Of a DNA stretch of 42,728 bases, positions 1 to 42,728 are shown piece after piece. The stretch is taken from positions 1 through 42,728 of IMG/VR virus record IMGVR_UViG_3300017613_000620; one strand, 5' to 3'. A model generated the notes under the pieces. That model was given only the letters and a program-made list of their open reading frames with translations, was not told the DNA's origin and searched no databases. Each line of letters opens with the position of its first letter. The stretch's first letter is position 1. Both the position numbers and the translations under genes were made by a program. Source of the stretch: a virus.

Positions 1-7
1 ACATATA

Positions 8-247
8 TTGCGTAATCCTTATGGATGGTCACAGGATGAGAAAAGGAAGGTGGCAATAACTGCTGCAAATTTAATTGAGGAGAATGAGCAATCTAATATA
101 GAAAAATTGTATTATGAGTTGTTATGGGCTGTTACAGAAAAATATCCTGACGAAACCAGACATAAAACAGCCTTGCGATATATAAAGGAAAGAGAAATGT
201 CCACAGGAACCGCTGTCTGCTGCGAATTAATGGAGGGGGGAAAATGA
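8..247 (+). CDS. Small hypothetical protein, start uncertain, possibly truncated on the left
   Basis: A 79-residue frame opens with TTG very close to the window edge, so the true start may lie upstream. The product is charged and mostly helical by composition. It has a Trp-Ser-Gln-Asp-Glu segment near the N-terminus and a Lys/Arg-rich C-terminal half. No family is recognised. It ends in a four-base ATGA overlap with the metallopeptidase gene, which suggests translational coupling and membership of the same rightward late transcript. The only in-frame ATG is near the C-terminus and would leave almost nothing, so TTG or an upstream start is needed. Confidence 0.6.
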   Translation: MRNPYGWSQDEKRKVAITAANLIEENEQSNIEKLYYELLWAVTEKYPDETRHKTALRYIKEREMSTGTAVCCELMEGGK

Positions 248-1128
248 CACCAGCACAAATATTGGCAATAGTAGGAGCCGTTGGGAAAGTTCTTGATGCT
301 ATTGGAAGTGTAATTACACCGGAACTGGTTCAAAAGGTGATGAAATACTTTGCTGAAACCGGCAATATGCCATCCGAGGAGAAAATCCTTGAGATGCACG
401 GAGATATTCATCCTCCTGAGTGGTATGACAGGACAACGCTTCATGGGATGCAACCACCTAAACCTGTACCAGTTGTCACTTATAAGATAGTAGGTGATAG
501 AGACGACCAATTAAAAATAGCAGCGAAATTATCCTGTAATTTCTGGAACCATTTCATCACGCCGAGCGGTTCAATCGTTGTCAGGCTTGGGACGTTCTTT
601 TCAAATGGATATGTCATAGCCAGAGCGTATATGCCCTATGAATTAGGTGATACTACCTATGGTCTGGTGGAGTTTAACACTAAATATCTATCTCAATTCA
701 CGCCGAAGGAGATAGCTGGAACGGTGATACATGAGATAGGTCATACCCTGGGCATTGGTTGGGATAAGTGGATGGGAATGTTTGATAGGATTACTGGTAG
801 GTTTCCTGAGTTATGTATGTATGTCGAAACCGACTACGGGCCAGGAACTCAATATAGCCATTGGGATGAAGAAAAATACAACGCAGAATTAATGACAGGT
901 ATCCAGGATGAAGCAGAATACTTAAAGCCGGAAACCATTAAAGTCATGGCGTTGTTGGGACACGCTATTAATGAATGTCCGGCAATAGATGTACCAATGA
1001 GCCAGATATTAGCTGATGTTGAACAGGTACAGTTTACTCGACAGGGAGCTGTTGGGTTGCTCAATCTGGATCATTTTAAACGAACGGAGTTGATGGAAGA
1101 GCGCTATGTAACAGGGGGGAGGGTATAA
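244..1128 (+). CDS. Leishmanolysin-like (M8-type) zinc metallopeptidase
   Basis: The 294-residue product has a metzincin active site. HEIGHTLG at residues 163-170 gives zinc ligands H163 and H167, catalytic E164 and the conserved Gly. A separate SHWDEE segment supplies H206, followed by ELMTG with M217. In leishmanolysin the third zinc His and the Met-turn Met are separated by 11 residues, and H206 to M217 has the same spacing. The classical third-ligand position directly after HExxHxxG is Trp here, which argues for the leishmanolysin arrangement over matrixins. No signal peptide is evident, although the first 40 residues are fairly hydrophobic. The ribosome binding site GGAGGGG precedes the ATG. 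The natural substrate is unknown; a host surface protein or a virion-processing role are both possible. Confidence 0.8.
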   Translation: MTPAQILAIVGAVGKVLDAIGSVITPELVQKVMKYFAETGNMPSEEKILEMHGDIHPPEWYDRTTLHGMQPPKPVPVVTYKIVGDRDDQLKIAAKLSCNFWNHFITPSGSIVVRLGTFFSNGYVIARAYMPYELGDTTYGLVEFNTKYLSQFTPKEIAGTVIHEIGHTLGIGWDKWMGMFDRITGRFPELCMYVETDYGPGTQYSHWDEEKYNAELMTGIQDEAEYLKPETIKVMALLGHAINECPAIDVPMSQILADVEQVQFTRQGAVGLLNLDHFKRTELMEERYVTGGRV

Positions 1129-2396
1129 TGGGAGCGCAAGATATTATAGAAGCATTGGATAAGATTAACTTTGACCGAGTTGCTTTTATGCAAGCATTAA
1201 TCGACTTTGGTATTTCAAGAGGTGAGCAAGAGGTTGACTTGCATGAAATCACTAACGAGTTAATCCTCATAGCTGGCGAAAAGGGACTTATCAAACCGTG
1301 GATGGATGAGCTTATTAGTATGCTCACCCCCGAAAGCGCACATGATTTATTGCTGAGTGCTGCCAAGGATGAGATTGAGGACTGGTTGCGAAACAACAAC
1401 TTGCAGGATAAGGTGGACGAATTGCTTGACAAGCTCGGTGGAACTACTGAGCCGGAACCGGAACCTGTGCCACCTCCTCCACCTGTTAAGCCGAAGATGA
1501 AAAAGTTTGTGCCTGTTGGCAATCCAGTTAAATTATTGTCTGGATGGGACAATGGAGTTACAACTATGTCCAGCAATGGAACTGTTGCTATGATTAGTGG
1601 TGATGGTTTTATAGGTAGTACCAAATATGGAACGGGGATACACATATTAGAGCCAAACGCTGATCCGATGAACCCAAGTAATTATAAGTTTCTGACAGGC
1701 ACGAATGGAAAATCATATGGCGCACTATATTTCAAGGGGCAGCTACTATCCCTACAAACTGATACCGGAAGCGGTTATGCTGGAGCCATGAATTGCCGAT
1801 TCTGGAATGTTGCTACCGGTAGAAGGTCAACCAAAACTCTGCAATCCCTGCATAGTAGAGGGGTCAATTGGTTTTTCATTCAGAAGGGACCGGGATATGA
1901 ACACAGTTACCAGAAGGATACAGTAGACATTGGTTGTGTAAGTTTTGCAGGAAGTGGACACGCAGCACATAACAAAAATTTCTGCACTCCGGTAAGAATG
2001 TGGCGAGGTGATCCTAACAATATAGACTCGTTTAAGTTCATTGGTCATTTGAAGGGAGTAAGCGGTAGACGCAACAACTGGGCCACGACTTGCTCACAGA
2101 CATACATTAAAGATAGTGGTCAGCACATTGTTGTCCTTGGTGACTGGACGGTATCGGAAGTTCAACGGTTTGTCACGCAAGCAGATAATGTCATGGGTCC
2201 GTTTAGTTACATTGGTTCTGAAAAATTCTCTCCACCGATGAAACGCAAAGGTAAAGATGGACAATGGTCTGGGGTGTTTACGGGCAATTATTTCAAGAGA
2301 GGGGAACAATGGTATGAGGTGTTATCAGGTCACAGGGCAGATTTGGCAAAGGAGGATGACAGCGTTTGGATTCGGAAGGTGAAAGTGGTTGTTTAG
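1128..2396 (+). CDS. Hypothetical protein with helical N-terminus, proline-rich hinge and large beta-rich C-terminal domain
   Basis: The 422-residue product has three parts. Residues 1 to about 104 are acidic and helix-forming. Residues about 105-126 form a Glu-Pro and poly-Pro linker. The rest is rich in Gly, Ser, Trp and aromatics, with recurring strand-turn patterns such as GNYFKRGEQWYEVLSGH that suggest a beta-propeller or similar beta fold. No catalytic motif is recognised. The gene overlaps the metallopeptidase stop by one base (TAATG) and has the site GGGGGGAGGG before its ATG, so the two are probably co-translated. A surface-binding or virion-associated role next to the peptidase is inference from context. 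Confidence 0.7.
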   Translation: MGAQDIIEALDKINFDRVAFMQALIDFGISRGEQEVDLHEITNELILIAGEKGLIKPWMDELISMLTPESAHDLLLSAAKDEIEDWLRNNNLQDKVDELLDKLGGTTEPEPEPVPPPPPVKPKMKKFVPVGNPVKLLSGWDNGVTTMSSNGTVAMISGDGFIGSTKYGTGIHILEPNADPMNPSNYKFLTGTNGKSYGALYFKGQLLSLQTDTGSGYAGAMNCRFWNVATGRRSTKTLQSLHSRGVNWFFIQKGPGYEHSYQKDTVDIGCVSFAGSGHAAHNKNFCTPVRMWRGDPNNIDSFKFIGHLKGVSGRRNNWATTCSQTYIKDSGQHIVVLGDWTVSEVQRFVTQADNVMGPFSYIGSEKFSPPMKRKGKDGQWSGVFTGNYFKRGEQWYEVLSGHRADLAKEDDSVWIRKVKVVV

Positions 2397-2400
2397 CATT

Positions 2401-2466
2401 GCACCGGCCACCGAAACCCTCCTCACCCCCCCTTTGGGGTGTTCCCCCCGGCGGTCGGTGCTTTTT
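2401..2466 (+). terminator. Rho-independent terminator with compound hairpin
   Basis: The outer arm GCACCG at 2401-2406 pairs with CGGTGC at 2456-2461. An adjoining imperfect stem (2407-2413 with 2449-2455) and an inner CACCCC/GGGGTG hairpin (2424-2429 with 2436-2441) stack inside it. Five T residues follow at 2462-2466. It begins five bases after the 422-residue gene stops, so it should end that transcript or partly attenuate reading into the small membrane genes. Confidence 0.75.
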
Positions 2467-2479
2467 AAGAGGTGATGTT

Positions 2480-2662
2480 ATGCAAAGAATTTTAATCCCA
2501 TTGTTTACGTTTTTTTGGTGGAAGAGATTACATCGAAAACATTTATATTTGCCGGGTAAAAAGGTTCGAGATCATGTCGTTAAAGTTAGGGGATGGAGAA
2601 CGGCCTTGATTGATATGCAGGGGCGTGGCAGAGCTTCGGTAACATTTTGTTTAACAAGGTGA
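2480..2662 (+). CDS. Small basic hypothetical protein with hydrophobic N-terminus
   Basis: A 60-residue protein begins at ATG 2480 after the site AGAGGTGAT. A longer in-frame reading from 2366 would run through the terminator and the upstream gene and is not favoured. Residues 1-15 are hydrophobic and aromatic (ILIPLFTFFWW). The remainder is rich in Lys, Arg and His. It could be a short membrane-tethered or lysis-associated peptide, but no family is recognised. It lies just before a small membrane protein gene. Confidence 0.5.
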   Translation: MQRILIPLFTFFWWKRLHRKHLYLPGKKVRDHVVKVRGWRTALIDMQGRGRASVTFCLTR

Positions 2663-2666
2663 TGGC

Positions 2667-2927
2667 ATGGAAATTACACTAACAACGACTCAAAAAACAT
2701 TAGCAATAATTGCATTAATAATAACGATTAGCCTGAGTGCGTATGGTGGCATCTGTCATTTTGCTACGGCAGAAACAGATCAGGTAGTAATTTTGCACAA
2801 AGTCGCAATCCTTGGAGTAGCTGCAACGATAGGCTATTTCTGGCCCGATACACGATTGGTATTATTCTACGGACTGACCGCCATTGGCATCGGCGCATCA
2901 CTTTACAATTTGGAGCAAATGAAATGA
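2667..2927 (+). CDS. Small integral membrane protein, holin candidate
   Basis: The 86-residue product has about three hydrophobic segments: residues 9-28, about 41-59 and 62-82. Short charged links separate them and a short charged tail follows. Size and topology resemble phage holins, and it sits in a cluster of very small genes at the end of the late operon. No endolysin was recognised nearby, so the lysis role is inferred only from topology. It ends in an ATGA overlap with the next frame and starts just after the 60-residue gene. Confidence 0.65.
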   Translation: MEITLTTTQKTLAIIALIITISLSAYGGICHFATAETDQVVILHKVAILGVAATIGYFWPDTRLVLFYGLTAIGIGASLYNLEQMK

Positions 2928-3157
2928 TTAAAAGATATGTAATAAACTTATTGATTAGTATAGACCAGTTGATTAATACGATCTGTGGCGGGCATCCCGA
3001 TAACACCATCTCTGAAAGGTGAGGGCGTTCAACTCTGGAGTCTCCAGATTCAAGAGGGTTCTGCTTTTGGTTGTGCAAAACCCTCGCAAGCATTGACCCC
3101 CACCATTGCGTTGACGCAATCGACAAACAAGTGGGCTGGTACAGAATTAGGCGTTAA
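2924..3157 (+). pseudogene. Conserved small phage protein (DQLINT...PDNT...HC type) interrupted by in-frame TGA
   Basis: Reading from ATG 2924 gives 32 residues with LLISIDQLINT and GGHPDNTISER, then TGA at 3020-3022. The same frame then continues for 44 codons, containing DPHHCVDAIDK, to TAA at 3155-3157. Both halves match what I remember of one small tailed-phage family of roughly 75-90 residues with a DQL...GG.PDETxSxR N-terminal half and a DxxHC C-terminal half. No frameshift is needed, only reading of one UGA. The interruption may be a nonsense mutation, a sequencing error or recoding. Three inverted repeats follow the UGA (3034-3048, 3054-3085, 3105-3120). Confidence 0.65.
3054..3085 (+). 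other. Stem-loop 3' of the in-frame UGA
   Basis: GAGGGTTCTGC at 3054-3064 pairs with GCAAAACCCTC at 3075-3085, with one mismatch and a 10-base loop. It lies about 31 bases after the UGA at 3020. Two smaller inverted repeats flank it, at 3034-3048 (TCTGG/CCAGA) and 3105-3120 (ATTGCGT/ACGCAAT). No T-run follows, so it is not a typical intrinsic terminator. Confidence 0.45.
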
Positions 3158-3420
3158 TTGTTGTTTACTTTCTTTGACCCAACCATAAAATAATGGATTC
3201 CTTCTGAATCTATCACTCCTTTTCTTGGGCCACTCAACACTTTAAATTGGACATATCCCTCTTTAACCTCTAAAATTTTATAACTTATAGAGTGACGTTC
3301 TTTAAAAGGATTATCCATCGATGACCACTTCCAGATTTCACCTGGTTTAGGATAAGTGAAATTAGGTGGATGGCATCCTAAACAAAAAATCATTAAAACT
3401 AAAAGTAGGTACTTCATCAT
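3154..3420 (-). CDS. Small predicted lipoprotein
   Basis: The 88-residue product begins with a hydrophobic signal (KYLLLVLMIF) ending in CLGC, a lipobox-like sequence with the lipidated Cys at residue 16. A mature part of about 72 residues follows, with a YPKPGEIWKW segment. It should be exported and anchored to a membrane. Two adjacent ATGs are possible; the second, at 3417, has better spacing from the GGGGGG site. The gene is last in the leftward early operon, overlapping the annealing-protein stop, and its own stop overlaps the convergent rightward frame by three bases. Superinfection immunity or entry interference is a guess from the lipoprotein class. Confidence 0.65.
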   Translation of the reverse strand: MMKYLLLVLMIFCLGCHPPNFTYPKPGEIWKWSSMDNPFKERHSISYKILEVKEGYVQFKVLSGPRKGVIDSEGIHYFMVGSKKVNNN

Positions 3421-4508
3421 CCCCCCATTTCCTCCGTGAACTGCTGAAAGTCCTCATCAAAACCGAGAATCAATTTCTCAGCATCAATGCTGGAAAACTT
3501 ATCCCAACCGCCACGATACCATTGCATAAACTCGTTGCCAGAAGCATCGCCGGTTTGAGCGAAAATGTCCAGCAGTTGTTGACGTTGCTCATCGGTCATA
3601 AGGGTGATTGGCTCATCGGTCTCTTTAGCCGGGGAATCGGCGTGGCTTTGCGTCATGTGCTTTTTCAAGCCACGTTCAGACTTAGCGACAAACGGGCAAA
3701 GGTCACAAACGAATTTATCCTCTGTACCATTTAATATCTTTTGTTCAAGGCCGCTGGTGGTTTCCTTGTTGAAAAATTCTTCCGGTCCGGCCACACCGTC
3801 TTTAATGGAATTATAAATCCGGCGCAAATTCACAATGTCGGCACCCACAATGGATTTTAATTTCCGTTGCAGATGGGCTTCAATCATTTCACGGGTGATG
3901 TCCCATTTTGAAAACGCCTTGACGATTTTTTCAGTAGCTTCATTAAGATCGCCAATGTCTTTCAACAGGGTTGCTTTACACGCTTCTTCTGCCGCTTCCA
4001 CTACGTCCGCAGGGATAACACCGATTAGACAAGCTCTGACACGCCTCTGGGCCATGTTTGCAATGAGTTCGTATTTATCTCTTTCCTCTTTAATCGCATA
4101 GCCACCGGATTTAGTGTCACGCCAATGCTTCACTTGAAATTGGCGGGTCACTCTGGTATTAGTTTCCAGATCATGTGCAAAGGATTCGACCTCTGAATAA
4201 TCCGAACCCCTGCCGATTTCCCGAAATCCGAAACTGAGGTTTTGCCAATACCGGGCGATTACTTCAAGCAAACGAATATTCGGGCCGCTGATAAGCGATG
4301 TGCCACGCTTAAACGAATAGCTTGATTGTTCGGCCAGGGATTTACGTTTACAGGCGTTCATAATTTTCATCAAGGCCCGTTCCTCATTACGAGGATTTGC
4401 CCTTGCCAAGACGATTGATGCTTGAACCTCTGCAACCGCTCTGGATTGTTCAACCTGGGCTAATGCCCCTTCAGCCTGTGTTACTGGATACATTTCTTGA
4501 TTTTCCAT
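3417..4508 (-). CDS. Candidate single-strand annealing protein with C-terminal C2H2 zinc finger
   Basis: The product is about 363 residues. The core, residues 25-240, matches a widespread phage family typified by an ACKRxSLAE segment, a SGPNIRLLEVIARYW-like segment, a DLETNTR stretch and RRVRACLIGVIPADVVE. That family is regularly encoded beside RecE-like nucleases, so single-strand annealing in recombination is inferred, not shown. Residues 269-290 contain a C-x2-C-x12-H-x4-H zinc finger (C269, C272, H285, H290, counted from the upstream ATG at 4511). The second of two adjacent ATGs is chosen because it has proper spacing from the AAGGAGGG site. Confidence 0.65.
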   Translation of the reverse strand: MENQEMYPVTQAEGALAQVEQSRAVAEVQASIVLARANPRNEERALMKIMNACKRKSLAEQSSYSFKRGTSLISGPNIRLLEVIARYWQNLSFGFREIGRGSDYSEVESFAHDLETNTRVTRQFQVKHWRDTKSGGYAIKEERDKYELIANMAQRRVRACLIGVIPADVVEAAEEACKATLLKDIGDLNEATEKIVKAFSKWDITREMIEAHLQRKLKSIVGADIVNLRRIYNSIKDGVAGPEEFFNKETTSGLEQKILNGTEDKFVCDLCPFVAKSERGLKKHMTQSHADSPAKETDEPITLMTDEQRQQLLDIFAQTGDASGNEFMQWYRGGWDKFSSIDAEKLILGFDEDFQQFTEEMGG

Positions 4509-4518
4509 CATTCCCTCC

Positions 4519-5319
4519 TTATGCCCACGCCGGGGCGTTTAATGGTTGTATTATATCTGTCACGAATCTTCCATCCGGTAATTTCCAGTTGCTCGCTTTA
4601 TATGCCTTTAGCATACCGATTAGATTTTCAAGAGCGACCTCACCGGAATCGAAAAACGCCTGATCCGGTTCATACACCGCAATCGCATACGGCGGTTTCT
4701 TTTCCTGGCAAACAAACAAATAGCTAAATCGTTCACCGAAATATGTTTCAGCACCCCGTTTATACAGGGCAGCGGCCACATGATACCCGAAATTAATCGC
4801 ACCGGCTGAAAATATCTGCGGCACAATGGACGATGTGGTTTTGTATTCGGTGATGATCTTTTTGTCTGCGTCAAGTTTATCAAACCGGCATTTCCATTGC
4901 AAACCTTCCCATTCAAAGAAACAAGAAACCTCACTATCGCCGGTTGACATTAAAGATTGAGCCATCGTGTGGTTGCCGTTGTCGAGGGCAAACCTCATAG
5001 CTGACAGGTTTGCCATGTCTTGTTCGGGGATTGCTTCCTGGTGGGAATGTTCCTGCAACCAGAGGGCATACCCTGCCTTGCCTTTTTTTGTCCTGCGGTC
5101 GAATTTCGGTTGCTGACAGGTTTCGGCAAGGAACCGATCTTGTTCAAGCATAATCAAATGCGCCCAGCTCCCGAACCGCATAGCCGCGGTCGGCTCCATC
5201 ACCGTGTCATCAAGAAAATGCTCGGGACCGGCGTTAAGTTGCCAAAGTCTTGATTTGCTCATGCCAGGTGCCGCGATGTAATCATCAAACGGCATTTCGT
5301 ACTTAATGTCTGGTTTCAT
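4519..5319 (-). CDS. RecE-like PD-(D/E)XK exonuclease
   Basis: The 266-residue product matches the phage exodeoxyribonuclease VIII-like PDDEXK family (DUF3799 type). An N-terminal motif MSKSRLWQL is followed by RFGSWAHLIMLE (GxxxH helix). The catalytic core is CRFDKLD, with D147 or D150, then TEYKT, with E158-x-K160. A downstream FGYHVAAALY segment matches the usual Q/HxxxY helix. It should resect linear duplex DNA to give single strands for the neighbouring annealing protein. The ATG follows GGGAGGGG. It overlaps the upstream Cys-rich gene by four bases and is eight bases from the annealing-protein frame. Confidence 0.85.
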   Translation of the reverse strand: MKPDIKYEMPFDDYIAAPGMSKSRLWQLNAGPEHFLDDTVMEPTAAMRFGSWAHLIMLEQDRFLAETCQQPKFDRRTKKGKAGYALWLQEHSHQEAIPEQDMANLSAMRFALDNGNHTMAQSLMSTGDSEVSCFFEWEGLQWKCRFDKLDADKKIITEYKTTSSIVPQIFSAGAINFGYHVAAALYKRGAETYFGERFSYLFVCQEKKPPYAIAVYEPDQAFFDSGEVALENLIGMLKAYKASNWKLPDGRFVTDIIQPLNAPAWA

Positions 5320-5513
5320 TTATCCCCTCCCTCAACAGGCTCGAAAAAATGTTTTCTATTCCAGCAATAGTCCTGCATTGATGCGACAGACAGAAATTTT
5401 ATATAATGCTTACAGGAATGACAACTCCATGACTTACAGCCTATGTATTCTGTTTTATTTTTATTTATTAAGCAATCAGTACACATACAGTTTTCTAAAT
5501 ATTTATGTTTCAT
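5316..5513 (-). CDS. Small Cys-rich hypothetical protein
   Basis: The product is 65 residues from ATG 5513, or 67 from an upstream TTG. It carries CMCTDC near the N-terminus and a second CHSC group followed by another Cys, a pattern that suggests a treble-clef or ribbon-type zinc site. No family is recognised. It overlaps the exonuclease start by four bases and the preceding gene by four bases, so it is a regular member of the leftward operon. The GGAG immediately before the ATG makes the exact start uncertain. Confidence 0.55.
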   Translation of the reverse strand: MKHKYLENCMCTDCLINKNKTEYIGCKSWSCHSCKHYIKFLSVASMQDYCWNRKHFFEPVEGGDK

Positions 5514-5794
5514 CTCCAATCCCCCATCATAGCCTTTGTGTCGGACCGGCTGAGATAGGCATCCTCAATCTGCCGGTCAACTTCCTGCGCCCGTTGCCGA
5601 GCGGACCACCATTCCCTGCGGCGCTGGCCCTTTGCGATTGCCTTGGCGATTTCAAGGCTATATTCCATATCGAAAAAACTCTGGCATTGTTCTAAACAAT
5701 GCTCACGACAACGCCAGAAAGGTTGGCCCTCACCGTTGGGGCAATCAATCATTATCTTTGCCAGATTTGCTTTCGGGTGTATTTGCTCTTTCAT
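5510..5794 (-). CDS. Hypothetical small phage protein
   Basis: The 94-residue product has four Cys in the first half (DCPNGEGQPFWRCREHCLEQC), a possible zinc site, then a strongly charged helical C-terminus rich in Arg, Gln and Ala. The ATG is preceded by GGGAGGTGAGCC, a strong ribosome binding site. It overlaps the upstream gene by 50 bases in another frame, so one of the two tails is constrained by the other. No function can be assigned. A nucleic-acid-binding accessory role in recombination or replication would fit the operon. Confidence 0.6.
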   Translation of the reverse strand: MKEQIHPKANLAKIMIDCPNGEGQPFWRCREHCLEQCQSFFDMEYSLEIAKAIAKGQRRREWWSARQRAQEVDRQIEDAYLSRSDTKAMMGDWR

Positions 5795-5996
5795 GGCTCA
5801 CCTCCCATCTTTCATCACATTGTTTTTCTTCATTCCACCATTGGCCTGCTTGTTCCCTTGGGGTGCATGGATTATCTTTGCGCTCATTTAATAAATCCGT
5901 ATAATGTTCCGCTTGGTCTTTATACGGGTCATCCAGTGATCTCATATAAGCGTCACCCCAACATTTTTCACAGCAATGAATTTGGAAAATTGGCAT
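5745..5996 (-). CDS. Conserved small Cys-rich phage protein
   Basis: The 83-residue product begins with a CCEKCWGDAYMRS segment and has a central YTDLLNERKDNPCTP and EQAGQWWNEE stretch. This combination looks like a small conserved protein I recall from several tailed phages, always of unknown function. Paired Cys at the N-terminus and a later Cys suggest metal binding. A GGAG site lies seven bases before the ATG. It lies between the small membrane protein and the 94-residue gene in the leftward early operon. Confidence 0.65.
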   Translation of the reverse strand: MPIFQIHCCEKCWGDAYMRSLDDPYKDQAEHYTDLLNERKDNPCTPREQAGQWWNEEKQCDERWEVSHERANTPESKSGKDND

Positions 5997-5999
5997 TGT

Positions 6000-6149
6000 T
6001 TATCTCCAAAACATAAGAATCCTGTCAATTCCCAGCACAAAAACGACCGCAGCAAACACAACGGCCAGCATCCAAAAGATTGTGAACGAATAATCGGCCA
6101 GTTTTAATACCCAGCGGTGACGGTTAAGGTCTGAGAAATTTCTGAACAT
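6000..6149 (-). CDS. 49-residue single-pass membrane protein, first gene of the leftward operon
   Basis: ATG 6149 follows a GGGAGGTAATT site and opens a 49-residue frame. The first 19 residues are polar and basic (RNFSDLNRHRW). A hydrophobic helix covers about residues 22-42 (TIFWMLAVVFAAVVFVLG), followed by a short tail. The topology suggests an inner-membrane protein with a cytoplasmic N-terminus. It is the promoter-proximal gene of the leftward transcript and ends three bases before the next ATG. Function is unknown. Confidence 0.6.
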   Translation of the reverse strand: MFRNFSDLNRHRWVLKLADYSFTIFWMLAVVFAAVVFVLGIDRILMFWR

Positions 6150-6192
6150 AATTACCTCCCATTTTTAGGTTTTCGGTTGATTCTGGCTATAC

Positions 6193-6219
6193 CTTATATA
6201 TACAAATTCGACTTGTCAA
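6193..6219 (-). promoter_or_regulatory. Putative leftward early promoter
   Basis: On the minus strand TTGACA (6219-6214) is a perfect -35 element. A TATAAG hexamer sits 15 bases on (6198-6193), with an alternative TAAGGT at 17 bases. It would start transcription about 35 bases before the 49-residue membrane gene. The -35 lies inside CTTGTCAAG, a nearly palindromic 9-mer that could be an operator. Confidence 0.5.
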
Positions 6220-6249
6220 GGTTTTTTTTGCATAAAAGTGAAAAAAGTC

Positions 6250-6278
6250 TTGACAATCATGTTTTTATGAATTATTGA
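6250..6278 (+). promoter_or_regulatory. Putative rightward promoter giving a leaderless or near-leaderless regulator mRNA
   Basis: TTGACA at 6250-6255 is a perfect -35. A weak -10 (TATTGA, 6273-6278) follows at 17-base spacing. A start about 7 bases downstream would fall at the ATG at 6286, where no good Shine-Dalgarno sequence is visible. The word CTTGACAA here repeats the CTTGTCAA/CTTGACAA word of the leftward promoter about 35 bases away, so one regulator could bind both. Confidence 0.5.
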
Positions 6279-6285
6279 GTAAATT

Positions 6286-6471
6286 ATGGAACTAAACACA
6301 GACAAAATAAATAACGAATTGAACCGCCTTGGCAAAACGATTAATTGGCTTGCAAACGAAGCTGGCCGGTCCCGGCAGATCGTTTATTATTGGGTTAAAA
6401 CCAAATCGCTAAAAGGTGCCGAACCGATTGGCAAGGTGCTGGATATTGAGCCACGGGATTTGATTAAATAA
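6286..6471 (+). CDS. Cro-like helix-turn-helix regulator
   Basis: The 61-residue product has a compact helix-turn-helix. LGKTINWLANEAG forms the first helix and turn, SRQIVYYWV the recognition helix, and KVLDIEPRDLI the closing helix, as in Cro/CI-type DNA-binding domains. It has no dimerisation or protease domain, so it is closer to Cro than to a full CI repressor. It sits at the divergent promoter region and probably controls both directions. Its stop codon directly abuts the ATG of the replication initiator. Confidence 0.7.
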   Translation: MELNTDKINNELNRLGKTINWLANEAGRSRQIVYYWVKTKSLKGAEPIGKVLDIEPRDLIK

Positions 6472-7305
6472 ATGTCCGGCTATATAAAACTTTGGCGTAA
6501 GATATTGCGATCACAAATGTATCGTCACCTCACAGCAAAACAAAGAGATGTGATGATGGTTTTATTAATGAAAGCAAATTGGGTTGAAAACGAATGGGAA
6601 TGGGGAAAACAAATTTTTAAATGCAATCCTGGTCAATTTGTTACCTCCCTCAAATCCATCAAAACCCTTTGTGCGCCTGATGTGTCCACGCAGAATATAC
6701 GAACTGCGTTGTTGCGACTTGAAAGGTGGCATTTTCTAACAAACAAATCAACAAAGACAGGGCGGTTAATAACTATAATAAATTGGGATAGATACCAATT
6801 AGATGATCCTGACGCTAACAAAGAGATCAACAAAGAGCTAACAAAGAGCCAACAAAGAGCTAACAAAGAGCTAACAACTAATGAAGAAGTAAAGAATATA
6901 AAGAAGGTTAAGAAGGGTAAGAAAAGAGATATGTATATACCCGAGAACGGGGTGCCTTATCAGGAAATAATACAAGATTTAAACCAAAAAGCCAATCTTA
7001 AATACAAATCTACAACACCTAAAACCAGGGCATTAATAAAATCCAGATTCAAAGAGGGGTTCACATTGGATGATTTTATAATCGTTCATACGAATCAGGT
7101 TGAATCCTGGTCGGGTACGGATATGTCTAAATATCTAAGGCCGGAAACATTATACGGAACCAAATTTGAATCATATCTAAATAAACCGAAAGAATCCAAT
7201 CTCAGTAAAACAAGCCAGCATAATCTTAAAACATACGAAAGGATGTTCCCAGATGAAGGAAACAGAATTAAAAAAGTTTTCCCAGTTGATATTGGTGATA
7301 GCTGA
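6472..7305 (+). CDS. Replication initiation protein with conserved phage C-terminal domain
   Basis: The 277-residue product starts with GYIKLWRKILRS and a winged-helix-like region to about residue 110. A low-complexity, Lys/Asn/Gln-rich linker follows at residues 115-160. The C-terminal domain, residues 162-240, matches the phage replication C-terminal family (phg_2220_C): YQEIIQDLNQKANL, KTRALIKSR, EGFTLDDF and YLRPETLYGTKFESYL. Such proteins load replication machinery at an origin often lying inside their own gene, as lambda O does. The linker here coincides with an 11-bp DNA repeat array. The last 53 bases overlap the next gene. Confidence 0.8.
   Translation: MSGYIKLWRKILRSQMYRHLTAKQRDVMMVLLMKANWVENEWEWGKQIFKCNPGQFVTSLKSIKTLCAPDVSTQNIRTALLRLERWHFLTNKSTKTGRLITIINWDRYQLDDPDANKEINKELTKSQQRANKELTTNEEVKNIKKVKKGKKRDMYIPENGVPYQEIIQDLNQKANLKYKSTTPKTRALIKSRFKEGFTLDDFIIVHTNQVESWSGTDMSKYLRPETLYGTKFESYLNKPKESNLSKTSQHNLKTYERMFPDEGNRIKKVFPVDIGDS
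6817..6872 (+). repeat. 11-bp iteron array, candidate replication origin
   Basis: Five consecutive copies of AACAAAGAGCT-like units occupy 6817-6828 (12 bases, AACAAAGAGATC), 6829-6839, 6840-6850, 6851-6861 and 6862-6872. The last four are exactly 11 bases long and differ at one base. The period is not a multiple of three, so the encoded peptide does not repeat while the DNA does. An A-rich purine tract (6873-6935) follows, suitable for unwinding. The position inside the initiator gene matches lambdoid origins. Confidence 0.65.
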
Positions 7306-7804
7306 TTTATTCGATAAAGAATTAAACACATCGACCATTAAAACGTATTTTGAGCAATTAAAGGAATTTGAATATAGCCACATTGAACACGCCTTTATGC
7401 AACGGTATAAATTCTTTCCAAAACCATTTGATATTGCTGAAACGATCAGGGGGCCGGAAACAGAAGTTAAGGATAATGCACTTATTCAGGCAACATTGGC
7501 CGTAAATGCGATTGAAGAATATGGGAGAAATGAAACGGTACAATTTAACGATCCCATCACAAATGCGGTTATTCAACAATGTTTTAATGGTTGGATTGAG
7601 TTTTGTTCTGTTCTTCAAAAGGATGTAAAGTGGTTAAAAAGAGATTTTATTCAAGCATATATGGCTTATAAATTAGCAAATTTGGAATCATATAAACCAT
7701 TGATTGGTTGGTTTGAAATGGAAAATAATAATCTTGGCTATAAACACAAACAGAATATAAAGCTAATTGGTTTGGATAAAGAAAGAAAGCAAATAAGCGA
7801 ATGA
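7253..7804 (+). CDS. Replication-linked protein, possible helicase loader (DUF6475-like)
   Basis: The 183-residue product opens with a short helical segment (FSQLILVIADLFDKELNT) and contains RYKFFPKPFDIAETI. This pattern resembles small phage proteins encoded after the initiator, and I recall the DUF6475 family as the closest match. Remaining segments are mixed helix with several Trp and aromatic residues. By position it corresponds to lambda P, so helicase loading is a reasonable but unproven role. It overlaps the initiator by 53 bases and the methyltransferase by four. Confidence 0.55.
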   Translation: MKETELKKFSQLILVIADLFDKELNTSTIKTYFEQLKEFEYSHIEHAFMQRYKFFPKPFDIAETIRGPETEVKDNALIQATLAVNAIEEYGRNETVQFNDPITNAVIQQCFNGWIEFCSVLQKDVKWLKRDFIQAYMAYKLANLESYKPLIGWFEMENNNLGYKHKQNIKLIGLDKERKQISE

Positions 7805-8982
7805 AATATAAAATCCATCAAGGCGATGCGCTCACCGTGTTAAAAACCATGCCGGATGAATCCGTGCAGACCTGTATAACGTCACCGCCTTATTGGGGAT
7901 TAAGGGATTATGGGACCAGTATATGGGATGGTGGAGATCAAAAGTGTGACCATATAAAACCATCCGGCACAATATTAGGCAATAGGTCTGATACTTTTCA
8001 CGGAAGCAATACCCAAGTGGCGCATAAGATTAAATACAAGGATATTTGTGCCAAGTGCGGTGCAAAACGAATTGATAGTCAACTCGGCCTTGAATCCACA
8101 CCGGAGGAATTTGTCGCTAACATGGTTGAGGTTTTTCGGGAGGTGAAACGTGTTCTGCGAAATGATGGCACCGTTTGGCTTAATTTGGGGGATAGTTATG
8201 CACAAGCATCGTCAAGGGCTGGACAATCTAACAGCGACCATGAATACAAGCATACAAACGAGAAATTCAGAGACAAAAGGTATAGTGGAGGAGTGAACAT
8301 TAAGGCTCCTCCCGGCCTTAAACCCAAAGACCTCTGCGGCATCCCCTGGCGGGTAGCCTTCGCCCTTCAAGCAGATGGATGGTATCTGCGGTCGGAAATA
8401 ATCTGGGCGAAGCCCAACCCCATGCCGGAATCCGTGACGGATCGCCCAACTAAAAGCCACGAAACAATATTTTTATTAACTAAAAAGGCTAAATATTATT
8501 ATGATGCGGATGCTATTAGGGAACCTGTGAGTAATAATACACACAATCAAATTTCAAAAGCGGAGATAAAAAGAATCTCGGAAGATAGGGCCGCAGGAGC
8601 AAACACAACCATTGGAAAAGGCAAAACTCCTAAATCAGTAAAACCTGACGGGATGATAAAGCAAAATGATAGCTTTACAAATGCTGTGTGCTTGCCTGTA
8701 AGTAATCGCAACAAGCGCACCGTCTGGACAGTACCCACCCAACCCATGCCGCAAGCCCACTTCGCAACCTATCCCGAAAAGTTAATAAAACCGTGCGTGC
8801 TGGCCGGATGCCCCCAAGATGGCGTTGTCCTCGACCCATTCATGGGCGCTGCAACCACCGGAGTAGTCGCACTCGAAAATAACCGCCAATTCATCGGCAT
8901 CGAACTAAACCAAAAATATATAACCGAAATAGCCGAACCAAGATTGAAAAATATAACATTTCAACGGAGCTTGTTTAATTGA
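7801..8982 (+). CDS. Site-specific DNA methyltransferase (beta-class, SPPYW type)
   Basis: The 393-residue product carries the catalytic motif TSPPYWGLRDYG at residues 27-38 and the SAM-binding motif DPFMGAATTG followed by FIGIEL near residues 341-365. That order, catalytic before SAM-binding, defines the beta class. A middle block, EIIWAKPNPMPESV and KSHETIFLL, is typical of the family. A Cys/His cluster (KCDH and CAKCG, residues about 50-84) suggests a small zinc knuckle. SPPY favours N4-cytosine methylation, but N6-adenine enzymes also use it. No partner nuclease is present, so it is an orphan enzyme that probably protects phage DNA or regulates it. It overlaps the preceding gene by four bases. 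Confidence 0.88.
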   Translation: MKYKIHQGDALTVLKTMPDESVQTCITSPPYWGLRDYGTSIWDGGDQKCDHIKPSGTILGNRSDTFHGSNTQVAHKIKYKDICAKCGAKRIDSQLGLESTPEEFVANMVEVFREVKRVLRNDGTVWLNLGDSYAQASSRAGQSNSDHEYKHTNEKFRDKRYSGGVNIKAPPGLKPKDLCGIPWRVAFALQADGWYLRSEIIWAKPNPMPESVTDRPTKSHETIFLLTKKAKYYYDADAIREPVSNNTHNQISKAEIKRISEDRAAGANTTIGKGKTPKSVKPDGMIKQNDSFTNAVCLPVSNRNKRTVWTVPTQPMPQAHFATYPEKLIKPCVLAGCPQDGVVLDPFMGAATTGVVALENNRQFIGIELNQKYITEIAEPRLKNITFQRSLFN

Positions 8983-9200
8983 AGCCGAAACCGCCGGAAT
9001 ACCTGTCACAGAAAACCGATTGCCCTGCGAGGGATTACGATCACCACAGGGATTTATGGCTCTGTTATGCCCGAACATATTATCACGGCAAATCGGTTAA
9101 ACGGGTGATGGCACCGATATGTCAAGAGGGTTGTGCATACTGCGAATGGAATAACCCTAACAGGGAGGTGTCTTATGCCGACAGAGAAAAGCAGGTTTGA
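8979..9200 (+). CDS. Small Cys-containing hypothetical protein
   Basis: The 73-residue frame starts at TTG 8979, overlapping the methyltransferase stop (TTGA), with CGGAG upstream. The only in-frame ATG is internal and would remove most of the protein. It contains DCPARDYDHHRDLWLCYA and a CQEGCAYCEW cluster, four Cys and two His that could bind zinc or an iron-sulfur cluster. Its last 26 bases overlap the next gene. No family is recognised. Confidence 0.5.
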   Translation: MKPKPPEYLSQKTDCPARDYDHHRDLWLCYARTYYHGKSVKRVMAPICQEGCAYCEWNNPNREVSYADREKQV

Positions 9201-9393
9201 CTCAACGGAATGTATTTGCCCGATGTGCCGTTCAAGACATTATAAACCGATGTACTGGCTGGGGCGTGGCATCCCCCGAAAATACTGCAAAAACTGCCGA
9301 ATCGTGGCTAAGGGCGTGATGCCGTTTTATATGGACCCATACGTTGAAATGCTCCAAAGAGGTCGGGGAACACCGAATGATAGGTGGCGATAG
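9175..9393 (+). CDS. Small zinc-ribbon protein
   Basis: ATG 9175 follows GGGAGGTGTCTT and gives a 72-residue product; the longer frame from 9133 lacks a site and is not favoured. The protein has CICPMC and YCKNC about 27 residues apart, a four-Cys ribbon as in small nucleic-acid-binding proteins. A basic stretch lies between the two knuckles. The tail contains MDPYVEMLQRGRG. It probably binds DNA, RNA or a protein partner in the replication operon. No specific family is identified. Confidence 0.65.
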   Translation: MPTEKSRFDSTECICPMCRSRHYKPMYWLGRGIPRKYCKNCRIVAKGVMPFYMDPYVEMLQRGRGTPNDRWR

Positions 9394-9401
9394 GGGGAAC
9401 C

Positions 9402-9608
9402 GTGAAAACGATTATAATAATATTTTTATGCTGGTGCCTGGTGTCAATGTTTATAGCGTTTCTATGTTCGGCACACAAAACAGAGAGCATTATAATCGAA
9501 TATAATAAAACGCTTGAAAAGCTGGCTGGTATGGAAAAGGAAAACGAGCAATTATCATTGAGGCTGGGCGATTATCCGCACATGAGGACCGAGGAACATG
9601 AATTATAA
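9402..9608 (+). CDS. Small membrane-anchored coiled-coil protein
   Basis: The GTG at 9402, behind AGGGGGA, gives a 68-residue product; an upstream GTG at 9384 is also possible. Residues 1-24 form a signal-anchor helix (IIIIFLCWCLVSMFIAFLC), followed by a heptad-like segment (EYNKTLEKLAGMEKENEQL). The layout is like an i-spanin (Rz) or a membrane-tethered adaptor, but it lies among replication genes. It overlaps the resolvase start by 11 bases, so coupling is likely. Function is unknown. Confidence 0.55.
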   Translation: MKTIIIIFLCWCLVSMFIAFLCSAHKTESIIIEYNKTLEKLAGMEKENEQLSLRLGDYPHMRTEEHEL

Positions 9609-9967
9609 AATCAATCCTGTACCTAAACCAAGACAAACCCAGAGAGATAAGTGGTTAGACCCCCCCCAGGAACTGTGTAAGGCGATACAGGCGGTTTAAA
9701 ACGCTTTGTGGCATACAAGGGGTGCGTGTGCCTGATTCGGGGGCTACAATCGTCTTTCACGTTGAAATGCCCCGATCATGGTCTAAAAAGAAAAAGAGTC
9801 AATACGATGGGATGGCACACCAGGGGCGTGGAGACCTCGATAATATGTTGAAAGCGGTTATGGATTGCGCCGTGAATGACCGGGATGACCGCTATATCTG
9901 GCAAGTTTCATGCGAGAAAAGATGGAGTTACGAGGGGAGTATTGAGATTATTAATGGGAGGGGGTGA
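9598..9967 (+). pseudogene. rusA: RusA-like Holliday junction resolvase disrupted by a frameshift in a C8 run
   Basis: ATG 9598 encodes INPVPKPRQTQRDKW, the N-terminus of RusA-family resolvases, but after the eight-C run at 9660-9667 the frame stops at 9697. In the frame displaced by one base the family continues: NCVRRYRRFK, VPDSGATIVFHVEMP, RSWSKKKKSQ, then the acidic catalytic motif RGDLDNMLKAVMD and WQVSCEKRW. Joining at the C run gives about 122 residues, the usual RusA length. Removing one C restores the gene. It could be a sequencing or assembly error, an inactivating mutation or +1 frameshifting at Pro codons. Function of an intact version would be resolving recombination intermediates from the RecE-type system. 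Confidence 0.75.
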
Positions 9968-9971
9968 AATT

Positions 9972-10586
9972 ATGGAATTAGCTATTGATGACAGGGGGCG
10001 GTTAGATGAACTTGAATTGGTTATAAATAAAAACATGAAGGCGTTTTATGAAATCGGTGCAGCATTAAAGGAAATACGGGATAGCCGACTTTATAAAAAT
10101 GTTTTGGGCTATGACACTTTCGAGGACTATTGCAGGGAGCGGTGGGATATGGGGCGTCGGTATATAAATTATCAGATAGGAGCAACCCAAGTTGTAGATA
10201 ATCTTCAAGATGGGAACCATGGTTCCCAAATCCCGTCATCCGAACGTCAAGCGCGCCCACTAACAAGGTTGTCACCACCATTGCAGATAGAAGCCTGGAC
10301 GAAAGTGATTGATACTGCGCCGGATGGGAGGGTCACGGCCATTCATGTAATGAGGGTTGTTGGCAAGATGGTGGGTGATGATGAAAAGCGCAGATTTAGG
10401 AAAGTAAGACACAAATTGCGTAATGAAACATTAATAAGTGAATCTTTTAAAAATGCGTTTGATAATTTAGCGGGGGAAATACAAGACGCAAAATTTAATA
10501 ATTGGAAGGATACGTCAAGAGATGTTGTTATGCAATACTTGCATAGCTTAAAAAGTATAATAAATATAGGGGGTGAAAAATGTTAA
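9972..10586 (+). CDS. Conserved phage DNA-binding-like protein
   Basis: ATG 9972 follows GGGAGGGGGTGAAATT and yields 204 residues; a longer reading from 9876 would cross the RusA frame. The first 90 residues include FYEIGAALKEIRDSRLY, FEDYCRERWDMGRRYINYQ and a QIGATQVVDNL segment. This pattern recurs in phage and plasmid proteins resembling the helical core of ParB-like or DUF3102-type DNA-binding proteins. SERQARPLTRL and PDGRVTAIHV follow and are also typical. The C-terminal third is basic. Probable role in replication or partition regulation, by similarity only. Confidence 0.6.
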   Translation: MELAIDDRGRLDELELVINKNMKAFYEIGAALKEIRDSRLYKNVLGYDTFEDYCRERWDMGRRYINYQIGATQVVDNLQDGNHGSQIPSSERQARPLTRLSPPLQIEAWTKVIDTAPDGRVTAIHVMRVVGKMVGDDEKRRFRKVRHKLRNETLISESFKNAFDNLAGEIQDAKFNNWKDTSRDVVMQYLHSLKSIINIGGEKC

Positions 10587-11431
10587 GACCATTATCAAGA
10601 GAAATTATAGCCATAACACCTTTACTGGCAAGAGATTATATAAAATTAAACACATTTTCTTCACAAAGGTATATTTCAAAAAAACATACCCAAACATTAT
10701 CCAACAAGATGAAGCAGGGCCGGTTTCGGATTGGGTCTTTAGCCATCGCAATAGATCAAAGCAACGGCATTGAAGATAAACGGGTCTTAATGAACGGGCA
10801 GCATCAATTACACGCGGTTATGGATTCCGGTAAAACGATTGAGGTGTTACTTGAAAAATATGTATGCAAAAAACGGCGAGAGCTGTCGGAATTATTCAGA
10901 CAATTTGATAATCATTATATGAGGAGTATCGCGTCAATGGTAAAGGTAGAGGCGGACGTCTTACAAATGAAAGTACCGTTGAGGATAGCATCTGCTGTTG
11001 TTTCGGCAGCGGCTTATTTGGCAGGCGTAGACGACAAGGATAAAAAGGTTGAAATGCTTCAACATCTTGTTGACGAGGCTAATTTTCTTAATGACCTGTT
11101 GGGGGCAAAGAACAAGGCATCTGCACACATGAGAAGAAGGGTCGTTGTTGCAGCAATTATAAGTTCGTTCAAGGTGGTTGGGCAGGATGCCGAGTCTTTT
11201 TGGGTAGATGTTAGGGATGGGGAGATGCTTAGAAAAAAAATGCCGCAGTTTTATTTACGACAATATCTTTTAAATGCAACAATGTCTTCTAGAAATCCAC
11301 AAAAAACAAGGGTGACAGACAAGGAGATGTATTATAAGTGTGCAGTCGCATGGAATCGGTATAGGCAAGGTGTTGAAATAACATCTATTCAATACCGTGG
11401 GCGAAAGGCCACCACTCCAAAATTGATATAA
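10580..11431 (+). CDS. ParB/sulfiredoxin-like phage protein
   Basis: The 283-residue product has an N-terminal segment with the pattern MNGQHQLHAVMDSGKTIEVLL (residues about 71-91), similar to the NGQHRLxA motif of ParB-type folds found in phage proteins. A helical C-terminal domain with HMRRRVVVAAI and a conserved-looking RYRQGVE segment follows. The start has a GGGGGTG site and overlaps the preceding stop by seven bases. DNA binding or an NTP-dependent role is plausible, but no catalytic residues can be assigned. It is the last cytoplasmic-type gene of the rightward early operon. Confidence 0.6.
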   Translation: MLRPLSREIIAITPLLARDYIKLNTFSSQRYISKKHTQTLSNKMKQGRFRIGSLAIAIDQSNGIEDKRVLMNGQHQLHAVMDSGKTIEVLLEKYVCKKRRELSELFRQFDNHYMRSIASMVKVEADVLQMKVPLRIASAVVSAAAYLAGVDDKDKKVEMLQHLVDEANFLNDLLGAKNKASAHMRRRVVVAAIISSFKVVGQDAESFWVDVRDGEMLRKKMPQFYLRQYLLNATMSSRNPQKTRVTDKEMYYKCAVAWNRYRQGVEITSIQYRGRKATTPKLI

Positions 11432-11462
11432 ACACTACGAAATAGTGCATGGGAGGTGCAAA

Positions 11463-11807
11463 ATGAAAAAATTCGCCGGAATAGTTATCACCAGCCTGAT
11501 TTTCGCCGGAATAGTTTTTGGCCCCGGAATTTCGCATGGGCAAGATTGCCGACCCAGCGACCGTTTTACGCAAGGGTTGAGTCCTTACGACGCCAGCCCG
11601 CCTAAACTTTACGACAGACAAGGCAATTATCGCGGCGAGCTGTCAAGTAATCCTTTTCGGTTGGATTCGATATCAAATAAATTTGGGAGATACGGATCGC
11701 CTTTTTCAGTGGATTCGATAAATAATCCGTATGGTGCCGGGTCCAGGTATAAACATGACAGCCCAAATAATCCGTATGGGCCTGGTTGGGTTATAATCGA
11801 CGATTAG
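11463..11807 (+). CDS. Secreted repeat protein with NNPYG motifs
   Basis: ATG 11463 after GGGAGGTG gives 114 residues. A Sec-type signal peptide covers residues 1 to about 26 (FAGIVITSLIFAGIVFG, cleavage near SHG-Q). The mature part carries SISNKFGRYGSPF, SINNPYGAGSRY and SPNNPYGPG, three degenerate repeats of about 15 residues. I recall such SINNPYG repeat proteins in bacteria and some phages without a known function. Its place at the operon end, before a terminator facing the other way, is typical of a moron-like accessory gene. Export to the periplasm is predicted. Confidence 0.65.
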   Translation: MKKFAGIVITSLIFAGIVFGPGISHGQDCRPSDRFTQGLSPYDASPPKLYDRQGNYRGELSSNPFRLDSISNKFGRYGSPFSVDSINNPYGAGSRYKHDSPNNPYGPGWVIIDD

Positions 11808-11810
11808 GAC

Positions 11811-11842
11811 AAAAAAAAGGGGCCGGATAGAATCCCGGCCCC
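11811..11842 (-). terminator. Rho-independent terminator of the leftward accessory operon
   Basis: GGGGCCGG (11819-11826) and CCGGCCCC (11835-11842) form a perfect 8-bp GC stem with an 8-base loop. On the plus strand eight A residues (11811-11818) precede it, so on the minus strand the stem is followed by eight U residues. It therefore stops leftward transcripts before they enter the convergent secreted-protein gene. Confidence 0.85.
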
Positions 11843-11864
11843 TGGTAGGTGTTAAGGTTATTGG

Positions 11865-11891
11865 TTAATCAGCTACGAATTTAATTTTCAT
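11865..11891 (-). CDS. Eight-residue ORF with a strong coupled ribosome binding site
   Basis: ATG 11891 opens an eight-codon frame reading MKIKFVAD before TAA. It has the same GGAGGGTTGAACC leader as full-size genes in the operon, and its ATG overlaps the upstream gene stop (ATGA). It sits just before the terminator hairpin. It may be a genuine micropeptide, a remnant of a deleted gene or a leader controlling terminator readthrough. Confidence 0.3.
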   Translation of the reverse strand: MKIKFVAD

Positions 11892-12070
11892 GGTTCAACC
11901 CTCCTATTTTTATCTATTAATCCGTAAATATTAATATGCAATGTGCCGTTAATATCCTCCTGTATAACGTCAAAAATAAACAGGTTTTGAATACTTTTTA
12001 GTTGTTTTTTGGTTTTAAGGAATGACACAATTCTTACATTGTTTTGATATAATACAATCCACGGTTTCAT
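11888..12070 (-). CDS. Small hypothetical protein
   Basis: The 60-residue product starts at ATG 12070 after GGGAGGGTTGAACC, the leader shared across this operon. It is basic and mixed alpha/beta by composition (MKPWIVLYQNNVRIVSF, then KTKKQLKSIQNLF). No family or motif is recognised. It is the last gene of normal size in the leftward accessory operon. Confidence 0.5.
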   Translation of the reverse strand: MKPWIVLYQNNVRIVSFLKTKKQLKSIQNLFIFDVIQEDINGTLHINIYGLIDKNRRVEP

Positions 12071-12087
12071 GGTTCAACCCTCCCCTA

Positions 12088-12387
12088 TTATAAAAAAGTC
12101 CAACTTTGCTTGATTTGATTAAATTTAAGTCCTAATTCATAACCAATCGACAAAATAATTTCCAAGGGGCGACTTGTTCCCCAAGCTGTGCAATGATAGC
12201 ATCTTTTTGTGTCACTCCAATAACTGCTATGACCTAACAATTGACGCATGGTTGGACCCTTGGCATCTTTGATATAAACATTATATCCGGTAACACCGTT
12301 ACGAGTTTGCATTTCAGATGTCATAAATACCCGATTAGATTCTAACGCATTTTTAAATCTTGTCTTTGTAATCCAAGTAGATTCCAT
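12088..12387 (-). CDS. Hypothetical accessory protein
   Basis: The 99-residue product begins at ATG 12387 behind GGGAGGGTAAAACA. It has a central VTGYNVYIKDAKGP stretch and a Cys-His pair in KRCYHCTAWGTSRPLE. The sequence is compatible with a small alpha/beta fold. No relative is recognised. It follows one of the two 27-residue membrane peptides in the transcript. Confidence 0.55.
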   Translation of the reverse strand: MESTWITKTRFKNALESNRVFMTSEMQTRNGVTGYNVYIKDAKGPTMRQLLGHSSYWSDTKRCYHCTAWGTSRPLEIILSIGYELGLKFNQIKQSWTFL

Positions 12388-12403
12388 TGTTTTACCCTCC
12401 CAT

Positions 12404-12487
12404 TTATAAGCAAAAGGCTAATATCAGGAGCGCGTATGATATAACCGCGCCGACGATTGACAGTAATATGTTTTCGAGTAAACGCAT
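12404..12487 (-). CDS. 27-residue membrane micropeptide, copy 2
   Basis: ATG 12487 overlaps the stop of the upstream gene as TAATG, so translation is probably by coupling. The 27-residue product is a single hydrophobic helix after a short MRLLENILLS start and ends LILAFCL. It is clearly related to the 27-residue product at 13438-13521: identical length, the same MR-L/I-LE start, the same LAFCL end and conservative substitutions between them. This paralogy is the main evidence that such a short frame is real. Confidence 0.6.
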   Translation of the reverse strand: MRLLENILLSIVGAVISYALLILAFCL

Positions 12488-12777
12488 TAAGACACCAGCC
12501 TATCTAAAACCATACCATCATAATAATCCATGGTTTTGCCCTGGTAATCAACAAACCATTCAAAATCTTTTTGGAAAACTCGATAACCTAAATTAAATTG
12601 ATTAGATGCTTGGTTCATGCGTAGTTTTGTTGTTACGGTGGCCCAGCCGTTAGAATTAAGTCTGATTTGTTTTTCATTAAACTTTACGACTTGGGTTTGA
12701 TGGTATAATACCCGCGTAAACCCGTTTTCAGCAAAAACGCTTGTCTTGTGACTTCCGATTTTGTCTTGTCTGCTCAT
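12487..12777 (-). CDS. Conserved small phage protein of unknown function
   Basis: The 96-residue product starts at ATG 12777 after GGGAGGGTTGAACA. It contains FTRVLYHQTQVVKFN, RLNSNGWATVTTKLRMNQAS and VFQKDFEWFVDY. This order (YHxTxVV, then GGW/NGW-TVTTK-RMN, then VYQK-FEWFV) recurs in small proteins I recall from diverse tailed phages, including marine ones, where no function is known. Its presence supports viral origin for the leftward operon. Confidence 0.65.
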   Translation of the reverse strand: MSRQDKIGSHKTSVFAENGFTRVLYHQTQVVKFNEKQIRLNSNGWATVTTKLRMNQASNQFNLGYRVFQKDFEWFVDYQGKTMDYYDGMVLDRLVS

Positions 12778-12780
12778 TGT

Positions 12781-13422
12781 TCAACCCTCCCTTTTTCTTA
12801 AAAATACACTCCAATAAACATCGAACTGACCTACGCTATCAATTTTGAAAATATAATCATAATCAGGTAACTCCGCTTCAATATCCTTCGCTACATCTTT
12901 AGGATCATCATTTTGCCCTGGATGAAATCCGGTTTCAAACCGTTGGCAATACTCGTCGGGAGAGTAACAAACAAAACCAGCGGTCTCGATGTACTCATAA
13001 AACCAGGAATAAACGGCTTTATCGGTACGATTAGAATAATAATCAATCACATCTTCTATTAAAATTTTATCATCAAGTTTATTATCGGCTTCAATACATT
13101 CATGGCAGGCAATTTCACAATCGCAAGTCCAGACATAAGAAGGCTCCCACCCGTAAGAATCCGCCGTTGTTCTAACGGCCTTACCGCATTCAGAGCATGG
13201 CATATATTCATCATGCCATAACGCATCAAGATTCAATTCTTCTTTGTTTTCATCAATCCAATTAAGGAGTCTACAAGTAAGATTACCCTCTTTTCTAATC
13301 CACCAATCACCAGCTAAGGCCGGATAATCATTATAACCGAACTCAGCTATACCAGGGTAAAATTCCGGATACATATTTTTGCTTTCCATGTAATTCATAA
13401 TTGTGTTAATGTTAGCTTTCAT
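12781..13422 (-). CDS. Hypothetical zinc-knuckle protein
   Basis: The 213-residue acidic product starts at ATG 13422 after GGGAGGGTTGAAAA. Its centre carries CSECGKAVRTTADSYGWEP and then CDCEIACHEC, six or more Cys in zinc-binding spacing. The C-terminal part is acidic and aromatic (PDYDYIFKID, VYWSVFL). Similar Cys blocks occur in phage proteins of unknown role. Binding to host nucleic-acid machinery is possible but unproven. Confidence 0.6.
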   Translation of the reverse strand: MKANINTIMNYMESKNMYPEFYPGIAEFGYNDYPALAGDWWIRKEGNLTCRLLNWIDENKEELNLDALWHDEYMPCSECGKAVRTTADSYGWEPSYVWTCDCEIACHECIEADNKLDDKILIEDVIDYYSNRTDKAVYSWFYEYIETAGFVCYSPDEYCQRFETGFHPGQNDDPKDVAKDIEAELPDYDYIFKIDSVGQFDVYWSVFLRKREG

Positions 13423-13437
13423 TTTTCAACCCTCCCA

Positions 13438-13521
13438 TTATAAACAAAATGCCAAGACAAGGAGCGCCCAAGATACAGCGACGCCAGCGATTACCAACAG
13501 AATATCCTCTAATATGCGCAT
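13438..13521 (-). CDS. 27-residue membrane micropeptide, copy 1
   Basis: ATG 13521 follows GGAGGGCTGCCT, a good ribosome binding site. The 27-residue product begins MRILEDILLV and ends LLVLAFCL, with one continuous hydrophobic helix between. It is the paralogue of the peptide at 12404-12487. Each lies immediately before the leader of a larger gene in the same operon. Single-pass insertion in the inner membrane is predicted. Confidence 0.6.
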   Translation of the reverse strand: MRILEDILLVIAGVAVSWALLVLAFCL

Positions 13522-13535
13522 AGGCAGCCCTCCAT

Positions 13536-14033
13536 TTAAGGTTTGACTAACTTACCAGTTTCAACACTATAAACAGGATAAGGCGCGACCTCAGTTTCAA
13601 ACCAGTCATGGCCGAAACAATAGGCCCGAGGTCCTATACCCGGATCGGTAATAAAATTCATTAAATAGCCTGCGCCCGGTGCGCATGGCGAACAATACTG
13701 AGCATAGGTAAAATACGGCGACCTCGTAACGAAGATGTCACCCATATCATCAGAACACTCAGCCGAATAATCAGTATCCTCGAAAATATACCCGATAGGT
13801 TCAAGCATATCAAAACTTTCCTCAATATCCTCTTTACAATCGGGACAAATAGAACAAAAATGATATCCGATTTCATAATCACACTTAGGACAAATATAAT
13901 AATAAATCGGTTCTGAATCCTCATACCATGCTTGACCGACATCACTTTGATTTATAACGCCGTACCGGATTCCGGCAGCGCCGATGTTAGAACGACCCAA
14001 ACCATAGTCAATCCCCCCGTAATTTGTTTCCAT
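13536..14033 (-). CDS. Conserved phage protein with zinc-ribbon Cys cluster
   Basis: The 165-residue product is first in the leftward operon, with AAGGGGG before its ATG. It has an IDYGLGRSNIG and GIRYGVINQSDV N-terminus, a CPKCDYEIGYHFCSICPDC zinc cluster in the middle, then GDIFVTRSPYFTYAQYCSPC and CFGHDWFE. I recall comparable proteins in other phages with the same SPYFTxAQFCSPCAPGAGYL block. Function is unknown. The Cys cluster and acidic character suggest a metal-dependent binding protein. Confidence 0.65.
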   Translation of the reverse strand: METNYGGIDYGLGRSNIGAAGIRYGVINQSDVGQAWYEDSEPIYYYICPKCDYEIGYHFCSICPDCKEDIEESFDMLEPIGYIFEDTDYSAECSDDMGDIFVTRSPYFTYAQYCSPCAPGAGYLMNFITDPGIGPRAYCFGHDWFETEVAPYPVYSVETGKLVKP

Positions 14034-14860
14034 AATACCCCCTTGGTTAATGGTTAATAGATAACCTTTATAACTGCAAAGGGTATGCCAGAATGATAAA
14101 ATATCTTTATAAGTGATTATAAGGACTTAGCTTTCGTATAATCATATAATGAAAGCCGTAAATACCAATAATTGTCAAAATAGCAAAAACATGACAAAAA
14201 TTCGTACTTTCCATGTAAATTTCAAGTACAACCTTAATTTGTCATAAGTAAAACTTATGGTAAATAACAAAACATCAAAATAAATCTTGATTTGTCGGGA
14301 AACCCCATGATACTAGCGTATCTGAGCGCCCAAGGGGCGTGAAGACAGCATAAATCAAAATGGCTTAATCCTTTAAAAGCCCTTTAATAATCCGGTAAAA
14401 TCGCATTCCGGCTAATCCAGAACAATACCAGCTAAAAAATAGACAATTCTAAAATCTACCCCTTTTGACCTTTCTCTAAAAATGCCCTTTCCCTTGCGAT
14501 ACGATCCGGAAGTGTGCGGATCCGAAACCACAAGCTAAAAAACCGCTCCCCAAGGGCAGCCGTAAATGCCGAAAACGGCCGAACAGACCCTATTCAGGAC
14601 CAAAACAACGAAAAAAGCCATATCAACCTATTCGGAATAAATTAAAACGGCTTAAATCGCATCTCAGAGCGTACTACCCTGAATCCCTTGCTATCAGTAC
14701 GTTTACAACGGTTTGTCCCTTTCCACTATGCCGCGCCAACAACGAAATGTCATAAAATAAAGGTTGACTATGACTCCAGGTTATGAACAAGAAAAAAGTG
14801 ACAGCAAAGTGACTGCATAAAGTGACTGCACTTATACAAACATTTATACAATAGGTAATT
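14034..14860. other. Long non-coding control region between leftward accessory and rightward late operons
   Basis: About 830 bases hold no credible gene on either strand. The plus strand is rich in A and C. Visible structures are TATAAT on the minus strand (14121-14116), a possible leftward -10; a perfect CATAAGT-AAA-ACTTATG palindrome (14243-14259); the GATCCG/CGGATC inverted repeat (14503-14522); a CGCCC/GGGCG hairpin near 14327-14340; and the AAAGTGAC triplet (14795-14830). It probably carries the promoters for both flanking operons and may contain regulatory RNA or packaging signals, none of which can be proved by eye. Confidence 0.55.
14795..14850 (+). promoter_or_regulatory. Triplicated AAAGTGAC motif and putative late promoter
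   Basis: AAAGTGAC occurs at 14795-14802, 14806-14813 and 14819-14826. The last two extend to AAAGTGACTGCA, spaced 13 bases apart. GTGACT at 14822-14827 and TATACA at 14845-14850 lie 17 bases apart, resembling -35 and -10 elements ten bases before the first packaging gene. The repeats could be activator sites for late transcription. Confidence 0.45.
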
Positions 14861-15211
14861 ATGGCAGGAAATCGTGAAACCGCATTACGGAATCTAAAGA
14901 AGTCAAACCATCCCGGTAGGCCCAAAGGCGGCAAAAACTTCGTTAGTATAGTTGAAACAGAGTTAAAACGTGCCGTACTACAAGGGACTTCACCCTTTTG
15001 GGAAGTGGTCGATGGATTGCTGCATAATAAATCTGATAAGATACGGCTGGCTATGGCATCGAAACTGATAGACCACAGCGAAGCGCTCCAGATCCCCGCC
15101 AATATTTCAACCCAGGTCGTCATTCAAGCGCCCGATGTTACCGGATTGGCTCAAGCTATTGATATTACACCCGAACCAAAGAGGATAGTGAATAGTGACG
15201 ACACTAATTGA
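14861..15211 (+). CDS. Putative terminase small subunit
   Basis: The 116-residue product begins with NLKKSNHPGRPKGGKNF, a basic N-terminal motif common in phage proteins encoded before the large terminase (DUF5681-like). A helical segment follows (SIVETELKRAVLQG, then SDKIRLAMASKLIDHSEAL), consistent with DNA binding and oligomerisation. Position as first late gene, about 470 bases before the large terminase, supports a packaging role. No obvious Shine-Dalgarno sequence precedes the ATG, only a weak AGG, so translation may be inefficient. Confidence 0.55.
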   Translation: MAGNRETALRNLKKSNHPGRPKGGKNFVSIVETELKRAVLQGTSPFWEVVDGLLHNKSDKIRLAMASKLIDHSEALQIPANISTQVVIQAPDVTGLAQAIDITPEPKRIVNSDDTN

Positions 15212-15473
15212 CAGTACCATTGACAGTACCATACCACCTGGTGCATACTCATGTCCTATGATTACAGGAAGTTATGGCTCAAATACGGTGGCCAACCATG
15301 CCATCACATTGCCTGGTGTCCCCGGTGCCAGGCCCCTGGTATCATATCAGCAACCTATTGATATATTTATAAAAAAGAATTCTTTTTCTGAGCCGGGTGA
15401 AAAGTCAATCGGGAATTGGGGGTGCCGCTTTTTATATACCCCCCACTCCCATACCGGTTCAATTTTTTGGTAA
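15195..15473 (+). CDS. Doubtful ORF between packaging genes; may be a packaging or regulatory segment
   Basis: A 92-codon frame opens at GTG 15195 behind AGAGGA, but the product has no recognisable family and an unusual Pro/Gly/Ser composition. The DNA carries notable structure: a 12-bp tandem repeat ATTGACAGTACC (15207-15230), the arms GCCTGG/CCAGGC near 15312-15333, and a perfect 16-bp palindrome AAAAAGAATTCTTTTT (15372-15387). It is equally likely to be a non-coding pac, cos or regulatory segment. I would not rely on it as a gene. Confidence 0.25.
   Translation: MTTLIDSTIDSTIPPGAYSCPMITGSYGSNTVANHAITLPGVPGARPLVSYQQPIDIFIKKNSFSEPGEKSIGNWGCRFLYTPHSHTGSIFW
15372..15387. repeat. Perfect 16-bp AT-rich palindrome
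   Basis: AAAAAGAATTCTTTTT reads the same on both strands and sits between the small and large terminase genes. It could be a protein-binding site or a weak terminator. Its location makes a packaging-recognition role worth considering. Confidence 0.4.
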
Positions 15474-15481
15474 TTTTTTTT

Positions 15482-15697
15482 ATGGAATTCATTTCAGACA
15501 TAGAGCCTTTAGGTATTGACGAGTTTTTAGATGCTGAGATTTACGTTGATTTAGGCATAGCTGATGGGGCTTTAGAGGATTCGGGTGCGGATTTTGAGGT
15601 ATACGGTAGTTTATGGGATTGGTTAAAGCCTGGTGGTACGGGTGATATAATAGGTCGGAATGTTGGAACGAGGAGCGGTCATTTTTGGTTAAGTTGA
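15482..15697 (+). CDS. Small acidic hypothetical protein
   Basis: ATG 15482 gives 71 residues, very acidic in the first half (SDIEPLGIDEFLDAEIYVDL), then Gly-rich. The upstream region is a T-run without a clear ribosome binding site. It overlaps the terminase start by 13 bases. It shares the G+T-rich plus-strand composition of the terminase gene, so the two probably arrived together. No family is recognised. Confidence 0.45.
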   Translation: MEFISDIEPLGIDEFLDAEIYVDLGIADGALEDSGADFEVYGSLWDWLKPGGTGDIIGRNVGTRSGHFWLS

Positions 15698-17322
15698 ATC
15701 AAGCGAGCATTGATTATGCGAATCAGGCTGCGGATTATTTAGTAGGTGCTGATTATGCGAGTGCGTTGCGGGTATATGATGCTGTGATGAAGGATGAGGG
15801 TTGTCGTGGTTATGTTTGGGCGGAGTTGGGGCGTAGGGACCTATTTTTTTTAGTGACGTTGTTGTTGGGGAGGAGTGACGTATTTCATCCTTGGTTGTAT
15901 GAGCGTTGTCGGGACGTAGAGCGTGAGGAGGCTGATGTTTTAGATTTATGGGCGCGGACGCATTACAAGACTACGTTGAAGACGTTTGCGAGGAACATTC
16001 AGAGGGTGTTGAATGATCCAGAGGTGACGATTGGTATATTCAGTCATACTGGCAAGATAGCGGACGCATTTTTGAGGCAGATCAAGCATGAGTTAGAGCA
16101 GAACGATTTATTAAAGGGGTTATATCCTGATATTTTATATAGTGATCCGAGGAAGGAGTCGAGTGTTTGGAGCATACAGACTGGTTTAATAGTGAAGCGG
16201 AAGACGAATCCTGTTGAGGCCACGTTTGAGAGTTGGGGATTGGTTGATAGTCAACCTGTTTCCAAGCATTTCAAGGTATTATGTTATGATGATGTTGTAA
16301 CTCAGGCGAGCGTGAGTACAGCGGAGCAGATAGAGAAGACGACAGATGCCTGGGAATTAAGCCAGCATTTATTGACTGATGATGGTGGTATTTGTGTTTA
16401 TGCTGGTACGCGCTATAATTTTGCGGACACTTATAAGGTAATGTTAGAGCGTGGTGCCGTGAAGCCGCGTTTATTTCCTGCTACGGACGATGGAACTCCT
16501 GATGGTGAGCCTGTTTTTTTATCCAGGGAGAAATGGGAGGACAAGAAGCGCAAATCGAGCACATATACGATAGCGTGTCAGATGTTGCAGAATCCGTTAG
16601 CTGGTTCAGAGCAGGAGTTCAAGCCTGAGTGGTTGAGGTATTTTGAGATACGGCCTGAGACTTTGAATGTGGCTATTTTAGTTGATCCGGCTAATTCCCG
16701 CAAGAAGGGCAGTTCCAACACCGCTATGGCTGTAATTGGTATAGATTATGCTTGGAACCGTTATTTACTGGACGGTGTTTGTCATCGTATGGGTTTAAAT
16801 GAGCGTTGGAAGACGTTGAAAAGATTGCGTTTTCGTTGGTTAAATCGACCCGGTATTCAGGTTGTTAAGGTTGGTTACGAGCGTTATGGTATGCAGGCTG
16901 ATTTAGAGCATTTTGAGGAAATGATGCGCATAGAGAAATGTCCTTTTCCGATAGACGAGGTTAGTTGGGTTCGGGAGGGGAGTCAGTCCAAGGATGATCG
17001 TATTCGGCGATTAGTGCCTGATTTTCAGAATTGGAAGTTTTTTTTACCTTATAATGGCAAGGGTTTAACGAAGGATCAGCGGGAGGCGACATTACAGGGT
17101 AAGCGGCATTTAGTGGCGAAGCCGATTGTGAATAAGAACCATGATGGTAGGACGTATAATTTAATTGATTGGTTTATTTCTAACGAGTATTTATTTTTTC
17201 CGGCAACGACTGCGAAGGATTTTTTAGATGCGATGTCGCGTGTTTATGATTTAGAGATGAGTCCGCCGCAGATAATCGAGGATGAGGGCAGTTTAATTCC
17301 AGAGGGTATATACGGGGTGTAG
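15685..17322 (+). CDS. terL: Terminase large subunit
   Basis: The 545-residue product is a two-domain packaging motor. The ATPase part has a divergent Walker A, ARTHYKTT (residues 90-97), of the type seen in podovirus terminases, and Walker B LCYDD with D202/D203. A GTRYNFAD-like coupling segment follows. The nuclease domain starts with LVDPANSRKKGSS (D334) and continues through YERYGMQADLE to the C-terminus. The start is TTG at 15685, with GGAG some 10 bases before; a second TTG at 15694 is possible. Plus-strand G+T richness and codons such as TTA, GGT and GAG set it apart from the portal and scaffold genes. Confidence 0.88.
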   Translation: MVKLNQASIDYANQAADYLVGADYASALRVYDAVMKDEGCRGYVWAELGRRDLFFLVTLLLGRSDVFHPWLYERCRDVEREEADVLDLWARTHYKTTLKTFARNIQRVLNDPEVTIGIFSHTGKIADAFLRQIKHELEQNDLLKGLYPDILYSDPRKESSVWSIQTGLIVKRKTNPVEATFESWGLVDSQPVSKHFKVLCYDDVVTQASVSTAEQIEKTTDAWELSQHLLTDDGGICVYAGTRYNFADTYKVMLERGAVKPRLFPATDDGTPDGEPVFLSREKWEDKKRKSSTYTIACQMLQNPLAGSEQEFKPEWLRYFEIRPETLNVAILVDPANSRKKGSSNTAMAVIGIDYAWNRYLLDGVCHRMGLNERWKTLKRLRFRWLNRPGIQVVKVGYERYGMQADLEHFEEMMRIEKCPFPIDEVSWVREGSQSKDDRIRRLVPDFQNWKFFLPYNGKGLTKDQREATLQGKRHLVAKPIVNKNHDGRTYNLIDWFISNEYLFFPATTAKDFLDAMSRVYDLEMSPPQIIEDEGSLIPEGIYGV

Positions 17323-17325
17323 ATC

Positions 17326-17469
17326 ATGGCTGAGCAGGAATCCACGAAAGATTGGCTGAGTTTATGCGATGAGCATGACAAGGACAGGTACAAGGACGAG
17401 GAGGTGTACGAGTTTTCTAATGGGCGCAAGTTCAAGAACACGGATAGAACGGCAGGGCCGTATGAATGA
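17326..17469 (+). CDS. 47-residue hypothetical protein
   Basis: ATG 17326 lies three bases after the terminase stop and opens 47 codons. The product is very polar and charged (KDWLSLCDEHDKDRYKDEE) and ends TDRTAGPYE. It overlaps the next gene by eight bases. Composition is like the terminase module. No family is recognised; tight spacing is the main support. Confidence 0.45.
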   Translation: MAEQESTKDWLSLCDEHDKDRYKDEEVYEFSNGRKFKNTDRTAGPYE

Positions 17470-17710
17470 TTTCATAAAACAGCCCGATCCGCTCATGTTT
17501 GAATCCCTTACCTTATTATATAGGGCGTTCCCTTTGCACGAATGGGGCGTGGACGTTCAGATAGAGAACGGCATTATGCACGTTTGGGAGCGTAATTTAA
17601 GCCCTGATGATATGCGTTATGTGTTGCATTTGAATAAGTTAGACTATCCTGAACTACGCAGGGTGCGTCAGGCTGGTGGTGAAATTTTAGAACGACACGG
17701 GGTGATTTAA
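17462..17710 (+). CDS. Hypothetical small phage protein
   Basis: ATG 17462 gives 82 residues; the longer frame from 17369 reads through the preceding gene. It contains FESLTLLYRAFPLHEWGVDV and SPDDMRYVLHLNKLDYPELRRV, a mixed alpha/beta pattern. It sits between terminase and portal genes, where phages often carry small unconserved proteins. No function is assigned. Confidence 0.5.
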   Translation: MNDFIKQPDPLMFESLTLLYRAFPLHEWGVDVQIENGIMHVWERNLSPDDMRYVLHLNKLDYPELRRVRQAGGEILERHGVI

Positions 17711-17711
17711 T

Positions 17712-17879
17712 ATGAAAAAGATTAAATATGTTTGCCCCTTCTGCGGTTACAGGGAGAAAAGCGATTTTCCAATAATGCACATTCATGTACGAGAAGACAA
17801 GGAATATAACGACCACAGGCCAAAAATTACCTATGCCAACATGATACCGGAGAGTGAGAAATCATGCCAGACTGGTTAG
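17712..17879 (+). CDS. 55-residue C2H2-like zinc finger protein
   Basis: ATG 17712 opens a 55-residue frame containing CPFCGYREKSDF and then MHIHV, giving C-x2-C followed by H-x-H, a compact zinc finger. The C-terminus is acidic and ends by overlapping the portal start by 16 bases. The CPFCG knuckle makes a real gene likely. Nucleic-acid or protein binding is plausible. Confidence 0.6.
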   Translation: MKKIKYVCPFCGYREKSDFPIMHIHVREDKEYNDHRPKITYANMIPESEKSCQTG

Positions 17880-19774
17880 AAATGGCGAAAGACGCCTACG
17901 ATGGTTCAACGTCCTATATTAACAATAATATGCGCAAGAAATGGGATGACGCGGTTCGGCATTTCAACGGGGAACACGCATCCGGCAGTAAATATCACGG
18001 CGCGGTTTACAATTATCGCAGCAAGATATTCAGACCGAAAACGAGGTCCAGTATCAGAGCCAACGAAGCTGCCGCAATGGTGGCTTTTTTTGGTAATGAG
18101 GACGTGGTGAATATTACGGCTCGGAATCCCGATATTCCGATTATGCAGGCATCGGCTGAAATCTGGGATCAGATTCTTCAATATCGTTTAACGGAGTCTA
18201 TTCCCTGGTTTTTAATCTGTATCGGTGCCTTTCAGGAGGCTCAGAAGGTTGGCGCGGTGTGTTCTCATATTTTCTGGGAATACGTTGAGAATAAAACGGG
18301 TGTTGTAAAGGATCAGCCCTGTATTGAGTTAGTTCCTATTGAGAATATTCGCATTGATCCCGCCGCTGATTGGGTTAATCCGGTAAATTCAAGCCCGTAT
18401 GTGATTCATTTAATGCCGATGTATTTAAAAGACGTGAAACGGCGCATGGAAAAGGTTGATGCTAAAACGGGTGAATCCAAATGGATAGCTAAAACCGATC
18501 AGGAAATCATGGAAGCGCACACGATGGAGTACAACACGACTCAGCAGGAGCGCAACCAGCGCATGGAAGACCCGTTTGATGAAGAAAAACCACCTTCCTT
18601 GAAGAATTTTGATACCGTTTGGGTTCACAAGAATATTTTCAATGATGCTGGCACCGATTACTTGTTTTATACACTAGGAACAAGGCATTTATTAAGTAAT
18701 CCCGTACCTTTAGAGTCGATTTACCTTCATGGTAGACGACCATATGTGATCGGTAATTCCGTTATTTGCGCCCATGATGCCATGCCGGACGGATTAGCCG
18801 GTATCGGTAAACCCATGCAGCAGGAATTAAACGAAATCGCCAATGCTCGTTTAGATAATGTTAAAATGGTGCTGAATAAGCGTTGGGTTGTGAAACGTGG
18901 TCAGCAAGTGGATATAAATTCTATTTTACGCAATGCCGCCGGGTCCGTCACGATGGCGAATAATCCCAAGGAAGACATAATGCCGGTTGAATTTAACGAT
19001 GTGACCGGCAGTTCATATCAGGAGCAGGATCGGCTTAATTTAGACTATGATGAGCTTGTTGGCACGTTTTCGCCCTCCACGGTGCAGACTAATCGCAGAA
19101 TGAATGAAACCGTGGGCGGTATGCAGATGATAAAAGGCGGTGCTCAGATATTAACCGAGTACGTTATTCGCACATTTTCTGAAACCTGGGTTGAACCGGT
19201 TTTAAAACAGCTATTGCAGTTGGAAATGGCGTATGAAACCGATATTGTGGTGATGTCCACGGCGGCGGAAAAGGCTAAAGTCCTGCAAAAATACGGTGTT
19301 AATGCCATTACGGACGAATTATTGAATCAGCGATTAACATTAGAGGTTAATGTGGGTTCGGGCGCGACTGATCCACAAGCCAGGTTGCAGAGATTATTAA
19401 TTGCCTTGGAATCCCTTGCTAAAGCCGCTGCAATGCCGTTGCCGAACGTGGATTTAGAGGAAGTCGGTAAGGAAGTATTCTCCGCTCTTGGTTGGAAAAA
19501 TCCCGACAGGTTCATATTCGCCAAGGATAGTCAGGAATATCAGATGATGTCGGCTCAAATGCAGCAAATGCAGCAGCAGATTCAGGATTTACAGGGCAAG
19601 ATAGACAGTAAACAGCTTGAGCAAATGACGAAACTTAAAATCGCCGGGGATCGTGAAAAAGCCCAGGGCGATAGGCATGATTCTGAAATGCAGACACGCA
19701 TTGTCGAAAAAATAATGGATACGGCGAATGATGACGATAGACGACAGCAACAGACAGCTTCTAAGAATCGCTAA
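17864..19774 (+). CDS. Portal protein
   Basis: The 636-residue product is a podovirus-type portal. An N-terminal region contains RSKIFRPKTRSSIRANEAA and VSHIFWEY-like strands. A central stem and wing region follows (GIGKPMQQELNEIANARLDNVKMVLN). A conserved segment, RRMNETVGGMQMIKGGAQI, leads to a C-terminal coiled coil rich in Gln (QMQQMQQQIQDLQGKID). It forms the dodecameric ring through which DNA is packed and on which the P22-type neck genes further downstream assemble. The ATG follows GAGAGTGAGA. The tail overlaps the next gene by 47 bases. Confidence 0.85.
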   Translation: MPDWLEMAKDAYDGSTSYINNNMRKKWDDAVRHFNGEHASGSKYHGAVYNYRSKIFRPKTRSSIRANEAAAMVAFFGNEDVVNITARNPDIPIMQASAEIWDQILQYRLTESIPWFLICIGAFQEAQKVGAVCSHIFWEYVENKTGVVKDQPCIELVPIENIRIDPAADWVNPVNSSPYVIHLMPMYLKDVKRRMEKVDAKTGESKWIAKTDQEIMEAHTMEYNTTQQERNQRMEDPFDEEKPPSLKNFDTVWVHKNIFNDAGTDYLFYTLGTRHLLSNPVPLESIYLHGRRPYVIGNSVICAHDAMPDGLAGIGKPMQQELNEIANARLDNVKMVLNKRWVVKRGQQVDINSILRNAAGSVTMANNPKEDIMPVEFNDVTGSSYQEQDRLNLDYDELVGTFSPSTVQTNRRMNETVGGMQMIKGGAQILTEYVIRTFSETWVEPVLKQLLQLEMAYETDIVVMSTAAEKAKVLQKYGVNAITDELLNQRLTLEVNVGSGATDPQARLQRLLIALESLAKAAAMPLPNVDLEEVGKEVFSALGWKNPDRFIFAKDSQEYQMMSAQMQQMQQQIQDLQGKIDSKQLEQMTKLKIAGDREKAQGDRHDSEMQTRIVEKIMDTANDDDRRQQQTASKNR

Positions 19775-20006
19775 TTTAGGCGTTGAGGCCGAAGTCTGGT
19801 GGCAATCCGAGGTTGGCAGGCACATTGAGAAAAGCCTTGAGGAGGATATTAATGCCAATCTGGAAATGCTGAAAGTTGCCGAGGGTGACGATGTTGTGAA
19901 AATACAGAATATAATCAGGGAATTGGAGTATTTACCAAGAAGAATAAACGATTTAATCCTGGCTGGCAATGAAGCCATTCAGATTTTAGACGATCAGGAG
20001 AATTAA
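19728..20006 (+). CDS. Small hypothetical head-region protein
   Basis: The 92-residue product is helical and acidic (RQLLRIANLGVEAEVWWQSE, then EDINANLEMLKVAEGDDVVKI). It starts in the last 47 bases of the portal gene and ends one base before the scaffold ATG. Small helical proteins at this place are common in podovirus head operons, but no function is known. Confidence 0.6.
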   Translation: MMTIDDSNRQLLRIANLGVEAEVWWQSEVGRHIEKSLEEDINANLEMLKVAEGDDVVKIQNIIRELEYLPRRINDLILAGNEAIQILDDQEN

Positions 20007-20007
20007 A

Positions 20008-20991
20008 ATGAACCCCAAACAGGACGCTATCGAAGAAGACGTGTCCGAGGAACAAGAGGAACAGGAAAAACTGTTACCCGAAGATGATCCCCGGATGCAG
20101 ATTATGGAAGACATTATCGAGCAGAACAAGAACGCCGATGAACAGTACGAGAAAGACACGCAGAGCGACATCATTGAACCGGAATTACCACCCGATGAAC
20201 AGGAACCGGATTTAGAGGACGTTGAAACCGAATCGGAAAAACCAGCCGAGGAGGAAAAACCACCCGAACCGGAAGAAACCGTTCATCTCATTATCGACGG
20301 ACAGGAAAAGGACGTGCCGTTATCCGAAGTCACGGACGCTGGTAAACGTGCTTTACAGAAACAACTGGCCGCCGATAAACGCTTAGAGGAAGCGACCCAG
20401 CTTTTACGGGAAGCCAAGGAACGGGCATTACCCCCGAAAGAGGACGTGCCTCCGAAACCACCCGAACCGGAAACTGAACGCATGGATGCGGCGGCTCTCG
20501 CCAAGGCTATTCAGTACGGAACGGAAGATGAAGCCGCGCAAGCATTGGCGCAGTTTCAGGAAACCACCACCGTAACGCCCGAACGGGTGAGTGAGCTGGT
20601 GGAAAAAAGAGTGCAACAGTTGGAGCAGGAGCAGGCTCAGAAAACCTTCTGGGAAAACGTGAAGCGCAAACCCGAAGATGGCGGCTTTGCAGACCTGATG
20701 GAAGACGAAGTGATTGCATTTCCAGCGTTCTTTGCAGCATCGGACAGGTTGCTGAACGCCGGGGAACCGAATACTTGGGAAACCTACCAGAAAGCCGGTG
20801 AGGAAGTTCGGGAATTATTAAAAACGCGCTATGGCGGGCCTGATCTTGAATCCAAAAAAGCAAGCAAAAGAGCCGCAGCGGATGATGTTCCACGGGGAAC
20901 AAACCAACGGCAGGCACCACCGCCGGAGGAAAAACCCCAAACCAAACAACAAATCCTCGATGAAATGAGAAAATCACGGGGACAATTATAA
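20008..20991 (+). CDS. Scaffolding protein
   Basis: The 327-residue product is extremely rich in Glu, Pro, Lys and Gln, with long charged helices and no globular hydrophobic core. Acidic repeats such as EEDVSEEQEEQEK dominate the N-terminus, and a basic tail ends KQQILDEMRKSRGQL. Position between portal and major capsid and the low-complexity helical nature are the hallmarks of head scaffolds, which guide procapsid assembly and then leave or are cleaved. Sequence similarity alone would not identify it. Confidence 0.75.
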   Translation: MNPKQDAIEEDVSEEQEEQEKLLPEDDPRMQIMEDIIEQNKNADEQYEKDTQSDIIEPELPPDEQEPDLEDVETESEKPAEEEKPPEPEETVHLIIDGQEKDVPLSEVTDAGKRALQKQLAADKRLEEATQLLREAKERALPPKEDVPPKPPEPETERMDAAALAKAIQYGTEDEAAQALAQFQETTTVTPERVSELVEKRVQQLEQEQAQKTFWENVKRKPEDGGFADLMEDEVIAFPAFFAASDRLLNAGEPNTWETYQKAGEEVRELLKTRYGGPDLESKKASKRAAADDVPRGTNQRQAPPPEEKPQTKQQILDEMRKSRGQL

Positions 20992-21003
20992 GGAGATAAA
21001 CTT

Positions 21004-21990
21004 ATGTCCGGTCAACTGTGGGTAACAAATTCCCTCGGTGGCTACATGAGTTCCCAGAAACTTTCCAAGTACCTTAGATATGCGTTGCAACCAACGGTGA
21101 AATTCCGTCAATTCTGCGATGCCAAGGGTGCTTTTGGAAAACATAAGGGCGAATTATACACCTACAATGTGTATAACGATGTAGCTACCCAGGGTAATAC
21201 GTTGGTGGAAACCGACACCATGCCCGAAACCAATTTCACGATTACGCAGGGTACTATCAGCGTAACGGAAGCCGGAAATGCAGTTCCCTACACCGGCAAA
21301 CTGGATGATCTTTCCGAACATCCCGTGAAATCAATTATTAACAAGGCGCTCAAAAACGATGCCAAGAAATTCTTTGACTGTGTTTCTCACGCTGAGTTCA
21401 ATAAAACACCGTTGAGAGTTCAGGCCAGCGATGGAACCGATACGGCGGTGGTGACGTTGCTTACGGCCAGCACTCACACGGATACGAACAATGTTGCAAT
21501 GCGTAAAGGACACGTTTCGGCAGTCGTGGATACGATGAAAGAGCGCAATATTCCACCTTATAGAAACGAGGACTATGTTTGTATCGGGTGGCCCAGCACG
21601 TTCCGAACGCTTAAAAACGATCTGGAATCCGTGTATCAGTACGTTACGGAAGGATACAAGCAAATCTACAACGGCGAAATCGGTAAATACGAGAAATGCC
21701 GTTTTGTGGAGCAAACGCAAATTCCGAAGGGTGGTGCGAACGACAGTACCACTTGGAACGCTTATTCCAACACTTCCGATGCTTGGGATAATGCGAAGTC
21801 CGATTGGGCTTTCTTCTTGGGTCAGGACGGTGTTACGGAAGCGATTGCCGTTCCAGAGGAAATGCGTGGTAAACTTCCGTCCGATTACGGCAGAAGCAAG
21901 GGTGTCGCCTGGTATTACTTGGGCGGCTTTGGCATTATCCATACAACCGCAGCGCAAGCCCGTATCGTGAAATGGGATAGCGCATCATAA
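21004..21990 (+). CDS. Major capsid protein (N4-gp56-like, HK97-type fold)
   Basis: The 328-residue product matches the N4-gp56-type capsid family pattern. It starts GQLWVTNSLGGYMSSQKLSK, followed by LRYALQPTVKFRQFCD, TQGNTLVETDTMPETNF and TVTEAGN-like strands, then GKLDDLSEHPVKSI. A PSDYGRSKGVAWYYLGG segment is near the C-terminus. It should form the icosahedral shell. AAGGAGATAAACTT precedes the ATG, the best ribosome binding site in the window, as expected for the most abundant virion protein. Confidence 0.85.
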   Translation: MSGQLWVTNSLGGYMSSQKLSKYLRYALQPTVKFRQFCDAKGAFGKHKGELYTYNVYNDVATQGNTLVETDTMPETNFTITQGTISVTEAGNAVPYTGKLDDLSEHPVKSIINKALKNDAKKFFDCVSHAEFNKTPLRVQASDGTDTAVVTLLTASTHTDTNNVAMRKGHVSAVVDTMKERNIPPYRNEDYVCIGWPSTFRTLKNDLESVYQYVTEGYKQIYNGEIGKYEKCRFVEQTQIPKGGANDSTTWNAYSNTSDAWDNAKSDWAFFLGQDGVTEAIAVPEEMRGKLPSDYGRSKGVAWYYLGGFGIIHTTAAQARIVKWDSAS

Positions 21991-22008
21991 AGAAGGGAGG
22001 TGGTTTGA

Positions 22009-22491
22009 GTGAGTAACGCTTATGATGATGCAAAATACGGCGTAATTGAACGCCGTTGGTTCGGATTGACAAAAAAATGTGGCGGCTCTGCGGCTGGGGG
22101 TTATACGTTCGGTACGACCGATGCAACCACCGCTGACCATGTTACGCGGTTTTATCCGAAAGGACCGATTAAACTTCTGAAGTTCGGCCATTTGACTCTG
22201 GCAACGATTGCCGGAGGTGGAACCGGCATGGACGAAGTTCCGGCCCGTGTGCTTGTGAACGGGTCTACCGAAACAAGTGCTGATCTGGCTATGGTGGGTG
22301 CAGCTCAGTATGACATTGCCTCCGTGGTGGGTTTTACCGCTGCCCAGGTGGATGCTGGGTCATACATTGGTATTCGCACCGGAACTCCCCAAACTGCTGA
22401 TGGCACCGATGCCAATACTGCAACGACTACCGGCACGGTAGCGTTCTTTATTGATTTCGTGCGTGTTTACAGCAGCAAGTGGGACGAATAG
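22009..22491 (+). CDS. Head-associated protein, possible decoration protein
   Basis: The 160-residue product starts at GTG 22009 after GGGAGGTGG. It is rich in Gly, Ala and Thr, with strand-like repeats (AGGGTGMDEVPARVLVNG, then ADLAMVGAAQYDIAS) and low charge, consistent with a beta-sandwich. Immediate placement after the major capsid gene suggests a head decoration or stabilising protein. No catalytic motif is visible. It could equally be an uncharacterised structural protein. Confidence 0.6.
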   Translation: MSNAYDDAKYGVIERRWFGLTKKCGGSAAGGYTFGTTDATTADHVTRFYPKGPIKLLKFGHLTLATIAGGGTGMDEVPARVLVNGSTETSADLAMVGAAQYDIASVVGFTAAQVDAGSYIGIRTGTPQTADGTDANTATTTGTVAFFIDFVRVYSSKWDE

Positions 22492-22499
22492 GCACATAA

Positions 22500-22530
22500 T
22501 CTTGTGGGGGCTTAAAACACCCCCACAAGA
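22500..22530. other. Stable stem-loop without T-run at the entry to the glycan cassette
   Basis: TCTTGTGGGGG (22500-22510) pairs perfectly with CCCCCACAAGA (22520-22530) around a 9-base loop. No T-run follows on either strand. It lies between the head gene stop and the ribosome binding site of the first glycosyltransferase, so it may be an RNA processing, stability or attenuation site that separates high head-gene expression from the enzymes downstream. Confidence 0.6.
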
Positions 22531-22552
22531 AAAATTGGAGGGGAGGGGGATT

Positions 22553-23629
22553 TTGAACATTGTTTTTGTGTCGGCACACGCCTGCATTAGAGTGCAGAAA
22601 ATGGCGTTGCCGCTTACACAGGTAGGGCATAAGGTTCATTTAATTGCAAAAAAAATACCGAGTTTTTACGAATGTTACGACACGTTCTCAATTTATTCGG
22701 ATGCAGGGCAATTAATAAATGTTATTAAAAGATTTGAAAAAGTCGGGGATATTGACATTTATCATTGCCATAATGAACCGTCCTGGTTTGTCACGATCCT
22801 TAAAGAAAGAACCGGAGTGCCGGTGGTACTGGACGTTCACGACACCTATTTGACACGCTTGACACCGGCTGAATGTCGCTCTTTGAAAAATCATGGTTTT
22901 AATCCATTCAGGGTTTCAAACGAAGAAAGACTTAATTTCCGGTTAGCCGATGGACTTGTTTTCGTTTCCGATTCGGTCAGGGATGTGACCATGAAAGAGT
23001 TTGAATTAAATCAACCATCCCTTGTTTTACCCAGCTACGTTCCTGATTTCTTATACAAATACAATATGGGGCGATACTTGGGCGGTTTAGTGTACGAAGG
23101 CAAGGTGACGCTGCCGGGTGAAATAGATGGCAAGAATGAACGAATGTGGGGATTCTCGTATTGCGATTATACCAGAGTGGCGAAGGATTGCACGAACGCT
23201 GGCATTGATTTTCACCTTTACCCTGGAACTAACGAAGCTAAAAAACACTATAATGGAATCGCCACGGTGCATCCCGGATACCCGTATTTAGAGCTTTTAA
23301 CGTGTTTAACACGGCATGATTGGGGTCTGGTCGGCAATATGGAGAAAAGCTATCAATGGGAAATGACCTTAACCAATAAAATGTTCGAGTATTTAGCGTG
23401 TGGGTTGCCGGTTGTGGCAATAAATGCAAGCGAATCAAGCAAATTCATTGAGAAACACGATGTCGGCATCACGGTTGAATCAATGAGGGAATTAAAAGCC
23501 CGATGGGGAGAGCACAGAAAGAAACAGGAGAATGTGATTAAGTTCAGACAGAAGTTCATCATGGATAATCACATCGACAGTTTGCTGGAATTATATAAAA
23601 AATTAATTTGTCTGAGGGGGGCGGCATGA
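22553..23629 (+). CDS. Glycosyltransferase, GT4-like (first)
   Basis: TTG 22553 follows GGAGGGGAGGGGGA and gives 358 residues; an in-frame extension to 22451 crosses the upstream hairpin and is not favoured. The N-terminus NIVFVSAHACIRVQKMA and VGHKVHLIAKK form the usual Rossmann start. A DIDIYHCHNEPSWFV segment and GVPVVLDVHDTYLTRL match acceptor-side motifs of GT4. The C-terminal KMFEYLACGLPVVAIN with SSKFIEKHDVGI is the sugar-nucleotide-binding signature. It should transfer a sugar from a nucleotide donor with retaining chemistry. Donor and acceptor are unknown. Confidence 0.82.
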   Translation: MNIVFVSAHACIRVQKMALPLTQVGHKVHLIAKKIPSFYECYDTFSIYSDAGQLINVIKRFEKVGDIDIYHCHNEPSWFVTILKERTGVPVVLDVHDTYLTRLTPAECRSLKNHGFNPFRVSNEERLNFRLADGLVFVSDSVRDVTMKEFELNQPSLVLPSYVPDFLYKYNMGRYLGGLVYEGKVTLPGEIDGKNERMWGFSYCDYTRVAKDCTNAGIDFHLYPGTNEAKKHYNGIATVHPGYPYLELLTCLTRHDWGLVGNMEKSYQWEMTLTNKMFEYLACGLPVVAINASESSKFIEKHDVGITVESMRELKARWGEHRKKQENVIKFRQKFIMDNHIDSLLELYKKLICLRGAA

Positions 23630-24225
23630 TTAATCAGGAAATGCAGGGGTATTGGGATGAGATCGCTAAAATACAGGCAAAGCATTTTAGTGAAAACATT
23701 TGGAAAAAAGCCAAGATATTAGGCAAAATACTGGATGCTGATAATTTCTTTAATAAAAGAGTGCTTGAAATCGGAGTGGGAGTACCGCTTGTGTCAGCGG
23801 CGATACAACTGATTTTACTAAATAATTGGCATTGGGCCGGGACGGATGTATCACCTATTTATGTTGATTATGCCCGAAAACGCATGGGGTGCGAAGTGGT
23901 TCACGCAGATGTGAAAACACTACCGGAAACCGAGGACGGGTTTGATCGAATATTCTGCTTTGATAGTTTGGAACACGTTCCACCCGATGACAGAGAGGAA
24001 GGATTTGAACGCATTGGCAAGGTTTTAGCTCCGCACGGTAGAATTTATGTTCATTTACCGTGGGAGGAATCACACCACACCGATTTTGATTATGAGTTCG
24101 ATCTTCACACTTTGGCGCTTCTGGTGGATAAAACCGAAACGGAATTGATAAAATACGAACGGTACGAGTGTGAAACCATAAACGATAAAATAAAAAAATA
24201 CAAGTGGGTAATTCTTGAGCGTTAG
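23626..24225 (+). CDS. SAM-dependent class I methyltransferase
   Basis: The 199-residue product starts at ATG 23626, overlapping the glycosyltransferase stop by four bases. Motif I is VLEIGVGVPLV at residues 46-56. TDVSPIYVDYARKRM follows as the SAM ribose-binding strand, then CEVVHADVKTLP and FCFDSLEHVPPDDREE, as in UbiE/small-molecule methyltransferases. A product of this kind could cap or O-methylate a glycan, stopping chain growth. The substrate is unknown; clustering with glycosyltransferases points to a sugar. Confidence 0.82.
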   Translation: MINQEMQGYWDEIAKIQAKHFSENIWKKAKILGKILDADNFFNKRVLEIGVGVPLVSAAIQLILLNNWHWAGTDVSPIYVDYARKRMGCEVVHADVKTLPETEDGFDRIFCFDSLEHVPPDDREEGFERIGKVLAPHGRIYVHLPWEESHHTDFDYEFDLHTLALLVDKTETELIKYERYECETINDKIKKYKWVILER

Positions 24226-25225
24226 CCATTACGATAATATTGAGAAAGCAAAGGAGCTGGTTCAATTCGGAGCCAGCCCAAGGCGATATGTTTGCGAAGT
24301 TCATCGGGAAGTCTGGGATTTAATTGAAAAGAATATCGAATCCGAGCAGAACAAGCAACAAGCCCTTGATTTATTAGCAGAAGCGTACTGGTTAAGTAAA
24401 AGAATGTCCGACAGGCTAAAGGAATTAAAAGAAACGGCTCAGTTCGATGGTAACGATGCGCTCACCGATGCGGATTTCAGAAGCAGGATTCAGCAAAGGG
24501 CTGAACGTGTAAATGCTTTAAAAACCTATAAATCGGTTCAGATTCAAACGATTGATTTCTGCAACCGCTCATGCGCGTGGTGTCCCAACAAGGATTTGAA
24601 TAAATCACCCGAAACTAAAATGAGTCAGAAAACACTAAGCCGAATCCTACGCCAGTTGCTTGATTATAATTACACGGGTGCCGTTCATCCTTATTTAATG
24701 GCCGAACCGCTGGAAGATAATCGTATATTGGCGATCCTGAAAGAAATAAAAGAATATCTACCGGATGCACGTGTCAAAATAGCCACGAACGGAGATAAAC
24801 TTAAATACTCCGAGGATGTTCAAGGCTTGCTTGATGCCGGTTGTGATTCGATTCATGTCAACCATTACGATGATCTTAACGAATACAAGTTGCGGGACAA
24901 GGATTTTGAAGGGGTGACTCATTTCGGAAGGGGTTATCTTAAACCAACTTTTTTTAATCGAGCCGGGAAGGTGAAATTCATACCATCCAAAATACAAACG
25001 AAAGGATGCTCATATTTTTTAAACAAGCTGTATTTCAGGCATAACGGGGATTTGATTCTATGTTGTTCCGACTACGATTACGAAGTGGTGTTCGGAAATA
25101 TCAATGAGCAATCCCTGCCTAATATTTTAGCGGGGGAATTGTATCGGAAATATTATTATGCGCACAAAAACGGAGAGGCTAAAACGGGGGGCTTGAAATT
25201 ATGTCAAGATTGCAACCATATTTAA
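24215..25225 (+). CDS. Radical SAM enzyme with SPASM-like C-terminus
   Basis: The 336-residue product starts at TTG 24215, overlapping the methyltransferase stop by 11 bases. An unusual N-terminal helical segment of about 100 residues precedes TIDFCNRSCAWCPN. There C116, C120 and C123 form the CX3CX2C site binding the radical [4Fe-4S] cluster. The barrel continues with MAEPLEDNRILAI and IATNGDKL. The C-terminus has C265, the pair C283-C284, and C330-x2-C333, which fits an auxiliary cluster domain (SPASM type). Likely chemistry is radical modification of a peptide or sugar. The substrate cannot be inferred. Confidence 0.82.
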   Translation: MSVSHYDNIEKAKELVQFGASPRRYVCEVHREVWDLIEKNIESEQNKQQALDLLAEAYWLSKRMSDRLKELKETAQFDGNDALTDADFRSRIQQRAERVNALKTYKSVQIQTIDFCNRSCAWCPNKDLNKSPETKMSQKTLSRILRQLLDYNYTGAVHPYLMAEPLEDNRILAILKEIKEYLPDARVKIATNGDKLKYSEDVQGLLDAGCDSIHVNHYDDLNEYKLRDKDFEGVTHFGRGYLKPTFFNRAGKVKFIPSKIQTKGCSYFLNKLYFRHNGDLILCCSDYDYEVVFGNINEQSLPNILAGELYRKYYYAHKNGEAKTGGLKLCQDCNHI

Positions 25226-25233
25226 GGGTTCAA

Positions 25234-26112
25234 ATGGTGACACAGGAACCGTTTCAATGGGTGGAAGGATTTAAAAATATATTACAAGGCTATGATTTAA
25301 CCGTAAATTCTAATATTAACCTGAAATTGCCGACCGATATTTACTTGCTTATGTGGGCGAATCAGGAAGCCAAGGAGTTCATAAACCGTTACAGGGGTGA
25401 TGCTAAAATCATTCTATGGGTTCGCAGATACGAGTATTATCAATCATGGCTGTACGAGATAAATTTCAACAAGGTTTCGGCGGTTATATTCGTGAACGAT
25501 TATTTAGCCGAGGGTTTTGAAAAACAAACAGGCGTAAAAACCCATGTGATTTACAATTCGGTTGATTTAAACAAATGGACACTCGTTGAAAAACTCAAAT
25601 CGAAAAACATCGGCATGGTGGGATGGATAAATCAGAAAAAAAACTTCCCTCTAGCAATACAGATTTTAAGCAAATTGCCCAAACATGAACTCCATATTGC
25701 CGGAGGGGTTCAGGACTCAGCCACAATGGATTATATCTTCAACCTGGCAGCGGATTTAAAAATCACGCTGGAACGATTAAATTTTCACGGGCGCATACCG
25801 CATCATAAAATGGATGCCTGGCTGAACAATATTGGTGTTTTATTGTCATGCTCTATTTCCGAGGGTTGCCCGAATAACGTCCTTGAAGCAATGGCAAAGG
25901 GTATTCCGACAATAATTCATAATTGGCCCGGTGCGAAGGATATATTTCCTGAAGAATGTATATTTAACACGGTTGACGAAGCCTGTGAACTAATAACAAC
26001 CTATGGAACAACAAGAAAACTTTTCGCTTTAGACGATTTCGGTATCGGTAATTATGAACGAATTGCTGATATTATACAACAAATAACCGGAAACCAAAAG
26101 GAAGCAGCATGA
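25234..26112 (+). CDS. Glycosyltransferase, GT4-like (second)
   Basis: ATG 25234, five bases after AAGGG, is preferred over the in-frame ATG at 25201, which lies inside the radical SAM gene. The product is 292 residues. The first half is divergent (LPTDIYLLMWANQEA, IILWVRRYEYYQSWLY). VIYNSVDLNKW and KNIGMVGWINQKKNFPLA then begin the GT-B C-terminal domain. SISEGCPNNVLEAMAKGIP carries the EX7E pair (E210 and E218 from this start) that binds the donor nucleotide sugar. This is the clearest GT4 signature in the window. It overlaps the next gene by four bases. Confidence 0.85.
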   Translation: MVTQEPFQWVEGFKNILQGYDLTVNSNINLKLPTDIYLLMWANQEAKEFINRYRGDAKIILWVRRYEYYQSWLYEINFNKVSAVIFVNDYLAEGFEKQTGVKTHVIYNSVDLNKWTLVEKLKSKNIGMVGWINQKKNFPLAIQILSKLPKHELHIAGGVQDSATMDYIFNLAADLKITLERLNFHGRIPHHKMDAWLNNIGVLLSCSISEGCPNNVLEAMAKGIPTIIHNWPGAKDIFPEECIFNTVDEACELITTYGTTRKLFALDDFGIGNYERIADIIQQITGNQKEAA

Positions 26113-26507
26113 TTGAATTTGATCCTAAAAAACCCTATGGGGAAGTGTTCGGACCTGGTGGCGATTGCAAATACATTCAGGAAGGTAGAAAATACGATGG
26201 CGGCGGTTTTTTTGTCGGGTATCAGAAAGGCCGGGAACCAATACCGGAACCGGAGCCACCCGAACCCGTGAAGAAAATCGTTGAGGAACCCGAACCAAGA
26301 GAATCGGAGGTTTGCGAGTATTGTGGCAAGCGTTTTAAGAAAGTCACAAGCCATTTAAGATGGTGCAAGGTGAAAAAGGCAAAGGAGAAGGGGGATGGCA
26401 GAAACGCTGGGAAGCCTGGTGGACAAACTAAGCGTGATGAACCTAAAACTCTGGCATCAAGAGGAAATCAAACATCGTACATCATTGGAAGACTCGACGA
26501 TAGCTGA
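26109..26507 (+). CDS. Small zinc-finger protein with proline/glutamate hinge
   Basis: The 132-residue product starts with YGEVFGPGGDCKYIQEGRKY, a short globular part. A Pro-Glu-rich linker (residues 43-65) leads to CEYCGKRFKKVTSHLRWC, a C-x2-C-x9-H-x3-C finger (C69, C72, H82, C86). A basic tail follows. The last 113 bases overlap the DUF4254-like gene in another frame, so the tail sequence may be unconstrained. Binding to nucleic acid or to another virion protein is plausible. It is an odd passenger inside a glycan enzyme cluster. Confidence 0.6.
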   Translation: MIEFDPKKPYGEVFGPGGDCKYIQEGRKYDGGGFFVGYQKGREPIPEPEPPEPVKKIVEEPEPRESEVCEYCGKRFKKVTSHLRWCKVKKAKEKGDGRNAGKPGGQTKRDEPKTLASRGNQTSYIIGRLDDS

Positions 26508-26634
26508 TGCCGCTCGTAAAATCGGGGTGCTGAATAAACAGCGCAACGACTTGATTCAGGAGATAGACGAAATGGTGGTGAATATCGGCAACGGAAAACC
26601 ACCCAAAGTTTACTATCAGGTGAAAATGTACTGA
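26395..26634 (+). CDS. DUF4254-like small helical protein
   Basis: The 79-residue product reads ETLGSLVDKLSVMNLKLWHQ and later KIGVLNKQRNDLIQEIDEM. This matches my recollection of DUF4254 family proteins, which are often encoded next to glycosyltransferases. ATG 26395 follows GGAGAAGGGGG. It is all helical. Known relatives have no established activity; a partner or scaffold for the flanking glycan enzymes is a reasonable inference. Confidence 0.68.
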   Translation: MAETLGSLVDKLSVMNLKLWHQEEIKHRTSLEDSTIADAARKIGVLNKQRNDLIQEIDEMVVNIGNGKPPKVYYQVKMY

Positions 26635-28010
26635 TGATTAAACCAGAAGCTATCAGATACGAGCTTGTTCCATTCACACGCGGGCGTGGCCTTCAGGTTA
26701 ATATCCCGGAGGAACAGCCGAAAATGTGGCCCCATTTCACGGGTTGTGACGAATCGGATTTCCGGTATTTTCACAAGTCACGCTGGGATTACGTTATTTT
26801 GCACGAATTAAGAGATGAATCCCTGTTTCTGAAAGCATGGCAAAGAATAAGACAGGGTGGGCATTTCATTTTAATCGGTGAGAATCGAGCGCCTCAGATG
26901 ATGAATATCAAGGGATGGGATTTTCTCTTATCGGAAAAATCAGAAGATGATTTCATTCATGTTTACAAGAAACGCTCAGACAAGCAACAACTCATATTTT
27001 ACAATGATGAACGACCACCGAAAACGGTTTTGGTTATCAGGTATGGTGCCGTTGGAGATATGATTCAAATAAGCAGTATATTTCCGCCTTTGAAAAAACA
27101 AGGATACCACATCACCGTTCTATGTCAACCTAAAAGCGCATCCATTATAAAAGATGATCCCAACGTGGACGATATATTCATTACCGACAAAGATCAGGTG
27201 CCGAACCAGCAACTTGATTATCATTGGGAATTTCTGAAAACCAAGTACGATAAAATCATAAACCTGTCCGAATCCGTTGAGGGCACGATTCTTGCGCTTC
27301 CCGGCAGAATGAACAATAAATGGCCTTATAGCGCCAGACAGAAATACATGAGCATAAATTATCTTGAATTTACGCACGACTTGGCAGAATTACCATATCC
27401 GCCGTTCAACACGAAATTCTATCCCGACAAGAAAGAAATTCAATGGTGCGTTCAAAAAAGGAAGCAAATCGGGGCTGGACCCATTATTCATTGGGTTTTG
27501 TCCGGTTCATCTATTCACAAGACATGGCCCTACCTGGATCAGATCATAGCACGGTTATTAGTTAAATATCCCGAAGCAAGTATCGTTCTCACGGGTGACG
27601 AAATGTGCAAAATGCTTCAATCCGGTTGGGAAAACGAGAAAAGAGTCCATCTCTGGGCGGGAGAGAAAATCAGAAACACGCTCACATTCGCCGTTACACA
27701 GGCAGATATCGTTATCGGGCCTGAAACGGGTGTTATAAACGCCGTGGGGATGGAACTCACTCCCACAATAATATTCTTAAGCCACAGCAGCAGGGAAAAC
27801 GTCAGCAAGCATTGGGTAAACACAATCAGCTTGGAACCCGATAAAAAAGATTGTCCGTGTTTTCCTTGTCACCGATTGCACTATACATGGCATTTCTGCA
27901 ATCAGGATAGCGTAACCGGCGCAGCATTGTGTCAGGCCCGAATCAACGTGAATACCGTTGAGGAAGCGATTGAATTAGCAATGAGTAAAACCACACAAAA
28001 GGCGGCATAG
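26634..28010 (+). CDS. GT9-like glycosyltransferase with methyltransferase-like N-terminal domain
   Basis: The 458-residue product has two parts. Residues 1 to about 115 include WDYVILHELRDESLFLKAWQ and IRQGGHFILIGENR, which look like the C-terminal half of a class I methyltransferase without the SAM-binding motif I. From residue 132, VLVIRYGAVGDMIQISSIF begins a GT9 (heptosyltransferase) fold. PIIHWVLSGSSIHKTWPYLD, ASIVLTGDE and VIGPETGVINAVG follow as in ADP-heptose enzymes. A Cys-rich region (CPCFPCHRLHYTWHFC) near the C-terminus may bind metal. Its natural relatives act on lipopolysaccharide cores; the phage substrate is unknown. Confidence 0.8.
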   Translation: MIKPEAIRYELVPFTRGRGLQVNIPEEQPKMWPHFTGCDESDFRYFHKSRWDYVILHELRDESLFLKAWQRIRQGGHFILIGENRAPQMMNIKGWDFLLSEKSEDDFIHVYKKRSDKQQLIFYNDERPPKTVLVIRYGAVGDMIQISSIFPPLKKQGYHITVLCQPKSASIIKDDPNVDDIFITDKDQVPNQQLDYHWEFLKTKYDKIINLSESVEGTILALPGRMNNKWPYSARQKYMSINYLEFTHDLAELPYPPFNTKFYPDKKEIQWCVQKRKQIGAGPIIHWVLSGSSIHKTWPYLDQIIARLLVKYPEASIVLTGDEMCKMLQSGWENEKRVHLWAGEKIRNTLTFAVTQADIVIGPETGVINAVGMELTPTIIFLSHSSRENVSKHWVNTISLEPDKKDCPCFPCHRLHYTWHFCNQDSVTGAALCQARINVNTVEEAIELAMSKTTQKAA

Positions 28011-28011
28011 C

Positions 28012-28710
28012 ATGGCTTTACGAACAATAACCGGAAATGAATTAATAAAAGCGAGTTTAAGGGTTTTGGGCGTTCACGATATTCACACGACACCCACCGA
28101 CGATGAAATGCAAAATGCGCTCGATGCCTTTATCTGGATGCTGGAACAATTAGCCGGTCCACCCGATAGAACCGATATTGGTATAAAACCGTGGATACAG
28201 GCGATAGCGACCTTAACGCTTTCAGCTAAAGCCAGTTTCGATATAAAAGCCAGTGGGGGTGATTTAGACCTTGAAGTGCCGGAAGGTATCATCACGGCCA
28301 CACGCAGGGACACGGACAGCAACGATAATATCCTGATACCGATGACGCTTGAGGATTACAATGCCATATCCAATAAGGGTCAAACGGGAACACCCGGCAG
28401 ATATTATTACGAACGAGAAAAAGACAACGGATTATTCAAGCTGGATTATATACCATCCGATACTACCGACACGGTTATTCTGAATTATCGCAGACGCATA
28501 GAATCGCCAACACTTGCAGGCAATCTTGATATGCCCGAAGTATCATATCGGATGCTGAAATATAACCTTGCGATAGACCTGGCACCCGAATACGGCAAAG
28601 AACCCAGCTCCGTTCTCATGGGGTTGGCGCTTCAAAGCAGGCGCAAGTTATCACGGCATTATCCTGAAATATCGTCAACTGAAATGTATTTTCAACCAGG
28701 CAGGGATTAA
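28012..28710 (+). CDS. P22 gp4-like tail adaptor / head completion protein
   Basis: The 232-residue product begins TITGNELIKASLRVLGVHD, followed by DEMQNALDAFIWMLEQL, the signature of P22 gp4-type tail accessory proteins. RRDTDSNDNILIPMTLEDY and a YRMLKYNLAIDLAPEYG segment also fit. It docks on the portal ring and starts neck assembly. It starts two bases after the GT9 stop with a weak ribosome binding site, so it may be coupled to the glycan cassette. It ends in overlap with the next ATG. Confidence 0.85.
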   Translation: MALRTITGNELIKASLRVLGVHDIHTTPTDDEMQNALDAFIWMLEQLAGPPDRTDIGIKPWIQAIATLTLSAKASFDIKASGGDLDLEVPEGIITATRRDTDSNDNILIPMTLEDYNAISNKGQTGTPGRYYYEREKDNGLFKLDYIPSDTTDTVILNYRRRIESPTLAGNLDMPEVSYRMLKYNLAIDLAPEYGKEPSSVLMGLALQSRRKLSRHYPEISSTEMYFQPGRD

Positions 28711-30227
28711 TGAGAGTACCATTTACGATAGGATATAGCGAGGGTAGGGCGAAAAACAGGGCAAGCGGCAGGCTTGTGAATATGTTTCTGGAAAAAGGCC
28801 CCCCTGGAGATGAGGGCAAGATTTTTCTTTCCGCCTGCCCCGGCTTGAAATTCTGGGCCGACACCGGCACCGGCAGGGAAATAAGAGGCATATATCGTTC
28901 ATCCCCCACCCGACCCAAAGCCGACACCCCAGAGCTTCTCTACGTTGTTTCGCACGATAAGCTATACCAGTATGAGGCCGACAAGACAAAGACCGAAATA
29001 GGGACGCTCAAGACACTCTCAGGGCGTGTATCAATGGCCGATAACGGCGGCGAATTAATGATCGTGGACGGGCCTAACGGATACATCTATAACTGGAACT
29101 CAGAGGAATTTAAACGCATTAAGGACAGGGATTTTCCAGGTGGTAGAAAGGTTATTTATCAGGACGGTTATTTCATCGTGTCACCGACTGATACAGGTCA
29201 AATGAACGTGTCCACGCTTTATGACGGGACTTCATGGGATGCCCTGGATTTTGCGTCCGCGGAAGGTAATCCCGACAACACCATGTCGATTGAAACCGAT
29301 CATCGTGAATTATGGAATTTTGGGGAACGCTCCACAAGTGTTTGGATAAACACGGGCGCGGCTGATTTCCCGTTTGAACGAATACAGGGATCGTTTATCG
29401 AAAAAGGATGCGGTGCTAGAGACTCGGTTGCTAAAATAGACAATGGCGTTTTATGGCTCACGCATGAAAGACAGGTGGCAAGAGCAGTTGGATACTCCCC
29501 TCAGATTGTCAGTACACGCCAAATGGATTATGAAATCGCTAATTACGGTACAACCAGCGATGCTTTTGCTTTTGCATACACGTTCGAGGGCCACCCTTGG
29601 TATCAACTCACGTTTCCGTCCGATGGTAAAACGTGGGTACTGGATATGGCGACTACGCTTTGGCATCAAAGATCATCGTGGACGGATGCGCACCCCGATC
29701 AGCAATTCAGGCATCGTGCTAACTGCTACACTCTTTTTGACAATAAACATATCGTGGGGGATTATCGAAACGGCCTGATTTACGAGCTGTTATCCACGCA
29801 TTATGCCGATTACAGGCGACCCGTTCTAAAAGAATTTACAATCAATATTCCCTCAGACGGTATAAAAAGAATCGTTCATAAATCGCTTGAACTTGAAATG
29901 GAATACGGCGAAGGCGCTTACGGTGATTACATGACCGATACCGAGGGCAAATACGTTCTCGACACCGATCATAACTTTGTGGTGGTAGCGGATAATGAAA
30001 CCGAAACAAGTCCGAGGGTGTATGCTCTTGTGGATTATTCAAACGATGGTTGGTCGTGGCAAGGCGAAAGAATGGTGAAAATCGGGCAACTTGGGGATTA
30101 TTTATTCAGAGCACCAATGTATAAATTAGGTACTTCACGTCAAAGATCATACCGTGTGAGGTGTAGTGACCCCGTAGACCTGGCATTAATCGGCGCTCAT
30201 GTTGAGGGAGATATTGAACGTGGTTAA
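28710..30227 (+). CDS. P22 gp10-like packaged-DNA stabilisation protein
   Basis: The 505-residue product starts VPFTIGYSEGRAKNRASGRL and VNMFLEKGPPG. It then has repeated beta segments such as MIVDGPNGYIYNW, DGTSWDALDFASAEGNPDN and HRELWNFGERSTSVW. GVLWLTHERQVARAVGYSPQ is very typical of the phage stabilisation family represented by P22 gp10. It forms the hub of the tail machine below gp4 and helps retain packaged DNA. Length is close to the usual for the family. It overlaps the next gene start by eight bases. Confidence 0.85.
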   Translation: MRVPFTIGYSEGRAKNRASGRLVNMFLEKGPPGDEGKIFLSACPGLKFWADTGTGREIRGIYRSSPTRPKADTPELLYVVSHDKLYQYEADKTKTEIGTLKTLSGRVSMADNGGELMIVDGPNGYIYNWNSEEFKRIKDRDFPGGRKVIYQDGYFIVSPTDTGQMNVSTLYDGTSWDALDFASAEGNPDNTMSIETDHRELWNFGERSTSVWINTGAADFPFERIQGSFIEKGCGARDSVAKIDNGVLWLTHERQVARAVGYSPQIVSTRQMDYEIANYGTTSDAFAFAYTFEGHPWYQLTFPSDGKTWVLDMATTLWHQRSSWTDAHPDQQFRHRANCYTLFDNKHIVGDYRNGLIYELLSTHYADYRRPVLKEFTINIPSDGIKRIVHKSLELEMEYGEGAYGDYMTDTEGKYVLDTDHNFVVVADNETETSPRVYALVDYSNDGWSWQGERMVKIGQLGDYLFRAPMYKLGTSRQRSYRVRCSDPVDLALIGAHVEGDIERG

Positions 30228-30843
30228 TATTTATCCCCCATTTTTAGCTAAAATTCTGGATGACAACGGCAGATTGTCGAAAGAATGGCACCCCTTTTTC
30301 AATGAATTATATGCGATGTTGAAGGGTGTTAAAACTGGCTCATCCGGTAATTTGGTAAGCATTGATTCACTTCACAGACTTGGTGACAGTGATGTTGTCG
30401 CGTCACCGGATGCGTTTCTTTCATTATACGATCAGGGCGGTGAAAACGAGTTCACAAGTGGGGCTTGGGCTGATTTTACATGGGATACAACCTTTAAGAA
30501 AAACAATAATTATAGCCACTCTACGGATGATGAAGAAATTCGATTGCTATTTAGCGGTGATATTAAAATTACATACCACTTAACGGCGTACACTTCATCA
30601 TATACAGACCTTACGACGGCAAACGCAAAATTACAATTATACAGAACCGGATGGGAAGACATTGACGGAACGTTGAGCATAGCACAGCTAGGCTCTGGCG
30701 ATAATCAGAATTTAACCGGAAAGCGTATATTAACTGTGAAAAAGAAAGATAAATTGAAATTAGTGGGCAGCGTTACGGCAGGGTCCAGTACGATCTTAAC
30801 GGTTGCCAATGCATGTAGCATAACGATTGAAAGACTGACATAA
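30220..30843 (+). CDS. Tail-associated protein with jelly-roll-like C-terminus
   Basis: GTG 30220, nine bases after GAGGGAG, gives 207 residues; an ATG at 30199 is also in frame. The N-terminus YPPFLAKILDDNGRLSKEW resembles short N-terminal motifs of podovirus tail proteins. From about residue 95 the sequence is beta-rich (LLFSGDIKITYHLTAYT, KRILTVKKKDKLKLVGSV), as in C1q/TNF-like jelly rolls common on phage tails. A tail needle or side-fibre role is possible. It follows gp10 directly, the place P22 uses for its needle gene, but the sequence is not needle-like. Confidence 0.55.
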   Translation: MVNIYPPFLAKILDDNGRLSKEWHPFFNELYAMLKGVKTGSSGNLVSIDSLHRLGDSDVVASPDAFLSLYDQGGENEFTSGAWADFTWDTTFKKNNNYSHSTDDEEIRLLFSGDIKITYHLTAYTSSYTDLTTANAKLQLYRTGWEDIDGTLSIAQLGSGDNQNLTGKRILTVKKKDKLKLVGSVTAGSSTILTVANACSITIERLT

Positions 30844-30855
30844 CGGAGAATAGCA

Positions 30856-32013
30856 ATGTCATGGACTAGTGATTATAACAGATGGCAGGCAGGAGAAGGA
30901 CCACACCCAGGAGATCGGCCCGGTTATACACAAGATGAAGATGGGAATTATTATCCTATACCTGGCTCTGGTGGAGGAGGTAAAACAATAGATGGTCGAA
31001 ACGTGTCTGATGAAGAATGGGAACAGGCTATGGAATGGCAACGGCAGCAAGGAAGGGGGAATCAACCCCCGCCCAATATGTCGGGATATTATAACGAAGC
31101 CGCCGCCATGTCCCTCCGTGGCACAATGGCCGGAATAGCCGCACAGGAGCGTATGTTAAGGGCATCCCTGGCACAGCAGGCCGAGTTTTATTATCAAACC
31201 CGACAGGACATGATGCCGTGGCTTGAAGCCGGTGGCTGGGCGCTGGAAGAATTGCAGGGTTTCTTAAAAGAAGGCACCACATATTTTCCAACACCGGAAG
31301 TGGGCGAAGGAGAAGGCGCAACTGCCAGAGAACAAGTTCCTTCTTGGGCAAAGGACGTATATCAGAACAACGTCTATGAGGAAAGCCCACATTATAATTT
31401 TCTGCAACAGGAAGGTACAAAGGCTTTAGATCGAAGCGCCGCCAGCCGGGGGATGCTGTTATCAGGACCACAGGTGAAAGAGTCTCAAAGATTCGGGCAA
31501 CAGTTAGCGTCCACCGATATTGATAACTGGCTCAGACAGTATTACGACAAAGCTAATCTTTCAGGTGGGCAATTCATAAATAAAATCGCTCCATATCAGG
31601 CTATGTCAGGATTGGGTCAATTAACGGGATCGCAATTAGGAGCTACGGGCGCACAATATGCCAACCTTGGAACAAGTGCCATGATGCAGGCAGGCACCAA
31701 CACCGCCAATATGTTGCAAAGTGGATACAACACCGCCGCCGGTTTACGGGCATCGGGTGCCGCAAGTGATGCTATGAACCAATGGCAGTATCAGCAGAAT
31801 CAATTAACGGCGCAACGTGAACGTGATATGTGGAACCAATACAACCGGCAGAGGCAGGGCGATGATGGTCCAAATTGGGCTGGTGGTTTTTCCGGCGGGG
31901 TATCAGGTGCCTTTGCAGGGGCAGCAGTAGGGGCAAAAATTGGTTCAATAGGTGGCCCGTGGGGTGCTGTGATTGGTGGTGCTGGTGGGTTCTTAGCAGG
32001 CTTATTTTCATAA
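30856..32013 (+). CDS. DNA ejection protein (first)
   Basis: The 385-residue product is Gln-rich and Gly-rich. A central block, EGTKALDRSAASRGMLLSG, followed by RFGQQLASTDIDNW, is characteristic of a podovirus DNA transfer protein family. The C-terminus has a Gly/Ala-rich hydrophobic run (GGFSGGVSGAFAGAAVGAKI) like a membrane-inserting helix. Such proteins leave the capsid with the DNA and help form a channel in the host envelope. It starts 13 bases after the preceding gene. Confidence 0.7.
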   Translation: MSWTSDYNRWQAGEGPHPGDRPGYTQDEDGNYYPIPGSGGGGKTIDGRNVSDEEWEQAMEWQRQQGRGNQPPPNMSGYYNEAAAMSLRGTMAGIAAQERMLRASLAQQAEFYYQTRQDMMPWLEAGGWALEELQGFLKEGTTYFPTPEVGEGEGATAREQVPSWAKDVYQNNVYEESPHYNFLQQEGTKALDRSAASRGMLLSGPQVKESQRFGQQLASTDIDNWLRQYYDKANLSGGQFINKIAPYQAMSGLGQLTGSQLGATGAQYANLGTSAMMQAGTNTANMLQSGYNTAAGLRASGAASDAMNQWQYQQNQLTAQRERDMWNQYNRQRQGDDGPNWAGGFSGGVSGAFAGAAVGAKIGSIGGPWGAVIGGAGGFLAGLFS

Positions 32014-32025
32014 GGAGCAATTAAA

Positions 32026-33621
32026 ATGGTATCTGTAAATTTAATGAGATTACCACAGACAAACAGGGTGCAATATCCGTATTCGGCCTATTCTCAGCTT
32101 GAAACCAAAAGCGACCGGCGAAAAAATAGGGTCAATACAGCGATAAACACCGCCTTTAATGCTGCCAATATGTTTCTGCGTCAGAAGAATCTCGACCGTG
32201 ATTATGAATTACGGAAGCAACAGGCTGAACAGACTCAGGCGGCAGCAGAGCAGGAACAGGCCAATCGGCAGGCTACCGCTAATTATATGCGTCAGGGTGG
32301 ACCAGACCCAACAGGTGGCATGATGGGCGGTCCCGGTTTTTCCTCAGAAGGTATTGCTCAGAATAATATGGCTAATCAAGGAGTGACTCCACCGATGACA
32401 GGCACACCCGACCCCAAGGTGGTTCAAGAGATGAAGTTGGGACAGCTTAAAAATTATGCCTACGCCACGACTTTAATCGCTACGAGTGCCGAAGGTTGTG
32501 ATACTTATGAATGTTTTGCAGAAAAGACACAGGTATTGACGAAACCGAATCCGGTTACAAAAAAACCAATGGTCAACCCTGCTAAACTGGCTGAAATAAC
32601 AAAAGACAATTTTGAGCAAATGAAACCGCAGTTAATCATGGAAGCCAAGGCAGCGTTAGCGCAGATTAATGAAAAGTATAAGAGTTTGAAGCCGGAGGAA
32701 AAGAAGGAAACACCGCAGGAGAAATCAGATAGAGAATTTGCAGATTTTCAAAGAGAACATGACTATAAAAGAAAAAATCCATTGAAGGGTGAGGGCGAAG
32801 AAACCTTGTCTTGGGAAGAAAAGAAGAAAAGAACAGAGGAAGATAAAAGGGAACACGAACTATGGAAAAGATCACTACCACAAACCCCAGCACAGCAAAA
32901 AAACACTCAGAAAGAACGTGAAGCCGAAAAGTTAAGGGCAGGACTTCCAAGGTTGCAAGAAATCGCAAAAGAAAATCCTATGGAGGTTTATCGTAATGGA
33001 TACCAGATGAACGATAATGGAACCGTATATACTGATTTAATTACAGGTACGCCAAGAAAACTACCCGATCCTCACAAGGTTATAGGAAAAAGAGGGGGGC
33101 CAACGGCATTAAAACAAGCAGCCGAACATTGGGATGATGCAAAAGAAGTCATGGCTTTACTTAAAGACCCGGAAGTGCAGACGGTTTTAAACAGGGCAGA
33201 TGGAGAAGGGCTTTTTAACAGAGCAAAGTCAAGATGGTATAATGAATTAACAAAATGGTTACAGGAACATAAGTATGGTAAAGACTCCAAAGCGTATCAA
33301 GCCGTTGTCAGGATACAAAAAATGGCTTCAGATGACAGAAAAAAATATCTTGGAGTGGCCGTTACGGAAGCAGAAATGCAAACGGTAAGGGGTTGGCTTA
33401 TAGATACGGGGGATACGTTCTCAGAAATAATGGCAAAAGCGAAAGTAATAGAGTCAGAAGGTGAGGAACATTTTCTTAATTGGTTGGGTGTATTTAAAAA
33501 TCAAGCTAATATGTCTGATTGGTATGATACTTTTGGCGTCAAACGATTCAAGGGGTCGGAGAGTTCAGCAAGTGAGAAAGCAAAAGCGCTTATTGAAAAG
33601 TATCGGACAGGTACACAATGA
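32026..33621 (+). CDS. Probable DNA ejection / internal virion protein (second)
   Basis: The 531-residue product is mostly helical and very polar. A Gln/Ala-rich coiled-coil segment is near residues 60-90 (QAEQTQAAAEQEQANRQ), a Gly/Met loop follows, and long Lys/Glu helices occupy the middle. No enzyme motif is seen. Position as second of three large genes between gp10 and the fibre genes corresponds to the ejection proteins gp7, gp20 and gp16 of P22. Assignment rests on position and composition. Confidence 0.6.
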   Translation: MVSVNLMRLPQTNRVQYPYSAYSQLETKSDRRKNRVNTAINTAFNAANMFLRQKNLDRDYELRKQQAEQTQAAAEQEQANRQATANYMRQGGPDPTGGMMGGPGFSSEGIAQNNMANQGVTPPMTGTPDPKVVQEMKLGQLKNYAYATTLIATSAEGCDTYECFAEKTQVLTKPNPVTKKPMVNPAKLAEITKDNFEQMKPQLIMEAKAALAQINEKYKSLKPEEKKETPQEKSDREFADFQREHDYKRKNPLKGEGEETLSWEEKKKRTEEDKREHELWKRSLPQTPAQQKNTQKEREAEKLRAGLPRLQEIAKENPMEVYRNGYQMNDNGTVYTDLITGTPRKLPDPHKVIGKRGGPTALKQAAEHWDDAKEVMALLKDPEVQTVLNRADGEGLFNRAKSRWYNELTKWLQEHKYGKDSKAYQAVVRIQKMASDDRKKYLGVAVTEAEMQTVRGWLIDTGDTFSEIMAKAKVIESEGEEHFLNWLGVFKNQANMSDWYDTFGVKRFKGSESSASEKAKALIEKYRTGTQ

Positions 33622-36107
33622 ATAATGAACTTGAAACATTAGTTGAAGAAATGGTGACGGCAGGCGTTCCCGATCACGAAATAGGGGCGTTTATTCAAGA
33701 GTTTGATGGCGGGCAATCTATGCCGGTACAGAGTCAAACACCTACCATCCAGAATCCACCCGCAGAAGGTAGCTGGACGCAAAGAAGACCTATCAGAGAA
33801 GGTATTGCCGGTGCTGCAAGAACAACACTTGAGGTTGGTGGTCTTGTGGGTGGTGGTGCTGCCGGTGGTATGTCGGTAGGACCCGTTGGCGCAGTTGCGG
33901 GGGGTGGGCTTGGTCATGGAATTGGTTCAAATGTTGCCGACCGAATAGACGAAGTTTTGGGTTTGTCTGAAAGCATGACACTTTCCGAAAGTACCAGAAA
34001 GGCGATTGATGACGTTGCAGAAGGTGCCATGATGGAAATGGGTGGACAATCGGTAACGGTTTTAGCCAAAGCAATAGCCGGACCATTTATTCAGTTGGCT
34101 AAATGGGTAAATCAAAAGTTACCGAAACTAAGCAAAGAAAAAGTAATTAAAAAAGCAAGTGAAATTTATGAACGAATGGGAGTTCAAAACCCGGAGGCTT
34201 TAAAGTCGGTTAAAGAAACGAAAAAACTGCTTGATGAATTAGACGTAAAAACAGAACCGACAATAGCACAAAAAACAGGGGCGTATGGTGCCAGAATACA
34301 AGAGCAAGCCTTACAGGTAAGGTATCCTGAAGTTAAAACGCAAATGCAGGTACAGGATGCAACCATTAGAAAAGAAGCGCTTGAAACGATTGAGAAGGTT
34401 TTTAAAACAGGCAAAACAAATGAAGATATAGTGGTTGGGGTTGAAAAGGAGTTGGGTCGCCTTAAAGGAATTAGTAAAGAAACGACAGGGCAGGCAGAAA
34501 CGCAAATTGCGAAAATAAGTGGGGATGCAGAAACACAGCAAACCGGAATGGGCATAAAGGAAGCCTTAATAAAAGAAAAAAAGGCAGCGAAAATAAATGT
34601 AGATGCAGAATACAAGAAATTGCCCAAGGGAATACAGCTTGATAGTATTCCAATAACAAAAGCCATTAATAAAACTAAAAGGAGTTTTAAATTAGAGGGT
34701 GGGGAATCAAACACTATCCCGAAAGCAATTATAAAACAAATGAAGGCGGCTTCAAAGGTTACTAAAAAGAATCCGTTAGGAAAAGTAACTTTTGATAATT
34801 TAAGGGATTGGAGTTCACAAATAAAAAGAGATATTAGATTTAGCACGGCAGGAGCGCAGCCAAATTTAAACAGGGTTCGGCGCTTGATGATGCTAAAAAA
34901 CGGTGTTGATGAAGCTATGGACCAAATGGCTAAAACCGGCAATGCCGCAATTACAGCGCAATATGAAAAAGCCACGAAGGTATTTACAAAGTATTTTAAA
35001 ACATTTCGTGAGAAAACGGTTGGCAAGGTTTTGGAGCCGGGAGAGAAAGTTGCTTTTTCAGATATTCCCGGTAGGTTCTTTCGTAAAGGCAAAATGGATG
35101 CCGCAGATGATTTAATCCGTGCCGTGGGAAAGGATAGAGCCAAACAGTCGATTGAGGGTTTCGCAGATAAAAATCTCATGTCGGCTGCATATAAAAATGG
35201 AAAACTCAATGTGCCGCAAGCATCCGGGTGGTTAAGAAACAATAAAGAAGTTCTTAATAAATATGGGCTTTATGATAAATACAATAAAGCCATAAAAACA
35301 CAAAGTCTTGCCGATGATGCTTTGGTTAATTTAAACGCCTATGAAAAAGCAGTTGCGAGCAAGGTTTTAGATGCCGATGTTGGTAAAATTATTAAAAGTT
35401 GGATAGGCAATAAAGGCAAGGTGCAATCGGCAGCTACGATACGAAAACTTATGGAGTTGCCTGGAATCAAGGGTAATTCTTCAGCGGAAAACGGTGTTCG
35501 GACCGCATATAAAGATTACCTTATGAAAGAAGCAAGGATGAATGTTGATCATTCCAAGGATTTTATTGAGGATACTTTTGGCTTATTAACCAGACAGGCA
35601 TCGGCAAGAAGGAAAGTAATAAACGACCATTTACCGGGAATGAGGGTATTATATACGCCAAAACAAATAAAAGCACTTCAGAATTACAATGAATTGTTAA
35701 ATGTTTTGGGAAGAAATAAAAAGGTGGTTGCAACGGCTGGGTCTCCGACCGCTGAAAAATTAACAGGCGACTTGAGCTTTAAGGAAAAATCAATCCTTGC
35801 GGCTGCAAGAGCGGGTGTGCAAATGAAAGCGGTGGGGGCAGGCAAGGGTTGGTATGTATCAGCATGGATGAGGTTTGTAGATATAGCTGCAAAATTACCC
35901 AGAAAAATAAGTGACACTCAAATAGATTCAATGCTTATTGATGGAGCTTTTAATCCTAAAACCGCAGAGTTAATTATGGATTCGGTTACAAAATACAAGG
36001 GGTCATCTCCTGCCGCAAAAAAATTAGGGCAACACATGATGACCTTGGGGATTTACTCAGGAATTAGAACAGGGAACATACTACAAGAAGAATTTAAGGA
36101 ACATTAA
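33618..36107 (+). CDS. Large internal virion / ejection protein (third)
   Basis: The 829-residue product starts with a helical motif (ETLVEEMVTAGVPDHEIGAF) often seen at the start of podovirus internal proteins. A Gly-rich hydrophobic stretch covers residues about 64-105 (VGGGAAGGMSVGPVGAVAGG). The rest is long, Lys-rich and helical. It most resembles a gp16-like or similar ejection protein that crosses the host membrane. No transglycosylase or peptidase motif is recognisable. It overlaps the preceding stop by four bases. Confidence 0.62.
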   Translation: MNNELETLVEEMVTAGVPDHEIGAFIQEFDGGQSMPVQSQTPTIQNPPAEGSWTQRRPIREGIAGAARTTLEVGGLVGGGAAGGMSVGPVGAVAGGGLGHGIGSNVADRIDEVLGLSESMTLSESTRKAIDDVAEGAMMEMGGQSVTVLAKAIAGPFIQLAKWVNQKLPKLSKEKVIKKASEIYERMGVQNPEALKSVKETKKLLDELDVKTEPTIAQKTGAYGARIQEQALQVRYPEVKTQMQVQDATIRKEALETIEKVFKTGKTNEDIVVGVEKELGRLKGISKETTGQAETQIAKISGDAETQQTGMGIKEALIKEKKAAKINVDAEYKKLPKGIQLDSIPITKAINKTKRSFKLEGGESNTIPKAIIKQMKAASKVTKKNPLGKVTFDNLRDWSSQIKRDIRFSTAGAQPNLNRVRRLMMLKNGVDEAMDQMAKTGNAAITAQYEKATKVFTKYFKTFREKTVGKVLEPGEKVAFSDIPGRFFRKGKMDAADDLIRAVGKDRAKQSIEGFADKNLMSAAYKNGKLNVPQASGWLRNNKEVLNKYGLYDKYNKAIKTQSLADDALVNLNAYEKAVASKVLDADVGKIIKSWIGNKGKVQSAATIRKLMELPGIKGNSSAENGVRTAYKDYLMKEARMNVDHSKDFIEDTFGLLTRQASARRKVINDHLPGMRVLYTPKQIKALQNYNELLNVLGRNKKVVATAGSPTAEKLTGDLSFKEKSILAAARAGVQMKAVGAGKGWYVSAWMRFVDIAAKLPRKISDTQIDSMLIDGAFNPKTAELIMDSVTKYKGSSPAAKKLGQHMMTLGIYSGIRTGNILQEEFKEH

Positions 36108-36119
36108 AGAGGAAAAAAA

Positions 36120-37418
36120 ATGGAACAATTACTAACCTACCCGAAATTCAAAGCGTTTGACAGCAACGGTGATCCGCTATCCGGCGGGAAAGTTTTTACT
36201 TATACTACGGCAACATCGACCCCGAAAACAACCTACTCGGATTATGCTAAGGCAACGCCGAACGCAAATCCGGTTGTCCTTGATTCGGACGGTGAAGCCG
36301 ATATTATCCTGGGGGAGGGTGCCTACCGCATTGTATTAAAAACATCGGCAGACGTAACTCAATGGACGGTTGATAATATCTACGGCACCCTTGGGCCGAT
36401 AGTCGTTACGGTGTATGCAACCGAAGCAGCAGTCACGGCGGCATCGGGTGAAATAGACGGTGAAATCGCCATAGACGCGGGAACCGGCAATTCCTATACA
36501 TGGGATGACGGTAACTCTAAATGGCGTGTTAGATCGAACAACGTGTATTCCTCAGACCCGTCCGATTCAACCTTCACCATCGAAACCGGCACCGTTATTT
36601 GGCAAACCACGGCAGCGACACTCAGGCATTGGAACGGGGCAGCCTGGGCAAATACCGTTGCAGAGGAATTTACGGCGGCATCATTACCGGGGGCCATTAT
36701 CGCAAGGCCGAAGTTCACCTGGAAAGACGCGGATGAAATATACATTGATCCGTTTACAGTTCACCATCAAGGCACAACCGAACAGGTGGTGAATTGCGAT
36801 GCCACACTAACATTTCAGTTTGGTTCAGGCGGCAGTAATTCAGACAGTACCGATTTAGCCAACAACGATTTTTATTACCTTTATATAGACGACAGCGCCG
36901 TAGTTTCGGAAGGAACGGCAGTTATATCAGAAACCGAATTAGTGGCTATAACCGAGGAGCCTGAATGGGACGCAGCAAGGCATTGCTGGGTTGGGCAGAC
37001 GAACGCCGAGGACAGGTGCATCGGAGCCTTTAAAACGGGTGGAAGTGCTAATATACTTGAGTTTTTCCATGATGGCGGAAGATTAATACATTGGGCCGAT
37101 AGTGTTGAGGAATCCACGACGAATGTAACTACAAGCTGGACCGAATATGCAACCACAATGCTACCGAGTTTTTCCATGATGGGCGAATTTATGATTTACT
37201 TTTCAGTTGGTAGTGCGTCTGATTTGCTTACACGTCCGAGTCAATCATCTGCATCTACGGGTACGGTAGTCGGTCGGGATACACACAGGGGAATTGAAGT
37301 ATTGGAAGTGGGGCCAACGGACCAGGCACTTGATTTCATAATGGATACGACTAAATCCGTAGCGACGATAGTATTTTCGCTAAATACAACCGGGTTTTTC
37401 TTGCCACGCGGCTTATAA
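36120..37418 (+). CDS. Tail spike or fibre protein with phage head-binding-like N-terminus
   Basis: The 432-residue product opens with YPKFKAFDSNGDPLSGGKVF, then TPKTTYSDYAKATPNANPVV and GEADIILGEGAYRIVLK. This is a well-known phage N-terminal module resembling the P22 tailspike head-binding domain. The remainder is beta-rich and Thr/Ser-rich, with no recognisable lyase or hydrolase residues. A C-terminal trimer-like ending, VFSLNTTGFFLPRGL, is present. It is probably an attachment protein whose host receptor is unknown. Confidence 0.75.
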   Translation: MEQLLTYPKFKAFDSNGDPLSGGKVFTYTTATSTPKTTYSDYAKATPNANPVVLDSDGEADIILGEGAYRIVLKTSADVTQWTVDNIYGTLGPIVVTVYATEAAVTAASGEIDGEIAIDAGTGNSYTWDDGNSKWRVRSNNVYSSDPSDSTFTIETGTVIWQTTAATLRHWNGAAWANTVAEEFTAASLPGAIIARPKFTWKDADEIYIDPFTVHHQGTTEQVVNCDATLTFQFGSGGSNSDSTDLANNDFYYLYIDDSAVVSEGTAVISETELVAITEEPEWDAARHCWVGQTNAEDRCIGAFKTGGSANILEFFHDGGRLIHWADSVEESTTNVTTSWTEYATTMLPSFSMMGEFMIYFSVGSASDLLTRPSQSSASTGTVVGRDTHRGIEVLEVGPTDQALDFIMDTTKSVATIVFSLNTTGFFLPRGL

Positions 37419-37430
37419 AGGAGAAATAAC

Positions 37431-37970
37431 ATGGCAAAGCAAATTCATTTAATTTATAATGATACGGAACCGTTTCAGGGAGCGATTGTCCCAGGGTTAA
37501 TCGGCAAGGTCGATCCTGATCTAAATCAAACAATGGTAGCAAGACTTGAAGCCGTGGCAGATGCAGACAGTAATCTTCACCTTGTTTATTTACCGCTTAC
37601 TAATGCTTTACCGAATCCCGAAACGGAAAAATATAACTGGATAGCCGATGAAATTGTTCCGTTAAACGTGGGGGATATTACAACAAAAGCGGCAGAGGAT
37701 GCAATCGTTGACGGAGCTAAAACAGAAATTGCAAATTCGCCTATTAACAACATGACAATGGCGGAATTAATTCAATATATCGAAGATGCTCTGGACTTCC
37801 CTGATGAATCCACAATTAACACTTGGGTTGATAATAACGTCACCGATCTTGCAAGCGCAAAAACAGCATTGAAATTTCTGGGTAAAGCTATTTTGGATCA
37901 GCAGGGCTTTATGAAAAAACACGCACGATTAACACTATCAATTTTAAAATATTTAAGAATGAGCAGCTAA
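37431..37970 (+). CDS. Hypothetical tail-region protein
   Basis: The 179-residue product begins KQIHLIYNDTEPFQGAIVPG and has helical segments (ALEDAL-like and STINTWVDNNV) toward the C-terminus, ending in a basic tail. No family is recognised. It lies between the spike and the giant fibre-like gene and is preceded by AAAGGAGAAATAAC, so it is well translated. It may be a chaperone or connector for the fibre proteins, by position only. Confidence 0.55.
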   Translation: MAKQIHLIYNDTEPFQGAIVPGLIGKVDPDLNQTMVARLEAVADADSNLHLVYLPLTNALPNPETEKYNWIADEIVPLNVGDITTKAAEDAIVDGAKTEIANSPINNMTMAELIQYIEDALDFPDESTINTWVDNNVTDLASAKTALKFLGKAILDQQGFMKKHARLTLSILKYLRMSS

Positions 37971-37981
37971 AAGGGGTTATT

Positions 37982-40900
37982 ATGAAAAAGCTATTAATTA
38001 CAACCTTATTGGTTTCATTACTAACCATTGGTGTAGCTTCCGCCAGCTTCATTAATTACACCGAAAATGAAAGTCCTGCCGATGGCAGTTATATATGGCT
38101 GATAGAGGGTGGCGAGGATTACAAGGTTTCGGTGGCTAATATGCGGGGGTCAAGCTCCGGTTCAATGACTTCCGTTGAAGATGGTGATTCTCAGGTCGGG
38201 GGTTCAGATATCGTCACCCTTGATTTCGATGGGACTGCGTTTGCTATTACCGAAGACCCCGATACAGAAATCAACATTGATATTGCCGATAGCGGCATTG
38301 ACTCCCCTCATTATGCAGATAGCTCAATAGATGAAGAACATCTCGCCTCAGACGTAATTTCTGGACAGGATGAAGTCACAAGCGCCGATGCTGATTATCT
38401 TCTGCTTTGGGATGCCACAGATTCGACCTTGAAGCGAGTAGACGCAGGAGAGTTCAGGGCAGCAGGGGCCGGAACCGTTGATACGACCGGAACCGTAAAT
38501 GCTGATGAAATTGCAGTATTTAGTGATTCAGACACCTTAAAAGCATTGACCGAGGCGGAGTTCAAATCTGCTTATAGCATAGCTGATTTTTCTGGACCAG
38601 GGAGTGCGACCGACAATGCAGTTGTCCGGTTTGACGGTACTGGTGGAAAAACTGGACAAGGTTCCAGCGTTATTATAGATGATTCTGACAATGTAACTGG
38701 TTTAGGGGATGTCACTTTAGCAACAGGAAAGAATCTAACTCTTGGCACTACCCAATGGGATAATGGATCGGATAAGATTGACGGTGCCGCTATCGAGGAT
38801 GCTGGAATAGCGGCCTTGCAATTAGGTGCTGATTCTGTTTCAGCAAGTGAACTAAATGCAACCGGTGTTGAATCGGAATTGGAAGGGGTGCTTGACCTTC
38901 AGGATATGCAGGGGGCTGTTACGGATGCCCAGGTGCCAGCAGATATAGACATAACAACGAATACCATTATCACCGGAAATGCTGGAATTACTGCAAAGCA
39001 TGGAGCTACGGGCGCAGGATTTATTGAGCTTTACGAAGATTCGGATGATGGCACAAATAAAATAACAATTCAAACTCAGGCAATGGCGGGCGATTTAACT
39101 TATACGCTGCCAGCAACGGACGGAACCTCTGCCCAAGTTTTACACACGGATGGAAATGGAGTCCTAACATGGGATTCAGACGATGGTGCTGGTGGTGGTG
39201 CGCCTACTGATGCTACTTATATTACTCAAACCCTAAATGGAACCTTGTCCAATGAGCAAGCATTATCTGAATCATCTAGCGGAATTATGCGCTCTGCTAC
39301 CACGACAGGGGTTGTAACAATCCTAACCGATTCAAGCGGTCTTAATGATAATATTAGTGATAATACGGGTTCGGGTGCTTTGGTGTTCGGTACTGCACCC
39401 ACATTTACAACCTCTATCACGATGGGGTCTGCCGCATTAAATGAGGCCGAATTAGAAATAATAGACGGTGCAACCTTAACTACCACTCAATTAGAATATC
39501 TCAACGCCGCAACCGGAACTACCGGAACGGCTTCAACGAATGTGGTTTTCTCCACATCCCCAACCCTTGTTACACCTACTCTGGGGGCAGCGACCGCTAC
39601 CACACTTGATACCGGCTACGGTGCTAATGAGCTTTACGATATGAATCAGCACGTCCAGACAACGGATGCGGTGACGTTCTTGACCATTGATACGGGTTAT
39701 GGTGCAAACGAGCTTTTTGATATGGACCAACATCTTTTGGAAGCGTCAGACGTAACCTTTGATGATGTGGTGGTAAGCGGAACCGGAACGGGTCTGAAAG
39801 TCGGAAACGGAACGCCGGATCAAACGATGGACGGAGAGGATGCTTATGTAGAGGGAACTCTTGAAGTCGATGGTCAGGCATATTTTGATGGCGGCATAAC
39901 AATGGCGGCAGTTGAAGACCCATTTTTTAAATTTGATGCAAGTGATGCCCAAGACACCGATTGGTGGATTGGCACCAACGCCGATGCGGGGGCAAGTTCA
40001 GACGACAACTTTGAATTTAGAACCAATGCCACGGCTGGGTCAAACGTCATGGCGTACATTGAACCCGATACAGGGGATTTCGTTGCCAACGGGTCTATTT
40101 TTATCGCAGAGCAAGCCGAAGCCTCTGATGATAAATCAAACTACGGACAGCTTTGGGTAAATACGGCGTCACCAATAGAATTGTGGTGGACGGACGATGC
40201 CGGAACCGACACCCAATTAGGGTTATCCGGTAATACCCTCTGGGATGCAATCGCTAATCCAGGTGGTGATGGCAGTATAGCCTTTTCTGGATATGAGCAA
40301 GTAATTACGTCCACCTTGGATGAAGCCGACCATGTGATGTTCAAGCTGGATCATACCGATGCAGCGGTTGCCGCCGCAACGACTTTATTACAAATAGATT
40401 CGGTGGACGATGGCGAAAGTAATTTAACATATTTCAAAATTGTGGATGATTCACTTGGTACTCCCAACACGGTTTTCAGCATCGGTGCAGACGGTGCTTT
40501 GACCAGCGAGGGTAGTATTACAACCACGGCCAATGGCATTACCCTTGGCGATACATCCGCTGGTGATCCTGTAATTACTTTTGATTCAGGGAATGACGGT
40601 ACGATTACCTGGGAAGAAGATGGACAGGATTTTGAAGTGGCTGGTGATTTAGAAGTGGCTGGCAGGGTTTCAGCCTTATTAGCTACCGAGCAATTCAGAC
40701 TGAGCTATGATGCCGCAAATTACCTTACGGCTGTTTTGTTAGCCGATGGTCATACGACCTTTACGACGGTTGATCCTGATGGTGCGGAGGCAGACATTAA
40801 CTTTGCCCCTGATGGAAATGTGGGAATCAAAACCGCCGCCCCGTCAACCGCCTTGGATGTTACGGGTACGGTAACAGCCACGGCCTTTGCAGGACCGATA

Positions 40901-42728
40901 ACCGGCGAAGTGACAGGTAATGCAGCTACGGTAACAAATGGTGTTACCGCAACGGCGGCTATAACAGATCATGCCGTAGTCCGTGGTCATGGCGGAGCAA
41001 AGATTACTCAATCTTCTGGTGTTATCATAGATGATTCTAATAATGTAACAGGGGTTGCACAACTTACAGCAACAGGCATTATTTATGCAGGAGAGGAATT
41101 TTATTCCACCCATGATTTCCCAGGGATTATATTTAGAGATTCGGATTTTTCTGATACACAAGTGGCAAAAATATTCGGACAGGCGGTTGATATTAATAAC
41201 GGTGATTTATATCTGCAAGCAGAGCGAGATGGTGGTCTTGTTAGTGCGCTTGTGTTCGATGAATCTGAGGCTCGATGGGAGATGTTAAATAATGATGGCT
41301 TAATGTTTGGGTCTGCTGGTGTTGAGCTTAGACCCGATAGTGACGGAGCTATAACATTTCTTGGTCTGGGTGAGGGTGCTGATGAGGATTTAACCTTTAA
41401 TTTTGATGATGTTGAAAACGAAGTCGGTGTTAGTAGTAGTACTGGTGTAACCAATATAGATTTTGGAGCGATTGCCTTGGAATCAAGTGGTGGTTTTACT
41501 GGAAATGTAAGTGGCACCGCCGCAACGGTGACAGGAGCGACACAGGCATCAATCACCACGGCAGCAAACCTGACAACGGTTGGTGCGCTGGCTGCCGGTT
41601 CGTTGGCCGCAGGATTCACAGACGTTCCGGTGGCGCAGGGTGGAACAGGAGCAAGTACTTTGGCAGATGGTGGCCTTGTTATCGGTAATGCGGCAAGTGC
41701 AGTTGAGGTCGTTGCAGCCGGTGCGACAACTGAAATACTCGTAGGTGGTGGGGCAAGTACGGCACCTGTCTGGACAACCGCACAGGGTTCCGGCGCACCC
41801 GTTAGGGCTACTTCTCCAACCTTAACGACTCCGAACATTGGAGCTGCAACCGGTACGGGTCTTGATGCTTCTGGAACCGTAAGCGCGAATCTATTCGCCC
41901 CTGATGCCGCCGATGGTGCGGATATTGGTTCTGCCACTCTTGAGTTCTCTGATATATATTTAGCTGCTGGGTCGGTTATCTACGGAGAGAACGACCAAGC
42001 AAATACAATGACCAGTTCCGCAACCGCTTGGACTTTTTCTGGTGATGTTGGTGTAGGTGATGACGTACTCTTGGCAAACGGTGCGGTTGTTGGCATTACA
42101 GGCAACGAGGTAATAACATTTAATGCTGCCGGTTCAATCAATGTAACTGGTGCCACAATGGACGTTGACGGTGCTTTTACTGCCACCTCTGTAACAGCGG
42201 ATGCCGCCGTGGTTGCAACGACAGAGGTACAGGTTGGCTCATCGAACGCAGACCCGTCGGCTAATGCAGGGGCTTTACGACACGATTCAACAGTTAGCAA
42301 CTTTACCAACGGCGCCTTAACGTACTATAACGGAGCGGCAATAAAGCAAGTTGTTGATATGACAACTGCCACAGCTTCGGCCTGTACGGACGATCAGGTG
42401 GTTGCTTACGATGCTGATGCAGACCTCTGGTATTGTAAAGCAGATTCAACCGGCAGCGCATTGGGTTCTAATCTAACATCAAGCACAAATGATATTGTTT
42501 CGGATAACAACTCAATCGAATTAGAAAGTAATAGCGAGGATATTGATTTTGAGTTTACATCAAATACCGTAACCTTAACCTCAGACACCGGAGTTGATAC
42601 TTTCGATTTCGGCACGATAAATCTTGCCACGGATGCGCTCGATCTTAGTAGCGGAAGTATCACAAATCTTGCGGTTGGTGGCTTACCTGATAATGTTATT
42701 GATAATGGTACAATGGCCGATGATGCAA
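37982..42728 (+). CDS. Giant repeat-rich fibre-like protein with N-terminal signal peptide, truncated at window end
   Basis: The frame from ATG 37982 stays open to the window edge, more than 1,580 residues, partial at the 3' end. The N-terminus KKLLITTLLVSLLTIGVASA is a Sec-type signal peptide with cleavage after ASA (residues 19-21). The body is Thr/Gly/Asp-rich beta repeat sequence: a tandem unit with DTGYGANEL (39605-39685 and 39686-39766), two widely separated copies of an AVVR...VIIDDS.NVTG block (near 38618 and 40973), and PVAQGGTGASTL near 41627, common in phage fibre-type proteins. It is probably an adhesin or fibre, secreted or surface exposed. Confidence 0.72.
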   Translation, partial: MKKLLITTLLVSLLTIGVASASFINYTENESPADGSYIWLIEGGEDYKVSVANMRGSSSGSMTSVEDGDSQVGGSDIVTLDFDGTAFAITEDPDTEINIDIADSGIDSPHYADSSIDEEHLASDVISGQDEVTSADADYLLLWDATDSTLKRVDAGEFRAAGAGTVDTTGTVNADEIAVFSDSDTLKALTEAEFKSAYSIADFSGPGSATDNAVVRFDGTGGKTGQGSSVIIDDSDNVTGLGDVTLATGKNLTLGTTQWDNGSDKIDGAAIEDAGIAALQLGADSVSASELNATGVESELEGVLDLQDMQGAVTDAQVPADIDITTNTIITGNAGITAKHGATGAGFIELYEDSDDGTNKITIQTQAMAGDLTYTLPATDGTSAQVLHTDGNGVLTWDSDDGAGGGAPTDATYITQTLNGTLSNEQALSESSSGIMRSATTTGVVTILTDSSGLNDNISDNTGSGALVFGTAPTFTTSITMGSAALNEAELEIIDGATLTTTQLEYLNAATGTTGTASTNVVFSTSPTLVTPTLGAATATTLDTGYGANELYDMNQHVQTTDAVTFLTIDTGYGANELFDMDQHLLEASDVTFDDVVVSGTGTGLKVGNGTPDQTMDGEDAYVEGTLEVDGQAYFDGGITMAAVEDPFFKFDASDAQDTDWWIGTNADAGASSDDNFEFRTNATAGSNVMAYIEPDTGDFVANGSIFIAEQAEASDDKSNYGQLWVNTASPIELWWTDDAGTDTQLGLSGNTLWDAIANPGGDGSIAFSGYEQVITSTLDEADHVMFKLDHTDAAVAAATTLLQIDSVDDGESNLTYFKIVDDSLGTPNTVFSIGADGALTSEGSITTTANGITLGDTSAGDPVITFDSGNDGTITWEEDGQDFEVAGDLEVAGRVSALLATEQFRLSYDAANYLTAVLLADGHTTFTTVDPDGAEADINFAPDGNVGIKTAAPSTALDVTGTVTATAFAGPITGEVTGNAATVTNGVTATAAITDHAVVRGHGGAKITQSSGVIIDDSNNVTGVAQLTATGIIYAGEEFYSTHDFPGIIFRDSDFSDTQVAKIFGQAVDINNGDLYLQAERDGGLVSALVFDESEARWEMLNNDGLMFGSAGVELRPDSDGAITFLGLGEGADEDLTFNFDDVENEVGVSSSTGVTNIDFGAIALESSGGFTGNVSGTAATVTGATQASITTAANLTTVGALAAGSLAAGFTDVPVAQGGTGASTLADGGLVIGNAASAVEVVAAGATTEILVGGGASTAPVWTTAQGSGAPVRATSPTLTTPNIGAATGTGLDASGTVSANLFAPDAADGADIGSATLEFSDIYLAAGSVIYGENDQANTMTSSATAWTFSGDVGVGDDVLLANGAVVGITGNEVITFNAAGSINVTGATMDVDGAFTATSVTADAAVVATTEVQVGSSNADPSANAGALRHDSTVSNFTNGALTYYNGAAIKQVVDMTTATASACTDDQVVAYDADADLWYCKADSTGSALGSNLTSSTNDIVSDNNSIELESNSEDIDFEFTSNTVTLTSDTGVDTFDFGTINLATDALDLSSGSITNLAVGGLPDNVIDNGTMADDA

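Follow-up and report, generated by a model that had tools for sequence, protein, structure and literature searches.

Glycosylation of capsid and tail proteins by phage-encoded glycosyltransferases is established in mycobacteriophages (PMC12363180), and virion glycosylation is so far known in a few of these phages. The locus described here resembles the systems of Che8 (gp110), Corndog (gp38) and Myrna in that the glycosyltransferases are phage encoded and a glycan on virion proteins has been proposed (PMC12363180). In contrast to those systems, it is a multienzyme cassette, with a GT9 core, a methyltransferase and a radical SAM enzyme, located between the capsid and adaptor genes of a podovirus clade, and here the virion glycan is a prediction from the genes. 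Phage virion glycosylation is known, while the head-operon cassette and a clade-wide GT9 enzyme together with a GT4 enzyme tied to one decoration protein type are new; no description of such an arrangement was found in the open-licence papers searched. Cultured relatives include the Xuquatrovirus phages (PTXU04, Pondi and Bas95) and related Vibrio podoviruses, which have related major capsid proteins and the same head gene order, including an RPYG gene. However, these phages contain no glycosyltransferase between the major capsid protein and adaptor genes, which indicates that the trait is dispensable at the level of the clade.

Gene content of the cassette

The window, meaning the whole stretch of DNA analyzed, is a 42,728-base virus contig from a short-tailed phage (IMG/VR record IMGVR_UViG_3300017613_000620), and all genes of the head region discussed here lie on its + strand. 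The gene for the N4-gp56-like major capsid protein (MCP; 21004..21990; PF13252, E 1e-6; phrog_1357, E 5e-20) is followed by that for a decoration-like protein, termed type A (22009..22491), which belongs to a 29-member family that always has the glycosyltransferase GT4a after it and is the probable GT4a acceptor. The cassette itself (22553-28010) consists of seven co-oriented, mostly overlapping ORFs. Downstream of it are a P22 gp4/Ad3-like head-tail adaptor (28012..28710), which matches phrog_12985 strongly (E 2e-19) and phrog_637 (Ad3) weakly (E 0.0016), and the head closure protein Hc3 (28710..30227; phrog_578, E 4e-104). An earlier note, made by reading the sequence, had placed seven genes between the decoration gene and the gp4-like adaptor, and all seven were recovered as + strand ORFs.

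Pfam profiles also matched the GT4-like, methyltransferase and radical SAM/SPASM identities proposed in that note. GT4a (22553..23629; PF13439, E 2e-10) starts at a TTG codon downstream of a GGAGG-type ribosome site. The SAM-dependent methyltransferase (23608..24225; PF13649, E 2e-14) carries the VLEIGVG motif listed in the note, and in the radical SAM/SPASM enzyme (24215..25225; PF04055, E 4e-9; SPASM PF13186, E 8e-12) the CX3CX2C motif, also listed, reads CNRSCAWC. The EX7E motif, likewise listed, is present in the second GT4 enzyme, GT4b (SEGCPNNVLE; 25201..26112; PF00534, E 5e-16), but in GT4a the spacing is EX8E. Elsewhere in the window, a long open frame (37982-42727) of at least 1582 residues runs past the contig end.

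Two small ORFs follow GT4b. The one at 26109..26507, recognized by the RPYG profile, has a C2HC zinc-finger-like tail and had been counted as part of the cassette. The ORF is indeed present, but isolates lacking glycosyltransferases also have its N-terminal domain, and its candidacy as a glycan-cassette enzyme was rejected for this reason. The RPYG profile is found at 86 of 137 GT9 loci and, at the corresponding place, in these cultured isolates, and the ORF is probably a head-module gene rather than a sugar enzyme. The adjacent ORF (26395..26634; PF14063, E 2e-13) matches DUF4254, as had been suggested, but only its C-terminal half is present, spanning positions 74-138 of the 144-position profile; a full-length form is found in a related locus (L120). 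The window DUF4254 is possibly a decayed gene and, given also the degraded-looking methyltransferase domain of the GT9 protein described below, the window copy of the cassette may be partly inactive. The DUF4254 ORF shares 113 bases with the ORF before it.

Recurrence beside capsid genes and pairing of GT4a with type A

Whether the gene order recurs beside capsid genes in related contigs had been raised as a check on the earlier reading. The order was found in hundreds of them, using profiles built from MCP- and GT9-seeded loci, and also in prophage-like regions of bacterial genomes, among them those of the isolates Paraburkholderia sp. C35 (L201), P. rhynchosiae WSM 3937 (L202) and Pseudothauera rhizosphaerae (L204). 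The GT9-seeded search yielded at least 575 IMG/VR contigs with a gene for the GT9 protein, and 563 MCP relatives were identified in IMG/VR by the MCP-seeded search. Among the GT9-seeded viral loci, 63 of 65 have a co-oriented MCP gene upstream, and 52 of 64 have the adaptor or Hc3 gene downstream, with a median gap of 0; the MCP gene is likewise upstream in 25 of 26 bacterial (prophage-like) GT9 loci. Recurrence in hundreds of contigs indicates that the arrangement is not due to chance. The idea of virion modification had been set against the prospect that homologues always reside in host polysaccharide loci; instead, the GT9 relatives are nearly always located by phage capsid genes.

The protein encoded after the MCP is of several types (A, B, C and unassigned). 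Among 161 non-redundant loci, GT4a accompanies decoration type A in each of the 29 that carry it and is missing from all 132 others; GT4a was found in 30 viral loci. The type A loci were mostly found by GT4a seeding, and the pairing obtained from other seeds holds in 3/3 MCP-seeded and 7/7 decoration-seeded loci, two sets that overlap. Type A is scattered on the MCP tree, with six changes, at least four of which are forced by starred branches (at least three when long branches are omitted). The independent pairs on this tree agree in four of four cases (p 0.125), too few for significance. Because the decoration gene and GT4a are adjacent, co-transfer by linkage could by itself be the source of the pairing. 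Two relatives of GT4a occur without type A, both within structural modules that contain other head proteins: one (L114:8986-10029) is downstream of a portal gene and of a small ORF that looks rich in beta structure, and the other (L116:6788-7840) is near an HK97-type head gene.

The AlphaFold model of type A (pLDDT 82) is beta-rich and gave weak matches to jelly-roll/TNF-like folds, and the decoration alignment had no match among solved structures. Types A and B are distant homologues that occupy the same position (hhalign probability 81%). In PTXU04, peptide mass fingerprinting placed gp11 and gp12, which are encoded directly after the MCP, in the virion (PMC6563267). Comparison of gp12 and its relatives with type A revealed no detectable homology, and thus the argument that type A is a virion protein is positional. 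One locus (L108:8120-8977) has a tandem pair of type A decoration genes upstream of GT4a.

The GT9 protein and putative tailoring chemistry

The last gene of the cassette (26634..28010) encodes a GT9-fold glycosyltransferase with a degenerate N-terminal methyltransferase domain, as assigned by family alignment, AlphaFold and Foldseek. The window protein alone has no match to PF01075 or any other Pfam family, but PF01075 is recognized in 9 of 30 relatives, and 23 of 30 family members match a methyltransferase family; the family alignment shows that this N-terminal domain, kept by most relatives, is shortened in the window copy. The best Foldseek matches of the AlphaFold model (pLDDT 89.7) are GT9 structures with the GT-B fold (3tov, E 1e-12; 1psw, E 4e-12; WaaC, E 4e-9). 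The structural matches bear out the earlier assignment of a GT9-like enzyme. The GT9 domain is conserved in position and residues throughout the clade. In L011:11494-13386, the RPYG domain, methyltransferase and GT9 are fused in a single ORF. Searches of 50,697 phage records by tblastn returned no match for the window GT9 or GT4a, and the GT9 protein of L199 matched phage records via its methyltransferase part only.

The GT-B fold and best structural matches relate the phage protein to the LPS heptosyltransferases WaaC and WaaF, and a C-terminal cysteine cluster is common to it and several host GT9s. The phage protein differs from WaaC and WaaF in its methyltransferase fusion, its head-operon site and its motif: where D(T/S)GxxH is usual in host GT9s, 134 of 143 phage copies have ETGxx(N/S), the window copy having ETGxxN, as compared with host copies taken from those bacterial genomes in which the prophage-like loci reside. 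This replacement makes ADP-heptose an unsafe guess for the donor. Thus, the proposal of LPS-type sugars, made on the strength of GT9 ancestry, was not supported, and heptose is doubtful as the GT9 sugar. The fold also resembles that of the BAHT protein heptosyltransferases, of which TibC has four C-terminal cysteines (PMC4358343), and four C-terminal cysteines are conserved in the phage GT9. However, several ordinary host GT9s carry similar clusters, so the cysteines are uninformative regarding the acceptor, and a TibC-like iron finger was dropped as a sign of a protein acceptor.

In type A loci, the cassettes encode methyltransferases, hexapeptide transferases, Gfo/Idh/MocA oxidoreductases, PIG-L, GT2, sulfotransferase, cupin and DUF4254 proteins, a gene content that fits tailoring of a sugar. 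The suggestion of a more complex modification is supported by these additions in relatives, which include the PIG-L deacetylase, hexapeptide acyltransferase, Gfo/Idh/MocA oxidoreductase, cupin and sulfotransferase. One locus (L018:10179-14687) has seven extra genes between the methyltransferase gene and GT9, including PIG-L, two hexapeptide transferases, Gfo/Idh/MocA, a sulfotransferase and a cupin. No Pfam match to a GtrABC-type membrane flippase or membrane glycosyltransferase was found in the cassette.

Probable virion glycosylation and alternative explanations

Taken from gene content and position, the cassette enzymes probably glycosylate virion surface proteins, with the decoration protein the most likely target of GT4a. 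The earlier proposal of virion modification is strengthened by the capsid-side position and by the tie between GT4a and type A, whereas the target itself, a virion protein and specifically type A, is what we infer from them. As soluble cytoplasmic proteins, the GT4 and GT9 enzymes would use nucleotide sugars to build a short glycan on newly made proteins of the capsid surface, either before the head assembles or while it does so. In the order of reactions that we envisage, GT4a would begin or lengthen the glycan of the type A protein, whose gene lies immediately upstream; additional sugars would come from GT4b and the GT9 enzyme, and tailoring of a sugar would fall to the methyltransferase and the radical SAM/SPASM enzyme. 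A more tentative extension, to which we give somewhat less than even weight, is a modular coat in which each decoration type has its own glycosyltransferase and tailoring genes, swapped as a unit, alongside a methyltransferase-GT9 protein conserved clade-wide. If virion glycosylation is correct, it would be a widespread trait, given that hundreds of uncultured podoviruses, as well as prophage-like regions in sequenced bacterial isolates, have a glycosyltransferase fixed in the head operon, and the tie between GT4a and type A provides a named candidate enzyme-acceptor pair that is directly testable.

The main rival to virion glycosylation is modification of the host envelope late in infection, whereby host LPS or another surface glycan would be altered, for example to counter sticking of virions to debris or to effect phage exclusion. 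The LPS core of Gram-negative hosts is built by GT9 and GT4 enzymes, and the bacterial contigs that contain the GT9 gene are mostly Gram-negative. Moreover, prophage GtrABS systems change the O-antigen (PMC11990801). We nonetheless regard this explanation as unlikely: the cassette has a fixed position in the late head operon, a hydropathy scan detected no clear membrane segments in its proteins, and GT4a tracks the decoration protein type, whereas action at the host surface would predict no tie to a capsid protein. Less likely still is that the capsid-adaptor gap is an insertion-tolerant site that collects sugar genes as hitchhiking cargo, without a common virion target. The highly variable gene content between MCP and adaptor and the decay of DUF4254 and the methyltransferase domain in the window copy would suit such a site, but the clade-wide retention of the GT9 domain, in place and in residues, is unlike cargo, as is the pairing of GT4a with a single decoration type. 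Phage glycosyltransferases can also modify DNA, and glycosylation of the phage DNA by the cassette enzymes would be a form of hypermodification. This is very improbable here, as the larger contig genes that were annotated include one for a DNA methyltransferase and none for an enzyme of base hydroxymethylation or hypermodification, and the cassette is in the head operon, outside the replication region.

A hairpin after the decoration gene may hold enzyme levels under structural-protein levels. A perfect, GC-rich hairpin of 11 pairs was read on the + strand between the decoration gene and GT4a (22500..22530). It is a possible attenuator or processing site, and this hairpin and those of other type A loci would fit two expression levels. 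A strong hairpin is present here in most type A loci (24/29 at z -2 or lower versus letter-shuffled sequence), strong hairpins after the portal and scaffold genes being found in a minority, and in 13 of the 29 type A loci a GC stem is followed by TTTT.
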